64,000 nucleotides of DNA, taken from contig JAIQGG010000002.1 of NCBI GenBank assembly GCA_020072785.1, forward strand, positions 868,001 to 932,000, written 5' to 3'. This document shows, one piece after another, positions 1-64,000 of the stretch. The DNA is from Terriglobia bacterium (GTDB taxonomy: Bacteria > Acidobacteriota > Terriglobia > Acidiferrales > UBA7541). The notes beneath the pieces were generated by a model. That model saw nothing but the letters and a program-made list of their open reading frames with translations, had not been told where the DNA came from and did not search any database. How positions within the stretch are numbered: the first letter of the stretch is position 1; each line of letters opens with the position of its first letter. Made by a program: the position numbers and the translations under genes.

Positions 1-3000
1 TCCACGCGGAGCCGGATCGATCCGGAGGGCTTGTTCTCGTCGAGATCCTTGAAGCAGAAGTAGGGTGTTCCGGATTGTTCGACGATCCCTTCGATCACGC
101 CGTAAATGGGTGCGTCATGGCCGCATTTGAAACTCGATATTTCCAGGGCGACCAGGTTGGGGTGACGAGCGGTAAATTTGGCCGCCCAGATCTTGTGGTT
201 TGCGCTGCAGGAAAAGGAGTTCTTCCAGCAGTCCGAAATATCTAGCGCGTGACTGATCACCCCTGCCCGGACCTCGTCCCCAAAGAGACGTTCCAGAATG
301 TCTTCGTCGAGCGGCAATGTATTCTGGGAGAAGATCGGATAGCCCAACTTCTGAAACTCTTCCAGGATTCCGTGATTCAGGCCGGGATCGTGGTGGTACG
401 GCCGGCCCAGCATGACGATGCCGATGCGGTCTTCGCGTTCGAGCTGGTCCAGCACGACGCGTGCCCGCGCGCGGATGCTGAGTTCGTAATCGCGCAGCGC
501 CTGGTAGCCCGCTTCGACGGCCCGGCCATTTTCTTCCTCGGACAAGCCCAGGATGGGCTGCCATGCCCGGTACATCTGAAAGGCAAACAGCTTGCGGTCC
601 GTAAAGTTCAGGATGGGATTCAGATATTTTACGTGGAGCTCAGCGAAGAGGTCGTTCTCCTTGGTGAACGCGGCCTTCACCGTCTCGGCCGTGGCCATTG
701 CGGTGGGGCAGGCGTTCGTTCCGGTCAGCTTCACCAGCGAAGAATGCAGAACGTCATACATCGGCAGAAAGATCGCCTGGAGGGGCTTTTTCTGGTGTTT
801 GACCTGGAGAAGGTCATACACGTGCGGGATAGCGATCTTGGCCGGGAAGCAGGGATCAATTGCCCCGCGGCTGGAGCCGCTGCGATAGAGTTCGGGAGTG
901 GTGTAATCCGAATAGACGATGTTCTCCGGCTGCAGGCCCAGGCTTTCCAGGTAGGCGTTGAACAGCGGGGCGTAAACGTAGGCATTCAAGACGCGCGGGA
1001 TCCCGACGCGCAGGTCCTCGCGGTTCTTCATCAGCGCGGCGCGCTCCTGATCGCGCTTGGACCAGGCGCATTGCGGAATCGGGTCAGCCACCAGCTTGGA
1101 GTTCCGCGAGCGGAAGACTTCCCGGGCAGCGATGTCCACAAAGTTGGGATTGGCGTCCTTGATCTGATCGATGCCGGCCTTGATGGCCTTCATCTCGCTG
1201 AGGTCCTCGACCGTGCCTTTCTCACAGGTGGCGATAATCAGGCGCTGCTCGCCCGCCAGCAGCGGGACTTTGGTCACCTTGGGGACGGAGGAAGAGCCGA
1301 GCTGCTCCAGCCGGATGTCGATGAACGTGCGCAGGCAGGTGTTTTTACAGAAATTGCAGCGGGTCTCTTCGCTGCGTGTAGTCCGGTATTCGATGCTGCG
1401 CACTGCATCGAGGCCGATAAAGGTTGTGCGCATCCCATTGCGCCACAGGCGCAGCGCCTCGAGGCCCGCGCCGATTGCGCCGGACTCGCCGCAATGCTCG
1501 TGAACGATGATCTCCGGCTCCTGGCCAGCGCCGCGGAAGCTGCCGCGGATAAAGTCCACCTCCGCCTTTACCACCGCTAGATTGTTTTGGGTCCCCCCTT
1601 GCAGGACGAAGCGCGAACCGAGCGCCGCCAGGTTTGGAATGCGGGCGACGTAGAGGAAGACGTTTTTCGGCAGCACCGCCGCCAGACCAGCGAGAATTTC
1701 TTCCGCGCGCCAGCCTTGGCGCTGGTAGTTCACGATGTCCGACTGCAGGAACACGGCGCAGCCATAACCGAAAACGGGCATGGCCTGAGCGGTGAAAGCC
1801 AGATCCGCGAACTCTTCCACCTTGAGTCCGAACTCTTCCGCCGTGGATTGCAGGAAGTAGCCGTTGCCCGCCGAGCATTGGGTGTTGAGCTTGAAGTCCT
1901 TTACCCGGCCGTCTTTGAGAATGATGAGTTTGATGTCCTGCCCGCCCACGTCCACGATCACATGGGGGTCGTCGTAGAACCGGAGCGCGGATTCGGTGTG
2001 CGCGACGGTCTCCACCAGCGCGACATCGGCCTGCAGCACGTCTTTGAGAATGTCCTTGGCATAGCCGGTCGTCGCCACGCCCAGAACGTGGAGCTTTGCG
2101 CCCTGCGCTTCCACCTGTCCGCGGAGGTTTTCGAACATGTCGATGGCGTCCTGGATCGGATTGCCGTTGGAAAGCTGGTACGCCTTGCACAGCAGATCGC
2201 CGTCTTCGTTCAGCAGGACGGCCTTGGTGGATGTGGAGCCGCCATCGAGCCCGATAAAGCCGCCCACGACCTGCCCTTTCTGGAAGGATGCGGGAATAAA
2301 GCGCTGGCGTTGGTATTTCGCCCGGAAGGCGTCGAGCTCGCCGTTGCCCTTCATCAATCCGAAACTGCCGGACTTGGCCTTTTCTTCCTGGCGGCCATAC
2401 TGGATGTAGTGGACGAGTTTCTCGGCGCCATGATAGCAACCGATGCAATCGTCCTCGGCCTGGCCAAATTCAATGGCGCCGAGCGCCGCGAAATACTGGG
2501 CGTTGTGCGGGACTTTGATCAGATCTTCGGGCTTCGCGCCCTGGGGAAGCTCAACCTTCCGCTCCTCCCACATGCGCGGGATGTTCGCCTGCCAGGCTTC
2601 CTGCATGCCCCGGATGAAGGTATTCGGCCCGCCCAGGAGCAGGACATGCGGCCGCAGGGTGTGGCCGCGCGTCAGTACACTCAGATTCTGCAGGACGATG
2701 GCCTCGAAGAGCGAAGCCAGCAACTGATCGGGCGGCGTACCGAGCTTCTGCAGGCTGTTGATATCAGTCTCCGCGAACACGCCGCACTTTCCGGCCACCT
2801 TATGCAACTTGATCCCGTGATATCCCTGGTCGCAGAGCTGGCCTGGGGGAATCTTGAGCTTGGCGTTGATTTTGTCGATGACCGCACCCGTGCCGCCGGC
2901 GCACTTGTCGTTCATCGAGGGAATCTTCTTCTTGCGCCCGCTTTCGTCGTCGTCCTTGAAAACGATGATCTTGGCGTCCTGTCCCCCGAGTTCAATGACG

Positions 3001-3317
3001 GAATAGACCTCCGGGTGGTATTTCTCCACGGCCAGAGCCACCGCGGTAACTTCCTGCACAAATTTCGCGCCCAGGAGATCCGCGAGGACCCTGCCGCCCG
3101 AGCCGGTCAGGAACATGCGCGTGTTGTGCTGGTTCACGCCGACTTCGGCTTCCATGCGGCGCAAGAACTCCAGGGTTTTTTCCGGCTGTCGGGTGGCGTG
3201 GCGCTGATAGTCCTGCCAGACGATCTCGCCGGTAGCGGCGTCCACGACAACGGCTTTGGCCGTCGTGGACCCGACATCGATTCCAACCATGTAGGGCGTC
3301 TGGTGGTGGCCGTGCAT
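1..3317 (-). CDS. Giant 2-hydroxyacyl-CoA dehydratase activase-type protein (two BadF/BcrA ATPase modules + DUF2229), 3' end cut by window
   Basis: One frame stays open on the minus strand from an ATG at 3317 to the window edge, at least 1105 codons. The first ASKHA ATPase module starts near residue 11 (GIDVGSTTAK, later DKCAGGTGAV). A second begins near residue 354 (GLDGGSTSTKAV, later QCSAGNGYFLQ). From about residue 640 follows a DUF2229-type region with the cysteine motif CNFCKNTC. This order is known for large activase-related proteins that use ATP to drive one-electron transfer to radical 2-hydroxyacyl-CoA dehydratases or benzoyl-CoA reductase-like enzymes; the ATPase modules normally hold a 4Fe-4S cluster. 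It lies 81 bases downstream of the dehydratase-like gene on the same strand, so the two probably form an operon. The substrate cannot be told. An alternative start at 3290 gives MVGIDVG. No frameshift was seen; frame was checked at several points. Confidence 0.88.
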   Translation of the reverse strand, partial: MHGHHQTPYMVGIDVGSTTAKAVVVDAATGEIVWQDYQRHATRQPEKTLEFLRRMEAEVGVNQHNTRMFLTGSGGRVLADLLGAKFVQEVTAVALAVEKYHPEVYSVIELGGQDAKIIVFKDDDESGRKKKIPSMNDKCAGGTGAVIDKINAKLKIPPGQLCDQGYHGIKLHKVAGKCGVFAETDINSLQKLGTPPDQLLASLFEAIVLQNLSVLTRGHTLRPHVLLLGGPNTFIRGMQEAWQANIPRMWEERKVELPQGAKPEDLIKVPHNAQYFAALGAIEFGQAEDDCIGCYHGAEKLVHYIQYGRQEEKAKSGSFGLMKGNGELDAFRAKYQRQRFIPASFQKGQVVGGFIGLDGGSTSTKAVLLNEDGDLLCKAYQLSNGNPIQDAIDMFENLRGQVEAQGAKLHVLGVATTGYAKDILKDVLQADVALVETVAHTESALRFYDDPHVIVDVGGQDIKLIILKDGRVKDFKLNTQCSAGNGYFLQSTAEEFGLKVEEFADLAFTAQAMPVFGYGCAVFLQSDIVNYQRQGWRAEEILAGLAAVLPKNVFLYVARIPNLAALGSRFVLQGGTQNNLAVVKAEVDFIRGSFRGAGQEPEIIVHEHCGESGAIGAGLEALRLWRNGMRTTFIGLDAVRSIEYRTTRSEETRCNFCKNTCLRTFIDIRLEQLGSSSVPKVTKVPLLAGEQRLIIATCEKGTVEDLSEMKAIKAGIDQIKDANPNFVDIAAREVFRSRNSKLVADPIPQCAWSKRDQERAALMKNREDLRVGIPRVLNAYVYAPLFNAYLESLGLQPENIVYSDYTTPELYRSGSSRGAIDPCFPAKIAIPHVYDLLQVKHQKKPLQAIFLPMYDVLHSSLVKLTGTNACPTAMATAETVKAAFTKENDLFAELHVKYLNPILNFTDRKLFAFQMYRAWQPILGLSEEENGRAVEAGYQALRDYELSIRARARVVLDQLEREDRIGIVMLGRPYHHDPGLNHGILEEFQKLGYPIFSQNTLPLDEDILERLFGDEVRAGVISHALDISDCWKNSFSCSANHKIWAAKFTARHPNLVALEISSFKCGHDAPIYGVIEGIVEQSGTPYFCFKDLDENKPSGSIRLRV

Positions 3318-3398
3318 ACGTTTTCCTGCGCAGAATCCTGGAAACAAACAGGGAAATGATCAAAACCGGGAAAAGCCGCTGGAAGCCTCCTTGCGCGG

Positions 3399-5240
3399 TC
3401 AGCCCGTGTCTACGACGGCTGTTCCCGGCAGGCGCGAACGGCGCCAAGACCGGTGGCTGGCGTCCATGCAATCGCTCACGTGCAGGATGTACTGCGCTGC
3501 AGTCCCCGCGATGCCGGGCCGGTAGGGCACGTGGTAGAAAGGCCGGCGCAACTCCGAATGCTCCGCGACATAATTTGTAATGTCATCCAGGCGCTTGCCG
3601 GTCGACTGCAAAGCCTTTTCGAATTCCACTTTGGCCTTGGCTTTGGCTTCGCCCAGAGCCATCTGCACGCGGCTGTGGGCATTAACCTCGCCTTCGCCAG
3701 AAGTCTCGATGGGCAGGAAGATCATGTCCTTGTACTTGTTGATCACGGCCGATTGCACCCCGTCCGACTGGGAGGAAGGCATGCAGCCGAAGGGCTTCAG
3801 CGCCAGCACCATGTGGCAGAGGTGGTGGACCGTGTAATACACGTTTTTGCCGACCTCTAGATGCCCTTCGCCGCCGCGGGCAAACTGGTTGTAGAAAGGA
3901 TGCGCCAGTTCGGCGAGTTCCGGCTGCGGAACGAGTTGGTGGGTGATGCCACCCAAGTTAAGGGCCACACGATGGTAGAAGTGGTACCACAGCGTCTCGC
4001 CCAGGCCGAGCAAGGCGAGCTTCTTGCGCAAGGCCGCTTGATTGGCGAAATGCTTCTTCCATTCCCAGAAGCGGGGATTGCGGTGCGGCCGGTTCACCGG
4101 CCACTTGGCTCTGGCATGAGCTTTGGCCTGATGCAGCAGGTAAGCAACCCAGGTGGCGATCGGCTCCACCAGCACCTGCGCGCCTTCCCGCTCGAGGAAG
4201 GCAAACATGTTGAAGTTGCCATCGCCTTCCGTCGTCTGGGCCCAGAATTCTCCGGTGATCTTTACGATGGGCTTAACCCTCGTGCGGTCTACTTCAATCG
4301 AGTTCAGCTTTTCCATGCACGCAGCAAGGGCATCCAGGTAAAGATCCCCGTAGAGGTGCTCGTGAATCTTGCCGAGGGTGTTCAGCGTGTTGCGCAGCGT
4401 TTTCTTTCGCTGCAGGTATCCCCTGGACCATCGCGGAGCGCGTTGCATGATTTCGAACGGCGGCCGCTCGCGAAGCGTTTTGCAGAGCCCCGTCATGGCT
4501 TCGGTGAAGACACGGTCCGCTTCGCCCGGGTGCATCTCAAACGGCCGGATCTGGTAGATCACGTCGTTCATGACGTCACCGAGGTGCAAGGCATTCAGCA
4601 TGCCCAGGCCAAAGTCCACAGTGAACTTGAGCCCCGGTTCACCGGAAGCGGCCCGCAGGCCGTCGCTGTCATGGAAAAGCAGGATGCGGAAACCATCGAA
4701 GCCCGCATTTTTCAGGGCAAAGCGATATTCGGCTTCGTACATGCCGAAGCGGCACGGGCCGCAGGAGCCGGCGGTGAAGAACACGTAGTCTTCGAGAATC
4801 TGCTGGCGCGACATGCCCGAAGCTTCCAGAGAGCGCAGGTGCTGCACCAGATTGCCAACCGTGAAATAGGCGGGATTGCACTGGCCGTTATTGCCATATT
4901 CTTTCCCGGTCTGAAAGGCCGCGACGTCGGGTACGGACAGGCGTTCGCAGCGGTAGCCAGAGCCTTGGAACACGGCACGGATCAGTTCCTCGTGCTTCCA
5001 GGTAAGGCCGCCGAAGAGAATCGTGACCCGGCTGCGCTCCTCCGCGGTAAAAGGCCGCTCCAGCGGCCGGTGAAAATGCGCCGGCGAATCCAATCCGGCC
5101 AGACGACGCAGACGAAGCCTTTCGGCAGCCAGGCGCTTATTGATCTCCTGGTCTTGCTTCATGGAGAGGGTGACCGCAGAGCGGTCAACGACAGGGGTGA
5201 CCGCAGAGGGGTCAACCTTCATGAGTTTTATGCTTCCCAT
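3399..5240 (-). CDS. 2-hydroxyacyl-CoA dehydratase (HgdB/BcrB-like) family protein
   Basis: About 613 residues. A Fe-S type segment, GSCGPCRFGMYE, lies near residue 157, preceded by GNNGQCNPAYFTVGNLV, and MPSSQSDGVQSAV lies further on. These match the D-component-like partners that accompany giant DUF2229 activases. The likely role is the catalytic or electron-accepting partner of the downstream activase in reductive or dehydrating acyl-CoA chemistry; the substrate is unknown. The ATG at 5240 is chosen because GAGG lies 8-11 bases upstream. The later ATG at 5162 (MKQDQEINKR) has no Shine-Dalgarno. Between them two copies of a dispersed hairpin repeat (5170-5216) are read through in frame, adding residues like VDPSAVTPVVDRSAVTL to the N-terminus. 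If translation starts at 5162 the repeats are 5' leader instead. Confidence 0.8.
   Translation of the reverse strand: MGSIKLMKVDPSAVTPVVDRSAVTLSMKQDQEINKRLAAERLRLRRLAGLDSPAHFHRPLERPFTAEERSRVTILFGGLTWKHEELIRAVFQGSGYRCERLSVPDVAAFQTGKEYGNNGQCNPAYFTVGNLVQHLRSLEASGMSRQQILEDYVFFTAGSCGPCRFGMYEAEYRFALKNAGFDGFRILLFHDSDGLRAASGEPGLKFTVDFGLGMLNALHLGDVMNDVIYQIRPFEMHPGEADRVFTEAMTGLCKTLRERPPFEIMQRAPRWSRGYLQRKKTLRNTLNTLGKIHEHLYGDLYLDALAACMEKLNSIEVDRTRVKPIVKITGEFWAQTTEGDGNFNMFAFLEREGAQVLVEPIATWVAYLLHQAKAHARAKWPVNRPHRNPRFWEWKKHFANQAALRKKLALLGLGETLWYHFYHRVALNLGGITHQLVPQPELAELAHPFYNQFARGGEGHLEVGKNVYYTVHHLCHMVLALKPFGCMPSSQSDGVQSAVINKYKDMIFLPIETSGEGEVNAHSRVQMALGEAKAKAKVEFEKALQSTGKRLDDITNYVAEHSELRRPFYHVPYRPGIAGTAAQYILHVSDCMDASHRSWRRSRLPGTAVVDTG
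5170..5216. repeat. Two copies of the GACCGC hairpin repeat, in the 5' end of the dehydratase-like gene
   Basis: Copy one, 5170-5189, reads GTGACCGCAGAGCGGTCAAC. Copy two, 5197-5216, is the same with one change (GAGGGGTC). Each forms a short stem of GTTGACC-type arms around GCAGAGC. The same element occurs at 11970-12040, 31339-31358, 32095-32114, 36298-36317 and 57213-57260. Here it lies inside the reading frame if the gene starts at 5240. Confidence 0.85.
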
Positions 5241-5434
5241 GGCTCTCGCCTCAATTTTGCGGGAGTGGCCATTGCGATTCACTCTCAATTAGCAGGAAGG
5301 AAGCATAAGGTTGGGATCCTTCTCCCAAGCGGATATGCTAGGAAGTCTGACGCCCCACGGAAGCCGGCGAACTCCCCTGAGCAGACTGGGCCAGATGCTC
5401 CTTTTGCTTTGTACCGTGCTCGGTCACCGAAAGA

Positions 5435-5450
5435 TGTGATCTAGATCACA
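5435..5450. promoter_or_regulatory. Perfect CRP/FNR-family palindrome between divergent genes
   Basis: TGTGATCTAGATCACA is a perfect 16-bp palindrome matching the CRP-type consensus TGTGA-N6-TCACA. It lies in the 369-base gap between the dehydratase-like gene (starts 5240, minus) and the universal stress protein gene (starts 5610, plus), so it could serve either or both. A related site precedes the Hsp20 gene. The regulator itself is not in the window. Confidence 0.7.
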
Positions 5451-5609
5451 TTGCGGTGTATCCCGGTAACAATATGATTCCGGAAGCGATTTATTTTCTG
5501 CCACGTGGCGACACGAGGACGGTTGTGAAAGAAAAGCGCAGTGGAGGCCGATCTCCTTGTGGGTTGCTGCAGAGTGCACTCGAAGAAGGTGCAGGAGCCG
5601 AGTAAGAAG

Positions 5610-6485
5610 ATGACGACGGACAAAGGGTTGTCTTTGACCAGCGTCCTGGTGGCGACGGATTTTTCACCGGTGTCCGATCTGGCGCTGAGGTACGCGGCCG
5701 CGCTGGCCCGGCACTACGGAGCACACGTGTACCTGACGCACGTGGTGACAGAAGCGCATTCGGCTGCGCTTGCGGAAAGTGAGCGCGCAGCCAGCGAGAA
5801 AATGCGCCGGGCGGCGGAGCAGGGAATTGCAGACATTCTCAAGTCGGGGCGGATGCACGGCGTGCCGCATGAGGTGTTACTGGAAGAGGGGAACCTGTGG
5901 GAGGTAATCGAGCGGCTGATCCACCAGCATAAGATTTCTCTCGTGGTCGTCGGCACGCACGGGGTGCGCGCGGTGCAAGGGGAATTCATGGGATCTACAG
6001 CGGAGATGATTTTCCGGCGCGCAGAGTGTCCGGTGCTGACGGTAGGGCCAGGCAGCGCGGGCCAAGTCTCCGGAGAAGCGGAATTCAAGAACATTCTATT
6101 TGCGACAGATTTCGGGAGGGCCGCGGAGCATGCCGCGCCATATGCGTTTTCTTTTGCCCGGGAATACCGGGCGCTGCTCACGCTCCTGCATGTGATGCGG
6201 CCCTCCGAGGAGTACTCGGAGAGTGGATTGGCGATGCTGCAGGAGACCACCCGGTATCGTCTGGAACAGTGCCTGCCGCCGGGAATCGAGCAGTGGTGCC
6301 AGCCGGAGTGCGTGGTGAAATACGGGGAATTCGCAGAAGAGATTTTGCAGGTAGCGCGGGCGAGGAAAGCGGATTTGATCGTGATGGGGGCGGGGAGGAA
6401 ACACCTCGTCACCCACTTGCCGCAGACAGCGGCATACACGGTGGCTGCCGGGTCGCCGTGTCCCGTGCTGACCGTAAGGGCTTAG
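5610..6485 (+). CDS. Tandem-domain universal stress protein (UspA family)
   Basis: 291 residues with two Usp domains. Domain one (about residues 8-145) has the start SVLVATDFSPVSDLALRYA and the ATP-binding pattern G-2x-G-9x-G-S, seen as GTHGVRAVQGEFMGST. Domain two (from about 160) begins NILFATDFGRAAEHAAPYAF and ends PCPVLTV; its ATP motif (GAGRKHLVTHLPQT) is degenerate, so only one domain may bind nucleotide. The frame opens at 5541, but ATG 5610 is preferred: it is preceded by an AGGAG and begins right at the conserved domain. Usp proteins are cytoplasmic stress and survival factors. A CRP/FNR-type palindrome lies 160 bases upstream. It heads a stress block with the flavin reductase-like, Hsp20 and nitroreductase genes. 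Confidence 0.9.
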   Translation: MTTDKGLSLTSVLVATDFSPVSDLALRYAAALARHYGAHVYLTHVVTEAHSAALAESERAASEKMRRAAEQGIADILKSGRMHGVPHEVLLEEGNLWEVIERLIHQHKISLVVVGTHGVRAVQGEFMGSTAEMIFRRAECPVLTVGPGSAGQVSGEAEFKNILFATDFGRAAEHAAPYAFSFAREYRALLTLLHVMRPSEEYSESGLAMLQETTRYRLEQCLPPGIEQWCQPECVVKYGEFAEEILQVARARKADLIVMGAGRKHLVTHLPQTAAYTVAAGSPCPVLTVRA

Positions 6486-6543
6486 TGCGGTGGTCCATTT
6501 GTGAGGATAGTAATTGTTAAAAGGCGCGGAAAAGGGTGCCGAC

Positions 6544-7080
6544 ATGGTGAAAAAGTCCTTTCCCCTGTCTCAGGTTTATCGCCTGCTCGAGCCAGGGCCC
6601 GTGGTGATGGTCACGACGGCCCGCAAGGGGCGGGCGAATATCATGACCATGTCCTGGCACACGATGATCGATTTCGAGCCGCCGCTGGTGGGCTGCGTGA
6701 TCAGCGACCGGAACCACACATTCGGCATCTTGAAGGCGACCAAAGAATGTGTGATCAATATCCCCACGGTAGAGCTGGCGGCCAAGGTAGTGGGCTGCGG
6801 GAACACCTCCGGGCGAACGGTGGACAAGTTCAAAACCTTTCGTCTCACGCCGGCGGCCGCCTGGCGGGTCCAGGCCCCGCTCATTGACGAGTGTTATGCC
6901 AATCTCGAATGCAAAGTCGTTGACACCAGGATGACTGCCAGATACGGCCTCTTTATCCTGGAGGTCCTCAAAGCATGGATCGACCCCACAAGGAAATACC
7001 CGCGGACAATTCATCATCGCGGGAGAGGCGTTTTCATGGTCGCCGGCAAGACGATCAAGCTGCCCTCCAAAATGAAATAG
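6544..7080 (+). CDS. Flavin reductase-like, FMN-binding split-barrel protein
   Basis: 178 residues. The N-terminal part (PGPVVMVTTARKGRANIMTM, then WHTMIDFEPPLVGCVIS) is the split beta-barrel FMN-binding fold of the flavin reductase / DIM6-NTAB family. Such proteins bind FMN and either reduce flavin for partner oxygenases or act as small flavoproteins. ATG 6544 is used because it directly precedes the conserved barrel start (MVKKSFPLSQVYRLLEPG); the frame is open from 6514. It lies 58 bases after the Usp gene on the same strand, which suggests co-expression. The physiological substrate is not evident. Confidence 0.82.
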   Translation: MVKKSFPLSQVYRLLEPGPVVMVTTARKGRANIMTMSWHTMIDFEPPLVGCVISDRNHTFGILKATKECVINIPTVELAAKVVGCGNTSGRTVDKFKTFRLTPAAAWRVQAPLIDECYANLECKVVDTRMTARYGLFILEVLKAWIDPTRKYPRTIHHRGRGVFMVAGKTIKLPSKMK

Positions 7081-7463
7081 TTTCTCTTCGAAACGCTAGG
7101 ATAGGCCAACGCCGCTGGAGAAGAGGGAATTGGCACGGCCAAGGAACAGCAACTGTCTGGGCCTCAAGGAATTGGGGGTCTGGCAGCGAATAAACCTGCG
7201 TTGCATTCGGTGTGGAATGTCCTGCCATCCTGTGGTCATGGCGAACAATGCGGATATCCATGGGCCGGTTGTTGAGCCAGGCTCCCGAGGGAAATTCTGA
7301 GCGCAGGTCTTGTGATGCGCATCACTGCGCTGCCGTTCGCAGTCTGTGAATGATATTGCAGCGCTGGGCTGCGAGATTTTTGACGGAGCGGCTGTTGGGC
7401 TGGTTGACGTGAATGTTCCGCCGCGGTCCGCGTGAACGCGATCTGGAAGAGGGAGGAACGACC
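7081..7463. other. 383-base intergenic region upstream of Hsp20
   Basis: No convincing gene is seen here. The only recognised element is the CRP/FNR-type palindrome at 7311-7326; a Shine-Dalgarno (GGGAGGAA, 7451-7458) serves the Hsp20 start. Confidence 0.6.
7311..7326. promoter_or_regulatory. CRP/FNR-family palindrome upstream of Hsp20
   Basis: TGTGATGCGCATCACT is a 16-bp near-perfect palindrome with the same TGTGAT/ATCACA half sites and 4-base centre as the site at 5435-5450. It lies 138 bases before the Hsp20 start. Two such sites within 2 kb, both ahead of stress genes, suggest one regulator. Confidence 0.65.
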
Positions 7464-7979
7464 ATGGGAGAAACTACTGCCGTTAAGCGCGCTGAAGAGC
7501 CAGTGAAAATGATCAAGCATGGATCTTTATTGGATCAGATGAACGAGATGTTTGATGCTCTTTCGCGCCGGGCGTATTCGATTTTCGAAGAGAATGGCCG
7601 CGCATTCGGCCGCGATATCGAGCACTGGTTTCAAGCGGAGCGGGAATTGCTGCATCCCGTTCATGTACATGTGATGGAGTCGGATGACTCCCTGCATATT
7701 CAGGCGGAAGTGCCGGGTTTCAGTGAAAAAGAACTGGAAATCAGCGTCGAGCCCTGCCGGCTGACGATCACGGGCAAGCGGGAAGCAAGCAAGGAAGAGA
7801 AAAAGGGCAAGACGGTATATGCGGAGCGATGCGCCGACCAGATTCTGCGCATCGTCGACCTGCCCGTGGAGGTTGAAACGGACAAAGTGTCTGCGATGCT
7901 CAAGAACGGCGTACTGGAATTGACGATGCCAAAGGCGGTAAAGGCGCGGGCTATCCGCATTCATCCTAAGGCCGCCTGA
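7464..7979 (+). CDS. Small heat-shock protein, Hsp20/alpha-crystallin family
   Basis: 171 residues, with an alpha-crystallin domain at about residues 68-165: HPVHVHVMESDDSLHIQAEV, then PGFSEKELEISV, and LKNGVLELTMPKA near the end, the conserved G-V-L motif of Hsp20. It is an ATP-independent holdase chaperone that binds unfolding proteins in the cytoplasm. ATG 7464 has a strong Shine-Dalgarno (GGGAGGAA) 5 bases upstream. The CRP/FNR-like palindrome at 7311-7326 may control it. Confidence 0.92.
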   Translation: MGETTAVKRAEEPVKMIKHGSLLDQMNEMFDALSRRAYSIFEENGRAFGRDIEHWFQAERELLHPVHVHVMESDDSLHIQAEVPGFSEKELEISVEPCRLTITGKREASKEEKKGKTVYAERCADQILRIVDLPVEVETDKVSAMLKNGVLELTMPKAVKARAIRIHPKAA

Positions 7980-8111
7980 AGTCCACAGATGCTGGAACCG
8001 GACGGGCGCATGTCGCCCTTCCGATTCCCCCACCCGGCGCAAAGGGAGACCAGCGGCGCATTCGACGCAAGAGGCGGAATTGCGCGCAGGAGATGTGTCG
8101 GAGAGTGCACC

Positions 8112-8672
8112 ATGGAAGTGATGGAAGCCATCCGAGGGCGGCGTGCGGTCCGGGATTATACCGGGGCCCGCATGGAGCGGCCGGCGATCGAGGACCTCAT
8201 ACAAGAGGCGATCCTGGCGCCGAGCGCGCGGAATCTGCAGCCCTGGGCATTTGCGGTCCTGCTCGATCGCGAACGCATCGAAGGCTACGGCAGGCGCTCC
8301 AAGAGCTGGCTGCTGGCGAATTTTTCGCAAACTTCGTACGACGATTCTCTCCGCAAGATGGTCGAAGACCCGGACTTCGTAATCTTTTACCACGCCCCAG
8401 CGCTCGTGCTGGTGCTGGCGAAATCTTCCGAGACGCAAGCGGCGGAGGATTGCTGTCTGGCGGCGGAAAATCTGATGCTGGCGGCTCGCGCGGAAGGGTA
8501 CGGCACCTGCTGGATCGGTCTCGCACGCCCCTGGCTTGATCTGCCAGCGACCAAGGCGGAACTCAAACTGCCGGAAAGCTTCCACGTGGTCGCGCCCATT
8601 GTGGTCGGCCATCCGAAAGCCTGGCCGGAATCGCATGGGCGCAATGCGGCTGAAATTTACTGGCTTGGATGA
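8112..8672 (+). CDS. Nitroreductase family protein
   Basis: 186 residues. The N-terminus (EAIRGRRAVRDYTG) and APSARNLQPWAF are the FMN-binding signature of the NfsA/NfsB-like nitroreductase fold. EGYGTCWIGLARPWLDLP and VAPIVVGHPKAWPE match the C-terminal half. It would use NAD(P)H and FMN to reduce nitro or quinone compounds. The frame is open from 7989 but ATG 8112 begins the conserved domain. It closes the stress block; 18 bases separate it from the next gene, whose own Shine-Dalgarno overlaps this gap. Confidence 0.88.
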   Translation: MEVMEAIRGRRAVRDYTGARMERPAIEDLIQEAILAPSARNLQPWAFAVLLDRERIEGYGRRSKSWLLANFSQTSYDDSLRKMVEDPDFVIFYHAPALVLVLAKSSETQAAEDCCLAAENLMLAARAEGYGTCWIGLARPWLDLPATKAELKLPESFHVVAPIVVGHPKAWPESHGRNAAEIYWLG

Positions 8673-8690
8673 AGATCCCGGAGGAAAAAC

Positions 8691-10949
8691 ATGTGGCTGC
8701 CGATTTGGAATGGCGAAGACCAGGGACCATTCAGCAGGATGCGGCGCAGTGTTTCGGACCCGGCGCACGGGCAGGAAACACATTTCCTGAAAGCAAACAC
8801 TCTGCGATGCGTAGTCCTGGGAGTCTTGTCTCTGTCGTTATGCTGGATTATTGCCGCTGCGCAGGAAAGCGATATCGGTTGGCCGCGGACGGTCCAATCC
8901 AATGGCGAGCAGATCCAGATCTATCAGCCGCAAGTGGACAAGTGGGAAGGGGGAAGGCTGGAAGGACGTGCGGCCATCGTAGTCACGCAGCGCAATTTGC
9001 CGCAGGCCATATACGGAGTGGTCTGGCTCTCGGCGCGGACCACCCTCGACCAGGACAAGCGGCTCGTCACTCTCTATGACATCGAGGTCACGAAAGCGGC
9101 GTTTCCCTCCGCGGGGAGTCAAGAGCCGGTGTACGTGTCCAAGCTGACGAAGGCTTTGCCGCAATGGAACCTGAGCATTGGGCTGGACCGCCTATTCGCG
9201 GACCTGGCGATCACGCAAACCGAGGAAAAGGCTAAAGGCGACGCGCTGAACGCAGCTCCGCCCAGGATCTATGTCCGCCAGAATCCTGCGGTACTCATTT
9301 TGATAGATGGCCAGCCAGTGCTCCAGAAGGTGCCCGATACCAACCTGATGCGGGTGATCAACTCCCCCGCAGTGATCGTTCTGGAGACCGACACCGGCAG
9401 GTACTTCTTGCAAGGCGAGGGCTATTGGATGACCGCTTCCAGCCTGGATGGTCCCTGGAGCAAGGCCGTCAAGCCGCCGAGTTCGCTGCTGACGGTTTCG
9501 AAGATGGAGGAGCAGGCCGGCGGTGTGAATGCTGCAAAAGCGGCCCCGAGCTCATTGAGGCCTCCTCCGGAGGTCATCGTAAGCACGGAGCCCGCGGAGC
9601 TGGTCCAGCTTCAGGGCGAAGCGCAATTTTCCCCCATCGGCAGAACGCAATTGCTGTACGTGAAAAACACCGACAGCGATCTCTTCATGAACTTGCCGCA
9701 GCGGAGCTATTACGTGCTGCTGTCTGGGCGGTGGTTCAGCGCCCCGAAGCTGGAAGGTCCCTGGGAATCTGTCGCGGGCTCGGCACTGCCAGCGGATTTC
9801 GCGCACATCCCGGCCGGGCATCCCAAAGGAGATGTGCTCGCGAGCGTCCCCGGCACGGCGCAGGCGCGGGATGCCGTGGTCGCGGCACAAGTGCCGCAGA
9901 CCGCGACCGTGGACCGGAGGAAAGCAACATTCACCGCGATCTATGACGGCGAACCGCAATTCAAGCCCATCGCGGGCACGGACATGATGTACGCCGCCAA
10001 CTCCCCGAACGACATCATCGTCGTGGGAGGAAAATATTATGCGGTGAGCGATGGCGTGTGGTTCGTATCCGATAGCGCGCTCGGACCCTGGGCGGTCTGC
10101 GACTTTGTTCCGCCCAAAATTTATGCGATGCCACCAACTTCGCCGGTGTATCACGTGAAGTATGTCTACGTTTACGATGCGACGCCGGATTTCGTGTACG
10201 TCGGATATACGCCGGGATATTTTGGGGCGTTCATTTGGGATGGCGTCGTGGTGTACGGGACGGGGTTCTGGTATCCGGGCTGGTGCACCGACTACTGGTG
10301 TGGCTGGCCATGGACCTGGGGCTTCGGATTCCATTACATGTACTGGGGTGGCGGCTTCTACTGGCGGCCCTGGTACCCCAACCGTTGGTATTGGCACCCT
10401 TGGCCCTATCAACGTGGCGGCTACGGTGTGTGGAACCGCCGCGTATTGTATAACCGCTCGGTCGAAAGGACGGTCAGCCGGATCAGCCTGCGCAATGCAA
10501 GTGTGTACGACCGGTGGAAAGAACCCGCGGTGTTCAGCCGCCGTCCAGTTCCTCTGCGGCCCTCCGGAGCGGGGGGTGCGCGTCCCGGAATCACGCCGCG
10601 AAGGCCAACCCCAGGAAGAGCGGCGCCAACCAGGCCTGACCTGTACGCAGGGCGGGATGGGCAGGTTTACACGCACAGGAATGACGGCTGGTACCGGCGC
10701 GACGGACGGAATTGGGAGAGGGTCGAACCCCGGCCTTCTGCACCCGGAGCCAGACCCCAGGCTGCCCCGGCTCGGCCGAGCACGGGGCGCCCGAGCAGTA
10801 CGGTCGGAGATCTCCAACGTGAGCGACAAGCGCGCATTCAGGGAGCCAACCGGACCCGTCAGTACCGCAGCATGAGCCCGCCACGCGGGACAGGCGGGCG
10901 TGTACCAAGCGGTGGGGGAAGACCACCCGCTGGTGGAAGACCGCATTGA
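8691..10949 (+). CDS. Exported aromatic-rich protein with repeated 'W-x(n)-LxGPW' modules
   Basis: 752 residues, function unknown. GGAGG (8679-8683) supports ATG 8691. A hydrophobic segment at about residues 39-57 (CVVLGVLSLSLCWIIAAAQ) suggests export or anchoring. Three similar modules are visible: YFLQGEGYWMTASSLDGPW (about 242), YYVLLSGRWFSAPKLEGPW (about 341) and YYAVSDGVWFVSDSALGPW (about 447). After these comes a Trp/Tyr/Gly-rich stretch (about residues 500-585). Next is a Pro/Arg/Gly-rich low-complexity region containing DGQVYTHRNDGWYRRDGRNW. The composition suggests a periplasmic or surface protein. The last 35 or so residues are echoed by a remnant before the second vWA gene (12059-12104). 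Confidence 0.75.
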   Translation: MWLPIWNGEDQGPFSRMRRSVSDPAHGQETHFLKANTLRCVVLGVLSLSLCWIIAAAQESDIGWPRTVQSNGEQIQIYQPQVDKWEGGRLEGRAAIVVTQRNLPQAIYGVVWLSARTTLDQDKRLVTLYDIEVTKAAFPSAGSQEPVYVSKLTKALPQWNLSIGLDRLFADLAITQTEEKAKGDALNAAPPRIYVRQNPAVLILIDGQPVLQKVPDTNLMRVINSPAVIVLETDTGRYFLQGEGYWMTASSLDGPWSKAVKPPSSLLTVSKMEEQAGGVNAAKAAPSSLRPPPEVIVSTEPAELVQLQGEAQFSPIGRTQLLYVKNTDSDLFMNLPQRSYYVLLSGRWFSAPKLEGPWESVAGSALPADFAHIPAGHPKGDVLASVPGTAQARDAVVAAQVPQTATVDRRKATFTAIYDGEPQFKPIAGTDMMYAANSPNDIIVVGGKYYAVSDGVWFVSDSALGPWAVCDFVPPKIYAMPPTSPVYHVKYVYVYDATPDFVYVGYTPGYFGAFIWDGVVVYGTGFWYPGWCTDYWCGWPWTWGFGFHYMYWGGGFYWRPWYPNRWYWHPWPYQRGGYGVWNRRVLYNRSVERTVSRISLRNASVYDRWKEPAVFSRRPVPLRPSGAGGARPGITPRRPTPGRAAPTRPDLYAGRDGQVYTHRNDGWYRRDGRNWERVEPRPSAPGARPQAAPARPSTGRPSSTVGDLQRERQARIQGANRTRQYRSMSPPRGTGGRVPSGGGRPPAGGRPH

Positions 10950-11008
10950 GAATTGCCGAACAAATTCCCGATGCGCGAAGGCACGAAGATTGGCGACAGG
11001 AGGTTTCC

Positions 11009-11950
11009 ATGAGAGGTCGAAACATTGCGTGGGTAATGGTTATTGGACTGCTGGTCGCGATGGCCGGAGCCGCGGTAGCCTGGGCATCGCAGCAAGGCGC
11101 TTCATCCTCGACGGTTCCGGTGACCTTTGTTGTTTCCGTCGAAGCAAATCAAGGGAAGGACGTTCCCACCATCCACCGCGAGGACATCCGGGCATTTCAA
11201 GGCCGCGATCGCCTGCAAGTGACCGAGTGGGTTCCTTTGCAAGGTGAGCATGCCGAACTCGAGCTGTACGTGCTGTTGGACGACGGGAGCGACCCGGTGA
11301 TCGGATTGCAGTTCGACGATTTGCGCCAATTCATGAACGCGCAACCCGCTTCCACGGCGATTGCGGTGGGTTATATGCGCTACGGCACGGTGAATATTGT
11401 TCAGAAGTTCACCAAGGATCACGCCCAGGCAGGGAAAGCGCTACGCCTCCCCATGGGTGTCTCCGGCATCTCTGCCAGTCCTTATTTGTCCATCTCAGAT
11501 TTGATTAAAGGCTGGCCGGAAAGCCCCGCGCGCCGCGAAATCTTCATGATTTCGAGTGGCATCGACCCGCTGCAACCAGGTCCCAATGATACCTATCTGG
11601 CAGAGGCGATCAACCGAGCGCAACGAGCGGGTATCCAGATCTATACAATTTACGCATCCAGTGCAGGCCATTTCGGCCACTCCTTCTGGAGAATCAACTG
11701 GGGGCAAAACAATCTCTCCCAGCTGGCCGATGAGACTGGCGGGGAAGCCTATTTCCAGGGCTTTCAAACGCCTATCTCCTTCACACCTTTCCTTGAGCAG
11801 TTTGCGGATCGCCTTAAGCATCAATACCGGCTCACGGTCCTCGCCAAGCCCGGGGAAAAGGCCGGTTATCAACGCATAAGGCTGGAAACCGAAGTGCCAA
11901 ACGCGGCACTTGTGGCGGCGGACAGAGTCTATGTTCCAGCCGCGAAATAG
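11009..11950 (+). CDS. Exported VWFA-related Acidobacterial-domain protein, copy 1
   Basis: 313 residues with an N-terminal signal segment (VMVIGLLVAMAGAAVAWA). It fits the 'VWFA-related Acidobacterial domain' family: VPVTFVVSVEANQGKDVPTI, then the vWA strand ELELYVLLDDGSDP, REIFMISSGIDPLQPG, and NLSQLADETGGEAYF near residue 238. The MIDAS motif DxSxS is degenerate (DDGSDP), so metal binding is doubtful. Start chosen at 11009 from AGGAGG at 10998-11003; the frame is open from 10946. Function is unknown; vWA proteins usually mediate protein contacts outside the cytoplasm. Copy 2 follows at 12155. Confidence 0.88.
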   Translation: MRGRNIAWVMVIGLLVAMAGAAVAWASQQGASSSTVPVTFVVSVEANQGKDVPTIHREDIRAFQGRDRLQVTEWVPLQGEHAELELYVLLDDGSDPVIGLQFDDLRQFMNAQPASTAIAVGYMRYGTVNIVQKFTKDHAQAGKALRLPMGVSGISASPYLSISDLIKGWPESPARREIFMISSGIDPLQPGPNDTYLAEAINRAQRAGIQIYTIYASSAGHFGHSFWRINWGQNNLSQLADETGGEAYFQGFQTPISFTPFLEQFADRLKHQYRLTVLAKPGEKAGYQRIRLETEVPNAALVAADRVYVPAAK

Positions 11951-11969
11951 TTTGCGTCCAGTGCATGCC

Positions 11970-12040
11970 TGACAGGGAAGCGGTCAACTATCTGTGTGAC
12001 CGCGCAGCGGTCAACCAGCCGGTGAACCGCGAAGCGTCAG
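11970..12040. repeat. Cluster of GACCGC hairpin repeats between the two vWA genes
   Basis: Three degenerating copies follow each other: 11970-11988 (TGACAGGGAAGCGGTCAAC), 11996-12015 (GTGACCGCGCAGCGGTCAAC) and 12022-12040 (GTGAACCGCGAAGCGTCAG). They lie about 20 bases after the first vWA stop codon and about 115 bases before the second vWA start. Confidence 0.78.
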
Positions 12041-12058
12041 GACTGGACATTTTGCATG

Positions 12059-12104
12059 GCGAACCGGACGCAGCGGGACCGCAGCATGAGCCCGCCAAGC
12101 GGGA
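12059..12104 (+). pseudogene. Remnant of the 3' end of the aromatic-rich protein gene
   Basis: 12059-12104 matches 10845-10890, the last part of the 752-residue gene, at 39 of 46 positions. Read in the same frame, both encode ANRT...RSMSPP. The following leader (CACAAAGATTGGCGAAGGGAGG) matches the first vWA gene leader. This shows that the vWA duplication carried a piece of the upstream gene, since reduced to a scar. It is in frame with the second vWA gene, so a start at 12056 would be an artefact. Confidence 0.75.
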
Positions 12105-12154
12105 AGAACGGGAGCGCAACGGCGTGGCACAAAGATTGGCGAAGGGAGGATCCC

Positions 12155-13093
12155 ATGCGAGGCCGGAACATTGCGTGGTTCACGGCTAGCGCGCTGCTGA
12201 TCGCAATGGCCGGGGCCGCAGTATCCCGGGCAGCCCAGCAAGGCGCCGCATCCTCGAGGGTTCCCGTCACCCTGATTGTTTCCGTTGAAGCGAGGCAAGG
12301 CAAGGAGATTCCCCTCATCAACCGCGAGGACGTCCGGGTGTTCCAAGGACGCGAGCGGCTTCAGGTGACGGAGTGGGTTCCACTACAAGGCGACCAGGCC
12401 GAGGTGGAATTATTCGTGCTGATCGACGACGCGATGGAGACGACTGTCGGTTCCCGCTTGAACGATATCCGTCAATTCCTGCTGGCGCAACCGGCCACCA
12501 CGGCGATCGGCGTGGCTTACATCCGCCATGGCACCTTGCAAGTTGTTCAGAAGCTCACAAAGGACCACGCACAGGCCGGAAAGGCGTTGCGGCTCCCCAT
12601 CGGCCAGAGCGGGGCGGTAAATCCCTACCTCTCCATTCCGGACTTGATCAAACGCTGGGCGGAGAGCCCGGCGCGCCGCGAGATCTTGCTGTTCTCGGAC
12701 GGTGTGAACCGGCTGCAGGATGGCCCCAACGATTTCTATCTGGCGGAGGCCGTGGACCGCGCACAACGCGCCGGAATTCAAATTTCCACGATCTACTGTT
12801 CCGGTGCGGGGCATGGGGGCCACAGCTTCCGGAGATTTCACTGGGGGTTGAACAATCTCTCGCAGTTGGCCGATGAGACCGGCGGCGAAGCCTATTCTCA
12901 GGGCTTCCAAATGCCGATCACTTTCACGCCTTTCCTGGAGGAGTTTGCGGATCGCCTCAAGCATCAGTACCGGCTCACGGTTCTCGCCAAGCCCGAGAAG
13001 AAGGCGAGCTATCAACGCATCCGGGTGGAGACCGAAGTGCCCAATGCGGACCTCGTGGCTGCGGAAAGGATTTTTGTTCCGGCAGCGAAATAG
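12155..13093 (+). CDS. Exported VWFA-related Acidobacterial-domain protein, copy 2
   Basis: 312 residues, clearly paralogous to copy 1 along its whole length: MRGRNIAW start, signal segment, NREDVRVFQGRERLQVTEWV, LSIPDLIKRWAESPARREI, FADRLKHQYRLTVLAKP. The MIDAS position is again degenerate (LIDDAMET instead of LDDGSDP). ATG 12155 is preceded by GGGAGGA. The pair arose by tandem duplication that included leader sequence and a fragment of the preceding gene. Divergence between copies suggests both are kept under selection. Confidence 0.88.
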   Translation: MRGRNIAWFTASALLIAMAGAAVSRAAQQGAASSRVPVTLIVSVEARQGKEIPLINREDVRVFQGRERLQVTEWVPLQGDQAEVELFVLIDDAMETTVGSRLNDIRQFLLAQPATTAIGVAYIRHGTLQVVQKLTKDHAQAGKALRLPIGQSGAVNPYLSIPDLIKRWAESPARREILLFSDGVNRLQDGPNDFYLAEAVDRAQRAGIQISTIYCSGAGHGGHSFRRFHWGLNNLSQLADETGGEAYSQGFQMPITFTPFLEEFADRLKHQYRLTVLAKPEKKASYQRIRVETEVPNADLVAAERIFVPAAK

Positions 13094-13333
13094 GGTGCAT
13101 GCATAAGTCCAAGTGCTTCGGACAGGCGGAAACGCGGATTAAGCTCCCGAGACTCTTTAGCCGACAGATGTGCATTGTAAGGCACGATGAAACAGTGGAA
13201 GACTATGTCGTCTCGCGTTTGCGGCGGGCGCGAAAACATGGTTCCGGCTAGACGTTTTCGGGGGTTCGGGAATCAAACGGGGCGATCTGGCACAACCGTG
13301 CAGAACGAATTTGAAACACCGATTGGCTTACAA

Positions 13334-14158
13334 ATGAATCGCGGGGGACCGGTGGCGAACGCGGCAGCTGTTGTGGCGACAGGGATCACGCGCCGGTTCG
13401 ATTCGCTTACTGCAGTTGATCACCTCAACTTCACCACGGCAAGAGGCCTCATCTTCGGCTTGCTCGGGCCGAATGGCGCAGGCAAGAGCACACTCATCAA
13501 GATGCTGATTACGCTGCTGCCCGTGAGTGAGGGAACGGCGCTGGTGGCCGGCTTCGATATCGTCCGTGAGCCGAGAGAGGTGCGCCGGAGGATCGGCTAT
13601 GTGCCGCAGATGCTTTCTGCCGATGGCGAACTCACCGGCTACGAAAACCTGCTTATTTCCGCAAAACTGTATGGTATTCCGTACGCCGAGCGCCAGAAGC
13701 GCATTTCCCAGGCGCTCGAATTCATGGAACTCGCCGGCGTGGGCGACCAGCTCGTGAGCCGTTATTCCGGCGGCATGGTGCGCCGGCTCGAAATCGCGCA
13801 GGCCATGATGCATCGGCCCACGGTGTTGTTTCTCGATGAGCCCACCATAGGACTCGATCCGGTGGCAAAACATTCCTTCTGGCAACGCATCCGGGATCTG
13901 CGCCGCGAATATGGCACCACCATCTTTATGACCACGCATGACATGGAAGAAGCCGAAAGCCTCTGCGAGATCGTGACCTTCATGCATCGGGGAAAAATTG
14001 CCGCGAGTGGTTCGCCTGCCGAACTGCGGGCCGCCTTGGGACCAGCGGTGACCCTCGACGACGTGTTCATTCACTATACCGGTGCATCGATCTTGGAAGC
14101 AGGAGGAGACTTCAGAGATGCCGCCCGAACTCGCCTCACCGCCCGCCGCCTGGGCTGA
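13334..14158 (+). CDS. ABC exporter ATP-binding protein (DrrA-like)
   Basis: 274 residues. Walker A is GPNGAGKST (about residue 45), the Q-loop region is YVPQMLS, the signature YSGGMVRRLEIAQAM is a variant (YSGGM), Walker B is TVLFLDEPTIGLDP, and the switch is TTHDMEEAE. This is the ABC-2 (DrrA/NodI) type nucleotide-binding subunit that powers drug, lipid or polysaccharide export. The ATG at 13334 begins just before the domain; the frame is open from 13187. The permease gene starts within its 3' end (14118), so the two are translationally coupled. Confidence 0.9.
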   Translation: MNRGGPVANAAAVVATGITRRFDSLTAVDHLNFTTARGLIFGLLGPNGAGKSTLIKMLITLLPVSEGTALVAGFDIVREPREVRRRIGYVPQMLSADGELTGYENLLISAKLYGIPYAERQKRISQALEFMELAGVGDQLVSRYSGGMVRRLEIAQAMMHRPTVLFLDEPTIGLDPVAKHSFWQRIRDLRREYGTTIFMTTHDMEEAESLCEIVTFMHRGKIAASGSPAELRAALGPAVTLDDVFIHYTGASILEAGGDFRDAARTRLTARRLG

Positions 14159-14939
14159 AATCGCCAGGCCGGGAGATTTCTTCGTCCAGACCTTTGCCGT
14201 GGCCGAAGCGGACGTTCGCAAGCTCATCCACGATCCGGTGGAGCTTTTTACACGAATGGTGCAGCCTGTGCTGTGGCTGCTGATCTTCGGCGAGGTCTTC
14301 ACGCGCACGCGAGCAATTCCAACCGGCGGCCTCAGTTACCTGGATTTCATAACGCCGGGTATTCTGGCGCAAAGTGTGCTCTTCGGGGCAATTTTCTACG
14401 GCATTTCCCTGATCTGGGAGCGCGATCTCGGGATCGTGCATAAGTTTTTAGCCAGCCCGGCGCTGCGCACCTCGCTGGTGCTGGGCCGCGCCATTTCCTC
14501 GACGGTGCGAAGCTTTTTCCAGACGTTTCTCTTGTATGTGATTGCCGAGCTTCTCGGTGTCCACTTGAGGTTTGGCGTCAAGGCTCTAGCGGGGGTGCTG
14601 GCAACGGTAGCGCTTGGCTCGGCTATTTTTGCGACCTTTTCACTCATCGCCGCTTGCGTCGTCAAATCGCGCGAGCGCTTCATGGGTATCGGCCAGGTGC
14701 TGACGATGCCGCTGTTCTTTGCGAGTAACGCCATTTATCCGCTGAGCTTGATGCCTTCGTGGCTGCGCGCGATTTCCTCGCTCAATCCGCTCACCTATCA
14801 GGTAGACGCCCTGCGCGATCTGATGCTCATCGGCGGAACGAGCACGTTTGGCCTGCTCATGGATTTCGGCGCGCAAATCCTGGCGCTGACTGTGCTGCTC
14901 GCGATTGCCACGAAGCTCTATCCTAGAATCGTTACTTGA
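14118..14939 (+). CDS. ABC-2 type permease (DrrB-like)
   Basis: 273 residues with about six hydrophobic segments, for example MVQPVLWLLIFGEVF, FITPGILAQSVLFGAIFYGI and QILALTVLLAIATKLY. FFASNAIYPLSLMPSWLRAISSLNPLTY is the typical ABC-2 permease tail region (split here at PLSLMP). It pairs with the ATPase gene it overlaps by 41 bases. AGGAGGAG lies 10-17 bases before ATG 14118. The exported substrate is unknown. Confidence 0.88.
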   Translation: MPPELASPPAAWAEIARPGDFFVQTFAVAEADVRKLIHDPVELFTRMVQPVLWLLIFGEVFTRTRAIPTGGLSYLDFITPGILAQSVLFGAIFYGISLIWERDLGIVHKFLASPALRTSLVLGRAISSTVRSFFQTFLLYVIAELLGVHLRFGVKALAGVLATVALGSAIFATFSLIAACVVKSRERFMGIGQVLTMPLFFASNAIYPLSLMPSWLRAISSLNPLTYQVDALRDLMLIGGTSTFGLLMDFGAQILALTVLLAIATKLYPRIVT

Positions 14940-15191
14940 TCCGGACATCGCGCTGCCCCCGGAGGTCAGCCAGGGATTCATCCCAGCCAGTCGGGCCTTC
15001 GCGAATCGCCGAGGCTGTGCAGAAGCTGAGGAGGAAAGAACACTGCGCGAGTGCGCGATATCACGCATTGCCAACGTATATTCCCCGTGTGGAGCGAGAG
15101 AATTTACTGAAAAGAATAGACTTATCAAGAACTGCAACTGGAACGGAGGATGCTCCAGTGAGAATGTGCAGTTAGAGAAGGGGAGGCGCTT

Positions 15192-16397
15192 GTGCCAGCC
15201 GATACTCATACTATCGAGATCCAACTGGATCAGGCTGCTCAAAAGAAAGCAGCGGGCTCGCTGCCCCCTCCCGAACCTCCGCAGCGCACACCGCCAAAGA
15301 CCTGGGTTCGCACGGCGCTGATTGTAGGAGCACTCGGACTAGCAGTGATAGGAGTGTCCCTCCGGGTTCTGCCAGGTTTGCTTCGAAAACCACCACAGAA
15401 TGTGGTCGCCGCTAGCGGAAGAATCGAAGGGCGGGAAGTTACGCTTGCTCCCAAAGAGATCCAGGGACGGATCCAGAGCCTGCTGGTAGACGAAGGGCAG
15501 TCCGTCAAGAAGGGGCAACTGCTGGCGGAATTGGAATCGAAGCAGCTGGATGCGCGCTTTGCGAGTCTTGGCGCCAACGTCGCGAACCTGGATCAGCAGG
15601 TCAAACAAGCTTCGATCGATGTGATCTACACAACGAAGCACACGGCTGCCTCGGCCGCCGCGGCGGAGGCTGCAGTGAGCAGCGCGAAAGCGCACCTGAC
15701 CCGGGCAAGAGCCGTCCTGGAAAATGCCGGCGTGGAACGGGATCGCGCCCTTGGTCTGTACCGGGAACAGGTAATTGCCAAAAGTGTCCTCGACCAGGCC
15801 ACCATGACCTACGAGACAAGCGTGGCCGATGCGAACGCAGCGGAGAAGGATATCTCCCAGGCGGAAGCCAATCTAGCGGTGGCGCAGGCCTCGAAAGATA
15901 CGGTGGCGCTCAAGCTCCAACAGCTCCGGGCCCTGCAGGAAAGCCGGCGTGCGGCGGAAGCGCAACTTGAGGAAGCCCGGGCCAACCTCGCCGAGCGCAA
16001 TATTTACGCTCCGACAGACGGTACGATCCTTTCGCGGCCGGTGGAAGCCGGCGACGTCGTCAGCTCCGGTTCTCCAATTTTCGTCATGGTAGATATGAGC
16101 CGCCTGTACCTGAAGGTCTACATCCCCGAGCCGGAGATCCCCAAGATCAAGCTGGGAGACGAAGCGGACATTACGGTGGACGCCTTTCCGGGCAGAACGT
16201 TTGCCGCGCGCGTCAGCAAGATCTACCAGCAGGCGGAATTTACGCCCAAGAACGTGGAGACGAAGGAGGAGCGGGTCAAGCTGGTATTCGGTGTCGAACT
16301 GACGTTTGTGAAGCCGGAAAGAATCCTCAAGCCCGGAATGCCCGCGGATGCCGCGATCCACTGGAAGGCCGCACAAGCCCAGCCGGGATCGAAATGA
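15192..16397 (+). CDS. HlyD-family membrane fusion protein
   Basis: 401 residues. A proline-rich cytoplasmic N-terminus is followed by one membrane segment (ALIVGALGLAVIGVSLRVL, about residues 42-60). Next come a biotinyl-lipoyl-like half (SGRIEGREVTLAPKEIQGRI, LLVDEGQSVKKGQLLAEL), an alpha-helical coiled-coil region (about 110-260), and the returning half (NIYAPTDGTILSRPVEAGDVV). It would link an inner-membrane ABC exporter to the outer membrane. GTG start at 15192 with GGGAGG 5 bases upstream. Its stop overlaps the ATG of the next gene (ATGA), so it belongs to the following ABC set, as in the YhiI-RbbA-YhhJ arrangement. Confidence 0.9.
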   Translation: MPADTHTIEIQLDQAAQKKAAGSLPPPEPPQRTPPKTWVRTALIVGALGLAVIGVSLRVLPGLLRKPPQNVVAASGRIEGREVTLAPKEIQGRIQSLLVDEGQSVKKGQLLAELESKQLDARFASLGANVANLDQQVKQASIDVIYTTKHTAASAAAAEAAVSSAKAHLTRARAVLENAGVERDRALGLYREQVIAKSVLDQATMTYETSVADANAAEKDISQAEANLAVAQASKDTVALKLQQLRALQESRRAAEAQLEEARANLAERNIYAPTDGTILSRPVEAGDVVSSGSPIFVMVDMSRLYLKVYIPEPEIPKIKLGDEADITVDAFPGRTFAARVSKIYQQAEFTPKNVETKEERVKLVFGVELTFVKPERILKPGMPADAAIHWKAAQAQPGSK

Positions 16398-18310
16398 GCG
16401 CCGCAGCGCAGCCGGTCATTGAAGTAAAGGAACTCTGGCGGTTCTATGGGCGCTGGAAAAAGGTTGAAGCGGTTCGCAACGTCTCCTTCGAGGTCTGGCG
16501 CGGAGAGATCTTTGGTTTGATCGGGCCGGACGGAGCCGGCAAGACGAGCATCATTCAGACGCTGGCCGGCGTCCTGAAAGCACACCGCGGCTCCGTCTCG
16601 GTCGGCGGAATCGACGTCCTTGCCAATCCCGAGGCGGTGAAAGGCCCGATTGGGTACATGCCCCAGGGGCTGGGAGTGAATCTGTATGAGAGCCTCTCGG
16701 TGCAGGAAAACATCGAGTTTTTTCGCGACCTCCGGAAATTGCCCGAGAAAACCTACCAGGAAAATCGCGCGCACCTTCTGAACATGACCCGCCTGGGCCC
16801 GTTCGTGAAGCGCCGCGCGGGCAATCTTTCGGGGGGAATGCGGCAAAAGCTGGCCCTCATCTGTGCGCTCATTCATCTGCCCGATGTGATTCTGCTCGAT
16901 GAGCCGACGACCGGAGTGGATCCGATTTCGCGGCAGGAGTTCTGGCAGATCATCCGCGGTCTGGTGCAGGAGCGAAAAGTGACGGTGCTTCTGAGCACCT
17001 CCTACATGGATGAAGCCGAACGCTGCCACCGGGTTGCGCTGCTGCACTCCGGGAGGATCATCGAGCAGGGAGACCCGGAAGACCTCCGGGCCAAAGCCGC
17101 CGGGCAATTCGCGGCCATCCAGGCGGAGCCGCAGACGTCGGCGCTCAGAATCCTGCAGTCCCGGGACGACGTGCTTTCGACCGAGGCCTTCGGAAAAACG
17201 CTGCACATTCGCTTCGAGGGCGACCTCAAAAAGATCGAAATGGCCTTGCGCGCCGAGCAGATTAACGTCTTGGATGTCGCGCGGCAAGAACCCGATTTGG
17301 AAGATCTGTTCCTGCAGCTTCTTTCTTCCGGGAAACAACAGCGGCCGGAACTGCACATTCCGGCCTCCCGCGCCGCAGATCTTCCCGTCACGGTCCGGAG
17401 CCAAGCGGTAACCAAGCGCTTTGGTGATTTTGTTGCCGTGGACTCGGTGGACTTGGACGTGCACAGGGGGGAGATCTTCGGGCTGCTGGGGCCAAACGGT
17501 GCAGGGAAGACCACCCTCATCAAGATGATGTGCAGTCTTTTGGAGCCCAGCGCCGGATCGATTCAAGTGGTGGGTTTTGATATCCAGTCGGAAAAGCAGC
17601 GTGTCTGGGACCAGATCGGCTACATGTCACAGCATTTCTCGCTGTACCGGGATTTAACCGTCCGGCAAAACCTGCGGCTTTACTCCGACCTCTACGGGGT
17701 GCGGAACGCGAATTTTCGCGATTTGATGAAGTCGCTGGGGCTCGAGGAATTCGCATCGCGGCTGGCAGGTGACCTGCCCACGGGGTTCCGGCAGAGGTTA
17801 TCGCTTCTTTGTGCGGTGCTGCATGGGCCGCCGGTTCTTTTCCTGGATGAACCGACATCCGGAGTCGATCCGGTGGCGCGGCGTACGTTCTGGGACCTGA
17901 TCTACTCGCTTTCGCGGGAGTCCGGGGTCACCATCCTGGTCTCGACGCACTATATGAATGAAGCCAACCACTGCGACCGGCTCGGCCTGATGCATCAGGG
18001 CCGCCTGATCGCCGTGGACACGCCTGCAGGCCTGAAGCAGACCTCCGAGCGGCGTTCCGGCAGGCTGCTGGCGATCCACACGCCCGGATTCCGCGAGGCG
18101 TTTGACGTGCTCCGACCTGTCTATCCAGGCGCCTTTCTGTACGGAGACAGAATCCACCTGCGGAGCTTCGATGCCCGATTCGATGAACGCAGGGTGCTGT
18201 CCCTTCTGAGCCAGGCAGGCATCACGGACATACAAACCAGCGAGCCACAGCTTTCCATGGATGAAACCTTCATCGACTTCATCCGGACCGCGGAGATGGT
18301 TCATGCTTAG
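16394..18310 (+). CDS. ABC exporter ATPase with two nucleotide-binding domains
   Basis: 638 residues. NBD1 has Walker A GPDGAGKTS (about residue 46), signature LSGGM and Walker B VILLDEPTTGVDP. NBD2 has Walker A GPNGAGKTT (about 366), a divergent signature LPTGFRQRL and VLFLDEPTSGVDP. This duplicated layout is that of the RbbA/YhiH-type ATPase serving YhhJ-like permeases. The weak signature in NBD2 suggests unequal sites, which is common in that family. It overlaps the HlyD gene by four bases upstream and the first permease gene by eight bases downstream. Confidence 0.9.
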   Translation: MSAAAQPVIEVKELWRFYGRWKKVEAVRNVSFEVWRGEIFGLIGPDGAGKTSIIQTLAGVLKAHRGSVSVGGIDVLANPEAVKGPIGYMPQGLGVNLYESLSVQENIEFFRDLRKLPEKTYQENRAHLLNMTRLGPFVKRRAGNLSGGMRQKLALICALIHLPDVILLDEPTTGVDPISRQEFWQIIRGLVQERKVTVLLSTSYMDEAERCHRVALLHSGRIIEQGDPEDLRAKAAGQFAAIQAEPQTSALRILQSRDDVLSTEAFGKTLHIRFEGDLKKIEMALRAEQINVLDVARQEPDLEDLFLQLLSSGKQQRPELHIPASRAADLPVTVRSQAVTKRFGDFVAVDSVDLDVHRGEIFGLLGPNGAGKTTLIKMMCSLLEPSAGSIQVVGFDIQSEKQRVWDQIGYMSQHFSLYRDLTVRQNLRLYSDLYGVRNANFRDLMKSLGLEEFASRLAGDLPTGFRQRLSLLCAVLHGPPVLFLDEPTSGVDPVARRTFWDLIYSLSRESGVTILVSTHYMNEANHCDRLGLMHQGRLIAVDTPAGLKQTSERRSGRLLAIHTPGFREAFDVLRPVYPGAFLYGDRIHLRSFDARFDERRVLSLLSQAGITDIQTSEPQLSMDETFIDFIRTAEMVHA

Positions 18311-19436
18311 CCGCCTCTTGGCCATCATCCGCAAGGAAACTCGAGAAGTGTTGCGGGATCGAATCTACCTGAGTTTGGCGATTGCCGTCCCGCTCGTCGT
18401 TACCGTGCTCCTGGGGCTGGGATTCGTTCTGGACGTGAAGAATCTGCCGGTCGTGTTTTATGACCAAGACCGCTCCTCGCTCAGCCGCGAATACATGTAC
18501 TCGTTCACCAACTCCGAATACTTCCGCCTGGTTGGAATGGTGGCCAGCCCCGCGCAGTTCGAACAGTTGATGCAGTCCGGAGCCGTACGCGCGGTAGTCG
18601 TTATCCCGCCGGATTTTTCGCGCAAGCTGAATGGCGGAAAACAGGTCGCGGTGCAGATTCTCGTGGACGGATCGTTCGCGGCACGAGCGCAAGTCGTCAG
18701 CGGCTACATCGCGGCGATTGACGGGCAATTCAACGCCCAGTTGCTGTCCAGCTATCTGGCGGGGAAGGGCGTGGTGACCACGAACCTGGTGCCGGTCTCC
18801 ACGGAGGGGAGGGTCTGGTACAACCCTTCGCTGGAATCGAAGAACTCCGTCGTTCCGGGGCTTATGGTCATCACCCTGATGTTCTATCCGGGCCTGCTTG
18901 CCTCCTTGGTCGTGGTTCGGGAAAAGGAGCGGGGCACCATTTTCAATCTGTACTGCTCGCCGGTCCGGCGCTGGGAAGTGATAGCCGGGAAGGCCGTACC
19001 GTATATCGGCGTGGCCTTTCTGGACTATTTCCTGATCTTCAGTTTGAGCATCCTGGTTTTCCAGGTGCGATTTGTCGGCAGCTTTTTTGTGCTGACCCTG
19101 GCCGCCTTGCTGTACATCACTTGCTGCATCGGAGTGGGGCTGGTGATTTCCGTGTCCTGCAAGACGCAGGTCGCCGCCATGCTCGCCACCTTCGTGGCCA
19201 TGATGACCCCCTCGATGATGTTTTCGGGGATGATGACGCCCATTGCCAGCATGGACCGCTCCGCGCAAATGATCAGCCGGGTGATTCCGGCGTCCTATTT
19301 CATGGGCATGGCCCGGGGCGTGTACCTGAAGGGACTGGGTTTCTCCTATTACCTGCCCGATTTTCTGACCCTGCTGCTGTTTGCAGCCGTGGTCTATGGG
19401 ATTGCCATCCTTAGTTTCCGGAAGAGGGCGGGCTGA
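18303..19436 (+). CDS. ABC-2 permease, first of a pair (YhhJ-like)
   Basis: 377 residues. Layout is one N-terminal membrane helix (YLSLAIAVPLVVTVLLGLGF), a large periplasmic part (about 45-190) and five C-terminal helices. VVREKERGTIFNLYCSPVRR is the conserved cytoplasmic element of ABC-2 permeases. ATG 18303 overlaps the stop of the ATPase gene. It forms a heterodimer candidate with the next gene, which has exactly the same length. Confidence 0.9.
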   Translation: MLSRLLAIIRKETREVLRDRIYLSLAIAVPLVVTVLLGLGFVLDVKNLPVVFYDQDRSSLSREYMYSFTNSEYFRLVGMVASPAQFEQLMQSGAVRAVVVIPPDFSRKLNGGKQVAVQILVDGSFAARAQVVSGYIAAIDGQFNAQLLSSYLAGKGVVTTNLVPVSTEGRVWYNPSLESKNSVVPGLMVITLMFYPGLLASLVVVREKERGTIFNLYCSPVRRWEVIAGKAVPYIGVAFLDYFLIFSLSILVFQVRFVGSFFVLTLAALLYITCCIGVGLVISVSCKTQVAAMLATFVAMMTPSMMFSGMMTPIASMDRSAQMISRVIPASYFMGMARGVYLKGLGFSYYLPDFLTLLLFAAVVYGIAILSFRKRAG

Positions 19437-19437
19437 G

Positions 19438-20571
19438 ATGCTGCGGCGCATCCTGGGAATGATCCGGAAGGAATTTGCGCAGATCCTGCGGGATCGCGCG
19501 CTCGTCTTCATCCTCATCTGGGCCTTCACGGCCGCGATCTACACCGTTGGCCGGGGCCATGCCATGGAGGTGACAAACGTTCCAACCGTTGTATACGACC
19601 TGAGCCGGAGTCCGGCAAGCCGGGAATTCCTAAGCCACCTGCAGCCTCCCTACTTCAAGCTTGTCGCCTATCTCGACCGGGAAGAGGACATCGCCAAGTA
19701 TCTAGATAGCGGCAAGGCCTCCATCGCGGTGGTCATTCCTCCGGATTTCCAGCGCAAGGTCAGCGGCCAGGGACAGGCGCATGTTCAGGTCATTACGGAC
19801 GGGGCCGTGGCCATGCCCGCTACCGTCGCCGTCGCTTACATCGCCGCGATCTCCAGCCGGTACTCCGTGGCGGTTTTGGAAGATCGCGCTGCCGCGGCCG
19901 GAGTCCGGCTGAGCAGCCTTCCCGGCATCGAGGAACGCGTGCGGGTGAAATACAATCCCAATATGCTGAGCTCGTGGTTCAGCAGCCTGCTGGAGCTGAT
20001 GAACATGCTGACCATGGTATCACTGCTGCTGACGGCCGCGGACCTGGTGCGCGAGAAGGAACACGGCACGCTCGATCAATTGCTCGTGAGTCCCGCGCGG
20101 TCCTTCGAGATCTTTCTTGCGAAAATTATTCCCACGATCCTGGTGGTTCTGGCGCTTTCGGGGTTCAGCTTCTTATTCGTGCTGAAACCGGTCTTCCATG
20201 TTCCGATCCGTGGCAGCATGCTGCTCTTCTACAGCGTCGCTGCGCTGTATGTGTTCGCCATGACCAGCATGGGAATCGCGATCGCGGTGGTCGCCCGCAA
20301 CCTCTCTCAGGCCATGATGATCATGCTACTCATTCTCCAGCCGATGATCTTTCTCTCTGGAGCGTGGAATCCTCCCGAGGCCATGAGCCCCTGGATGCGC
20401 TGGTTTAGCCTGATCTCGCCGATGCGCTACTTCATCGATTTTGGTTATGGGGTGATCCTGAAAGGGAGCGGGCTCTCAATCGTAGCGTGGGACATCGCCG
20501 GCATTGTGATTCTAGGAAGCGCGCTCTTCGCCTTCTCCCTGTGGTGGTTCCAACGAAGCCTTTCCCGCTAA
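19438..20571 (+). CDS. ABC-2 permease, second of a pair (YhhJ-like)
   Basis: 377 residues, with the same topology as its neighbour: N-terminal helix (LVFILIWAFTAAIYTVG), long periplasmic part, five C-terminal helices, and LVREKEHGTLDQLLVSPAR. The start is two bases after the previous stop. It completes a HlyD / double ATPase / two-permease exporter. GAWNPPEAMSPWMRWFSLIS is the usual loop before the last helices. Confidence 0.9.
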   Translation: MLRRILGMIRKEFAQILRDRALVFILIWAFTAAIYTVGRGHAMEVTNVPTVVYDLSRSPASREFLSHLQPPYFKLVAYLDREEDIAKYLDSGKASIAVVIPPDFQRKVSGQGQAHVQVITDGAVAMPATVAVAYIAAISSRYSVAVLEDRAAAAGVRLSSLPGIEERVRVKYNPNMLSSWFSSLLELMNMLTMVSLLLTAADLVREKEHGTLDQLLVSPARSFEIFLAKIIPTILVVLALSGFSFLFVLKPVFHVPIRGSMLLFYSVAALYVFAMTSMGIAIAVVARNLSQAMMIMLLILQPMIFLSGAWNPPEAMSPWMRWFSLISPMRYFIDFGYGVILKGSGLSIVAWDIAGIVILGSALFAFSLWWFQRSLSR

Positions 20572-20661
20572 GAAAACAGATCGTCAGCTGGCCGGCGCTC
20601 ACCCTTTCGCAAATGCTCCAGCCATCTTGTAATTCTCCTGAGGAGCCTTACCCGATCCCGC

Positions 20662-21726
20662 TCATCTCCGTGCGAGACGTTTCAACACCGCCGCCAGGCG
20701 GCGCATCTCCGCGCGCGTGGTGATCGAGACGCGCACCATGCCCGAGCGGCGGAATTCCTGGCTGCGGTCGCTGAGCAGGATGCCTTCCCGGGCCAGTCGC
20801 CGCAGCATCTCCGGTCCGCGCGCGCCGAAATCCACCAGCAGGAAGTTGCCGGCGCTGGGGAACCAGCGGTGGCCGAGGCGCGTGAGTGCCGCGGCAAATT
20901 CGCTGCGCGCACGGCGCACTTCCGCCGCGTAACGCCGCACCGCCGCAGAGTCGCGCGCCGCGGCTTCGCCGGCCGCCAGCGCCGCGGTATTCACGTTGAA
21001 AACCGGCGCCACTCGCCGGAACAGCTCGGTCACCTCCGGCCGCGCGATCAGGCAGCCCAGCCGGAGTCCGGCCAGGCCCGAGGCTTTCGAATAGGTCCGC
21101 GCGACGATCAGGTGGGGGTAACGCCGAATCCAGGACGCGGCGCTCCACGCGGAAAATTCCACGTACGCCTCGTCCACCACCACCGCGGTATCCCGCGCCG
21201 CGCGCAGGATGCGGTGGAGATCGGCCTGGGGGATCAGGTTTCCGGTGGGATTATTGGGATTGGCGAGAAAGAGAACGCGGGGGTGGCGGCGCAGCGCGGC
21301 GAGCAGCCCCGCCACGGGGAAATTCATCTGCGCATCGAAACGCGGGGTGACGACCCGCGCACCATAGAGCCCGGCAAAGATGCGGTACACCGGAAACGTG
21401 GGCTCGGGGAAGAGCACGGTGCTCCCGGCATCCACGAAGACGTCGTAGACCAGGCGCAGGGCGTCGTCGCCGCCGTTGGTCAGGTGGAACTCCTCCGCCC
21501 GGACGCCGCTGGCGCGCGCCAGCCGCGCCGTTACCCGCCCGTATTCCGGGTACATGGCGATCTGCCGCGCCGAAAGCCGCCGCAGGGCCCGCAACACGGC
21601 CGGCGAGCAGCCCTGCGTATTCTCGTTCAGGTCGAGCCGCAGTTTGCCGTAGCGCCCTTCGGGCGCCGCGACGTGGGGTTTCATGCGCAGGACCGCGCGG
21701 CGCACCGGCAGATTGTACAGAGCCAT
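20662..21726 (-). CDS. Histidinol-phosphate aminotransferase-like PLP enzyme
   Basis: 354 residues, fold-type I class I/II aminotransferase. LDLNENTQGCSP is the typical HisC N-terminal motif, FLANPNNPTGNLIP the substrate and PLP region, VVDEAYVEFS holds the PLP-pyridine Asp, and ARTYSKASGLAGLRLG contains the Schiff-base lysine. HisC converts imidazole-acetol phosphate and glutamate to histidinol phosphate. No other his genes are nearby, so it may act on another amino acid such as an aromatic one or threonine phosphate. Start at 21726 (MALYNLPVRR). Confidence 0.87.
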   Translation of the reverse strand: MALYNLPVRRAVLRMKPHVAAPEGRYGKLRLDLNENTQGCSPAVLRALRRLSARQIAMYPEYGRVTARLARASGVRAEEFHLTNGGDDALRLVYDVFVDAGSTVLFPEPTFPVYRIFAGLYGARVVTPRFDAQMNFPVAGLLAALRRHPRVLFLANPNNPTGNLIPQADLHRILRAARDTAVVVDEAYVEFSAWSAASWIRRYPHLIVARTYSKASGLAGLRLGCLIARPEVTELFRRVAPVFNVNTAALAAGEAAARDSAAVRRYAAEVRRARSEFAAALTRLGHRWFPSAGNFLLVDFGARGPEMLRRLAREGILLSDRSQEFRRSGMVRVSITTRAEMRRLAAVLKRLARR

Positions 21727-21864
21727 TTCTCCTCCGCGAGCCCGGCGCTTCCTGCGACAACAAACGCCGAAGAAGAAGCTAGACGAAAGCAGGAAAACTG
21801 TCGAGGCGAGATTGCCGCCTCCGGCGCGGGCGCTTGGCGCCCGGATGCACAGTAAGGTGTTCGA

Positions 21865-22212
21865 TCAGCGGCGCGGGGAAGAGCCCGGCAACGAGGTATT
21901 GCCGAAGTTCATGGTCATAAGGAAGTGGATGGCGACGCCCACCTTACCGTTGGGCTGGGGTTCCACGCGCACCACTTCCGCCACGTATTCGCAGTTCATC
22001 GGATCGGTCGGACTGCTGTAAGGGAAAGTGACGAACAGGCGCATGCCCTTGTAGTAGTTTTGCTGGTGGGTGACGAAGTACACTCCTTCGCGGGAGGCAT
22101 TCGCGCTGACGATCAGGTCCTCGAAATGCTCATCCTCCGGCCGCGACGGCCGCACGCGGAGCGGCTTGGCGATCTTGGCGCGGCGGTTGTTGCGTTTTTC
22201 GGTCTGCTCCAT
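21865..22212 (-). CDS. PilZ domain protein
   Basis: 115 residues. NNRRAKIAKPLRVRP carries the RxxxR-type motif and VSANASREGVYFVT the D/NxSxxG-like motif, together the cyclic di-GMP-binding signature of single PilZ domains; the usual D/N-x-S is changed to N-A-S. VGVAIHFL closes the barrel. It is probably a small cytoplasmic c-di-GMP effector. Divergent from msrB with a shared 109-base promoter gap. Confidence 0.82.
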   Translation of the reverse strand: MEQTEKRNNRRAKIAKPLRVRPSRPEDEHFEDLIVSANASREGVYFVTHQQNYYKGMRLFVTFPYSSPTDPMNCEYVAEVVRVEPQPNGKVGVAIHFLMTMNFGNTSLPGSSPRR

Positions 22213-22321
22213 CGCCGTTCTCGTATTATTCTTGCTCTTATTGGCTCTGTAACGTCAAGTAGTTGCGCTGAATCAGATAGTGCAAGGCGGGGGCGGAGCC
22301 GGATCCGGGGAGAAATAAATC

Positions 22322-22732
22322 GTGGCGGAAAAGATGCGCAAAGACGATGCCGAGTGGAAAAAGCAACTCTCGCAAAATCAGTACCATGTGACCCGGCAAA
22401 AGGGAACTGAACCGCCCTTCTCCGGCGAATACGAGGCCAGCAATTCTGCCGGCGTCTATAAATGCGTTTGCTGTGGTCAGCCCCTGTTTCGTTCCGACAC
22501 CAAATACCATTCAGGTTCAGGCTGGCCCAGTTTCTGGGCCCCACTCAGCGCGGAGGCCGTGGCGACCGAAGCGGACTCCTCGCACGGCATGCGCCGCACG
22601 GAGGTGAAATGCAGCCGCTGCGACGCTCACCTGGGACACCTCTTCGAGGACGGGCCACGGCCAACGGGTCTGCGCTACTGCGTCAATTCGCTGGCGTTGA
22701 AGCTGGAAGAAGATGAAAAGCCGAAAGGTTGA
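22322..22732 (+). CDS. msrB: Peptide-methionine (R)-S-oxide reductase
   Basis: 136 residues. [13 protein letters not shown] and [13 protein letters not shown] provide the two CxxC zinc pairs, SGSGWPSFW is the family motif, and the catalytic cysteine lies in [11 protein letters not shown]. It reduces methionine-R-sulfoxide in proteins using thioredoxin. GTG start at 22322 with GGGGAG 10 bases upstream. No signal peptide is seen, so it is cytoplasmic. Here the catalytic position is Cys, unlike selenocysteine-containing MsrB proteins. Confidence 0.93.
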
Positions 22733-22797
22733 AGAAAACCCCCATCATTGGGAATTTCTTCTGACCTTGTACTTTTCAACTGTTAGGCCTTTGTCCT

Positions 22798-23058
22798 TCA
22801 GGCTGCCGGACAGGAGCATCCCGCAAGTTCCGCGACGCGGTCCCGTTCCCACACGCCAATCAGCAGTACTTTGGTGCCCGCCGGGTACTTGAAGATGTAA
22901 TAGACGTTCGTCAGTCCTTCGACCTCGAAGAACCCAGGGCGGCGCGCGTCCGCGCGCATCGGCACTCCCATCTCCAGCAGCACATGCAGCTCCGCAAGCT
23001 GCTCCTCGGAGTGGTTTCGCAGGTCCTCGACCAGGGGCCGCTGTTTCTGGATATTCAT
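22798..23058 (-). CDS. Small hypothetical protein (86 aa)
   Basis: Not recognised. It starts MNIQKQRPLVEDLRNHSEEQ (ATG 23058) and contains GLTNVYYIFKYPAGTKVLLIGVWERD. The C-terminus ends in a cysteine-containing tail (GCSCPAA). Beta-strand-rich centre, no signal peptide. The frame is open upstream to 23133 but the longer version has no Shine-Dalgarno. Confidence 0.55.
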   Translation of the reverse strand: MNIQKQRPLVEDLRNHSEEQLAELHVLLEMGVPMRADARRPGFFEVEGLTNVYYIFKYPAGTKVLLIGVWERDRVAELAGCSCPAA

Positions 23059-23414
23059 AGCCGTATCTTTCTTCTCGCTTCTTCTCTCACTGTATAAGAC
23101 GCAAATAAATCGAAAATGTTTCCGGGTCCGCACGGATTACCGCGAGAGGTGGAAAACCAGAAGATGCCCCCAAGTCCAGCTTTCCGTACCGACAGTGTAG
23201 ATGCGGAAGACCCCCTGGTAGCTACAAGAAGTGCAGCCCTGTGCGCGATTGTACAATCCACCCCGGGGGGACTCGAATGCCTGCGGAACAAGGGCAGGAA
23301 GGCAGGTCCAGAGACCTGTCCTGAATCAGTACCTCTGTACCGTATTACGGGAATACAAAACTTGCTACCCTCCTTCTTTGTCTGGTGGCCCGCGCTTTTT
23401 GGGGGGCTGAAACT
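23059..23414. other. 356-base region without recognised gene
   Basis: Holds the promoters of the divergent genes on either side and one hairpin at 23303-23318 (CAGGTC / GACCTG arms around CAGA). Nothing else is recognised. Confidence 0.5.
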
Positions 23415-24041
23415 ATGAACTCCCGCTTCATTCTCGGGATTCTCGCAGCACTCGGCGTTTCATTCCTGGGCGTACCCCAGGCCCCGGCGCAGCATCCATT
23501 CCTCCCCGCCGCTTCCTTCAGTTCCTGGCGCCTGGACTATGCTCCCCAGCCTTCCCGCAGGACACCGGGAATGCTCGTTGCTGCGGGGGTCGCGGCCGCG
23601 CCCATCTTGGACTCCTGGAGTGGCGGGGTGCTCCCGCGCGCCGGGCAAAACGTCCTCTCTGCGATTCCGCTGTCCGCGTCTGCGTCGTCCCGGGCAATCA
23701 GCCGCATGCAGGCGTCCTTCCAGAGCCTGGACACGCCCTTTCTCTCGGCGGTGCGCCTGCCTCTGGCCTCGTTCTGGCGCGGGCGCATCAAGGTGGATGG
23801 ATTCGAGAGCGATCTGCCAACAGATTACATCCTGTGGGGTCTGCCGGGGGCCGGTACCATGCAGGGCCTGCGCTGGAACGGCGGTGAGCATATGGGGGTC
23901 ATCTTGCCGGCGCCGGACGAGTCCTATGGATTGCACCTGACCCTGCACGTCCATGCCGGTGCCGTCGAAGCCGGCGACAACTGCGCGTGGCACGGCATGC
24001 AACAAGTTGCGCGCGCTGGCCGGTATTTCTTCCGCCATTGA
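23415..24041 (+). CDS. Exported hypothetical protein (208 aa)
   Basis: Not recognised. An N-terminal signal peptide is clear (FILGILAALGVSFLGVPQAPA, cleavage expected near APAQ). The mature part has FWRGRIKVDGFESDLPTDYI and ends in a His/Cys-containing region (HLTLHVHAGAVEAGDNCAWH). ATG 23415 follows the frame opening at 23385 and starts the signal peptide correctly. Probably periplasmic or secreted. Confidence 0.65.
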   Translation: MNSRFILGILAALGVSFLGVPQAPAQHPFLPAASFSSWRLDYAPQPSRRTPGMLVAAGVAAAPILDSWSGGVLPRAGQNVLSAIPLSASASSRAISRMQASFQSLDTPFLSAVRLPLASFWRGRIKVDGFESDLPTDYILWGLPGAGTMQGLRWNGGEHMGVILPAPDESYGLHLTLHVHAGAVEAGDNCAWHGMQQVARAGRYFFRH

Positions 24042-24185
24042 AGCGCAACCCTCCGCTCGGGACAAACCTGCCCGCCCGAGTTGAGTTTTCTCTACCAACA
24101 TATTACTACTTTAAAAGCTACTTGCGCGTTCGGCGCTGAATTGAGATAGTGTGGACAATTCTCTTGACAGCATGGAGACGTTCCG

Positions 24186-24386
24186 GTGAAAAAAAAGCAA
24201 AAGAAGAAATCATCTTTCGGCAAAGACCGCCGACGCAAGCACCACCATTACCTGGTGAGTGTGTATTATGCGGACGGCGAAAAGTTTGGCCGCGTCTATA
24301 CCGACAAGGGCAAGGCCACGCGCTTTGCTGAGCGCCAGAGAAGGTCGCCGGTCGTCAAAAGCGCCCGCATCACGCAGGTTTCCTGA
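24186..24386 (+). CDS. Small very basic protein (66 aa)
   Basis: GTG start at 24186. The N-terminus is a lysine/arginine/histidine-rich run (KKKQKKKSSFGKDRRRKHHH) followed by a short beta-like part (YLVSVYYADGEKFGRVYTD). Function unknown; the charge suggests nucleic acid or ribosome binding. It lies about 110 bases before tRNA-Gly. Codon use is plausible but the short length limits confidence. Confidence 0.55.
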   Translation: MKKKQKKKSSFGKDRRRKHHHYLVSVYYADGEKFGRVYTDKGKATRFAERQRRSPVVKSARITQVS

Positions 24387-24493
24387 CCGCCACGGCAGTT
24401 TTGGTCCCTCCTCGCGGGCGGGCCCGTGTGCGGATGTGTGCCGGGGGATGCTTGTGAGCGGCGCGCGGTCGTGTTATAAAAGAAGGGCGGTAA

Positions 24494-24567
24494 GCGGCCG
24501 TAGTATAGTGGTAGTACGAAACCTTGCCAAGGTTTAGGTGTGGGTTCGATTCCCATCGGCCGCTCCA
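24494..24567 (+). tRNA. tRNA-Gly (anticodon GCC), CCA encoded
   Basis: 74 bases including CCA. The acceptor stem pairs GCGGCCG with CGGCCGC, the anticodon stem pairs AAACC with GGTTT around loop TTGCCAA, and the T-arm reads GTGGG-TTCGATT-CCCAT. The anticodon GCC reads glycine GGC/GGT codons. Confidence 0.95.
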
Positions 24568-24674
24568 GTTTCTCTCCCGCGTTTTCCTCAGGCTTTCTTT
24601 CTCTCTCCGCGCTTTCCGCGTGAAATTTGCCATGCCCTGCCGTTACAATCCTTTCCTGGCGGTTTCCGGTACTC

Positions 24675-25349
24675 ATGGAAAAAATTATCGTCGCTGTCGG
24701 CAGCCTGCGCCGCCCCAAACTCAATGCCGTCTGGGAAGCGCTGAGCATTTTCGGACCTGCGCTGGATCCCCACGTGCTCTTTGACGTGACCGGCGTGGAC
24801 GTGGAGAGTGGTGTGGGCCACACCCCGGTAAGCCGCGAAGAACTGATGCGCGGGGCGCGGCAGCGCGCCGAGGCCCTGGCGCCCATCGCCCGCGAACGCG
24901 GCGAACCCTGGCGCTATTTCGTGGGCCTCGAGGGCGGCTTCGACGTGGTGCCCGAAGAAGGGCGGCGGCGCGTTTTTCTGGAGAGCTGGGCGTACGCCAG
25001 CGATGGCGCGCGGGGCTATTTCGGCCGTTCCGGAGGCATCGAGGTGCCGGAGGCGCTGGCCGCGGAAGTCCTTGATCACGGCGTCGAGCTGTCCGTGGCC
25101 ATCGAGCGCTTTGTACTGGCTATGAACGCCAGCCCCTCGGCGGTCGCCACGGATGCCGAACGCTATGCGCGCGAAATGAACGCCGACCGCTTTGCCGGGG
25201 CGGCGGGAATTCGCGATGCCCAGGGCGCCTGGGGCGTGCTTTCGGCCAACCTCATCACCCGCCAGGACGCCTTTCGCGTGGCCGTGATGAGCGCTTTCGC
25301 TCCGTTCTATAACGCGAAGATGTACCGCACACCCGAGGCGGCGGGATAG
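24675..25349 (+). CDS. Inosine/xanthosine triphosphatase (DUF84, YjjX-like)
   Basis: 224 residues. The start IIVAVGSLRRPKLNAVWEAL is the DUF84 signature that binds the phosphate of the nucleotide. YFVGLEGGFDVV and GAWGVLSANLITRQDAF match the rest of the family. These enzymes hydrolyse non-canonical ITP and XTP and protect nucleic acids. The frame is open from 24627; ATG 24675 fits the family start. Confidence 0.85.
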   Translation: MEKIIVAVGSLRRPKLNAVWEALSIFGPALDPHVLFDVTGVDVESGVGHTPVSREELMRGARQRAEALAPIARERGEPWRYFVGLEGGFDVVPEEGRRRVFLESWAYASDGARGYFGRSGGIEVPEALAAEVLDHGVELSVAIERFVLAMNASPSAVATDAERYAREMNADRFAGAAGIRDAQGAWGVLSANLITRQDAFRVAVMSAFAPFYNAKMYRTPEAAG

Positions 25350-25471
25350 TTGCAGTTCTATCATTCCGAACGGAGACCCAAAGGTGTGCATCGGGGCGGA
25401 GTCGAGGAAACTCTCTCTGACTGGTGAAGTGGCAAAATCCGCGCGGCGCGGATGGCGTTGAGGGGGCCAGC

Positions 25472-26101
25472 ATGGACATCGTCAAAGGCAACATGGGGTG
25501 GATCGAGGTCATCGTTGGCCCGATGTTTTCCGGCAAGAGCGAAGAGTTGATCCGTCGCTTGCGGCGCGCGGAGATCGCCCGGCAGCGCGTACAGATCTTC
25601 AAGCCGGCCATTGACGAGCGCTACGCGGCCAACGAGATCGTCTCGCACTCCGGCCTGGGCATCCCCTCCGATGCCGTGAGCAAAGCCGCGGAAATCCTGG
25701 ACAAGGTCCAGCCGCGCACCGAAGTCGTGGGCATCGACGAAGCGCAGTTCCTCGGCGACGACGTTGTGGAGGTCTGCAGCAAGCTCGCCAATCTCGGCAA
25801 GCGCGTCATCGTCGGCGGCCTGGACACCGACTACCGCGGGCGACCCTTCGAGCCCATGCCCCGCCTGCTGGCCATCGCCGAGGAGATCACCAAGCTCCTG
25901 GCCATCTGCGTGCGCTGCGGCAATCCCGCCGTGCACACCCAGCGCCTGGTGGAATCCGAGGAACTCATCGTAGTCGGCGCCGGCGGCATGTACGAAGCCC
26001 GCTGCCGCCGCTGTTTCGAACCCAACCTCGCGCAACTCAGCAAGGAGCCCAGCCCGTTCCTCGCCCCGCGCGCCCGCGCCTCGGGAGGAACCGGCAAGTG
26101 A
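25472..26101 (+). CDS. tdk: Thymidine kinase
   Basis: 209 residues, type II thymidine kinase. P-loop [15 protein letters not shown] (about residue 16), [10 protein letters not shown] (DEAQF, catalytic Glu), and [15 protein letters not shown]. Zinc cysteines are CVRCG and CRRCF. It phosphorylates thymidine with ATP in the salvage pathway. The frame is open from 25424 and ATG 25472 gives the normal N-terminus. It overlaps the GHMP kinase gene by four bases (GTGA), so both are translationally coupled. Confidence 0.93.
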
Positions 26102-27108
26102 AGATCGAATCCAAAGCACCCACGCGCGTAGACCTGGCCGGCGGCACGCTGGACATCTGGCCGCTGTATCTGTTTCATCCCGGCGCGATGACCGTCAACG
26201 CGGCCATCACCCGCTACGCCTCCTGCGTCATCGAGACGCACGCTCCAAGCGACACGAATATCCGCCTGGCCTCGCGCGATACCCGGCGGGAAGAGGCTTT
26301 CGCCTCCTTCGCCGCCCTGGCCAAAGCAAAAAAATACCGCCTGCCGCTCCTCGCCGAACTGGTGAAGATCTTTCAGCCCCAGCGCGGTTTCACCCTGACC
26401 ACGGACTCCGAAGCTCCCGCCGGCGCCGGCATCGGCGGCTCCAGCGCCATGGCCGTGGCCATCTCCGCCGCGCTCGATAAGCTCACCGGAGCCGGGAAGA
26501 GCAAGGCCGACTGGATTCACATCAGCCGCGACGCCGAAGCCGTGGTCATCCGCGTGCCCACCGGCACGCAGGACCACTACCCGCCGGCCTTCGGCGGCGC
26601 CGCGGCCATCGAGCTGCTTCCGGGCGGCGAGCATCGCGTCGAACTGCGCGTGGACCTCAGCGAACTGGAGCGGCGCATCGTGCTCTGCTACACCGGCAAG
26701 CCGCGGCAGTCCGGCATCAACAACTGGGAAGTATTTCAGGCCCACATCAACGGCAATAAGAACGTGCAGCGCAATCTCTCTCGCATCTCCGGGATTGCCC
26801 AGGCGATGCGCCAGGCCCTGGAGCGCAGCGAATGGAGCGCCGCCGGAAAACTGATGCGCGAGGAGTGGGCCTTCCGCAAGAAAAACCTGCCCAACATCTC
26901 CACGCGCACCATCAACAGCATCATCGCCGGCGCGCGCGCCAAGGGTGCGCTGGCCGGCAAGGTCTGCGGCGCGGGCGGCGGCGGCTGTGTGGTCTTGCTC
27001 ATCGAGCCCGGAGCCCGGGAAGCTGTCGAACAGGCTGTCGTACGCGCCGGCGGCCAGATCCTCCCCATGGGCATTGACCGCGCCGGCGTCCAGCTCACCG
27101 GCGGCTAG
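26098..27108 (+). CDS. GHMP-family kinase
   Basis: 336 residues. Motif 1 is [15 protein letters not shown], motif 2 the glycine-rich ATP loop [16 protein letters not shown] (about residue 103), and motif 3 [14 protein letters not shown] near residue 295. The family phosphorylates sugars or mevalonate-type alcohols. The layout resembles D-glycero-D-manno-heptose 7-phosphate kinase-like and galactokinase-like members; the exact substrate is not clear. GTG start overlapping the tdk stop. Confidence 0.87.
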
Positions 27109-27310
27109 CAGGCAGCGGATCGACCATTTTGGGTTGCTCATTCTGAGCCCACCCGATGCGGGGGGAAAAGGATCTCCACCGGCAGTGCCTGCAAGATCGG
27201 ACGTTGCGATTCCTAGGGCAAACAAGCCCTCAAAATAACAGTTAATATCCTTCCGCAAATCCCGCAAGGCACCTGTACGCCAGCCTCTGCGCATCTTAAA
27301 ATAGGTAGCT

Positions 27311-28219
27311 ATGACGTACTGGCTAGCCATTGCGCTGACCTTCTTCTTGTTCGCGGATGCGAACGTGCCGTCGCTCACCCGGCTGCGCCCTCGCTCCGTC
27401 CCGCTCGCCGACTTTCCCGTGACTCCGGAGATTCCCGTCCTGCCGGCGGATCTTTCCGCAGACCAGGAAGGGAAGCCGGAGGCCCAGCCGCAAACCCAGA
27501 CCAAAGCCGCCGTACTGAGCCCTGAATCGCGCCTCGCTCTGGTGCGTTACGTTTCCGGGGAGTTCGCCCGCGCCCTTAAGCCGCTCCCCGCCGGAAAGGA
27601 AGGCTTTCTTCTCCGTGCGGGCCAGCCCTTGGATCAGCAGGCGCTCGACCGCGCGGTGACCAGGCACGGCGCTGCCGTCAATACCGGCGATTCCACACAG
27701 ATCACCCGGCTCGAATTCCGCCAGCACGACATCGTCATCGACATCAACGGCGGCGGGCGCATCAAAAAACGCTGGCGCGACCGCCTGCACATGGAGATCG
27801 GGGGCGTTCCCACCGTGCGCTCCAGCACGCAGGAGGGCGCGGCCCCGGGGCTGCAGCCTGGCATGGGCAGCACCATCTTCCTCGACTTCGGCAAGCCCCT
27901 GCCGGACCTTACGCCCGCGGAACTGAAGCAACTGCTGGCTCCGCTGCTCGATTTTTCCAGGCAGCACTCCGCCGCCGTGCAGTGGTACGACACGCTGCCT
28001 CCGGCGATGAAGCAGGCCATCAAGAACCGGCGCGCCGAGGTGGGCATGGACCGCGAGATGGTCGTGGCCGCCATCGGCAAGCCGGAGCGCAAGGTGCGCG
28101 AGCGCGACGCCGAGGGCAACGAGATCGAAGACTGGATCTACGGCCAGCCGCCTTCCAAGACCATCTTCGTGCGCTTCCAGGGCGACCGCGTCACCAGCAT
28201 CAAGCAGTTCCCGCAGTAG
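27311..28219 (+). CDS. Exported hypothetical protein with BamE/SmpA-like C-terminus
   Basis: 302 residues. N-terminal hydrophobic segment (YWLAIALTFFLFADANV), then a proline/glutamine-rich linker (about 35-65). The C-terminal 55 residues (VGMDREMVVAAIGKPERKV, then EDWIYGQPPSKTIFVRF, and VTSIKQFPQ) resemble the SmpA/OmlA fold, in which a small domain follows 'GMxxxxVxxxxGxP'. This suggests an envelope protein; the resemblance is by pattern only. ATG at 27311. Confidence 0.68.
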   Translation: MTYWLAIALTFFLFADANVPSLTRLRPRSVPLADFPVTPEIPVLPADLSADQEGKPEAQPQTQTKAAVLSPESRLALVRYVSGEFARALKPLPAGKEGFLLRAGQPLDQQALDRAVTRHGAAVNTGDSTQITRLEFRQHDIVIDINGGGRIKKRWRDRLHMEIGGVPTVRSSTQEGAAPGLQPGMGSTIFLDFGKPLPDLTPAELKQLLAPLLDFSRQHSAAVQWYDTLPPAMKQAIKNRRAEVGMDREMVVAAIGKPERKVRERDAEGNEIEDWIYGQPPSKTIFVRFQGDRVTSIKQFPQ

Positions 28220-28346
28220 CCGCCGTTGGGGCGGGCGCATGCTTCCCCGCGTTGACATTTCTTTATAGGCCTCCTAGCATGATGGAATCTGCACTGCGGC
28301 GGGCCCGCCCTTCGCTCTCCGCCATCACACCCGCAATGGAGGATTC

Positions 28347-29351
28347 ATGCCCATCAAGGTCGGCATCAATGGCTTCGGCCGCATCGGACGCAACATCATG
28401 CGCACGACGCTGGACGACAAGGACATTCAGGTGGTCGCCGTCAACGACATCACCGACGCCGCGACGCTTGCGCACCTGCTCAAGTACGACTCCATCCTCG
28501 GCAACCTGCCGCATACCGTGACCCACACCGAAGACTCCATCGCCGTTGAGGGCCGCAGCTTCAGAGTCTTCAAGGTAAAGGATCCCGCCGAGATTGACTG
28601 GGCCTCGGTCGGCGCCGGGATCGTCGTCGAATCCACCGGCCTGTTCACCAAGGGCGTGGACGCCAGAAAGCATCTGCGCGGCCCGGTGAAGAAGGTCATC
28701 ATCTCCGCTCCCGCCGACGGCCCGGACCACACCGTGGTTCTCGGCGTGAACGATAAGACCTATGACCCGGCAAAGCACCACGTAGTTTCCAACGCCTCGT
28801 GCACCACCAATTGCCTTGCTCCCGTGGCCAAGGTCCTGCAGGAGACCTTCGGGATTGTCAGCGGCACCATGACCACCATCCATTCCTACACCAACGACCA
28901 GCGCCTGCTCGATCTGCCGCACAAGGACCTGCGCCGGGCGCGCGCCGCGGCCTTGAACATGATTCCCAGCTCGACCGGAGCGGCCAAGGCCCTGCACCTG
29001 GTGATCCCCGAGCTGAAGGGCAAGCTCGACGGCTATGCCATGCGCGTGCCCACGCCCAACGTCAGCGTCGTGGACGTGACCGTGTTCACGGAAAGGTCCG
29101 CCAGCGTCCAGAGCGTGAACGCCGCCCTGAAGGCCGCGGCCAGCGGCGCAATGAAGGGCATCCTCGATTACACTGAAGAAGAGCTCGTCTCCGCCGACTT
29201 CAAGGGCAATTCGCACTCCTCCATCGTGGATGCCGGCTATACCAAGGTGGTGAGCGACCGCTGCGTAAAGGTCCTTGCCTGGTACGACAACGAGTGGGGC
29301 TACTCCTGCCGCTGCCGCGATTTGGTCAAATTCATGGCCGCGAAATTCTAA
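28347..29351 (+). CDS. gap: Glyceraldehyde-3-phosphate dehydrogenase
   Basis: 334 residues. [14 protein letters not shown] is the NAD-binding start, [13 protein letters not shown] contains the catalytic cysteine, and [20 protein letters not shown] and [11 protein letters not shown] are typical of class I GAPDH. It oxidises glyceraldehyde 3-phosphate to 1,3-bisphosphoglycerate in glycolysis. GGAGG lies 5 bases before ATG 28347. It is first in gap-pgk-tpiA-secG; a strong hairpin separates it from pgk. Confidence 0.97.
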
Positions 29352-29356
29352 TTGCT

Positions 29357-29386
29357 GGGGCGGGCCGGAGCCCGCCCCTTCTTTTT
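29357..29386 (+). terminator. Hairpin with U-tract between gap and pgk
   Basis: A perfect 9-bp stem, GGGGCGGGC (29357-29365) and GCCCGCCCC (29370-29378), with loop CGGA, is followed by TTCTTTTTT. It looks like an intrinsic terminator, only 5 bases after the gap stop and 11 before the pgk start. It may be partial, letting gap be made in excess over pgk and tpiA. Confidence 0.75.
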
Positions 29387-29397
29387 TGGCAAATCCC

Positions 29398-30594
29398 ATG
29401 AACAAGCTGACGATCGACGATCTCGACCTGCGCGGGAAGCGCGTCTTCATTCGCGTGGATTTCAATGTGCCGCTCAAGAATGGCGTGATCACCGACGACA
29501 CGCGCATCCGCGAGACTCTGCCGACCCTGCGCCTGGCCATGCAGATGGGCGGACGGCTGGTTCTGGCCTCGCACCTCGGCCGGCCCAAGGGCGGCCCCGA
29601 TCCCAAGTATTCGCTGTTGCCCGCTGCAAAAAAGCTCGAAGAGCTCCTTGGCAAACCCGTGCAGTTTGCCAACGACTGTGTGGGCGCGGACGCGGTAGCG
29701 AAGAGCAGATCCCTGGCCGACGGCGGCATCCTAGTTCTCGAAAACGTGCGCTTCCATCCCCAGGAAGAGAAAAACGACGAAGGTTTCTCGAAGCAGCTCG
29801 CCGCGCTCTGCGACGGCCTGTTTGTCTGCGACGCCTTCGGCTCGGCGCACCGCGCCCACGCCTCGGTGGTGGGCATTACGCGCTTTGTGAAGCAGGCTGC
29901 CGCGGGCAAGCTGATGCAGAAGGAACTCGAGTATCTGGGCAAGGCGCTGACCAATCCCGCGCGGCCCTTCGTGGCCATCCTCGGCGGGGCCAAAGTCTCC
30001 GACAAGATCGAAGTGATCGAAAACCTGATGAAGATTGCCGACACCATGCTCATCGGCGGGGCCATGGCCTACACTTTCCTGAAAGCCCAGGGCCTGCCGG
30101 TGGGCAAGTCGCTCGTCGAAGAGGACAAGCTCGATCTCGCGGCGCGCCTGCTCGCGGAAGCCAAACAGCGCAAGTTCAACCTGCTCCTCCCCGCGGACCA
30201 CGTCGTGGCCCAGGAGTTCAAGGCCGGCGCCTCGGCCAGAATTTGCGGCGTGGCGGAGACACCCGCCGATCAGATGGGCCTGGACATCGGCCCGAGGAGC
30301 ATCGCGGCCTACGCCGCGGAGATCGTCAAAGCCAAAACCATCGTCTGGAACGGCCCCATGGGCGTCTTCGAAATGCTCGCATTCGCCAAGGGCACGCTGG
30401 AAGTGGCCAAGGCCGTCGCCGCGGCCACGACCGCCGGCGCCATATCGATTGTCGGCGGCGGCGATTCGGTGGCCGCTGTGCACCAGTCCGGCGTTGCGGA
30501 CAAGATTTCACATATTTCCACCGGCGGCGGCGCCTCGCTGGAATTCCTCGGCGGGCGCAAGCTCCCCGGCGTGGAGGCGCTGACCAGCATATGA
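29398..30594 (+). CDS. pgk: Phosphoglycerate kinase
   Basis: 398 residues. [20 protein letters not shown] is the PGK signature, followed by [24 protein letters not shown] and [13 protein letters not shown]; the C-terminal GGGDSVAAV and [13 protein letters not shown] close the ATP site. It makes 3-phosphoglycerate and ATP. The frame is open from 29275, but ATG 29398 is the family start. It overlaps tpiA by four bases (ATGA). Confidence 0.97.
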
Positions 30595-31343
30595 GACGCA
30601 GAGTGATTGCCGGCAACTGGAAGATGTACAAGACACAAGCCGAGACGCGCGCCTTCTTCGCCGGATTGGCGCCGCTGGTGGCGCAGTCCACGCACTGCGA
30701 TATCGTTGTTGCTCCGCCGTACACGGCCCTCGCCGCGGCGGTCGCCGCCGCCCGGGGCACCGCCGTGGGCATCGCCGGGCAGAACGTCTTCTGGGAGAAG
30801 GAAGGGGCGTACACCGGCGAGGTTTCCGCCGGGATGCTCGCTGAAGCGGGCTGCCGCTATGTCATCATTGGCCACTCCGAGCGCCGCCAGTACTTCGGCG
30901 AAACCGAGGAGAGCGTCGCGAAGAAGAGCAGGGCCGCGCTGGCCGCGGGGCTTGCGCCCATCGTCTGCGTCGGGGAACTGCTGGCCGACCGCGAAGCGGG
31001 CAAAACCGAGGAGGTCCTGGGGCGGCAGTTCCGCGGCGGGCCGGGTTCGTTGACCGCGGAGGAGTTCTCCCGTATTCTGGTAGCGTACGAGCCAGTGTGG
31101 GCGATTGGTACGGGCCGCACGGCGACGCCGGAAATCGCTGCCGCAGCGCATCAATTTCTGCGGCAATGCGCGGCCGGGCAGTTTTCCGCGGGAGCCGCTT
31201 CCACTCTGCGCATTCTCTACGGCGGCAGCGTCAAGCCCGACAACATCAAGGGATTGATGGCGCAGGAAGAGTTAGATGGGGCCTTGGTGGGCGGAGCGAG
31301 CCTCGACGCCAAATCGTTTGCGGCCATCGTGAATTTTTGTTGA
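30591..31343 (+). CDS. tpiA: Triosephosphate isomerase
   Basis: 250 residues. [10 protein letters not shown] contains the active-site Lys, [13 protein letters not shown] the catalytic His, [12 protein letters not shown] the catalytic Glu, and [12 protein letters not shown] the phosphate loop. It interconverts the triose phosphates. ATG 30591 overlaps the pgk stop. The tpiA stop codon TGA (31341-31343) lies inside a copy of the dispersed hairpin repeat (31339-31358), suggesting that repeat insertion supplied or reshaped the gene end. Confidence 0.97.
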
Positions 31344-31358
31344 CCGCTTCGCGGTCAC
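31339..31358. repeat. GACCGC hairpin repeat overlapping the tpiA stop
   Basis: GTTGACCGCTTCGCGGTCAC, an 8-bp-type inverted arm pair around TTC. Bases 31341-31343 are the tpiA stop TGA. The same sequence recurs exactly at 57213-57232. Confidence 0.88.
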
Positions 31359-31434
31359 GCATATGAAGGTTTGTGGCGGCGGATCTGCCCCGCTACTTTT
31401 TGAAAAACGTTTTTCTTCAATGGGAGAATCGGAA

Positions 31435-31881
31435 ATGCCGAGTGCAGTGAAATGGGCCATTGCAGTGCTATCGGGCCTGGCGGTCATCGTGGTTGGCTGG
31501 AAGTGGGCCGGCTGGCTGCTGACCAGTTTCTTCGTGATGAATTGTCTGGTGCTGATCATCGTCGTGCTGCTGCAGAGCGGCAAGGCGGCGGACCTCGCGG
31601 GAGCCTTCGGCGGCGCCGGCAGCCAGACGGCCTTTGGGCCGCGCGGTGCGGCCAACGTGCTCTCGCGCGCCACCACCTGGTGTGCCATCATGTTCATGTT
31701 CTGCGCGCTGGCTTTGGTGCTGCGCCAGGATAAGGCGGCGGCCACGGGCAGCTCGATCCTCGAAAAGGTCGCCAAGCCTGCGCCGAGTTCCTCGGGACCT
31801 GCGCCGCAGCCGGCGGCCCCGGTGTCCCCAGCACCCATGGCTCCGGCACAGCAGCCGCAGCCGGCAGGCAAGAAACCCTAA
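31435..31881 (+). CDS. secG: Preprotein translocase subunit SecG
   Basis: 148 residues. Two membrane helices are visible (about residues 5-20 and 22-42: [20 protein letters not shown]), then [20 protein letters not shown], the SecG signature. The second half has a third hydrophobic segment ([17 protein letters not shown]), and the protein ends in a Pro/Ala-rich tail. It is part of the SecYEG channel. ATG 31435 has GGGAGA 7-12 bases upstream; 31420 is an alternative. The tpiA-secG order is common in bacteria. Confidence 0.92.
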
Positions 31882-31948
31882 CAAGTTAGGCCTTCCCCTG
31901 CTTGCGGGCGCAGTTGCCCGCGGCTACAATTGCAACATTCACTCCCGT

Positions 31949-32033
31949 GCGGAAGTGGCGGAACTGGCAGACGCACCATCTTGAGGGGGTGGCGCCGCAA
32001 GGCGTGGGGGTTCGAATCCCCCCTTCCGCACCA
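31949..32033 (+). tRNA. tRNA-Leu (anticodon GAG), CCA encoded
   Basis: 85 bases with a long variable arm, a class II tRNA. Acceptor GCGGAAG pairs with CTTCCGC. The anticodon stem CCATC/GGTGG surrounds loop TTGAGGG, anticodon GAG. The T-arm is GGGGG-TTCGAAT-CCCCC. It reads leucine CTC/CTT codons. Confidence 0.94.
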
Positions 32034-32094
32034 ACCTTTCCTCGTCGGAAAGAGTGCCCCGACGCTCAGGATTTTTTCACTTACCATTTCAAGT

Positions 32095-32114
32095 GTGACC
32101 GCAGAGCGGTCAAC
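32095..32114. repeat. GACCGC hairpin repeat
   Basis: GTGACCGCAGAGCGGTCAAC, identical to 5170-5189, in the gap between tRNA-Leu and the lipoprotein gene. Confidence 0.88.
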
Positions 32115-32249
32115 GGTTCTCTGCGTCGCTCCTCTCCGCCCTGGCATTCCCCTTTGTTTTGATTGACTCTGCTTTCATCCCGGGACTAGTATGCGCCTCA
32201 GTGAGCTCCTATCCGTGAAGTGCGCTTTTTTTCGCGCAGGAGTATAGCG

Positions 32250-33116
32250 ATGTCCACCCGCTTCATTGCCTCCCTGGGAATCGCAAGCTGCTGGTTTCTG
32301 TTGAGTTGTGGGAGCGGGCCGCCTCCGCCCTCGGCCACCCAGTATCTGACGGACGCGCGAAGCAACCTCGGCGCCTCCGATTTCAACGCCGCCCTGAAAA
32401 ATCTCGAGCGCTCCGTCAAAGTAGGGGGTGAACCGGCGCTCGTCCAGCAATCCGCGGTGTTGCGCACGGCGGTGGTGACCGCGCTGGCCGAGAGCAGCAG
32501 GCAGCTGGCCGAGGCCTATAACCTGGGCCGCAAGGAGCCGGCGGCACAGGCCCAATACGGTGCCTTCAACACAATGCGCGCCGACTACTACAGCAAAGCG
32601 CGCTCCTACCTGATGGACGCCATGCAATCGGTGATGGACCAGCGCAGCAAGCTGGGTGACGTCCCGATCTCCCTGGAACTCAGCTTTCCAGGATTCACCG
32701 GCGCCGCCGATCCTGCGCTGGGCAAGATCAAGAACGGCCACTGGGTGGGGGATGCCGAGCGGCAAGGCGCCGAACTCCAGATGGAGCGCAACGCCCTGGC
32801 GCGCACTTTGACCGCGTTGGTGGGCGCCGGCGAGGATCTCAACAAGGGCAAGGATCTCTTCAGCAAGGGTAAGGTGGATCTCGATCCCCGCGTGTACCTG
32901 ATCGAATCCAGCGCCGCCTTCCTGCGCATCGGCGGGATTTTCGACCGCCGCGGCCTCGATGAACTCGATCACCTGCGCACCGTCAACGAAGTGGTGCGCG
33001 CCAACCTGGACGTTACCTTGAAGCTGCTCGCTGCCAAGCCCGACAAAGACCTGGAAGCCCGCGCGAAAAAGATGCGCGCAGATTGCGAAAGAACGCTCAA
33101 GGCGATAACGCCGTAA
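32250..33116 (+). CDS. Lipoprotein of unknown function
   Basis: 288 residues. Signal peptide and lipobox are clear: FIASLGIASCWFLLSCGSG, with the modified cysteine in LLSC. The mature part is alpha-helical. No known domain is recognised; a tetratricopeptide-like start (YLTDARSNLGASDFNAALKN) is possible. GCAGGAG lies 8-14 bases before ATG 32250. It is likely anchored in the outer or inner membrane, facing the periplasm. Confidence 0.75.
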   Translation: MSTRFIASLGIASCWFLLSCGSGPPPPSATQYLTDARSNLGASDFNAALKNLERSVKVGGEPALVQQSAVLRTAVVTALAESSRQLAEAYNLGRKEPAAQAQYGAFNTMRADYYSKARSYLMDAMQSVMDQRSKLGDVPISLELSFPGFTGAADPALGKIKNGHWVGDAERQGAELQMERNALARTLTALVGAGEDLNKGKDLFSKGKVDLDPRVYLIESSAAFLRIGGIFDRRGLDELDHLRTVNEVVRANLDVTLKLLAAKPDKDLEARAKKMRADCERTLKAITP

Positions 33117-33268
33117 CGCAGGCGCTTCCGCGCCCCACAAGCCGCGAGACCTCCTCGCGCCGCAGAATTGCTGCTGCGTGCCCGCGCTGGGGCATAGTAC
33201 AATTCTGCCTGCGCAGCGCAGTTTCCTGAGAATTCCTGCGAGAACCGATATGGATCTGATTCTGTAGC

Positions 33269-33286
33269 GCCGGCCTTCAGGCCGGC
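33269..33286. repeat. REP-like hairpin before the oxidase subunit III gene
   Basis: GCCGGCCT (33269-33276) and AGGCCGGC (33279-33286) form a perfect 8-bp stem with a two-base spacer, followed by a T-rich run. It could end transcription of the upstream gene or be a dispersed palindromic repeat. It is distinct from the GACCGC element. Confidence 0.6.
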
Positions 33287-33310
33287 ATCTTGTTTTTCCA
33301 GCGAAGGCCG

Positions 33311-33970
33311 ATGGCAGGGACGAAGATCGAACACCACATTGAACTCATCGTGGAGCGCGGCGGCGGCAGTGTGCCTCCCGCCAGCGGTGGTGGCGACGAT
33401 GGCGGCCGCAGCCCCCAGCCCGGCACTCCTTCGCCCAGCCGCTATTACACCGGAATCTCCATCGCCCTCGCGGCCATCGTTATGTTCTTCATGGCCCTGA
33501 CCAGCGCTTACGTCGTGCTCAAGGGCGTCAACAGCCTCTGGCAGCAGGTGACAATTCCGCCCATCCTGTGGGTGAACACGGTTGTTCTCTTGGCCAGCAG
33601 CCTGACCATCGAGCTGGCACGCCGCAGCCTGGCCCGCAGCGATCGCTCCGCCTTCCGCACCCTGTGGCGGGTCACCACCGGCTTCGGCCTGCTCTTCTTG
33701 GCCGGCCAGTTGCTGGCCTGGCGCCAGCTTGTCGCCGCCGGAGCCTATCTGACCAGCAATACCGCCAGCAGTTTCTTTTACATCCTGACCGCCGCGCACG
33801 CCCTGCACCTGCTCGGCGGGATCGTCGCCCTGGCCTACGTCGGGGTGCACGACTTCGAGCGCGGGGAAGGGGTTTCCCGCGCTGTCGCCGCCAACGTTGC
33901 CGCCATCTACTGGCACTTCATGGACGGCTTGTGGGTCTACCTCCTGGCCCTCCTCTATTTCGTGAAGTAA
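33311..33970 (+). CDS. Heme-copper oxidase subunit III family protein (orphan)
   Basis: 219 residues. A glycine/proline-rich N-terminus is followed by five membrane helices (starting at about residues 45, 82, 118, 150 and 195). AHALHLLGG and AIYWHFMDGLWVYLLALL are the subunit III signature. Subunit III stabilises cytochrome oxidases and is normally encoded with subunits I and II, which are absent here. It may join oxidase parts encoded elsewhere. ATG 33311 is preceded by GAAGG. Confidence 0.85.
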   Translation: MAGTKIEHHIELIVERGGGSVPPASGGGDDGGRSPQPGTPSPSRYYTGISIALAAIVMFFMALTSAYVVLKGVNSLWQQVTIPPILWVNTVVLLASSLTIELARRSLARSDRSAFRTLWRVTTGFGLLFLAGQLLAWRQLVAAGAYLTSNTASSFFYILTAAHALHLLGGIVALAYVGVHDFERGEGVSRAVAANVAAIYWHFMDGLWVYLLALLYFVK

Positions 33971-34050
33971 CCCGTCGCGCGCGTACAAGGCGCCAGCAGT
34001 GTAGGAATCGCTCGATGCCCGCTGGGAGTGAAGCAAAGACGAAACCCAAG

Positions 34051-34104
34051 AGCACAGACTGAAATCTGTGCTACCCGCCAGAGCACAAGTTCCAACCTGT
34101 GCTC
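34051..34104. repeat. Tandem GC-poor inverted repeats between convergent genes
   Basis: Two adjacent hairpins: AGCACAGA/TCTGTGCT (34051-34072) and GAGCACA/TGTGCTC (34081-34104). They lie between the convergent oxidase subunit gene and the DegT aminotransferase gene and could act as a bidirectional terminator. 'AGCACAGACT..TCTGTGCT' style sequences are recurrent repeats in acidobacterial genomes. Confidence 0.6.
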
Positions 34105-34125
34105 GTCATCTTCATACGCTGTTTG

Positions 34126-35265
34126 TTACTGGGTGAGGGCTTCGGCGAGGGCGTCAGCGACGCGGCGGATCTGTTCGGGGCGGAGCTCGGGGTACATGGG
34201 GAGGGAGAGGACTTCCTGGCAGGCGCGTTCGGTGTGCGGGAAGTCACCCGGCTTGTGTCCGGCGGAGGCGTAAAGGGGCTGCAGGTGCAAGGGGATGGGG
34301 TAGTAGACGCTGCTGCCGATTTTACGCTGGGCGAGGAACTGTTGCACCCGATCGCGGTTCGCTACGCGGATCGTGTACTGGTGGAAGACGTGGTCGTAGC
34401 CGGCGGGGATTTTGGGAGTGACGACGCCGGGTATTTTTTCGAGCAGAGCCGAGTATTCGGCGGCGTGCTGCTGGCGGGCGCGCTGCCAGGCGGGCAGGTG
34501 CTTCAATTTGACGCGCAGGATGGCGGCCTGCAGTTCGTCGAGGCGGCTGTTCCAGCCCGGCTCGCGGCTCACGTATTTTCCGGTTTGCCCGTGATTGCGC
34601 AGGATGCGCACGTGCTCGGCGAGCTGGGCGGAATTGGTGACCACCATGCCGGCATCGCCGCAGGCGCCGAGATTCTTGGTGGGATAAAAGCTGATGCCGG
34701 CGGCGTCTCCGAGCGAGCCCGTGGGGCGGCCCTGGTAGGACGCGCCGATGGCCTGGGCGTTGTCTTCGACCACGGGAAGATTGCGGGCGCGGGCAAAGGC
34801 CAGGATGGGGTCCATGTCCGCGGGCAAGCCGTAGAGGTGCACGACGACGATAGCTCGGGTGCGCGGGGTGAGGCGTTTTTCGAGCTCGCGCGGATCGATG
34901 TTAAAGGTGGCGGGATCGATGTCCGCGAAGGCCGGGCGGGCGCCCAGGGCGCTGACGGCGCTGCCGGTGGCCACAAAGGTGAAGGGCGGGAGGAGGACTT
35001 CGTCGCCCGGGCCCACGCCGCAGGCGCGCAGCGCGAGAATCAGGGCATCGGTGCCGGAGCCGACGCCGACGCCGTGGGCCGCGTTGCAGAGGCGCGCGAT
35101 CTCTGCGCCCAGCGCCTCGCCGTGGCTGCCCAGAACGAACTGCTGCGCGGTGAGCACGCCGTCGATCGCGGCGCGTACCTCTTCTCCGATCGCCGCGTAC
35201 TGGGCGTGCAGATCGATCTGCGGTATGGGCTGCAAGGCCGCCTCCGCCCGGAGCTTGTTGGTCAT
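34126..35265 (-). CDS. DegT/DnrJ/EryC1/StrS-family aminotransferase
   Basis: 379 residues, PLP-dependent sugar aminotransferase family. GVGVGSGTDALILALRACG starts the PLP domain, PVVEDNAQAIGASYQG holds the PLP-binding Asp, and SFYPTKNLGACGDAGMV contains the Schiff-base Lys. These enzymes aminate nucleotide-linked keto-sugars for surface polysaccharide or antibiotic sugars. It lies 36 bases downstream of the peroxiredoxin gene on the same strand. No sugar-biosynthesis neighbours are visible. Confidence 0.9.
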   Translation of the reverse strand: MTNKLRAEAALQPIPQIDLHAQYAAIGEEVRAAIDGVLTAQQFVLGSHGEALGAEIARLCNAAHGVGVGSGTDALILALRACGVGPGDEVLLPPFTFVATGSAVSALGARPAFADIDPATFNIDPRELEKRLTPRTRAIVVVHLYGLPADMDPILAFARARNLPVVEDNAQAIGASYQGRPTGSLGDAAGISFYPTKNLGACGDAGMVVTNSAQLAEHVRILRNHGQTGKYVSREPGWNSRLDELQAAILRVKLKHLPAWQRARQQHAAEYSALLEKIPGVVTPKIPAGYDHVFHQYTIRVANRDRVQQFLAQRKIGSSVYYPIPLHLQPLYASAGHKPGDFPHTERACQEVLSLPMYPELRPEQIRRVADALAEALTQ

Positions 35266-35301
35266 CGGGCGTCCGAGCGGCGCGGCGCGGCGGTCACGCG
35301 T

Positions 35302-35874
35302 TTATTTCTTCGGCAACTTGGTGCAGACGGCGATGGCATTGTTGGGATTGATGGCGCCGGAGCCTTCCTCGATGTGCTGGATCACTCCCTGTTTATCCAC
35401 GACGAAGGTGGTGCGCTGCGCCCACTCGTACTCTTCTTTTTCGACCTTGTTTATCTGGAGGATGCCGTACTGCTTGAGGACCTTGCGGTTCATGTCGCTC
35501 AGCAGGGGAAAGGTGACGCCGAGTTTTTCGGCAAAGGCGTTGTTGGCGGCGGGGCTGTCGATGCTGATGCCCAGAACGACGGTATCCGTCGCGTCCAGCT
35601 TCTGCCTATCAGCCTGATAGGCTTGCAGTTCCTTCGTTCAACCCTCAGTGAAGGCCAGGACGTAAAAGGCCAGCACAACATTTTTCTTGCCGCGGAAGTC
35701 GCCGAGGTGCACGGGCTTCCACTTATTGTCGAGGAGCGTGAAATCGGGCGCGGTCTCTCCGACCTTCAACTGGGTGTGGGCAATCTCGGTTTTTTGGCCG
35801 GCCGGAAGCCGTGGGGCCAGGCCAGCAATGAGGGCCGTGGCGAGGAAAGAAGCCGCCAAACGTCTGCGATCCAT
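35302..35874 (-). CDS. Exported peroxiredoxin (AhpC/TSA-like) with in-frame TGA at the catalytic Cys: probable selenoprotein
   Basis: 190 residues if the single TGA at 35638-35640 is read as selenocysteine (residue 79). The frame is otherwise open from ATG 35874 to the stop at 35302-35304. Residues 1-26 form a signal peptide ([21 protein letters not shown]). Then come [27 protein letters not shown], the [17 protein letters not shown], and [12 protein letters not shown]. Peroxiredoxins have TxxC here, so the TGA replaces the peroxidatic cysteine. The conserved Arg sits in [10 protein letters not shown], and Cys184 may be the resolving cysteine. A stem-loop just after the TGA fits a bacterial SECIS. 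CAGGGGG precedes the ATG. The alternative is a nonsense-mutated or misread Cys codon, but the downstream frame and SECIS position favour selenocysteine. It would reduce peroxides in the periplasm. Confidence 0.85.
35604..35622 (-). promoter_or_regulatory. Candidate bacterial SECIS stem-loop
   Basis: On the mRNA strand the arms GCCTATC and GATAGGC form a perfect 7-bp stem with loop AGGCT. The loop begins 22 nt after the TGA. Known bacterial SECIS elements have a small apical loop with a G in its first two bases, 16-37 nt downstream of the UGA; this fits. It lies inside the coding region and its bases also encode ordinary residues, as bacterial SECIS elements do. Confidence 0.78.
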
Positions 35875-35982
35875 GAAACCCCCTGCGCGGTGAATTTGCA
35901 AACCCCAATGAGTATACGCCAAGCCAAGCCGGGAACGGAACCTCATGCGGCAGCCCGGGTTTGCGCCCGGCTTCGCGGGAAA

Positions 35983-36240
35983 CTAGCGCAAGCGGCCCGG
36001 AGGATCGGCGGGGGCGGGAACCGGAGTCTGGAGGGCGTTGCCGGTGGCGTGGGCCGTGAGTTTCACCGGCGCCGGCTGGGGAATTCCCGCGCCGGCATTG
36101 AGTTCGAGGTGCTCCTTTCCGCAGCGCGGGCAGAAGCCTTTGCCGGTGTCTTCATCGCGCAGGCTGGCCAGTTCGTAGCAGCCGCAGATGCAGTCGCAGT
36201 AGCCGGTTTCCGAAGCAGTCTTGATGGGCACGAGCGCCAT
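35983..36240 (-). CDS. Small zinc-ribbon-like hypothetical protein (85 aa)
   Basis: A cysteine-rich N-terminal half, YCDCICGCYELAS then GFCPRCGKEH, could bind zinc or iron. The tail is Pro/Ala-rich. ATG 36240 (MALVPIKTAS). The GACCGC hairpin lies about 60 bases upstream. Function unknown. Confidence 0.6.
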   Translation of the reverse strand: MALVPIKTASETGYCDCICGCYELASLRDEDTGKGFCPRCGKEHLELNAGAGIPQPAPVKLTAHATGNALQTPVPAPADPPGRLR

Positions 36241-36297
36241 GAATTCTCTCCGCGGCGAGAGTGTACGCGCCCCGGCAGGCAGGCGCAAGAGCCACGG

Positions 36298-36317
36298 GTT
36301 GACCGCTTGGCGGTCAC
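36298..36317. repeat. GACCGC hairpin repeat
   Basis: GTTGACCGCTTGGCGGTCAC, one substitution from the copy at 31339, in the short gap between the response regulator end (36332) and the zinc-ribbon gene start (36240). Confidence 0.88.
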
Positions 36318-36331
36318 ACTCGAGGCGATAG

Positions 36332-37417
36332 TTACAGATCGTGGATGTGCGCCAGGCGGAAGGGCGATTCCAGATTGCGGCGTAACTCGGCCCAGTCGGT
36401 CTCCGGAATGGCATGGAAGACCTCGACGACCTGGGGATCAAATTGCGTGCCAGAGCAGCGCAGGATCTCGTCGCGGGCGTGGGTAAGGGTCAGGGCTTTG
36501 CGATAAGGGCGGTCGGAGATCATGGCATCCATAGCATCGGCGATGGCGAAAATGCGCGCCCCGAGGGGAATCTCTTCGCCCTTCAGGCCGCGCGGATAGC
36601 CCGTGCCGTCGAAGAACTCCTGGTGCGCCAGGACGATTTCCGCGGCATCGCGCAGAAAGGGAATGCGCGTGAGCATGTTGTAGCCGATATCGCAATGCGT
36701 GCGCATGATCTGCTTCTCGGCATCATCGAGCGGGCCCGGCTTGCGCAGGACGCCATCGGGGATGGCCATCTTGCCGATGTCGTGGAGAAAGGCGGCACGC
36801 GCCAGGACGGGAAGAGATTCGGGCGAAAGCTGCATGGCCTTGGCGATATAGATGGTAAAGGCGGTGACGCGCTGGCAGTGGCCTTCGGTTTCCGCGTCGC
36901 GGAGGTCGAGTGCGCTGCCCAGGGCTTCCAAGGTGTCGTCGTAGGACTGCTCGAGCTGGGTGAGAGTGCCGGAGAGCTGCGCGGTGCGCTCCTCGACGAG
37001 TTCTTCGAGGTTGCGTTGATAATTACGGTTTTCGAGGACCAGGTGGCGGTGCTGCAGGGCGCGGCGCACACCGAGGAAAAGCTGGTCCTTCTCGAAGGGC
37101 TTGAGGATGTAGTCGTAGGCACCGCGGCGAATGGCTTCCAGAGCCGTGGTGATGTCATGCATGGCGGTGACCATGATCACCGGTACATCCGGGTCATGCT
37201 GGCGCAGCCATTCGAGCAGGCGGATGCCGTCCATCTCCGGCATGATCATGTCACTCAAGACCAGGTCGGGAGCAAATTTCGGGATCATCTCCTGGGCCAC
37301 TCGCCCATTGTTTGCGGTCGCGCACTGGAAGCCCTGGGCCTCCAGCATTGTGGAGACGACTTCGCGGATCGGTTCTTCGTCGTCCACGATCAGGATTTTT
37401 TCGGTTTCCACGGTCAA
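36332..37417 (-). CDS. Response regulator with HD-GYP phosphodiesterase output (RpfG-like)
   Basis: 361 residues. Receiver domain 1-125: ILIVDDEEPIREVV, phosphoacceptor Asp in LVLSDMIMPEMDG, YDYILKPF. A coiled linker (about 125-170) leads to the HD-GYP domain: AAFLHDIGKMAIPDG, HCDIGYNML, HQEFFDGTGYPRGLKGEEIP. It hydrolyses cyclic di-GMP, probably when phosphorylated. It is divergent from the large hybrid kinase gene across a 240-base gap, so the two may form a signalling pair. A PilZ effector gene is also in the window. Confidence 0.93.
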   Translation of the reverse strand: MTVETEKILIVDDEEPIREVVSTMLEAQGFQCATANNGRVAQEMIPKFAPDLVLSDMIMPEMDGIRLLEWLRQHDPDVPVIMVTAMHDITTALEAIRRGAYDYILKPFEKDQLFLGVRRALQHRHLVLENRNYQRNLEELVEERTAQLSGTLTQLEQSYDDTLEALGSALDLRDAETEGHCQRVTAFTIYIAKAMQLSPESLPVLARAAFLHDIGKMAIPDGVLRKPGPLDDAEKQIMRTHCDIGYNMLTRIPFLRDAAEIVLAHQEFFDGTGYPRGLKGEEIPLGARIFAIADAMDAMISDRPYRKALTLTHARDEILRCSGTQFDPQVVEVFHAIPETDWAELRRNLESPFRLAHIHDL

Positions 37418-37660
37418 GGACTCCCGGCAGCCATTATATGGGACAGCACACGATTGTATGCGTGGTCTTGCTCAGTTAGAAAATAGCGTGTTACGGTCAA
37501 GCACGGGCATTCATTCCGGCTGGTTGTGGGAAATTGCAGGAACCACGGCGGCAGCCCGCCTGTATAGGGTGTTTCCACTCGGAGGCCCATCATCGTCTGG
37601 CACAGCCAAGACCTGCTCGGATTCGCGTTCTTCGAGGTCACCGCCTTCCTCGTTCTGCTC

Positions 37661-40600
37661 GTGCTCTTTGTGCTTTTGCGGCGCAATCACCGGTCGAGCT
37701 ATTTCCAGACGTGGGTGGCGGGCTGGGCGTGTCTTACGATCGCCAGCTTCGCGGAGCTGTTATCCGTATTGCAGGTGTCCGCTCTGCCGCTGCTGCGGCT
37801 GATCCATCTGGCCGGGGAGCTGGCCGCCGTCCTGCTCTTTCTGGCCGCGGTGGTGCAATACACAGCGACCAGCGCGCGGTTTCTCTGGCAGCTGTTCCCG
37901 CTCGCCGGGCTGCTCTTCGCCAGCGTGTTTTATCTGGAGTGCGCGACGCCCGCGGGATTCGGTCAGATGCGCTGGGAGACGGCGTGGCTGCAGGTGACAG
38001 TTTTTCTCTGCGCAAGTTTCCTGCTGTGGCGGCATGCGCTCTCCTCGAAGAAAATCGGAGTTGCGCTGCTGGCGGCAGCCTTTTTGCTAAGCGGGTTGCA
38101 CTCTCTGGACCGCCCCCTGTGGCCCGATCACCCCATCTTTCTTCTGCGTCTGGCGTTTGACCACCTGCTGTCGGTGGCGCTGGGAACGGCGATGGCGGTT
38201 CTGGTGCTGGAAGAAGCGCGGACGCGGACCGAAGACCTGAATGACAAGCTGCGCCGGCTGACGCTGCTGACGACCGCGAGCACACAGACACTCTCCGTGC
38301 AGGAGGTGCTGAACAAGGTTCTGAACAATCTGGTGGAGAGCCTCGGGGTGACGCACGGGGTGATACGTATCCTGGAAGGAGAGGGAGATGCGGCGGAACT
38401 CGTGACGCGGAGTTCCGTGGGCTTCGATCCCTCCTATCACCAGAAATATGGGCGGATCTCCATCCTGCGGCCGTGGACCCGCATGGTGCTCAACGATCGA
38501 TTTGTGCTGCAGGCCCCCGATGATTCGACGGACGATCTGACACGCGAACGCATGCTCGAGAGCGGCACTACGCAGATGGCCAGCGTGCCGCTGCCCGGGA
38601 AAGAAGGGCCGCTGGGAATCGTAGCCGTCGGATCGTTTCGGCCGATGAAATTTCAGGAAGACGAAGTCGCTTTCATGGCCAACGCGGCGAATCTGCTGGG
38701 CCTGACGCTGCAGAACGTGAACCTCTTCGAGCAGGTGGCTAGGATCCAGCAGCAGTGGGCCAACACGTTCGATTCCATCGGTGACCCCGTTTTCGTGCAC
38801 GACCGGGGGTTCCGCGTGGTGCGCTTCAATCGCCGGCTGGCACATCATCTGGGCCGGGACGAGGCGGCCTTGAACGGCCGCACGATCGGTGAGATTTTTC
38901 AGCGGCGCAACGCGAATTTTCAGGATTGCCCGTATTGCGAAGGGGTCGCCGGAGAAGGGGATGATCCCGACCCGTGGCTGCGCGGGTACTTCCTGGCCTC
39001 CAACTCCACCTATGCCGATCCCGATGGCAAGCCGCTGGGAACGGTGCACATCCTGCGGGATATCAGCGCCCGCAAACGCGCGGAAGAGAAATACCGGTCG
39101 CTAATTTCTAGCGTGCAGGAGGGCGTGTTTATCTCGACGCCCCAGGGGAAATTCCTGGATTTCAATGATGCATTTCTGCGGATGACCGGACATGAGAGCC
39201 GGGAAGAGCTGCTGCGGGCGGAGATTCCCTCGCTGTACGTGAATATCGCGGACCGCGAGCGGCTGCGCAGGCTGCTCCAGGACCACGGGAGCGTGGCCGA
39301 TTTCGAATTTGAAATGCGGCGCAAGGACGGCGAAGTGCGCACGGTTGTCGAATCGTCCACCGCCGTGCGGGACAGCGCGGGGAATGTGACGGCGTACCAG
39401 GGCTTCCTGCTGGACATCACGGAACGCAAACGTGCCGAGCAGGAGGTCCGCCGGCGCAACCGGGAGCTGATGGTGCTCAATTCCATCGGGCAGACCCTCA
39501 ACGAGTCGCTGGATCTTGGCGATTCCGCACACCGGACTCTGGGCCAGCTCCTGGAACTGTTTCATCTGGACGTGTCGTCCCTGTACCTGCTGGACGAGAC
39601 GCGGACGAAGCTGCGGCGGATCGCGGGGGTGGGACATCGCAGCGAATTCGCGAGGCATGTCCAGCCGGTTCCGATTCAGGCGAACCTGTTGGAGCACATC
39701 CGGGCCGTGCGGGCCACCTTCCTCTCGATGCAGGGGCTGCCCCTGCCGCAGGTGTTCCGGGAGATCGAGAGCAAAGAAGAGATTGTCAGCGCCTATATCC
39801 TGGTGCTGTGGTCGAAAGACCGGGTCATCGGGGGTCTTTTCGTGGGCAGCCGAACACCGCGGGAGTTTTCTCCGGCGGACATCAATTTGTTGGTGGCCCT
39901 GGGAGGCCAGCTGGCCAGCGCCGTCGAGAAGTCGCTGCTGTTCGAAGAAACGAGGCAGGCCTACGACGATCTACGGCGCGCGCAGGAACAGCTGCTGCAC
40001 AACGAGAAGATGGCCGCGGTGGGACAGCTGATCTCCGGGGTGGCGCACGAACTGAACAATCCCCTGACGGCCATCCTCGGCTACAGCCAGCTGTTGAGCT
40101 CCAGCGGGCAGCCGGGAACTCAGGCCGTGGAGTACGCCGAGAAGCTCTACAAGCAAGCACAGCGCACCCATCGCATCGTGCAGAACCTGCTGAGTTTTGC
40201 GCGGCAACACAAGCCGGAACGGGTTCCGGTGCGGCTGAACCAGGTGATCGAAGATACCGTGGCTCTGCGGGATTACGATCTGCGGGTGAACAACATCCGC
40301 CTGCACCTGGAACTGGCGCCGGATCTGCCGGTTACCGCGGCAGACCCCCACCAGTTACAGCAGGTCTTCCTGAACCTGGTGAACAACGCGGTAGACGCGA
40401 TTCTGGAGCAAGGGAAAGAAGGGGACATCTGGGTGCGCACGCGGAGCGAAGCCGCAGGGCTGGTCGTGGAGATCGCCGACAGCGGTCCGGGCGTGCAGGA
40501 TCCTTCGAAAGTATTCGATCCCTTCTATACGACCAAGCCGGTGGGCAAGGGAACCGGGCTGGGTTTGAGCATCTGTTACGGGATTGTGAGCGAACACGGC

Positions 40601-41110
40601 GGTGCCATCCGCGTGCGCAACGCGCCGCCACTCGGGGCCGCGTTCACCATTGAACTGCCATTCCTGGCGGCAGAGAAGGTGGAAAAGCCGGCGGTACGGC
40701 CGGCGGCAGCCGCGAAAGAGGGTCGGATCCTGCTGGTGGATGGCGATGAGTCCGTGCTGGAAGCGGTGGGCGAAACACTGCGCCGACGCGAGCATCAAGT
40801 GCTGACGGCGCAAACCGCGGAGCGCGCTCTGGAGCTCCTCACCAGGAAGGAGTTCGACCTGGTGCTGGTAGACGCGCATTTTTCGGGCGAGCACGACGCC
40901 ACGGGCTTCTTTCGATGGCTGGCGGCGAAACGGCCGGGACTGGCAAAACATCTGGTGGTAATGCGCTCGGCTGCGCCGGCGGCCGGGAATGGCCACCAGC
41001 GGGAAGTGCAGGGCATGCGCATCCTGCAGAAGCCGTTTAAGGCTACGGAGTTGATTGCAGCTGTGGAGGAAGTGCTAAACCAGATTCATGCCGCGCCGCT
41101 CGTCCCCTGA
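37661..41110 (+). CDS. Membrane hybrid sensor histidine kinase (7TM-like, GAF, PAS, PAS, GAF, HisKA, HATPase, receiver)
   Basis: 1149 residues from the first standard start, GTG 37661. N-terminal membrane helices occupy about 1-190. Then come a GAF (about 200-370), a PAS containing CPYC (about 375-470), a second PAS (475-590), and a second GAF (600-760). The phosphoacceptor His is in SGVAHELNNPLTAILGYSQ (about 795), followed by HATPase motifs VFLNLVNNAVDAI, DSGPGVQ and GKGTGLGLSI. The receiver starts near 1025 (ILLVDGDES, LVLVDAHF, QKPF). The start is odd: the frame is open back to a TAG at 37565-37567 and encodes a further membrane helix (FAFFEVTAFLVLLVLFV) with no ATG, GTG or TTG upstream of it. 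GGAGG (37581-37585) precedes ATC codons at 37589 and 37592. Confidence 0.92.
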   Translation: MLFVLLRRNHRSSYFQTWVAGWACLTIASFAELLSVLQVSALPLLRLIHLAGELAAVLLFLAAVVQYTATSARFLWQLFPLAGLLFASVFYLECATPAGFGQMRWETAWLQVTVFLCASFLLWRHALSSKKIGVALLAAAFLLSGLHSLDRPLWPDHPIFLLRLAFDHLLSVALGTAMAVLVLEEARTRTEDLNDKLRRLTLLTTASTQTLSVQEVLNKVLNNLVESLGVTHGVIRILEGEGDAAELVTRSSVGFDPSYHQKYGRISILRPWTRMVLNDRFVLQAPDDSTDDLTRERMLESGTTQMASVPLPGKEGPLGIVAVGSFRPMKFQEDEVAFMANAANLLGLTLQNVNLFEQVARIQQQWANTFDSIGDPVFVHDRGFRVVRFNRRLAHHLGRDEAALNGRTIGEIFQRRNANFQDCPYCEGVAGEGDDPDPWLRGYFLASNSTYADPDGKPLGTVHILRDISARKRAEEKYRSLISSVQEGVFISTPQGKFLDFNDAFLRMTGHESREELLRAEIPSLYVNIADRERLRRLLQDHGSVADFEFEMRRKDGEVRTVVESSTAVRDSAGNVTAYQGFLLDITERKRAEQEVRRRNRELMVLNSIGQTLNESLDLGDSAHRTLGQLLELFHLDVSSLYLLDETRTKLRRIAGVGHRSEFARHVQPVPIQANLLEHIRAVRATFLSMQGLPLPQVFREIESKEEIVSAYILVLWSKDRVIGGLFVGSRTPREFSPADINLLVALGGQLASAVEKSLLFEETRQAYDDLRRAQEQLLHNEKMAAVGQLISGVAHELNNPLTAILGYSQLLSSSGQPGTQAVEYAEKLYKQAQRTHRIVQNLLSFARQHKPERVPVRLNQVIEDTVALRDYDLRVNNIRLHLELAPDLPVTAADPHQLQQVFLNLVNNAVDAILEQGKEGDIWVRTRSEAAGLVVEIADSGPGVQDPSKVFDPFYTTKPVGKGTGLGLSICYGIVSEHGGAIRVRNAPPLGAAFTIELPFLAAEKVEKPAVRPAAAAKEGRILLVDGDESVLEAVGETLRRREHQVLTAQTAERALELLTRKEFDLVLVDAHFSGEHDATGFFRWLAAKRPGLAKHLVVMRSAAPAAGNGHQREVQGMRILQKPFKATELIAAVEEVLNQIHAAPLVP

Positions 41111-41653
41111 AGCCGGTTCCAGCGCCTGCAAGGCGCGCTCTCCCATTTCCGCCATGGCCGCATCTAGCCGGGCGGAAAGTGCTCCGACCATCTCCGTCAC
41201 TCGCTGCAGCTGCCACTGTGGCCTAAGCCCCAGCAGGAACATTCCCCGAACCATCTGATAGCGGCATTCGAAACATACCGCCAGCCACAGGCGCTCGGCT
41301 TCCTGGCGCGCCGCGACTTCCGGGGAGAGCGCGGCCAAGACGCGCGCCAGCCAGAGCAGGCCGCGCAGGTCCCGGTGCAGGGCGTCCAGGTATTCTATGG
41401 CTGCGCGGCGGCGGTCCGCGGTGGCACGCCGTGCCAGTTTGGCGGTGCCTCGGGCCGCAAGAAAAGCCCAGTCGGCCGGGGACAGCGCTTGCCGGATCTG
41501 GGGAAAATGAACGGCGTGGTGCAGCAAAGAGTCCGCGCCGAGGGACAGTTGCACAGAGGGATGGGGCTGCCCGCGGGATTGCCGCAGAGACCAGCCCAGG
41601 AGCGCCAACAGGGCAGCGACGAGCAGCACGAAGCTGAGGAATGTCCAGGTCAT
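41075..41653 (-). CDS. Hypothetical protein with one N-terminal membrane helix
   Basis: 192 residues. Helix at residues 3-20 (WTFLSFVLLVAALLALLGW), then a helical, Arg/Ala-rich part including LWLAVCFECRYQMVRGMFLL. Function not recognised. ATG 41653 overlaps the stop of the upstream membrane-protein gene (ATGA), so they are co-transcribed. Its last 36 bases overlap, tail to tail, the end of the hybrid kinase gene. Confidence 0.68.
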   Translation of the reverse strand: MTWTFLSFVLLVAALLALLGWSLRQSRGQPHPSVQLSLGADSLLHHAVHFPQIRQALSPADWAFLAARGTAKLARRATADRRRAAIEYLDALHRDLRGLLWLARVLAALSPEVAARQEAERLWLAVCFECRYQMVRGMFLLGLRPQWQLQRVTEMVGALSARLDAAMAEMGERALQALEPASGDERRGMNLV

Positions 41654-42441
41654 GAGTGCGGCGCCTCCGGCTTCCAGATCGAGAGAAGCTGCTCGTTGAG
41701 CACGCGCAGACGGAGATTGATCTCCGGAGAGAGTTGCCGGTAAAGCACGCCGTCCATCAGCGCCGGCTGTTTGATGGTGATGGGCACGGGGAACCGGAGC
41801 GCAGCAATCCAAATGGCAAGGCTGACCAGAAATGCAAACAACATAACCAAATTCCAGAGCGCGCTGTAGGCGAAAAGGTATTTCATGAGAAACGTGTTAT
41901 TGAGCACGATCGCACACGAATAAATGCAGAAGCCAACGGCGAGTGCGCGATCCGGCCCTGCCACCGCCATTCCGTAATAGCGCATAAAAACAAACAATAA
42001 AACAATCAAGCTGGCGATGGCCAGTTCCAGGCCGCGGTCCGCCGCGAAGATCGCTACTTCCCAGCGCCAGTTGGCGACAAGAAAAGAATAGCTGACGATA
42101 ACTGCAGCGCACACGGCGAGCATCCGCCAGGCGAGCGCCCAGACACCACGATAGCCGCCCAGGATTCGCCTGCACAGCTCTGCGATCGCCAGCGCCCGCG
42201 CGATTAGAGTCAGGCCCTGGGTGATCCAAGCGATCTGAAAGGATGCCACGGTCAAAAAACCCCATGAACGATAAGTCAACAGAAGGACAACGGCCTGTCC
42301 GAGGTTCAGCAGGATATACGCGGTGAAATGCGGGTAACGAGAATAATTCTGGTACCGGACAAGGAAAACGAGTAGCACAAGCAACCCCGCCTGACACAAC
42401 GCCCAGAGTGGGTTCTGGAGGATTGTAAGCTCTGCTACCAT
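41650..42441 (-). CDS. Polytopic membrane protein of unknown function
   Basis: 263 residues with about seven hydrophobic helices (for example CQAGLLVLLVFLVRYQNYSR, AVCAAVIVSYSFLVAN, GLELAIASLIVLLFVFMRY, LVMLFAFLVSLAIWIAALRF). It ends in a cytoplasmic tail (LNEQLLSIWKPEAPHS). ATG 42441 is chosen; TTG 42447 is an alternative. Coupled to the downstream gene. No conserved functional motif is recognised. Confidence 0.75.
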   Translation of the reverse strand: MVAELTILQNPLWALCQAGLLVLLVFLVRYQNYSRYPHFTAYILLNLGQAVVLLLTYRSWGFLTVASFQIAWITQGLTLIARALAIAELCRRILGGYRGVWALAWRMLAVCAAVIVSYSFLVANWRWEVAIFAADRGLELAIASLIVLLFVFMRYYGMAVAGPDRALAVGFCIYSCAIVLNNTFLMKYLFAYSALWNLVMLFAFLVSLAIWIAALRFPVPITIKQPALMDGVLYRQLSPEINLRLRVLNEQLLSIWKPEAPHS

Positions 42442-42562
42442 GCCCAAATCGTAGCATAGCGTTATGGGGCAGTAAATGAACGAACCTGGCCGCTACCCTG
42501 GAGCACGCAGGCTCCGGGAGGCTCGGCCAGTGCTGGTCGAGCCTCCGCAGGAAACTGCGGTT

Positions 42563-42811
42563 CTACGCCCCGGCCTGATGGCTTCCGGGCTTGGCGTGCG
42601 GGAACGGGGGCAGCGGGGAGCCGTCCGCACTCAAGATGGTCAAGCTGGGCTTGGCGTGCGGGAACGGGGGCAGCGGGGAGCCGTCCGCGGATTGCGGGTT
42701 CGCGTGGATGGCTGGGTTACTGGAAATGTGGTTGACCGAAGCAGCAACAGGGAGTAGGATGACCGCGGTAAGCAGGCACAGCACAGCACACAACTTAGTA
42801 GCTTGTTTCAT
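42563..42811 (-). CDS. Small exported peptide with duplicated SADGSPLPPFPHAKP motif
   Basis: 82 residues. Signal peptide of about 27 residues (LCAVLCLLTAVILLPVAAS). The mature part has two copies of SADGSPLPPFPHAKP separated by five residues, so the repeat is 20 codons (60 bases) long. AGGAGGAG sits 6-13 bases before ATG 42811, an unusually strong Shine-Dalgarno. The peptide could be a processed signal or surface peptide; function unknown. The 60-base repeat has near-identical copies, indicating recent amplification or gene conversion. Confidence 0.7.
   Translation of the reverse strand: MKQATKLCAVLCLLTAVILLPVAASVNHISSNPAIHANPQSADGSPLPPFPHAKPSLTILSADGSPLPPFPHAKPGSHQAGA
42587..42688. repeat. 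60-base tandem repeat inside the small peptide gene
   Basis: Bases 42587-42628 and 42647-42688 are identical over 42 bases, period 60. Because 60 is divisible by three, each unit encodes the same peptide. The remaining 18 bases between units differ. Confidence 0.9.
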
Positions 42812-42914
42812 GGTTGTACTCCTCCTGCGGGGACAGTGCGGGAAAACGGGGCGAGTCGCGCGAACGAGAAGAAAAGGTTCAGATATCGGAACAGATTCGG
42901 GAAAGGGACCGTGC

Positions 42915-43364
42915 GTGGAAATCCTTTCGCAGTTGCAACAAAACCGCCGGATCATTCACGATTTCACAGCCACGACGCTGGCGTCTATTCCGGGCTTCTA
43001 TGCTCGGCTGACTTACGTGGCCTCGTTGCGCGATCTATCCAGCGGAAACTACGAGCATGCCGGGCTGGAGGTCTTTTATCCGAAGGCGGCGGTACAGCAG
43101 GCGCTGGGGCAGTGCCACGAGGAGTTGTTCGAACGCATCCTGGAAATGCCGCTGGAAGCGCAGGAGAAGGATCTGCGGGGGTGCCTGAACGGCATGGAGA
43201 GCGGGTTGTGCGCCACGGTGGAGCACTGGCAGTCGCTCGAGTCTTATCGCATCCTGATGCCGGAGACCGCGCCGGACTATCTCAAGACGCTCTTCTGTTC
43301 GAATCTTCGGACTCTTCTGGAAATTCTTCAGCAGGACTGCCGGCCGGGTCATCGAGCCGCATAA
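42915..43364 (+). CDS. Hypothetical alpha-helical protein (149 aa)
   Basis: GTG 42915 (GGGAAAGGGA 5-14 bases upstream) begins VEILSQLQQNRRIIHDFTAT. Helical throughout, with HEELFERILEMPLEAQEKDL and SGLCATVEHWQSLESYR. No known domain. The frame is open from 42591 but that part is antisense to the small peptide gene. The last 83 bases overlap tail to tail with the LexA-like regulator gene. Confidence 0.65.
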   Translation: MEILSQLQQNRRIIHDFTATTLASIPGFYARLTYVASLRDLSSGNYEHAGLEVFYPKAAVQQALGQCHEELFERILEMPLEAQEKDLRGCLNGMESGLCATVEHWQSLESYRILMPETAPDYLKTLFCSNLRTLLEILQQDCRPGHRAA

Positions 43365-44082
43365 CCATCCCAATCACACGGCCGATCACTTCGGCATCGG
43401 CGGGAAACTGCCAGTGCTCCGGCGCATAGTGCGAGAGGGGATGGGGATGCATGACCAGCCGGGAGCCATCCATAGCAAACCAGCCGCAACGATAGCCGGA
43501 ACGCACATCCACGAAATAGATGGGGCGGTCGAACTCCGTACGCCACTCGCCATGCTCAACGCGGTTCACGGTGGTGTCCACGAGGACGATGCTGCCGGGG
43601 CGGAGCAGAGGCTCCATGCGGCGGTCGGAGAGGCCGATGAAGCCGTAGCAGTGCTGGCTTTGGCCCTTGTCCAGCGCCCCCTCGAAGTATCCCCAGCGCT
43701 CCACCATCCGGGAGAGGAATTCCGTGCGCCGGGGATCGAAGGCGGGATCAAAACGCAGGGGGACGCGCAGGGTGGCCGGCGGAGCGCTCAGATGGGTGAG
43801 GGGCGCGGGGAAGGAGGCGGCGTCGCGGAAGAATTCGTCGAGGGGAACATCGTACCAGCGGGAGATCTCCAGGGGGTTGAGATGGTAGATAGCCGCCAGG
43901 GAATAGAGTTTGTGCAGGCCGGGAACGACACCGTGATTCTCGATGTCCGCCAGGCGGCTGATACGAATGATCAGTTCGGAGCGCCCATGGCGTGCGGCCA
44001 GCTCGAAGCTGGTGCGTTCAACATCGCGATACGTCAAGCCAAGACGCTCACGAGCCTGCCGAAGGCGGAGACCTGGGTCCAT
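43282..44082 (-). CDS. XRE-type regulator with LexA/S24-like C-terminal domain
   Basis: 266 residues. HTH at about 1-60 (LRLRQARERLGLTYRDVER, VVPGLHKLYSLAAIYHLNP). The C-terminal half has the S24/LexA fold pattern RRMEPLLRPGSIVLVDTTVN. The nucleophilic Ser of the usual G-x-S-M-x-P motif is Arg here, and the catalytic Lys segment is not recognisable, so self-cleavage is unlikely. It would bind DNA and sense a signal by another route. ATG 44082 has GAGGAG 6 bases upstream; the frame is open to 44253. Confidence 0.78.
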   Translation of the reverse strand: MDPGLRLRQARERLGLTYRDVERTSFELAARHGRSELIIRISRLADIENHGVVPGLHKLYSLAAIYHLNPLEISRWYDVPLDEFFRDAASFPAPLTHLSAPPATLRVPLRFDPAFDPRRTEFLSRMVERWGYFEGALDKGQSQHCYGFIGLSDRRMEPLLRPGSIVLVDTTVNRVEHGEWRTEFDRPIYFVDVRSGYRCGWFAMDGSRLVMHPHPLSHYAPEHWQFPADAEVIGRVIGMVMRLDDPAGSPAEEFPEESEDSNRRAS

Positions 44083-44361
44083 CTTTCTCCTCGACCGTGC
44101 TTTCCGAGTGCTGGTGGGAGGATATAACACGAGTACTGGTTTGTTAAGGAAACAGAACAAAGCTCCAGATTTTCTGGGGAGACGCCCAAATGAGGTTTCG
44201 CGGGCGGTGTTGGCAGGTCGGGAAGGGCCTGGAGGGTGCCGTGGTGGCCGCAATCTTACAGGTTAGGAACGTCTCGCGTGGAGTTCAATTGACTCTGGTG
44301 GGAGTGGATGGGACCATCTAGGAGCGGCGGGGTCAGCTTCGACCGTCCTAGGCAGGCAGCG

Positions 44362-44805
44362 ATGAGCGGGGAGTACCACGTTCGGGACATCATGAGCGGC
44401 GCGCCGGTGACCATTGAGTCATCCGCGAGATTGCTGGATGCCGCGCTACTGCTGCGTTCTGCGTCGATCCGTCATCTCCTGGTGGTGGACGGGGAAACGC
44501 TGGTGGGAATTTTGTCCGATCGTGATCTGCAGCGCTATGCGCCGTCGCGGCTGGTGTCCATCACCGAGAAGGAGTACAACGCGGTCTTTGAAAATACGCT
44601 GGTGGGCCGGGTCATGACGCCGAATCCCCGCAGCATCGCCCCGACGGCCACGCTGCTGGAAGCCATTGCTTTGTTCCAAGAGATGCATCATGGATGCTTG
44701 CCGGTAGTAGACGGAGAGCACCTGGTGGGAATTCTTACGCGCTGGGATCTGGTCGAGGCGTTCCGTCAGGTGCTGAACGGCGAACTCGTGGGGCGCAAGG
44801 GCTGA
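44362..44805 (+). CDS. Tandem CBS-domain protein
   Basis: 147 residues, two CBS motifs: VRDIMSGAPVTIESSARLLD... HLLVVDGETLVGILSDRDL and VMTPNPRSIAPTATLLEAI... CLPVVDGEHLVGILTRWDL. Such stand-alone CBS pairs bind adenine nucleotides and act as regulatory sensors. ATG 44362; the frame is open from 44308. Confidence 0.88.
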   Translation: MSGEYHVRDIMSGAPVTIESSARLLDAALLLRSASIRHLLVVDGETLVGILSDRDLQRYAPSRLVSITEKEYNAVFENTLVGRVMTPNPRSIAPTATLLEAIALFQEMHHGCLPVVDGEHLVGILTRWDLVEAFRQVLNGELVGRKG

Positions 44806-44853
44806 TCCGGGCGCCGCTCGCGGCTCTCGCGAATCTGCTATTCTGTCTTTCCT

Positions 44854-46245
44854 ATGGTCTCCCGCTTTTTCTGCAAGAGTCGATTAGCCGCGTACTTTTG
44901 TTTTCTCGCCTGTGCGCTCCTTGCGCAACCTCTCGTACAAGCACAGCAGGCTGCGGAAGCTCCTGCGCCCGGCGCTGCGGGGCAGGAAGCGTTCATCACC
45001 GCGGCCGACCAGGTGCTCCAGCAGCTCAGTGTCCTGACGCGGCTCCCTGCGCGGGCGCCGCTGAAGAAATCGCTGCGCAGCCGCGCCGAGATCCGCGCGT
45101 ATGTGCTGCGGCGCATGCAGGAGGACAAATCCGCAGAGGAGCGCTATGCGGCGGATCGCGCGGCGGTGGCGTTCGGCCTGGTGCCGGAAGATTTCCAGAT
45201 GGAGCCATTCCTGGTGGAGCTGCTCACGGAACAGATCGCCGGGCTGTATGATCCGGCGGAGCACGAGTTTTACATCGCGGACTGGATCCCGCTGGAGGAC
45301 CAGCGCATGGTGATGGCGCACGAGCTGACACACGCGCTCGAGGACCAGCACTTCCACGTCGAAGCGTGGATGAAGGCCGCGCGGCCCAACGACGATGCGG
45401 AGCTGGCCCGCGAAGCGGTTCTGGAAGGCAGCGCCACGGCGGCGATGATGGAGTATGAGCTGCTGCCTTCCGGGCGGCACCTCAGCGATCTGCCGGACAT
45501 GGATCCTGAGCTGCTCCTCGGCGATCTTTCCGACACCCCGACGCTGAAGCGGGCGCCGGCGTTCATCAAGGATGCGCTGCTTTTCCCGTACTTCAGCGGA
45601 TTGCGTTTTTCCATGGACTTTTTGAAGCAGACGGGCTGGAGCGGTCTGCCGGGCGTGTTTGCGCGGCCGCCGGTCTCTTCGCAACAGATCCTGCACCCAG
45701 AGTTGTATCGCGAAGGGCGGGCGCCGGCGCGGTTGGATCTGGCGGTGGATACGAAACGCCTGCGCGGGAAATGGAACCTGCTGGAAGACAACATTCTGGG
45801 GGAGTTCGGCTGGCGGGAGGTGCTGCAGCAGTTTCTGGGCCAGGAGCGCGGCGTGGCGCTGGCGCAGGAATGGAAGGGCGATCGCTACGTGCTCTTTGAA
45901 CGGGCCCGGACGAAGAAGCTGCTGCTGGTCTACCGGGTGCGCTGGAGCGATGCGAAGCATGCCGCGCGCTTTTTCGGGCAATATTCGGAAGCGCTGGAGA
46001 AGAAATATCCGCAGCGCGAGAAGCTGTTCCGGCGGCCGAATTTCTTTTCCTTCGAGACGCCCAAGGGTGGCGTCTTCCTGCGCTGCGTGGAAGCGGGGTG
46101 CCTGACGGTCGAAGGCGGCACGCGCGCGGTGTTCGACGACGTGAGCCGGACCATCGGCTGGAGCGCGGCCCCGAGGGAGCCGGAGATAGACTTGCAGAAG
46201 ATTGCCGCGGGGCGGGAGCCGGCCGCGGCTGCCGTTCTGCGCTAA
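44854..46245 (+). CDS. Exported zinc metalloprotease-like protein
   Basis: 463 residues. Signal peptide (LAAYFCFLACALLAQPLVQA). A zinc motif MAHELTHALEDQHF (HExxH, about residue 153) follows IAGLYDPAEHEFYIADWIPL. A candidate third ligand is the Glu of EAVLEGSATAAMMEYE (about 190), as in gluzincins. The C-terminal half has no recognised domain. It is probably a periplasmic or outer-membrane-facing peptidase; the substrate is unknown. Confidence 0.78.
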   Translation: MVSRFFCKSRLAAYFCFLACALLAQPLVQAQQAAEAPAPGAAGQEAFITAADQVLQQLSVLTRLPARAPLKKSLRSRAEIRAYVLRRMQEDKSAEERYAADRAAVAFGLVPEDFQMEPFLVELLTEQIAGLYDPAEHEFYIADWIPLEDQRMVMAHELTHALEDQHFHVEAWMKAARPNDDAELAREAVLEGSATAAMMEYELLPSGRHLSDLPDMDPELLLGDLSDTPTLKRAPAFIKDALLFPYFSGLRFSMDFLKQTGWSGLPGVFARPPVSSQQILHPELYREGRAPARLDLAVDTKRLRGKWNLLEDNILGEFGWREVLQQFLGQERGVALAQEWKGDRYVLFERARTKKLLLVYRVRWSDAKHAARFFGQYSEALEKKYPQREKLFRRPNFFSFETPKGGVFLRCVEAGCLTVEGGTRAVFDDVSRTIGWSAAPREPEIDLQKIAAGREPAAAAVLR

Positions 46246-46276
46246 ATCCCGCTGTTCCCCTTGCCGGAGCCTGCTT

Positions 46277-47254
46277 TCAGGCAGCGCGGCGCAGCATCAG
46301 GAGCGTCAGGTCGTCGTCGAGTTTCCCTCCCGGGGCATGGCTGCGCAGATCCTGGAGACATTCCGCAAGGACCTGCTCGGGTGCGAACGCGAGGCGGTTC
46401 GCGACGAGCCGGGTGATGCGCTCGAGCCCGTATTCCTGGCCCAGGTGGTTCTCGCGCTCGGTCAGTCCGTCGGTGTAGAGGAAGAGGCCCTCGCTTTCCC
46501 CCAGAGAGAGGCGCTGGACCGGGAAACGCGTATCACAAAACATGCCCAGAGGCACACTGGTTGCCGCGAGTGGCGTGACGCCGTCTGCGCGCACATGCAG
46601 GACGGGCGGGTGCCCAGCGCTGACAAACTCCACGGCGCCGTCGCTGGAGGCACGCCCGACGACGAGCGTGGCATAGTGACTGGCGAGTGTGCTCTCGCAG
46701 AAGAGGCGATTGGCGGCCTCGACCATGCGTTCGAGCGCGAGATTCGCGCCAGCCAGGCTCCGAAAGGTGGCGTGCAAGTGGCTCATGAGCATGGAAGCCG
46801 CCACGCCTTTGCCGGAAACGTCGCCGAGAAGAAAGAGCAGGCCGGCCGGCGTTGCGATGAGGTCGCAGTAGTCGCCGCTGACCGGCCCCGCAGGCTCGTA
46901 GTGGTAGCCGATGCGCCATCCGGGAGCGGCAAAATCCTTTCCCGGAAGGAGCGCGCGCTGAATGTTTCCGGCCAGCGTCAGGTCATTTTCCAGGGCGCGC
47001 TGCTCGTCTTTGGTGAGGCAGGAGAGACACACCCTGCAGAGCGGATCCGAAAGGATTCGCTCGGGATCAATCGTGCCCTTGCAGGATTCGCAGACGCCGA
47101 AAATGCCGTGGTCCATGCGCGCCAGGGCCGCATCCACATCGGTAAGCAGTTGGCTGAGAGATGCGTCGCGGTGGGCGCTGTGGACGGCAGACTGAAGACG
47201 TTCGCGGCGTTTTTCGAGCTCGGCACGGAGATAGGTGTGTTCTGCGGTAGCCAT
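46277..47254 (-). CDS. RsbU/SpoIIE-type PP2C phosphatase with N-terminal DksA/TraR zinc finger
   Basis: 325 residues. N-terminal helix and DksA-like zinc finger: FGVCESCKGTIDPERIL then CRVCLSCL (Cys4). From about 110 the PP2C-type domain follows: GNIQRALLP, GPVSGDYCDLI, LFLLGDVSGKG, SAGHPPVLHV, LFLYTDGLTE, DDDLTLLML. Such phosphatases control anti-anti-sigma switches. ATG 47254 is preferred (AGGAGG upstream); ATG 47299 is also possible. The DksA-type finger fused to PP2C is unusual, since DksA fingers normally contact RNA polymerase. Confidence 0.88.
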   Translation of the reverse strand: MATAEHTYLRAELEKRRERLQSAVHSAHRDASLSQLLTDVDAALARMDHGIFGVCESCKGTIDPERILSDPLCRVCLSCLTKDEQRALENDLTLAGNIQRALLPGKDFAAPGWRIGYHYEPAGPVSGDYCDLIATPAGLLFLLGDVSGKGVAASMLMSHLHATFRSLAGANLALERMVEAANRLFCESTLASHYATLVVGRASSDGAVEFVSAGHPPVLHVRADGVTPLAATSVPLGMFCDTRFPVQRLSLGESEGLFLYTDGLTERENHLGQEYGLERITRLVANRLAFAPEQVLAECLQDLRSHAPGGKLDDDLTLLMLRRAA

Positions 47255-47338
47255 GGGTCCTCCTGCTGCATCTTGCAGCCTGGTTGCTGAGGTTTCCATC
47301 CGATTTCCTCTCCCAAATTCTTGCAGAATTCCCGAGAA

Positions 47339-48697
47339 TCAGCGGGCCCGCGGGCGTCCAGCCGGGCCCGCTGCGCTCTTCGAGCGCGTGAGGAGCGGCG
47401 GAGGCGCGGCACCAAGCTGAATCTGCATTTGATGCTCGAGCCGGGCAAGGCGTTGCTGGAATTTTTCCTGCATACGCGCGGCGCGGAGCACGATAGCGGA
47501 AGCGGTCCACGCGTGGGGCGCCTGGGCCTGGGCGAGCTGCGCTTTCTTGAGGCCGAGGCGGGCATATTCCATGGCGCGAGCCGGGTCTTTGGCGCGGCGC
47601 TCGTAATAGATGGCGAGCTGTTCGCAGGCGTGGAGGGCATCGCGCGGATCGGCGAGCAACTGCTTCCAGAGGGCGGCGGCAGCGGCGTGGTCACCGCGGC
47701 GCCGCGCGCGGACGGCGAGATCGCGGTGGGCCTGCGGGCGAAATTCGGCGGGGAGGCCGCATTCGAGGGCGCGTTCGCAGACGGTGTGTGCGCGGGCGAC
47801 TTCGCCGCGCCGGTCGAGGTAGCGGGAAAGGCCGAAGAGGTCGAGGCTGTGGATGTCCGGATCCTGGTGGCTTTCCGTCGAGAGCAGCGTGTTGATTTTC
47901 CCGAACAGGGCGGCGAGGCCGCGCAGGTCCATTTGGTTGTGGCGGGCGACGGATACGAGCGGGGCGGCGGGGCCTCCGCGCAGGTAATCGAAGTAGAACT
48001 GCGGGATGAGTGCGGAGGGGACGTCGTCTTCGCGGCGCCAGCCGAGGCGCGGGGCGTCCAGGACGTGGCGCTCCAGCTCGATCAGGCGCACCGAGCCGAG
48101 GCGCAGCTTCCACAGGGCGCGCGCGGGATGCAGCAGGTCGAGGTGCGCGGCGAGGCGCGGCGCGGGGATGGCCCGGGTCATGGTGAAGCGGCTTTCCAGC
48201 AGCGGCCAGTCGAAGCTCTTGCCGTTGAAGGTGACCAACACGGGCCGCTCGGCGAGGCGCGCCGCGAGCTCGTGGAGCAGGGAGTGCTCCTCGCTGAAGT
48301 CGCGCAGGAAGAACTGCTCGGTCTGCAGGCCGCCAGCATCCCACCAGGCGAGGCCCACGAGGAAGGCGTAGGTGCCGGTGCCGCCGGCGAGGCCAGTGGT
48401 TTCGGTATCGAGGAAGAGCCATTGCGAGGGGTCCGCGATGGCAGCGCGGGTGCGGCGACTGGCGGATTCATCGCGAGTGCGGGATAGGATTTCGAGCGCC
48501 ACGGGCGAGGGATCGGCGAATTCAGGCGTGGAGAACCAGTTGCGCACGGCGAGGTGGTCGCCGAAACGGTTCTTGGCCACAGAGGCCCCGAGAAGCTGCG
48601 CGAGTTCGTCGGCGTCTTCGGGAGCGCGCAGCGTTGCCGGACGCGCGGCTGCCGCGCGCGCGGGTTTCAGCGCGGCGAGGCGCGCGAATTTGTCCAT
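47339..48697 (-). CDS. RNase H-like exonuclease with C-terminal helical repeats (YprB/MrfB-like)
   Basis: 452 residues. LFLDTETTGLAGGTGTYAFL is the exonuclease DEDD motif I. Motif II region is LVTFNGKSFDWPLLESRF; ARHNQMDLRGLAALFG carries motif III. The C-terminal half (about 290-430) is alpha-helical, TPR-like. In Bacillus subtilis YprB is MrfB, which acts with MrfA in mitomycin-C lesion repair. It lies 34 bases downstream of the matching helicase gene. ATG 48697; GTG 48706 is an alternative. Confidence 0.85.
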   Translation of the reverse strand: MDKFARLAALKPARAAAARPATLRAPEDADELAQLLGASVAKNRFGDHLAVRNWFSTPEFADPSPVALEILSRTRDESASRRTRAAIADPSQWLFLDTETTGLAGGTGTYAFLVGLAWWDAGGLQTEQFFLRDFSEEHSLLHELAARLAERPVLVTFNGKSFDWPLLESRFTMTRAIPAPRLAAHLDLLHPARALWKLRLGSVRLIELERHVLDAPRLGWRREDDVPSALIPQFYFDYLRGGPAAPLVSVARHNQMDLRGLAALFGKINTLLSTESHQDPDIHSLDLFGLSRYLDRRGEVARAHTVCERALECGLPAEFRPQAHRDLAVRARRRGDHAAAAALWKQLLADPRDALHACEQLAIYYERRAKDPARAMEYARLGLKKAQLAQAQAPHAWTASAIVLRAARMQEKFQQRLARLEHQMQIQLGAAPPPLLTRSKSAAGPAGRPRAR

Positions 48698-48731
48698 GCC
48701 GCTCACGGTTTAAAAGCATTCCTCCTCTCGG

Positions 48732-51203
48732 TCACAGGCCCGTATTCCCTGCCACTTCCCAGTGCATCCCGCCGCACAGCCGGCCGAGAATCGCCAGCGC
48801 GGCCTCCTTGGCGCGCGGGGCAAGGTCGCCGGCGGGGCCCACGCACGAGGGGCAACCCTGCTCGCAAGGGCACGCCGCGATCAACTCGCGCGTCTGCCGC
48901 AACAGAAGCTCGTGCACGCGGAAGAGCGGCTCGGAGAAGCCGATGCCGCCGGGATAAGCGTCGTAGAGGTACAGGTTGGGCTCGAAGAACTCCTTGGCAT
49001 TGGCGGAGACGACTTCTTCCATGCGCGTGGGAGCGAAGTCCTCGACAGCCGCGCCGGGCGCGGGCGGGCGTTCGCCGATGGCGGTGCCAAGGTCGCGCGT
49101 GTCGCACATGAGGAGGAGGGTGGCCACGGATTCCAGGGCGTGGAGCAGGCCGAACATTCCGCTCTGGCGTTCGCTGACGGTGAAGGGCAGCGATTCCAGG
49201 AGCGGGCGCTCCAGCGTGATCCAGTAGGCGGTGGTGTGCATCTCGTTTTCGGGGAGCTCGAGCTGCCCGGCGCCGATGTTTTCGTTGGTGAAGAACTTGA
49301 TCTTCTTGAAGCCCACGACCTGCGAGCGGACGAGGACGTCGCCGTGAGCGCGGGAGGCCGGAAGCTCCGGGCGGGCTTCCGCGGAGCGGGCTTCGGCGGC
49401 GATCTCCAGGACGCGGACCTGGGTGTAGCGGATGGCGTCGGTGTAGTAGTCGGCGTCGACCTTCTTGACATAGGCCTTGCGCTCGGTGAAGTCCAGATGC
49501 TCGACGTGATACTGCTGGCCGGCGTGCAGGTAGATGGCCTTGGGGTGCACGGTGGTGAGGGCGCTGGTGAAATCAACTTCGCCGATCACTTCGGGCGCGC
49601 CGGTGATGTCCACGATGACGAAGTTGTCGCTGGAAACCGAGCGCAGGCTCACGGTGTCCGCGGGATAGGCCTCGTGGGTCCAGTGCCAGTGCGCGCCGGC
49701 GCGGTGGAGATAGCCTGCTTCGGCGAGGCGCGCGCAGAGCTCCACCACGTCCACTTCGCCGAAGCGCTCTTCGGGGCGGATGGGAAGTTCGAAGGCGGCG
49801 CACTTCAGATGGTTGACGAGGATTTCCAGATTATCGGGCTGGATGAAGGCGTGCTCCGGGGTGTTGCCGAAGAAATAGTCGGGATGGCGGACGATGAACT
49901 GGTCGAGCGGGGCGGAGGAGGCGACCAGCACGGCACAGGAGCTGCCCGTGCGGCGCCCGGCGCGGCCGGCGCGCTGCCAGGTGGAGGCGATGGTGCCGGG
50001 GTAGCCGGCGAGGACGGTGGTGTCCAGCGAGCCGACGTCGATGCCCAGCTCGAGGGCGCTGGTGGAGACGACGCCGCGGATGCGCCCGTCGCGCAAGCCG
50101 CGCTCGATCTCGCGCCGCTCGTTGGGGAGATATCCGCCGCGGTAGCCGTGGATCTTCTCGGGGTGTCCCGGAGGCTGCCGGTTTGCCTGTCGAAGATAGG
50201 TGAGCAGCAGTTCGGTGTGCAGGCGGCTGTTGGCGAAGACGATGGTCTGCAGGTCGCGCTTGAGGAACTCCTGGGCGACGCGGGAGGACTCGTTGATGTA
50301 GCTGCGGCGGATGCCCAGGGCGCGGTTGACGACCGGGGGATTGTAGAAGACGAAAGTTTTCTCGGCGGCGGGTGCGCCATTCGAATCGAGGACGGAGACT
50401 TCGGCTTCCAGCAGGCGCGCGGCGAGATCGCCGGGATTGGCGATGGTCGCGGAGGAACAGATGAATTGCAGTTCGCGCCCATAGAAGCGCGCGACGCGGC
50501 GCAGGCGGCGCAGCACGTTGGCTAGGTGGCTGCCGAAGACGCCGCGATAGGTATGCAGCTCGTCCAGCACGACGTAGCGCAGGTTTTCGAACAGCCGCGT
50601 CCAGCGCGTGTGGTGCGGCAGGATGCCGGTGTGCAGCATGTCCGGATTGCTGAGCACGATGTGGCCTTGCTCGCGGATGGCTTTGCGCGCGTCGCTGGGC
50701 GTGTCCCCGTCGTAGGTGAAGACGCCGAAGCGGTTGTCCAGGCGCTGGTTGAGGTCGTGCAGCTCGGCGAGTTGGTCCTGCGCGAGGGCCTTGGTGGGGA
50801 AGAGGTAAAGAGCGCGGGTATCCGTGTTCCCGAGGATGGCGTTCAGGACGGGCAGGTTGTAGCAAAGTGTCTTGCCGGACGCGGTGGGGGTGACCACGAC
50901 GACGTTTTTGCCCTCGTGGATGGCCTCCGCGGCGGCAGCCTGATGGCTGTAAAGGCGGCGGATGCCCTTTCCGGCGTAGGCGGCGGCGAGATCGGCGTGA
51001 GTCCACGCTGGCAGATCGGCCCACTGCGCCTCGCGCGCGGGGAAGTGGCGCACGGCAGTGAGGATTTCGCCCTGGGTATCGCGCGCCGCGAAGCTATCGA
51101 GGACTTCGAGGACGCGAGTGGTGCTGCCCTCGAGGCGGAGCACGGCGGCGCTGCCCGCAGCGGCGCGCAGGGCGAGGGGTTGGGACATTTTGCGGGCTTC
51201 CAT
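48732..51203 (-). CDS. DEAD/DEAH-box helicase of YprA/MrfA type
   Basis: 823 residues. Helicase motifs: SHQAAAAEAIHEGKNVVVV, TPTASGKTLCYN (Walker A), VVLDELHTYRG, CSSATIANP, and the C-terminal part VSTSALELGIDVGSLDTTVL and TWQRAGRAGRRTGSS. A four-cysteine motif CPCEQGCPSC sits near the C-terminus, as in MrfA. With the next gene it forms an MrfAB-like pair, known from nucleotide-excision-like repair of mitomycin adducts. The frame runs on far upstream (to 52343), but ATG 51203 (MEARKMSQPL) or 51188 is the true start region; the extension overlaps the transporter gene. Confidence 0.9.
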   Translation of the reverse strand: MEARKMSQPLALRAAAGSAAVLRLEGSTTRVLEVLDSFAARDTQGEILTAVRHFPAREAQWADLPAWTHADLAAAYAGKGIRRLYSHQAAAAEAIHEGKNVVVVTPTASGKTLCYNLPVLNAILGNTDTRALYLFPTKALAQDQLAELHDLNQRLDNRFGVFTYDGDTPSDARKAIREQGHIVLSNPDMLHTGILPHHTRWTRLFENLRYVVLDELHTYRGVFGSHLANVLRRLRRVARFYGRELQFICSSATIANPGDLAARLLEAEVSVLDSNGAPAAEKTFVFYNPPVVNRALGIRRSYINESSRVAQEFLKRDLQTIVFANSRLHTELLLTYLRQANRQPPGHPEKIHGYRGGYLPNERREIERGLRDGRIRGVVSTSALELGIDVGSLDTTVLAGYPGTIASTWQRAGRAGRRTGSSCAVLVASSAPLDQFIVRHPDYFFGNTPEHAFIQPDNLEILVNHLKCAAFELPIRPEERFGEVDVVELCARLAEAGYLHRAGAHWHWTHEAYPADTVSLRSVSSDNFVIVDITGAPEVIGEVDFTSALTTVHPKAIYLHAGQQYHVEHLDFTERKAYVKKVDADYYTDAIRYTQVRVLEIAAEARSAEARPELPASRAHGDVLVRSQVVGFKKIKFFTNENIGAGQLELPENEMHTTAYWITLERPLLESLPFTVSERQSGMFGLLHALESVATLLLMCDTRDLGTAIGERPPAPGAAVEDFAPTRMEEVVSANAKEFFEPNLYLYDAYPGGIGFSEPLFRVHELLLRQTRELIAACPCEQGCPSCVGPAGDLAPRAKEAALAILGRLCGGMHWEVAGNTGL

Positions 51204-51286
51204 ATGATTCGCCTTTTGTTCGCCAAAACTAGCATGCCGCCATCCGGGGCGCAAGAGTGAATTGCAGAAGGCCTGTAACGCCAGCG

Positions 51287-52498
51287 CTACTGCGGCTCGC
51301 GCAGGCGGAGGATGAGCAGGGCGCCGGCGAAAAAGAGGATGGCGGAGGTGGTGAAGGCGGTCTGGACGTTGACGGCGCTCCAAAGGAAGCCGACCACGAC
51401 GCTGGAGAGGAAATCGCCGACCGCGTTGACCGCGGCAAGTGTTCCGAAGGCCATGCCGTGCTGTTCGCGGGGCACGAGCTCGGCGGCTAGGGAATCCTCG
51501 AGGGCCTCTTCGGTGCCGACGTAGATGCCGGCGAGAGCGAAAACTCCCCCGAGCAGCCAGAGATTGTGCGCCCCGAGGCAGAGCAGGAGGGCGGTGAGGC
51601 CGGCCAGGGCGTAGCCGCCGGCGAGGACGAACTTGCGCTGCCGGACGTGGTCGCTGAGCCAGCCGCTGAAGTAGGCCGAGGCGGCGTAGAAAACATTGTG
51701 CAGGGTGTAGAGCGCCACGGCCAGGCTGGCGGCGCGGGCCACCCCGTGCACCGAAGCCAGCTGGCGCGCGGCGTAGAGAATCAGCATCGTATGCGAGAAG
51801 TCTCCGGCGCCGAAGACGCCCACGCCCGCGAGGAAGCGCCGGAAGGGTGCGGGCAGGGCCACCAGGCCGCTCCAGAAAGATTGCTGCGAGCGGAAGGCGA
51901 TGGGGCGCTCGCGCACCAGCAGCCAGAAGCAGGCGACGGCGGCCACGCCCGGCAGCAGCGTCCAGAGAAAAACGGTGTGGTAGGAATGTCCCGTGCGCTC
52001 GAGGAGCCACAGCGCCGTGAGCGGGCCAACGATGGCGCCGGTGGTGTCCAGGAGGCGCTCGAAGCCGAAGGCGCGGCCGTAGGCCGCGGGGGGCACGTCG
52101 GCGGCGAGCAGGGCTTTGCGCGCGGGGGTGCGGATGCCGCGACCGAACCAGGCGGTGGCGCGGCCGAAGAGGACGTGCGCGGCATGCGTGGCGAGCGCGA
52201 ACGAGGCCGTGGCCAGCGTGGTAATGGCGTAGCCGATGGCGCCGAGCGGCTTGCGGTGTTTGAGCTTGTCGGTAAAGTGGCCGGCGGCGAGTTTGGTGAA
52301 GCTGGAAAGGCCGTCGGCGACGCCTTCGATCACGCCCAGCCACGCGGGGCCCGCGCCGATGGAGGCCAGGAACGCGGGCAGTATGGCGGTGGCGATTTCG
52401 TGGCTCCAGTCGCTGAACAGGCTGGTGAGCCCGACGCCGAGGACGGTACGGTTGAGCCAGCGCTCGGACGGGGGATTGGGTGTGGTGGAGGAGGACAT
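51287..52498 (-). CDS. MFS transporter
   Basis: 403 residues with about 12 hydrophobic helices. LGVGLTSLFSDWSHEIATAI is the N-terminal helix, and FGRATAWFGRGIRTPARKAL resembles the conserved cytoplasmic A-loop. VPREQHGMAFGTLAAVNAVGD lies near the end. Substrate unknown. ATG 52498 is taken because the frame continues to 52888 only as overlap of the DUF190 gene. Confidence 0.85.
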   Translation of the reverse strand: MSSSTTPNPPSERWLNRTVLGVGLTSLFSDWSHEIATAILPAFLASIGAGPAWLGVIEGVADGLSSFTKLAAGHFTDKLKHRKPLGAIGYAITTLATASFALATHAAHVLFGRATAWFGRGIRTPARKALLAADVPPAAYGRAFGFERLLDTTGAIVGPLTALWLLERTGHSYHTVFLWTLLPGVAAVACFWLLVRERPIAFRSQQSFWSGLVALPAPFRRFLAGVGVFGAGDFSHTMLILYAARQLASVHGVARAASLAVALYTLHNVFYAASAYFSGWLSDHVRQRKFVLAGGYALAGLTALLLCLGAHNLWLLGGVFALAGIYVGTEEALEDSLAAELVPREQHGMAFGTLAAVNAVGDFLSSVVVGFLWSAVNVQTAFTTSAILFFAGALLILRLREPQ

Positions 52499-52610
52499 AG
52501 GCGCGATTCGAGGTTTGAGTTTAGGGGGGAAAGTTAAAAGTTGAAAGTCGAAAAGTGGAACGGTTGAAGAGCGAAGAGCGGAGCGCGGAATGAAGCCGGC
52601 GCTGCGGAGC

Positions 52611-52958
52611 TCATTTCTTGGCGGCGCGGTAGAGGATGACGCGGACTTTTTCCAGGGTGATGAGGCCGCCTTCGACCATTTCGTCGAGGCGCGGCAGGAT
52701 GGCCTCGATGCGCTCCTGGTACTCGACGATCTCCACGATGATGGGCAGGTCCTGGGAGAGGCGCAGGATCTTGTCGGTGTGGTAGACGCTGGAGCCGCCG
52801 TAGCCGGCGACGCCGCGCAGCACCGTGGCGCCGGAGAAGCCCTCCTTGCGCAGCATCTCCACAATGGCCTGGTGCAGCGGCTGGCCATGCCACTTGTCGG
52901 ATTCCCCGATGTGGATGCGCATCAGCGTGCGCTCGCCTTGGAATTTTTCGTGGGGCAT
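52611..52958 (-). CDS. DUF190 domain protein
   Basis: 115 residues. RIHIGESDKWHGQPLHQAIV, FSGATVLRGVAGYGGSS and LSQDLPIIVEIVEYQERIE match DUF190, a PII-like fold. In many genomes it is encoded beside CrcB fluoride channels, as here. A regulatory partner role is inferred. ATG 52958; a longer frame to 53036 is less likely. Confidence 0.88.
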   Translation of the reverse strand: MPHEKFQGERTLMRIHIGESDKWHGQPLHQAIVEMLRKEGFSGATVLRGVAGYGGSSVYHTDKILRLSQDLPIIVEIVEYQERIEAILPRLDEMVEGGLITLEKVRVILYRAAKK

Positions 52959-53000
52959 GGCTGCTCCTAACCAGCATTTCTCACAAGAGTCACTCTGTAG

Positions 53001-53020
53001 GGGCGGGGCCTGCCCCGCCC
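53001..53020. terminator. GC-rich hairpin between crcB and the DUF190 gene
   Basis: GGGCGGGGC (53001-53009) and GCCCCGCCC (53012-53020) form a perfect 9-bp stem with a two-base loop. It could be a terminator, or an acidobacterial repeat like the hairpin after gap. It would attenuate transcription from crcB into the DUF190 gene. Confidence 0.55.
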
Positions 53021-53107
53021 ACTGCAGCACGAGCACGATTGCATGTTCCGGCGTTCACGGCGCAATGTCGGTTTACATCTCGCGTCCGTCCTCGTGAGAA
53101 ATCCGGC

Positions 53108-53479
53108 CTAAAAGCGGTTGGCCAGGCGGATGCCCGCGACGGAGAGCAGTAGGCCGATCAGCACGCTGGCGCCGACGTAGGCGGTGGCGTGCAGCCATTC
53201 GCTCTCTTCCAGCATCTTGGCCGTCTCCCAGCCGAAACTCGAGAAGGTGGTGTAGCCGCCGAAAAAACCGATGGTCATGGCGGTGCGCAAGTCCGGAGAA
53301 ATCATCATGCGGTTGAGCGTAAGCTGCCCGAGCAGGCCGAGAAAAAAGCAGCCGGTGAGATTGATGAGAAGGGTGCCATAGGGGAAAGTGCCGCCGGTGC
53401 GGAACTGCACCGCGCCCTGCAGGCCGTAGCGGGCCAGCGTGCCCATCGCTCCAAACAGTGCAATCAGTGCAATGCGCAC
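53108..53479 (-). CDS. crcB: CrcB/Fluc fluoride channel
   Basis: 123 residues, four helices. GAMGTLARYGL at the start, FPYGTLLINLTGCFFLGLLG and IGFFGGYTTFSSFGWET are the classical Fluc motifs, including the Asn and the TTFSSF phenylalanine track. It exports fluoride as an antiparallel dimer. GTG 53479 gives the expected short N-terminus; the frame is open to 53638. One copy only is seen, so it may be homodimeric. No fluoride riboswitch was recognised upstream. Confidence 0.9.
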   Translation of the reverse strand: MRIALIALFGAMGTLARYGLQGAVQFRTGGTFPYGTLLINLTGCFFLGLLGQLTLNRMMISPDLRTAMTIGFFGGYTTFSSFGWETAKMLEESEWLHATAYVGASVLIGLLLSVAGIRLANRF

Positions 53480-53537
53480 ATCTGCTCCGGTCCCATGGCG
53501 GGAAAGTGTAGCGCCGTCCATTCTGTCGCGCAACCGG

Positions 53538-53924
53538 TCAGCGCGGCGAAGGAGGAGCATCCTTTGTTCCGGGGGCTGGCGGGGCGGAGGGCGCGGCTGC
53601 CGGCGCCTGCTCCTTCCCGGCTTTCTGCACCAGAACAATCTTTTCCAACTGGCCCTTGTTGTCCGAGACCACCAGATCGGCGGTGATCTTGTCGCCCGGA
53701 CCCAGCCCCTCGATCTCCTTTGGCACGGCCACCATGTAGCCCATGGTCATGGCCGGCATGAGGCCGGGGATTTCACCGTGGCTGACGACGATCATCTTTT
53801 TCGGCACATCGACGGAAACTACTTCGGCTTGGAGGGGATAGTGCTTTTCAGGGGCGGAGGAGCAGGCGGCGAGAAAAAGGAGCGCTCCCAGTGCTGCGAG
53901 TATTTGTGAAAACAAATGTTTCAT
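53538..53924 (-). CDS. CusF-like copper-binding lipoprotein
   Basis: 128 residues. Signal and lipobox LGALLFLAACSS (lipidated Cys). The CusF-like core is VVSHGEIPGLMPAMTMGYMV, whose His and Met residues bind Cu(I), then a Pro/Ala-rich tail. CusF-like proteins carry periplasmic copper to exporters. It lies 26 bases after the TonB receptor gene and near a Cys/Met-rich protein gene, so a copper theme is likely. ATG 53924; frame open to 53954. Confidence 0.83.
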   Translation of the reverse strand: MKHLFSQILAALGALLFLAACSSAPEKHYPLQAEVVSVDVPKKMIVVSHGEIPGLMPAMTMGYMVAVPKEIEGLGPGDKITADLVVSDNKGQLEKIVLVQKAGKEQAPAAAPSAPPAPGTKDAPPSPR

Positions 53925-53950
53925 GTTCGTAGTCTCCCTGGGCATGAGCA

Positions 53951-56173
53951 TCAATAGTGAAAGCGGTAGCGCACTTGCACGAAGATTTCACGCGGATTGA
54001 GGTAATGGGTGCCGCCGAAAGTCTCGCTGTTATCGAGCAGCACGCGCCGGTTGGCCACGTTGATTGCGCTCATGGAAACGGAGAATTTTTCTCCGAATTC
54101 CTTTCCGAGGGACAGGTCCCAGGTCGTGTGTCCCTGCAGGTGGGAGGGCGGGGGATCCCCGTTCGCGAAACCTGAGCCGTAGTACACGTCGGTGGAGACG
54201 TAGCTGTGCCAGGGCAGATCCAGCGTGCCGCCAGCGTGCAACGTGTTGCGCTGGTCGTGGTCGAGCAGAAAGTAATCGCTGGGTGGCGAGAAGTCTGTCA
54301 GCCCGCCGTTGATTCCCCCATATCCGAGAACGGTCTGGTTGGAATAGGTCAGATAAATCTGGCCTCGCTTGTAAAGACGCGGGGAACGCAGCGTTAATTC
54401 CCAGCCGCGGATGAGCGCTCCATTGATGGTGATCGGGAAACAGACGCCTGAGTTTTGCAGGCAGTTGTGATCGAAGAAATTCGATGCGCGGGTGCGGAAG
54501 GTATCGGCGTCCACCGTCCAGCCCCGCAGCGGAATCGTCACCCCGAACTGGTGCTCCTCATCTCGTTCGCCATGCAGCGGGATGAAGGCCAGGTTCTGGC
54601 TGGTGACGAATTCCAGAAGCGGCCCGGATGCCGTCAGCAACGGGGGTGCCTGGTAGAAGTGGCCGTAAAAGCCGCGGAACACCCACTTTAGTTTCGGAAT
54701 GCGCACGGCGGCGCCAAATCGCGGACTGGCCGCGTTCTCCACCAGGTTGCCGGAGAAATGCGTTTGCCGCAGCCCCGCACTCAGGGTCAGCCAGGAGGCC
54801 ACGCGGAACTCGTCTTCGGCAAACAGCGCCAGCATGCCTCCGGAAATGACTTCCCGGTCCGGAAAACCGGAAATACTCTGGAGGCTGGAGCCGATGTCAA
54901 AGAGTTGATCGTCCTGCTGGCCAAAGCCGTACACGCCCACGCGCGCGTTGTTGCGGCCTTTGATGTAAGCCAGGGTCGCCTGCCCGCCTTCGTATTTCGA
55001 AGAGCGATCGTCCGTCGTGGCAATCGGAAAATCGCGGAAATCGCTTTCGTATGCGGCGCGGTTGAAGTGATAGAACGGCGAAACGGTCAGCACCAGCCCG
55101 GGGTTGAACGTGCGCACCCATGAAAAAGTCGCATACGCATCGCTCTCCCGGTTGGCATCCTGCTGAACCTGATTCGCAGTGTTGTCGGGATTGTTGGGAT
55201 CGAACGGCACCTGGTAGAAATCACGCCGCAATTGCATGACGAAACGCAATTGGTTCCGCGCATCCGGGTTGTAGATCAGCGATCCGAACCCTCCATAGCC
55301 GTTGGCGCGGTCGTGAATCACTGCCGAAGTCGGCGTTTGCAGGCCGAGATCGGTGCGGTTTCCGTTTACGCTGGCGTAGTACGCGAAGCGGTTGGTGTGC
55401 CCCCCGAGGTTCACCTGGTCATCCGTCTGGTAGAAGTTTCCGGCGCTCGCGACGATCTCCGCCTCATTGTTGCGTTCGAAACCCGTGCGGGGCGCTACGT
55501 TGAATACGCCGTAGGTGCGGTCGCCGAAATCCGCCGCATAGCTTCCGCGCTGCATTTCCACCATGTCGATATCCTTCGGATCGATTTGCGGGCCGATGTT
55601 GCTGGCGATATTGGTGTTCGGAATGGGCACGCCGTCGATCAGCCAGCTCACCTGATGGCCGCCCCGGACGTGGAGCTGATCGTGGGTGAGGTACGCACCC
55701 GGCACATTGTTCGTAATCAGGGCCAGGCTGTTGCTTCGCGAAGCCCCCGGTGTCTGGCGGATTTCCTCGCGGTCCACGAGATTCGTCGGAGTGACCGATT
55801 CCGTTTGCGCGGACGCGTCCTCGGCCGAGACGGTAATCGACTGGCTCTGGGAGGCCAGCTTCAATTCGAAGTGCAGGATCGGCGCTGTGCCCGAGAGCAC
55901 GGTGACCGTCCGCTCCTCGGCCACGAAAGAAGCCTGCGTAACGGTAATCGTGTATTCGCCGAGTGGCACCGCGTCGAAGTGGAACTCTCCGTCTGCGTCG
56001 GTCTGCGCCACCTGCGAATAGTCCGAGGCCTTCGCTTTCAAGGCGACCCCGGCGTCCGCGACGGGACGATGCTGCGGGTCGTGAACGATGCCGCGCACCG
56101 TCCCGAACAGGGTGGCGTGCGCTGTAACGGCAAGAAGCAATAACACAGCAAACAGCAGCGAAAGACGTCGCAT
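53951..56173 (-). CDS. TonB-dependent outer-membrane receptor with N-terminal carboxypeptidase-like domain
   Basis: 740 residues. Signal peptide LSLLFAVLLLLAVTAHATLF. A carboxypeptidase-regulatory-like domain covers about 25-110 (VRGIVHDPQHRPVADAGVAL, DADGEFHFDAVPLGEYTIT). Then a plug domain (DREEIRQTPGASRSNSLALI, LHVRGGHQVSWLIDGVPIPN) and a beta-barrel ending in VRYRFHY (terminal aromatic). This architecture is common in Acidobacteria. Neighbouring copper-binding genes suggest copper or copper-chelate uptake, but the substrate is not shown. ATG 56173; the longer frame to 56281 lacks support. Confidence 0.9.
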   Translation of the reverse strand: MRRLSLLFAVLLLLAVTAHATLFGTVRGIVHDPQHRPVADAGVALKAKASDYSQVAQTDADGEFHFDAVPLGEYTITVTQASFVAEERTVTVLSGTAPILHFELKLASQSQSITVSAEDASAQTESVTPTNLVDREEIRQTPGASRSNSLALITNNVPGAYLTHDQLHVRGGHQVSWLIDGVPIPNTNIASNIGPQIDPKDIDMVEMQRGSYAADFGDRTYGVFNVAPRTGFERNNEAEIVASAGNFYQTDDQVNLGGHTNRFAYYASVNGNRTDLGLQTPTSAVIHDRANGYGGFGSLIYNPDARNQLRFVMQLRRDFYQVPFDPNNPDNTANQVQQDANRESDAYATFSWVRTFNPGLVLTVSPFYHFNRAAYESDFRDFPIATTDDRSSKYEGGQATLAYIKGRNNARVGVYGFGQQDDQLFDIGSSLQSISGFPDREVISGGMLALFAEDEFRVASWLTLSAGLRQTHFSGNLVENAASPRFGAAVRIPKLKWVFRGFYGHFYQAPPLLTASGPLLEFVTSQNLAFIPLHGERDEEHQFGVTIPLRGWTVDADTFRTRASNFFDHNCLQNSGVCFPITINGALIRGWELTLRSPRLYKRGQIYLTYSNQTVLGYGGINGGLTDFSPPSDYFLLDHDQRNTLHAGGTLDLPWHSYVSTDVYYGSGFANGDPPPSHLQGHTTWDLSLGKEFGEKFSVSMSAINVANRRVLLDNSETFGGTHYLNPREIFVQVRYRFHY

Positions 56174-56264
56174 GAACCGCTTTTCTCCTCGATGAAATAT
56201 GTCACCGGCGGCGATTTCGCCGCAGCTGGAGTCGTTCCGGAAGCAAAGAGAGGCCGGCGGTCCG

Positions 56265-56693
56265 TTACAGGACCGTCGCAAGGAAACGAGGCGGAGGAGA
56301 AACGGGTTCCCTCGATCGGGGAATCTCGCTGGACTTCGGGGCTGTGCTGAATTCGGTGGCGCCGGCCTGCACGATCGGAGAGGCCGGCGAAGGCAGCAGG
56401 AAGGCCAGCGGCGTGACCGCGGGCCGCTCTAGGCTCTGGCAGCAGGAGATCGAGCAGGACGCCATCCCAGCCATGGCATGGCCGCAATCCATCGGGGAAC
56501 TCGGCGCGGCCGGCGCTTGCGAAGGATGATGCCCTGAAATCGGGCAACGGCCGGAAGCGCAGCAGGCCGCAGCGCGGGCGGAATAGGCCGTCGCGGCGAA
56601 CGGGGCATAGAGCAGCGCCACCGCGAGCAGGCAGAAGCCCGCGCGGAGGACCGCATCGAAATTGGAACGCCTGTTCTTCACCCGGCCTCGCAT
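56265..56693 (-). CDS. Cys/Met/His-rich exported protein, putative copper-binding
   Basis: 142 residues. One N-terminal hydrophobic segment (AVLRAGFCLLAVALLYAPFA), then ACCASGRCPISGHHP and MDCGHAMAGMASCSISCCQ, rich in Cys, His and Met. The C-terminus is Ser/Pro-rich. It immediately precedes the TonB receptor gene on the same strand and most likely shares its transcript. Metal binding is inferred from composition only. Confidence 0.65.
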   Translation of the reverse strand: MRGRVKNRRSNFDAVLRAGFCLLAVALLYAPFAATAYSARAAACCASGRCPISGHHPSQAPAAPSSPMDCGHAMAGMASCSISCCQSLERPAVTPLAFLLPSPASPIVQAGATEFSTAPKSSEIPRSREPVSPPPRFLATVL

Positions 56694-56810
56694 CCGTGCT
56701 GAACATCATACGATAACCGGAAGGAGTTGGACGCCGGAAATCACGGAACGCGGGCCATGGCCTGGCGGATGCGGCTTGACTCGGAAGGCAAGCCGTCGCA
56801 CACTTTCGCA

Positions 56811-57161
56811 ATGCCCGAGACATTTCTGACCTTTGATTTTGGCGCGGACGAAGAGACGGCGCAGCAAGCCCGGCACCAGCTCGAGGTGTGGAAGCAGGCC
56901 TTCCGGCTCGACAAGAGAGTGTTGTTCAAATTTGAGCGCGGTGAAGCGGCCACGGAGGGGAAGCCGAAAGACAAAGCGGCCTCCAGCAACGTGAAGCTGC
57001 TGGTGCGCCTCTATTTCTCCCCGCACGAAAAGCTTACCTACGACCGCTGGGCCAAGCGTATCCCCTCCGAGCAGCCTTTTCAGTCGGCGTCTCCCCGGAC
57101 CATCCTGCCGGCCGATGCCCAGTACGCCGCAACCAAGAAGTTATTCGAGGGACTGGAGTAG
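56811..57161 (+). CDS. Hypothetical protein (116 aa)
   Basis: Not recognised. It begins MPETFLTFDFGADEETAQQA and has NVKLLVRLYFSPHEKLTYDRW. No signal peptide. ATG 56811; upstream in-frame starts exist (56727, 56769) but the conserved-looking part begins here. Likely cytoplasmic. Confidence 0.55.
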   Translation: MPETFLTFDFGADEETAQQARHQLEVWKQAFRLDKRVLFKFERGEAATEGKPKDKAASSNVKLLVRLYFSPHEKLTYDRWAKRIPSEQPFQSASPRTILPADAQYAATKKLFEGLE

Positions 57162-57212
57162 ATCCGCAGGCGGCGGTCTGTTTTCCGCAGGGTCGCGCTG
57201 TGGAGAAAACGG

Positions 57213-57260
57213 GTTGACCGCTTCGCGGTCACGCATACAATTGAGCGCTTCGCAGTCACA
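57213..57260. repeat. Two GACCGC hairpin repeats directly before the GT-C gene start
   Basis: 57213-57232 reads GTTGACCGCTTCGCGGTCAC, identical to 31339-31358. A degenerate copy, ATTGAGCGCTTCGCAGTCAC, occupies about 57240-57259, ending two bases before the ATG at 57262. It leaves no room for a normal Shine-Dalgarno, so the repeat forms the leader. Confidence 0.85.
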
Positions 57261-57261
57261 C

Positions 57262-58689
57262 ATGAAGATGATCCAGGATCGGATCGGCAAGTGGGTGGAA
57301 GCGGCGTTTGCGGCTTTGCTGGCGAGTTGCGCGGCGGTGAGCGTGGCGGACGCCGTGAACCTGCTGCGCGCGCCCGTGCAACTGGACTACGAGGAAGGGA
57401 ACATCCTGAATGCCGGGTTGCGCATTGTGCACGGGCTGACGCCCTATCCCGACCCGCATAGCTGGCCCATTGTCTTCAATCCCTACGGGCCGCTGGCCTA
57501 TCTGGCCACGGCCGCGCTGGTCAAGGTTTTCGGAGTGGGATTTACGGCGCCGCGTTTACTCATCGTTCTCCTGGGCGTGGTTGCTGCCGGGCTGCTGTGC
57601 ATGCTGCTCCGGCATTTCGGGTGTTCCTGGCCCGTGGCGGTTGGCTTCGGCAGCCTGTTTTTGTGCGCTCCGGTGGTTCGGGACTGGATGCCCTTCCTGC
57701 GCGTGGACCTGATGGGACTGGCGCTGGCTCTCGCCGGACTTTGCGTCTTTTTTCTGGCTCCGCGGCGATGGTATGTCGCCGTGCTCTTTTTCGCGGCAGC
57801 ACTCTTCGTGAAGTACACTTTGCTGGCGGCTCCGGCGACCTGCGCGCTGTACCTGATCAGCAAGCGGGATTGGAAGCGCCTGCAGCAGGCCGCGGGAGTC
57901 GGCGCCGCGCTGCTTCTGGGCGGCTTTGCCGCCGCGCAGATCTGGACCGGGGGGCACTTTGCCTTTCACATGTTCGGCACCCATCCGGATCCCTTCCAGT
58001 TCTCGGCGTACATCGAGAACATGACCGAGCTCTTCTGGGATATCCCGGTGCTCTGGGGAATCGCAGTGCTGGCTGTGGCGCACGATGCGTGGCGCAAGGA
58101 GATGGCCCCGCACACGCTCTATTTTCTGATGGCTTTATGCGGGGCGGTGACCGTGGGCAAGCTGGGGTCGAACTCCAATCACCTGATCGAATTGATCGCG
58201 GCCCTCTGCCTGTGTGCGGGCATGGGATGGAATCTGTTTGCCGGCTGGGTAAAAGCGAAGGGCGCGCGCGCGGTTTCCTCCTTGTTGCTGGCGGGGGTTG
58301 CCGCAGCGGCTCTGCTGTCTTTCTCGTTCGAATTTCATACCGTTGATGTCGCCGGTTGTGAACAGGCCTATGCCTTCCTGCGCACGCAGGGGGACAGGGT
58401 GCTCTCCGAGAATGTGGGCGTGCTGCTGCTGTCCGGAAAGCCAGTGCAGGTTTCGAATCCTTACGTTTACACGCAACTGGCAACCCGGGCGGGCTGGTCG
58501 GACTGGCCGGTGCGCGAGCGCTTGCGTACCGGGCAGTTCGACGTGGTTGTGCTGCAAGACCACGAAGACGGCCCCTTTGCGCCGAGCGACCGGTGGACGC
58601 CGGGCATACTGGCGGATATCCAGGAGAACTACCGTCCGGCAGGGGAGTTCGGCTGCTCGGAAGCGGAGCTGGCCTTCGTGCACAAATAG
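57262..58689 (+). CDS. GT-C-like integral membrane protein
   Basis: 475 residues with about ten membrane helices. A luminal first loop holds [20 protein letters not shown] and [14 protein letters not shown], typical of the GT39/ArnT-like polyprenyl-linked glycosyltransferases (acidic pair early). [20 protein letters not shown] lies further on, and the soluble C-terminal tail includes [16 protein letters not shown]. It may transfer sugars from polyprenyl phosphate. ATG 57262; the longer frame from 57115 only encodes the repeats. Confidence 0.72.
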
Positions 58690-58792
58690 TAGCTGGGCCG
58701 CACGAACGGCGCCTCCACTCCGGGAAAGTTTTGTTATACTGAGGCAGCATCGTTCCCTGACACCCCTATTCCGCGGTATGAGGTCTCCTGAG

Positions 58793-60949
58793 ATGGCGGT
58801 ACAGACGCGCGCCAAGACGGCCAAGCTGGACGCAGCGAAGTTTCTCGGACTCGATCGCGACACCCTCATCCGCATCTATCGCACCATGCATCTTTCGCGA
58901 CGGCTGGATGACCGGGAAATCCAGCTCAAGCGGCAGAACAAAACCTATTTTCAGATCGCCAGTGCCGGGCATGAGGCCGTCACCTCGGTTATGGGGCTGC
59001 TGCTGCGCCCCGGTGTGGACTGGATCTTTCCCTACTATCGCGACCGCGCCCTCTGCCTGATGCTGGGCGTAACCCCGCTGGATACCCTGCTGCAGGCGGT
59101 GGGCGCGAAGGCCGACCCGGCTTCCGGCGGGCGGCAGATGCCATCGCACTGGAGCAGCCCGAAATGGAATATCGTGAGCCGCTCGTCCTGCACCGGCACG
59201 CAGTTTCTGCAGGCGGCGGGCGCGGCCGAGGCCACGCTGTACTACGACGCCTTCCCCAAGGCTCTGGCGCAGGCGCAGGCGGCGCCCATGGGCGCGCAGA
59301 TGCGCCACTTCGCAAAAGAAATCGTGTATGTGTCCGCGGGGGACGGGGCGACCAGCGAAGGAGAGTTCTGGGAGTCGCTGAACGCGGCGTGCGCCAGGAA
59401 ACTTCCGCTGCTCTACCTGATCGAAGATAACGGCTATGCGATCTCCGTGCCCATCGAGGTGCAGACGGCCGGGGGCAGCATCTCCCGGCTGGTGCGCGGT
59501 TTTCCGGGGCTGCACGTCGCCGAATGCGATGGCACGGATCCGCTTGCGAGCTACGCGGTGTGCCGCGAAGCGGTGGAGTATTGCCGGGAACGGCGCGGGC
59601 CGGCGCTGGTGCACGCGCACGTGATCCGGCCCTATTCGCACTCGCTCTCGGACGACGAGAGGCTGTACCGCACGGCGGCGGAGCGGGAGGCGGAGGCGCA
59701 TCGCGATCCGCTTACGAATTTCGGGCTGCTGCTGGTCCGGGAAAACGTCCTGGAGGCCAAGGAACTGGAAGGGCTGGAAGCCGAGGTGGACCGTGAAGTT
59801 CGCGAAGCCGCCGACCAGGCGCTGGAGGCCGAGCCGCCCGCGCCTGGCTCCTACCGGCTGCATGTCTATTCCCCGGACGTAGACCCCACAGCGCAGGCTT
59901 TCGAAAGCGAGCCGCACCTGCATGGCCCGGCCAAGACCATGGTCGAGATGATCGCGGTGACCCTGGCTGACGAGATGGCGCGCGACGAGCGCATCGTGGT
60001 CTTCGGCGAGGACGTGGCCGACTGCAGCCGCGAAGAAAACCTCCGCGAAGTGAAGGGCAAGGGCGGGGTCTTCAAGGCCACCGCGGGTTTGCAGCGGAAA
60101 TACGGGCGCGACCGGGTCGCCAATTCGCCGCTGGCCGAGGCCAGCATCGTCGGGCGGGCCATCGGCATGGCCGCGCGCGGGTTGAAGCCAGTGTCGGAGA
60201 TCCAGTTCTTCGACTACATCTGGCCGGCGATGATGCAGATTCGCGACGAATTATGCCTGATGCGCTGGCGCTCGGCGGGCGGATTCAAGTGCCCGGCGGT
60301 GATCCGCGTGGCCATCGGCGGCTACCTGACCGGCGGGGCCATCTATCACAGCCAGTGCGGGGAAGTGCTGTTCACGCACAACCCGGGGTTGCGCGTGGTG
60401 ATGCCTTCGACGGCGCTGGATGTCTGCGGGCTGCTGCGCACGGCCATTCGTTGCGACGACCCGGTGCTGTTCCTCGAGCATAAGCACCTTTACCGCCAGC
60501 CTTACAACCGCTCGGAGTATCCCGGGCCGGATTTCATGATTCCGTTCGGTAAGGCGCGGGTGGTGAAGCCGGGGACGCAAGCCAGCATCATCACCTACGG
60601 CGCGGTGGTGCACCGCGCCGAAGTGGCTGCGGCGCAATTGGAACGCGAAGGGATTTCCGTGGAGATCGTGGACCTGCGCTCGCTCTCGCCCTACGACTGG
60701 GAGGCCATTGCCGCTTCGGTGCGCAAGACCAGCCGGGTGATCGTGGCCTACGAGGATATGCTTTCCTGGGGCTACGGCGCGGAGATTGCCGCGCGCATCG
60801 GAGATGAACTCTTCGCCGAACTGGATGCGCCAGTACGGCGTGTGGCGGCGGCGGATACCTTCTGCGCCTACCAGCCGAAGCTGGAGGATGAGATCCTGCC
60901 GCAGGCCGGGGATATCGTTGCGGCGGTGAAGGACCTGCTCGAGTACTAA
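58793..60949 (+). CDS. 2-oxoacid dehydrogenase E1, alpha and beta subunits fused
   Basis: 718 residues. The alpha part (1-370) has [32 protein letters not shown], and the thiamine diphosphate motif [15 protein letters not shown] ending in [10 protein letters not shown]. The beta part (about 380-718) has [42 protein letters not shown], and [17 protein letters not shown]. It decarboxylates a 2-oxoacid, such as a branched-chain oxoacid or pyruvate, and passes the acyl group to E2. Alpha and beta are usually separate genes; fusion is known in some bacteria. No E2 or E3 gene is adjacent. ATG 58793 chosen; 58778 also possible. Confidence 0.9.
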
Positions 60950-61033
60950 TCCTGCCCTCGGCAGTCCCGCCGGAAACATTTTGTCCTCCGTTTGCGTACT
61001 TGGAAGTGATTGGGGACGTGTGGAGGTGCTGTG

Positions 61034-61369
61034 ATGCTCTGCTGCAGTTGCCGGAAGGAAATCGTTCCGGAATCGAAGTTCTGCTACCTCTGTGGGGCCC
61101 GGCAGCCGGAAACGCCTGGGGCCAGCGTTCCGCCCCAGCAGCCCCAGGCCAAAAGACGCCTGCTGCGCTCGGTGGCGGACAAAAAGATTGCCGGGGTGTG
61201 CGCCGGCCTGGCCGATTATTTTGACCTGGACGTGACGCTAATCCGCGTGGTGTGGCTGCTGGCGCTGCTTCTCGCAGGCACCGGACTGCTGGCCTACATC
61301 GTGTGCTGGATCGTCATCCCGGTGGCGCCGGCGGTTGGGACAGTCACGCCAACGGCGGCAGCCGGATAA
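61034..61369 (+). CDS. PspC-domain protein with N-terminal zinc ribbon
   Basis: 111 residues. Zinc ribbon CCSCRKEIVPESKFCYLCG, then the PspC domain: SVADKKIAGVCAGLADYFDL and a membrane helix (TLIRVVWLLALLLAGTGLLA, then IVCWIVIPVAP). PspC proteins sit in the inner membrane and regulate the phage-shock response; zinc-ribbon versions are common outside Proteobacteria. ATG 61034 follows GGAGGTG; the frame is open from 61010. Confidence 0.88.
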   Translation: MLCCSCRKEIVPESKFCYLCGARQPETPGASVPPQQPQAKRRLLRSVADKKIAGVCAGLADYFDLDVTLIRVVWLLALLLAGTGLLAYIVCWIVIPVAPAVGTVTPTAAAG

Positions 61370-61649
61370 GCTGCGGGGGCCGGCGGCCCGCTGGCTGTTC
61401 CGCCGGTTTTCCGGACATTCTGGTTTGACAGCGACTCCTCTCAGGATTCTCTCGGGACTCCTGCGACCACTCTCTTTGTCCCTCCCGCTTCGCCGTTTCC
61501 CTTGTCCTACGCGTCCGACAAGGCGCCTTGTTTTGGAGGTCTCCTGGAATTAGAATTTAGCATTCGGCGCGACACCCGCGCGGGGAAGGCCAGCGCTTCC
61601 GGAACGGGTCCCGGCGTTCGGTGCTAACGCGATTTAGGATGGCATTTCC

Positions 61650-62837
61650 ATGAACCCAGTGCAGCGCATCGGCATCTTGACCGGCGGCGGCGACGTCCCC
61701 GGCCTCAACCCCGTCATCAAGAGCGTGGTGTACGACGCCACGGAGATGAACGCCCAAGTCATCGGCATCCGCCGCGGCTGGGAAGGGCTGACGCACATGC
61801 GCCCGGGCCCGGACTTCGACCCTGAATATATTCGCCCCCTGGACCGCATCAGCACCCGCGGCATTGACCGCACCGGGGGCACGGTGCTGCACACCTCGCG
61901 CACCAACCCGCGCAAGATCAAGAAGCCGCGGCTGCCAGAGCATCTGCCCGCGGAGCGCGCCAGGCAGATGGAGTACGGGGAGGGGATGTACGACCTGACC
62001 CCGGTGGTCCTGGACAATATCGCGGCGCTCAAGCTGGACTGCCTGATCGTGATCGGCGGCGACGATACCCTGAGCTTCGCCCAGGTGCTGGAGGGCAAAG
62101 GGGTACCGCTGATGGGCATTCCCAAGACCATGGACAACGACGTCCAGGGCACCGAGTACTGCATCGGGTTTTCCACGGCCATCACCCGCGCCAAGGACCT
62201 GATCACGCGGCAGCGTACGACCATCGGGTCGCACGAGCGCATCGGCATCTTCCGCATCTTCGGGCGCGATGCGGGCTTTACGGCGCTGTACACGGCCTAT
62301 GTCACGGCCACGCGCTGCGTGATCCCGGAGCTGGAGTTCGATCTGGAGCGGCTGATCGGGCTGCTGGTGGAGGACAAGAAGAACAATCCCAGCAAGTATT
62401 CGCTGGTGATCGCTTCCGAAGGCGCAGTGTGGAAGGGCGAATCGGTGCGCGAGTACGGCGAATCGGACGCCTACGGGCACCGCAAGAAGGTGGATATTGG
62501 GCACGCGCTGGGCGAGGAGATCCGCCGGCGTACGGGCGAAGAGACCATCATTAGCGACCTGACCTACGATCTGCGCAGCGGCGAGCCCGACGCGCTGGAC
62601 CAGATGGTGGCCATCACGTTTGCCAACGTGGCCATGGACCTGATTCGCGACGGCGTGCACGGGCGGCTCATCGCCGTGCAGAGCGGAAAATATACGCATG
62701 CGCCGCTGCCCGACCCGAAGATGGGGCCGCGCAAACTGGATATCGCCAATCTTTACAATAGCGACCGCTTCCGCCCGCAGTATTCGCGCAAGCTGGGCAT
62801 GCCGCTGCTGCTGAGCGCGGTCGAGACCGACGGATAG
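61650..62837 (+). CDS. Phosphofructokinase with PPi-type signature (GGDDT)
   Basis: 395 residues. ILTGGGDVPGLNPVI is the phosphate-binding start, GGDDTLSFA (about residue 137) carries Asp where ATP enzymes have Gly, and GIPKTMDNDVQGTEY (about 160) holds the Lys. This Asp/Lys pair is the mark of pyrophosphate-dependent enzymes. RIGIFRIFGRDAGFTALYTA is the usual fructose 6-phosphate region. It converts fructose 6-phosphate to the 1,6-bisphosphate, reversibly if PPi-dependent. A second PFK with GGDGT starts at 63426. The 280-base gap before it (61370-61649) holds no gene I can support. Confidence 0.9.
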   Translation: MNPVQRIGILTGGGDVPGLNPVIKSVVYDATEMNAQVIGIRRGWEGLTHMRPGPDFDPEYIRPLDRISTRGIDRTGGTVLHTSRTNPRKIKKPRLPEHLPAERARQMEYGEGMYDLTPVVLDNIAALKLDCLIVIGGDDTLSFAQVLEGKGVPLMGIPKTMDNDVQGTEYCIGFSTAITRAKDLITRQRTTIGSHERIGIFRIFGRDAGFTALYTAYVTATRCVIPELEFDLERLIGLLVEDKKNNPSKYSLVIASEGAVWKGESVREYGESDAYGHRKKVDIGHALGEEIRRRTGEETIISDLTYDLRSGEPDALDQMVAITFANVAMDLIRDGVHGRLIAVQSGKYTHAPLPDPKMGPRKLDIANLYNSDRFRPQYSRKLGMPLLLSAVETDG

Positions 62838-62851
62838 GAAGAGTCGATTTT

Positions 62852-63283
62852 TCAGACCTTCTTGCTGCTGCGCGGTGTGCGCGATTTTCCGCCGAAGAGG
62901 GCGCGGTCCAGGGAGAGCGCGCCGGCTCCAATGCTGGCCAGGGCCAGGCAGGCCGCTGCGAGGGCCAGCGGGAACTCATATTCGTGGACGGCGAGATAGC
63001 CCTTTGCGAAGTGTACCTTCCAAATTGCCACGCCCATCTCAGCCGCCAGAAAAAACGCGGCCCCCCGCGTGAAAAGCCCCAGGATCAGCAGCCCCCCGCC
63101 GAAGAATTCGATGACCCCCGCGAGATAGACGAACCACCCGGGCAGGCCGTGCTGCATAAAGAAGGACTGCATGGCCGGACCCGAGCCGGCGAGCTTGGGA
63201 TAGCCATGCGTCAGAAAGACGAGGCCCAGCGCAGCCCGCAGCAGCAGTAGCGCCAAGGATTGCAGCGAGTCGAGAAATTTCAC
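62852..63283 (-). CDS. DoxX family membrane protein
   Basis: 143 residues, four helices. LLRAALGLVFLTHGYPKLAG and PGWFVYLAGVIEFFGGGLLIL are the DoxX signature. FPLALAAACLALASIGAGALSL is the last pair. Family members are quinone- or redox-linked membrane proteins, exact role unclear. Convergent with the PFK gene upstream. Confidence 0.85.
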   Translation of the reverse strand: MKFLDSLQSLALLLLRAALGLVFLTHGYPKLAGSGPAMQSFFMQHGLPGWFVYLAGVIEFFGGGLLILGLFTRGAAFFLAAEMGVAIWKVHFAKGYLAVHEYEFPLALAAACLALASIGAGALSLDRALFGGKSRTPRSSKKV

Positions 63284-63425
63284 GGGATAGGTCTCCGCAG
63301 CGCCGGGAGCGAGCCGGCCGTCGAATCGTCCGCATTCTAGCAGAAAAAGCGGATATGGCGCTGCGGCGGGGGCGGAAGCCGGCGGGTTTCAGGTACAATC
63401 GGGTGCAGTTTGGCAGGGAAGGAAG

Positions 63426-64000
63426 ATGGCGGAAATCCACACCATCGGGGTGGCCAACGGCGGCGGAGACGCGCCGGGGCTGAACGCGGTGATCCGCGGA
63501 GTGGTGAAGTCCGCGATCCGGCGCCATGGTTGGCGGGTGATCGGCATCTGTAACGGGTTCGACAGCCTGATCTGGCCGGAAGGGTGCATGCCCCTGACCT
63601 GGGACGCGGTGAGCGGCATCCTGCCGCGCGGCGGCACCATCCTGGGCACCACCAACCGCGGCAATCCCTTCGCCTACCGGCGCATCGAGAACGGCAAAGA
63701 GCGGGTCAGGGACTATTCGGAGGTGTGCCTGGAGAACGCGCGCCGTCTGGGACTGGATGCCATCGTGGTGATTGGCGGGGACGGCACACTGAGCATCGCG
63801 CGGGATTTTTTCCGCCGCGGCCTCCCGGTCGTAGGCGTGCCCAAGACCATCGACAACGACTTGTCGGCCACGGAGACCACCTTCGGCTTCGACACCGCGC
63901 TGCACGTGGCCACGGACGCGATCGACCGCCTGCACACCACCGCGGAGAGCCACCACCGCGTGATGTTCGTCGAGGTCATGGGCCGCGAGGCCGGCTGGAT
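63426..64000 (+). CDS. Phosphofructokinase with ATP-type signature (GGDGT), 3' end cut by window
   Basis: At least 191 residues visible. IGVANGGGDAPGLNAVIRGV at the start, VVIGGDGTLSIARDFF (Gly at the donor-selecting position), and GVPKTIDNDLSATETTFGFD. The second position is Lys (PKT), as in PPi enzymes and in mixed-type ATP enzymes, so the donor should be tested. VMFVEVMGREAGW is the fructose 6-phosphate site. GGAAGGAAG precedes ATG 63426. It runs off the window. Confidence 0.9.
   Translation, partial: MAEIHTIGVANGGGDAPGLNAVIRGVVKSAIRRHGWRVIGICNGFDSLIWPEGCMPLTWDAVSGILPRGGTILGTTNRGNPFAYRRIENGKERVRDYSEVCLENARRLGLDAIVVIGGDGTLSIARDFFRRGLPVVGVPKTIDNDLSATETTFGFDTALHVATDAIDRLHTTAESHHRVMFVEVMGREAGW

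Follow-up and report, generated by a model that had tools for sequence, protein, structure and literature searches.

In the DNA analysed here, a 64,000-nucleotide stretch from a Terriglobia bacterium (the window), a seemingly broken gene very probably codes for a functional selenoenzyme of a distinct type, and its internal TGA codon recurs in dozens of related species. It occupies positions 35302..35874 of the minus strand. Its translation, Pfam, AlphaFold and Foldseek results, together with the presence of TGA in 77 out of 84 homologous genes, indicate a 190-residue AhpC/TSA peroxiredoxin, predicted to be exported, with selenocysteine (Sec) encoded by UGA at residue 79. From these comparisons we hold with high confidence that the gene specifies a UGA-decoded Sec protein of the peroxiredoxin fold. 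A first-pass annotation had proposed the Sec reading, and every test named there for refuting it that could be run supports it.

A peroxiredoxin gene with a conserved internal TGA

The reading frame starts with an ATG at 35874-35872, immediately preceded by an AGGGGG ribosome-binding sequence recognized by inspection, and its TAA stop ends at 35302. The first-pass coordinates hold, and our analysis places the gene on the minus strand. Translation confirms that the TGA of codon 79 (35638..35640, minus strand) is the sole internal stop in 190 codons, with 111 further codons before the TAA. The aligned codons of the 84 homologous genes put this TGA at the peroxidatic position, in the motif F-T-E-G-U-T (AFTEG-U-TKEL in wider context). 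A signal peptide is predicted at the N-terminus (35797..35874, minus strand; cleavage point uncertain) from a charged start and a hydrophobic core in a simple hydropathy test. The same test recognizes a signal-peptide-like start in 70 out of 79 Sec members of the family, and most of those failing it are cut or have unclear starts. The earlier description of an exported peroxiredoxin with a TGA at the peroxidatic position is upheld by the Pfam AhpC-TSA match, by homologous Cys codons and by this predicted signal peptide.

The openness of the frame, which had been offered as an argument for Sec, is weak evidence, since 35 TGAs of the GC-rich window, the peroxiredoxin's among them, are preceded by 79 or more open codons and followed by 111 or more. 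With 34 other TGAs flanked as openly, we rejected this line of evidence. A 795-codon open frame on the plus strand (34099-36486), antisense to real genes, is likewise a shadow frame typical of GC-rich DNA and no gene.

Homologues were searched in 61 relatives, then across the class (299 genomes) and the phylum (297 genomes), with one genome sampled per species and most relatives represented by draft metagenome assemblies. Close homologues (E <= 1e-38) are found in 100 of the class genomes and 29 of the phylum genomes; most have exactly one internal TGA and some have none. The nearest named relatives encode proteins 92% identical (a Terriglobia MAG) and 73% identical (Candidatus Acidiferrum typicum), and one family member occurs in a deltaproteobacterial draft genome (L029). 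The 84 family genes, collected by tblastn against fetched loci and including a few present twice via two collections (e.g. L024 and L038), have at the codon aligned to residue 79 TGA (77), TGC (4) or TGT (3), and no other stop occurs at this codon in any of them. This conservation of TGA, with Cys codons in the other seven genes, places the TGA above chance, and the scattered other stops that the first-pass annotation had named as refuting are not seen in the relatives. Past the codons that hold the stem-loop described below, pN is 0.03-0.10 and pS 0.18-0.63 against near relatives, and pN so far under pS indicates that the second half of the gene is selected as protein.

A pseudogene or a sequencing or assembly error, with the TGA as a nonsense mutation, whether genuine or artefactual, would fit the outcome of conventional gene finding, which ends a 102-codon frame at the TGA, and the draft state of most source assemblies, but it is scarcely credible given the same TGA without another stop across many genera, the purifying selection on the protein past it and the selection on the stem-loop. 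A single pseudogene is ruled out by the comparison across homologous genes.

Two nearby family genes share a contig at L062 (G053:C11) and in G069, G101, G106, G124 and G132; further tandem genomes are G139, G172, G175, G187, G191 and G212, and each copy has one TGA in most tandem genomes. Directly upstream of the gene in the window (35983-36240, minus strand) is a gene for an 85-residue protein with CxCxC and CPRCG motifs, which found no match in a Pfam search; three relatives encode it close to the family gene, at 98, 78 and 64% identity. Many near relatives have an upstream HD-GYP response regulator in common, and the DegT aminotransferase and CtaE-like neighbours are variably present. Compared across relatives, the gene neighbourhood gives no hint of function.

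The SECIS element and the selenium machinery of the genome

A bacterial SECIS element is placed at 35604..35622 (minus strand), 15 nt past the UGA, by folding, synonymous recoding and compensatory pairs. It is a 19-nt stem-loop, GCCUAUCA-GGC-UGAUAGGC, with a G in its apical loop, and a small apical loop with a G is the hallmark of bacterial SECIS elements (PMC1088965). This G (position 26) is found in 70 out of 70 distinct Sec sequences. Against a plain dinucleotide shuffle the stem-loop is unremarkable (z -1.2), and since this score is not significant alone it was set aside in favour of synonymous recoding and control windows.

In the recoding test, synonymous codons are weighted by family usage and the same 27-nt window is folded. 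None of 300 recodings of the Terriglobia gene is as stable as the native sequence (z -3.26). Across 68 Sec genes the mean z is -2.34, with 75% below p 0.05 and 25% short of it, and seven control windows in the same genes give z values of -0.29 to +0.24. Seven Cys homologues have a mean z of -0.18, none being below p 0.05. Double-sided pair changes are seen at positions 23-31 (UA 49, CG 14), 22-32 (AU 52, UA 9) and 20-35 (GC 32, CG 19); these counts are inflated by relatedness, so that the recoding test outweighs them. The SECIS-like stem-loop noted in the first-pass annotation thus exists and is, by the recoding test, specific to Sec genes and absent from Cys homologues.

The genes proposed there as a check on Sec use are all found in the genome. 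Profile searches score selA at 451 bits, selB at 356 bits (over its cut-off) and selD at 349 bits. SelD has an in-frame TGA of its own in the motif G-U-A-A-K (GUAAKL; C1:111200-112165, L019). There are two tRNA-Sec genes, separated by 3.65 kb (C2:1112064-1112158, L002, and C2:1115713-1115807, L001), both with a UCA anticodon, an encoded CCA and G73. They differ at 12 of 99 nt and have a short upstream stretch in common; a single copy is seen in the nearest relative, G007, and G032 has a close pair. The tRNA-Sec loci L001, L002 and L067-L095 mostly have, by simple end-to-end pairing, an acceptor stem of 7 bp that leaves position 8 unpaired, and position 8 is paired in two acidobacterial tRNA-Sec (L080 and L084). 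A tRNA-Sec is detected in 52 of the 61 relatives. Three genomes at least 99% complete and without tRNA-Sec (G046, G050 and G054) contain distant homologues only, with best E values of 4e-20 to 1e-18.

A UGA decoded as cysteine by an opal-reading selC-like tRNA-Cys would also yield an intact protein, as Cys at the site would work too and UCA-anticodon tRNAs of that kind occur in some bacteria (PMC7609411). G73, however, is the tRNA-Sec discriminator (PMC5330540), U73 is typical of the selC-like opal tRNA-Cys group (PMC7609411), and both UCA tRNAs found in this genome have G73. With selA, selB and selD all in the genome as well, we rejected Cys decoding as very improbable. Global reassignment of UGA was also rejected: UGA serves as the terminator in the genes of nine Sec members of the family itself, so that its reading is decided by context.

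A search of chosen families for other selenoproteins of the genome returned active-site TGAs in formate dehydrogenase alpha (FdhA; C1:37636-38907, L161; SCNRTUHAPSV), in a cytosolic PrxQ/BCP that retains the motif Pro (C1:461348-461731, L166; FFYPKANTPGU) and in a deiodinase-like protein (C2:1313455-1313886, L167; FGSYTUPPF; Pfam T4_deiodinase, 1.8e-30). Together with SelD, these are four more probable selenoproteins.

Active site and known relatives

The read-through product matches Pfam AhpC-TSA with 121.2 bits (3.3e-35; cut-off 26) and has TxxU on this PF00578 domain (T76-E-G-U79). Sequence searches of the PDB find Sulfolobus Bcp and mycobacterial AhpE peroxiredoxins at about 35% identity. 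An AlphaFold model built from 31 homologues has a mean pLDDT of 88.6, and its first-ranked Foldseek matches are Bcp4, AhpE and other peroxiredoxins. On this sequence and model evidence, the encoded peroxiredoxin belongs to the BCP/PrxQ-AhpE group. The best solved relatives by sequence and fold are Sulfolobus BCP/PrxQ (Bcp4, 3hjp; 2ywn) and Mycobacterium tuberculosis AhpE (4x1u). These differ in being Cys-type, the matched stretch stops short of the C-terminal Cys region, and the Sulfolobus alignment has the motif Pro.

The catalytic Arg of the first-pass annotation is present as Arg154 (35413..35415, minus strand), invariant in a 31-row alignment in which Thr76 is nearly so. That annotation overlooked that the Pro of PxxxTxxC, called invariant in peroxiredoxins (PMC5719442), is missing. 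Val72 (35659..35661, minus strand) aligns to the Pro of the Sulfolobus structure, and in 76 counted Sec rows residue 72 is Val (65), Ile (9), Leu (1) or Ser (1), never Pro; 16 out of 26 Cys homologue rows have Pro there. Since PxxxTxxU is described as highly conserved in Sec peroxiredoxins in a review (PMC13188914), the clade departs from that pattern. A further distinguishing residue is Cys184 (35323..35325, minus strand), a candidate resolving cysteine that is invariant in the 31-row alignment and found in 79 out of 79 Sec members and in none of eight BCP-type outgroup proteins.

The absence of the motif Pro means that peroxidase activity is not to be taken for granted. A Sec protein of this fold acting mainly in another way, for instance as an exported thiol/selenol oxidoreductase, would be in keeping with the replacement of Pro in 76 out of 76 Sec members, with the fixed extra Cys at the C-terminus and with predicted export to surroundings in which its redox partners would differ. 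We regard this as unlikely, as Thr76 and Arg154 are retained and the Foldseek and PDB searches group the protein with peroxiredoxins.

Sec peroxiredoxins with TxxU are themselves established (PF00578/COG1225), PrxU of Eubacterium acidaminophilum being an example cited in PMC13188914 and PMC9312934. Forty-three such genes (COG1225) were reported from the Sargasso Sea (PMC1088965) and 12 in a 2006 survey (PMC1794560), so that the novelty claimed in the first-pass annotation was overrated. The available text of that survey also counts four selenoproteins of three families in Acidobacteria, without naming them there (PMC1794560); a Sec peroxiredoxin may thus be among the records already counted. 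PrxU and its family share with the present protein the AhpC/TSA fold, a UGA-encoded peroxidatic Sec in TxxU and a bacterial SECIS. The acidobacterial protein differs in its predicted signal peptide, in the invariant C-terminal Cys and in lacking the Pro of PxxxTxxU. It scores 59 bits against the NCBIfam PrxU model NF040737 (cut-off 270), and a search of NCBIfam with it gave no model over its cut-off. The genome's own cytosolic Sec PrxQ/BCP, which has Sec at the same peroxidatic place, is over the cut-off of the NCBIfam thiol peroxidase model; unlike the exported protein it keeps Pro and starts directly at the domain (MAKKTLKEGD).

Our search of the open literature found no description of the acidobacterial Sec peroxiredoxin clade. 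What appears to be new, judged from the comparisons above and the tree below, is a lineage-wide acidobacterial clade of predicted exported proteins with an invariant C-terminal Cys, without the motif Pro and with apparent Sec-to-Cys reversions. The lineage-wide distribution and the invariant Cys, like the missing Pro, had been overlooked.

Sec/Cys changes and a possible mechanism

Mapping Sec and Cys on a tree of 102 rows, in which residues 72 and 79 were masked and branches were assessed by SH-aLRT support only, requires six changes, of which branches with good support force at least four. Nested within the Sec members of the genus to which the window belongs is a Cys clade of seven rows (YVLAFSEGC) that has no stem in the members tested, and the further single Cys genes L066 and L150 likewise sit among Sec genes. 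All of these appear to be Sec-to-Cys reversions. In the reversions L049, L051, L053, L054, L056 and L058 the motif Thr is changed to Ser (AFSEGC) and Val is kept at the place of Pro. Eight Cys genes with Pro (FYPAAFTGGC) also fall inside the Sec clade; a position outside is not rejected (AU p 0.43), so that a single loss of Pro is possible. No Sec-to-Cys event is recorded for peroxiredoxins in the 2006 survey (PMC1794560), and the present tree suggests several.

From the features that sequence comparison supports, namely the conserved UGA, the SECIS, the machinery, the family and Cys184, we infer Sec insertion, export, peroxidase activity and reductant as follows. Selenophosphate would be made by SelD, itself apparently a selenoprotein here, and SelA would convert seryl-tRNA-Sec to selenocysteyl-tRNA-Sec. 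SelB, meeting the stem-loop behind the UGA, would deliver this tRNA to the ribosome. After export, Sec79 may attack hydroperoxides with help from Thr76 and Arg154; Cys184 would probably resolve the resulting selenenic acid by forming a selenenylsulfide with it, and this may in turn be reduced by a thioredoxin-like protein of the envelope. We favour this Sec79-Cys184 selenenylsulfide cycle with moderate confidence. The fuller picture of a phylum-wide clade of envelope Sec peroxiredoxins, with Pro made dispensable through Sec chemistry, catalysis by the Sec79-Cys184 selenenylsulfide and SECIS decay upon reversion to Cys, is offered tentatively and may well not hold in all its parts.

Acidobacteriota are abundant soil bacteria, and to our knowledge their use of selenium has been little studied. 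Gene finders that read UGA as a stop would truncate this enzyme at residue 78, in a peroxiredoxin clade that retains UGA across genera. If the fuller picture is true, the clade would be a natural set of paired Sec and Cys enzymes, in which the SECIS decays once Sec reverts to Cys. The loss of Pro in the Sec members, with the nested Cys reversions, would allow a direct test of why peroxidases keep selenium.

Follow-up and report, generated by a model that had tools for sequence, protein, structure and literature searches.

The minus strand of the window, meaning the whole 64,000-nucleotide stretch of DNA analysed here, carries a peroxiredoxin reading frame broken by one in-frame TGA with a short hairpin downstream, which raises the question of whether this codon ends the protein or is read as selenocysteine (Sec) under the direction of the hairpin. 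Gene finders read UGA as a stop, and the gene would therefore be annotated as two fragments. Based on sequence comparison, we put at about 97% the probability that this hairpin functions as a bacterial SECIS within the coding region of a Sec-containing peroxiredoxin, in a soil acidobacterium of the order Candidatus Acidiferrales whose genus is Candidatus Acidiferrum or one near it. Sec-peroxiredoxins are already known and the case is ordinary in kind, but it is clean and has unusually strong evolutionary support, and it offers comparative verification of a signal that gene finders take for a stop. The features of the locus are collected in Table 1.

Table 1. Features of the peroxiredoxin locus, in window coordinates
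Feature	Position	Strand	Basis or detail
Peroxiredoxin (AhpC/TSA) gene, very probably encoding a selenoprotein	35302..35874	-	190 residues if UGA encodes Sec; open apart from the single TGA; PF00578; homologues spanning the TGA
Predicted Sec codon, in-frame UGA at the peroxidatic Cys position (FTEG-U-TKE)	35638..35640	-	UGA or Cys in the aligned loci
Predicted SECIS stem, 5' arm GCCUAUC	35616..35622	-	Pairing, covariation, folding
Predicted SECIS apical loop AGGCU, 22 nt 3' of UGA	35611..35615	-	AG[GT][AC]T at identical spacing in 85 distinct Sec sequences
Predicted SECIS stem, 3' arm GAUAGGC, without the U that precedes the lower helix in most relatives	35604..35610	-	Pairing, covariation, folding
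Conserved C-terminal Cys, candidate resolving residue	35323..35325	-	91 of 93 main-class Sec proteins have a Cys further than +85 from Sec
Shine-Dalgarno-like AGGGGG, 4 nt 5' of ATG	35879..35884	-	Sequence inspection
Aminotransferase gene, co-oriented, 36 nt downstream of the peroxiredoxin stop	34126-35265	-	

The protein matches the Pfam family AhpC-TSA (PF00578) over the cut-off (E 3e-35), and its closest solved relatives include BCP/PrxQ-like peroxiredoxins. The TGA lies in the context AFTEG-U-TKELQAY, which forms a TxxU motif (T-E-G-U), at the place of the peroxidatic residue, occupied by Cys in homologues. Across 171 scored loci the catalytic codon was TGA in 139 and Cys (TGC or TGT) in 32, with no other codon; TAA or TAG was found in 0 of the 171. 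A pseudogene, or a TGA produced by sequencing error beside a coincidental hairpin, might be considered on the grounds that there is a single in-frame stop, that many of the genomes are metagenome assemblies, and that the hairpin alone would arise at roughly 1-2.5% of random sites. Such an explanation is scarcely credible against the recurrence of TGA, or else Cys, at one codon and the presence of Sec machinery in the genome. It is already refuted by conservation of the TGA with an intact frame on both sides, the downstream frame and the C-terminal Cys being conserved, while a sequencing error is very unlikely when dozens of independent relatives share the TGA.

The Sec machinery of the window's own genome was sought by family searches, which found selB (356 bits), selA (556 bits), selD (349 bits) and two tRNA-Sec (selC) genes with a TCA anticodon, so that all four genes of the SelA/SelB/SelC/SelD Sec-decoding trait are present. 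Within the phylum, SelB exceeded its cut-off in 67 of the 68 TGA-carrying genomes listed, against 254 of 396 genomes overall, and the lone TGA-carrying genome without SelB over the cut-off is 72% complete. A few genomes of the order have the TGA gene without SelB at the threshold used, and these are mostly fragmentary or incomplete; one that is 94% complete (G433) has a tRNA-Sec gene. The two tRNA-Sec genes of the window's genome lie outside the window, 3.6 kb apart (G000:C2:1112064-1112158 and 1115713-1115807; L011, L010, L018), score 60.9 and 66.2 bits and show several mutual differences; relatives mostly have one copy, though two were also seen in G410, G443 and G446. The selD gene (G000:C1:111200-112165; L192, about 2434-2436, minus strand) is itself a selenoprotein gene: it contains a single in-frame TGA, and downstream of this lies a stem, GAGUCC/GGACUC, whose loop is CGGGACGCU.

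In bacteria, binding of SelB-GTP with Sec-tRNASec, delivery of Sec and competition with release factor 2 are known. At this locus, SelB-GTP carrying Sec-tRNASec would bind the hairpin loop as the ribosome arrives at the UGA, and the complex would deliver Sec there, outcompeting release factor 2, so that termination would be avoided. On the minus strand, the TGA (35640-35638) is followed by ACGAAGGAACTGCAA, GCCTATC (35622-35616), AGGCT (35615-35611) and GATAGGC (35610-35604). The preliminary description had proposed a candidate SECIS with a perfect 7-bp stem at 35604-35622 and an AGGCU loop that starts 22 nt after the TGA with G as its second base, inside the bacterial range; both parts of this geometry were borne out, and all seven stem pairs are Watson-Crick. 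Folding of 27 nt with RNAfold paired the A and U of the loop as well, resulting in 8 bp, a 3-nt loop and -11.3 kcal/mol. The bacterial SECIS model of bSECISearch, restated in PMC13188914, allows a stem of 4-16 bp, a loop of 3-9 nt and a spacing of 16-37 nt, with G among the first two loop bases, the pattern N-G-[G/U]-N-N, possible A-U closure and an MFE limit of -7.5. The window hairpin, at 22 nt, 7-8 bp and an MFE of -11.3 to -11.8 kcal/mol, agrees with every constraint of this model (PMC13188914), as the loop AGGCU agrees with its pattern; an Rfam scan of the window found no match to a SECIS family.

Statistics on the single sequence are less decisive. The energy of the 27-nt hairpin core was equalled by 4 of 200 shuffles, and the folding energy of the hairpin region over 53 nt was average (z -0.31), for which reason single-sequence folding energy was rejected as proof of a SECIS. 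Of random window sites, 2.5% have an unbroken stem of 7 bp or more within the SECIS distance range, and 1.2% do so when G in the first two loop positions is added; synonymous recodings of the window's codons kept 7 bp in 0.9% and an equal fold stability in 7.5%. The earlier statement that such a palindrome is unlikely by chance was right only to the extent of about 1 in 40 to 1 in 100 for the window alone. Taken alone the hairpin is suggestive as evidence of a SECIS, and comparison across homologues settles the matter.

Among 129 distinct UGA-containing sequences, 85 share the loop motif of the window, equally spaced from the UGA, together with a covarying stem. This class was chosen by the loop motif alone, the stem not being used in the selection; the loop is AGGCU in 57, AGUCU in 21 and AGGAU in 7, in all cases 22 nt after the UGA, and the stem varies, for example between GGCC-UAUC / GAUA-U-GGCC and GGCG-UACC / GGUA-U-CGCC. 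RNAalifold predicted just four apical pairs on the 85-sequence alignment, probably because a bulge shifts the lower helix among sequences, and the stem was therefore counted explicitly on an alignment of 77 distinct rows, against 500 shuffles and slid controls. Paired cells amounted to 84.9% (72.8% shuffled), cells changed on both stem sides to 68 (22.8 shuffled) and stem covariation to 0.292 (0.109 shuffled), values that 0 of 500 shuffles reached, although the aligned sequences are related and the cell counts overstate independent events. All slid controls scored below the true stem register. The pair-count and pair-type measures were weaker, these two of five covariation measures being reached by 40 and 52 of the 500 shuffles.

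A different possibility is that the UGA is indeed read as Sec but that the true signal lies elsewhere, the hairpin being a side effect of the conserved protein sequence. The hairpin bases do overlap conserved codons, and synonymous recodings that keep the protein retain a mean of 5.44 of 8 pairs (sd 0.10); the Sec sequences, however, pair at 7.34 of 8 (z 18.6), both-sided changes are seen in 7 of the 8 stem pairs, and Cys homologues of Sec ancestry lose the stem, which together make this possibility very improbable.

The perfection of the stem is a local trait. After the upper helix, on the 3' side, 81 of the 85 sequences have a U that is absent from the window's clade; it is unpaired opposite C and paired opposite A, and most relatives have it as an added unpaired base. 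The window and the sequences closest to it (L049/L062 and L050/L063) have another base in place of the U, and C pairs directly with G, hence the perfect 7-bp stem, so that the perfection claimed earlier is real in the window but represents a local variant of an element that usually contains a bulged U. As the second base of a codon that almost invariably specifies a hydrophobic residue (Ile, Met or Leu; Arg in the window), the U may owe its conservation to protein constraint. The SECIS of E. coli fdhF is likewise an in-frame hairpin directly after the UGA, SelB-dependent and with a short loop containing G, but its bulged U is on the 5' side, whereas that of the window's family, where present, is on the 3' side.

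Homologues with Cys at the catalytic position show the opposite behaviour. In seven from the same genus, the upper helix forms only 1-2 of its 4 pairs and the lower helix no more than 2 of 4, and the whole Cys set pairs at 3.36 of 8 against 3.33 in synonymous recodings (z 0.2), with no excess. The stem thus covaries in Sec homologues and is relaxed in Cys homologues, as the preliminary description had asked of a true SECIS. Of the two outcomes that it had named as fatal, a stem kept by Cys homologues was not observed, and the stem was present in 85 of the 129 Sec sequences, the other 44 having strong structures of their own after the UGA; its interpretation is supported by the sequence comparison. 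Pausing, mRNA stability or regulation of the aminotransferase gene, rather than recruitment of SelB, could also be imagined as the role of the hairpin, in view of that gene being co-oriented and only 36 nt past the stop. Presence of the hairpin with Sec and absence with Cys, a fixed spacing from the UGA and agreement with the bacterial SECIS model render any such role extremely improbable.

Six full-length Cys homologues of the same genus form a single clade (SH-aLRT 99) inside the Sec-protein clade (SH-aLRT 100), and the genomes of the same-genus Cys homologues keep SelB. Because of this nesting, the Cys clade is most simply read as a Sec-to-Cys reversion with loss of the element; the reversion loci, with SECIS lost and SelB retained, are L151-L156 and L088. 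A 2006 survey counted five Cys-to-Sec and no Sec-to-Cys conversions for peroxiredoxins (PMC1794560), to which the reversion found here adds. Together, the 85 distinct covarying elements and the tree-placed reversion make up a natural series of unusual size, from which one could learn what SECIS bases are really needed by SelB.

Sec-peroxiredoxins with the TxxU motif are a known family (PMC9312934; PMC1088965; PMC1794560), and PrxU of Eubacterium acidaminophilum is given, as cited in PMC9312934, as a Sec-containing member of the COG1225/PF00578 TxxU family. The window protein shares with the TxxU family the T-E-G-U motif, the AhpC/TSA domain and the predicted peroxidatic Sec, and belongs among the Sec-containing peroxiredoxins on these grounds, but differs by its conserved C-terminal Cys and a signal-peptide-like stretch at the N-terminus, the latter of which would predict placement outside the cytoplasm. 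It falls outside NCBIfam PrxU (NF040737), with 59 bits against a cut-off of 270, and scores 97 bits against a cut-off of 140 for PRK09437. Nor is it of the BCP/PrxQ two-Cys type, as main-class proteins have no Cys at +5 (0 of 94) and have Q or K there in 87 of 94. The Sec selenolate at the peroxidatic position would reduce peroxides, making the protein a likely peroxidase, and its resolution would probably fall to either the conserved Cys near the C-terminus or a thiol from outside the protein; a Sec-Cys resolving step through the former is plausible, because Cys is missing at +5 but present near the C-terminus in 91 of 93.

Peroxiredoxin homologues with exactly one in-frame TGA were counted in at least 68 of the 396 genomes searched in the phylum; for the order, the count was at least 59 of 95. 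Those relatives that bear names, which place the window in Acidobacteriota, Candidatus Acidiferrales, comprise Terriglobia metagenome genomes and also Candidatus Acidiferrum typicum, whose sequence around the TGA is identical to that of a same-genus genome (L051 and L064). The 2006 survey reported four selenoproteins in three families for Acidobacteria (PMC1794560). A search of mostly openly accessible papers found none describing an acidobacterial Sec-peroxiredoxin family and none on Acidiferrum together with selenium.

The other 44 distinct Sec sequences, mostly from distant or paralogous lineages, form 2.4 of 8 pairs in this register and so lack the element there, but downstream of the UGA they fold strongly into other shapes (mean z of -2.15 relative to synonymous recodings, with 93% of values under -1); for Cys sequences, folding after the catalytic codon gave a mean z of -0.20. 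Some same-genus genomes, for example G402, G418 and G421, contain both kinds of peroxiredoxin. It is tentatively suggested, at somewhat below even odds, that Acidobacteriota hold an old and widespread Sec-peroxiredoxin family in which a C-terminal Cys is conserved and the catalytic cycle is of the selenenylsulfide type. Its SECIS elements would take two or more geometries: a compact one with AG[G/U][C/A]U, and a long-stem one, its loop about 13 nt in length, that belongs to a paralogous lineage and can share a genome with the first. In a paralogous Sec-peroxiredoxin group (e.g. L175-L189), a long SECIS-like stem (CUUCCAG/CUGGAAG region) is closed by this loop of about 13 nt, longer than the 3-9 nt that the model permits. 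In one locus (L157, genome G412), a frameshift, which could be an assembly error, breaks the TGA gene shortly after the SECIS. A related TGA-containing peroxiredoxin was also seen outside Acidobacteriota, on a Deltaproteobacteria/Myxococcota metagenome contig (L054), with a different element after the TGA.
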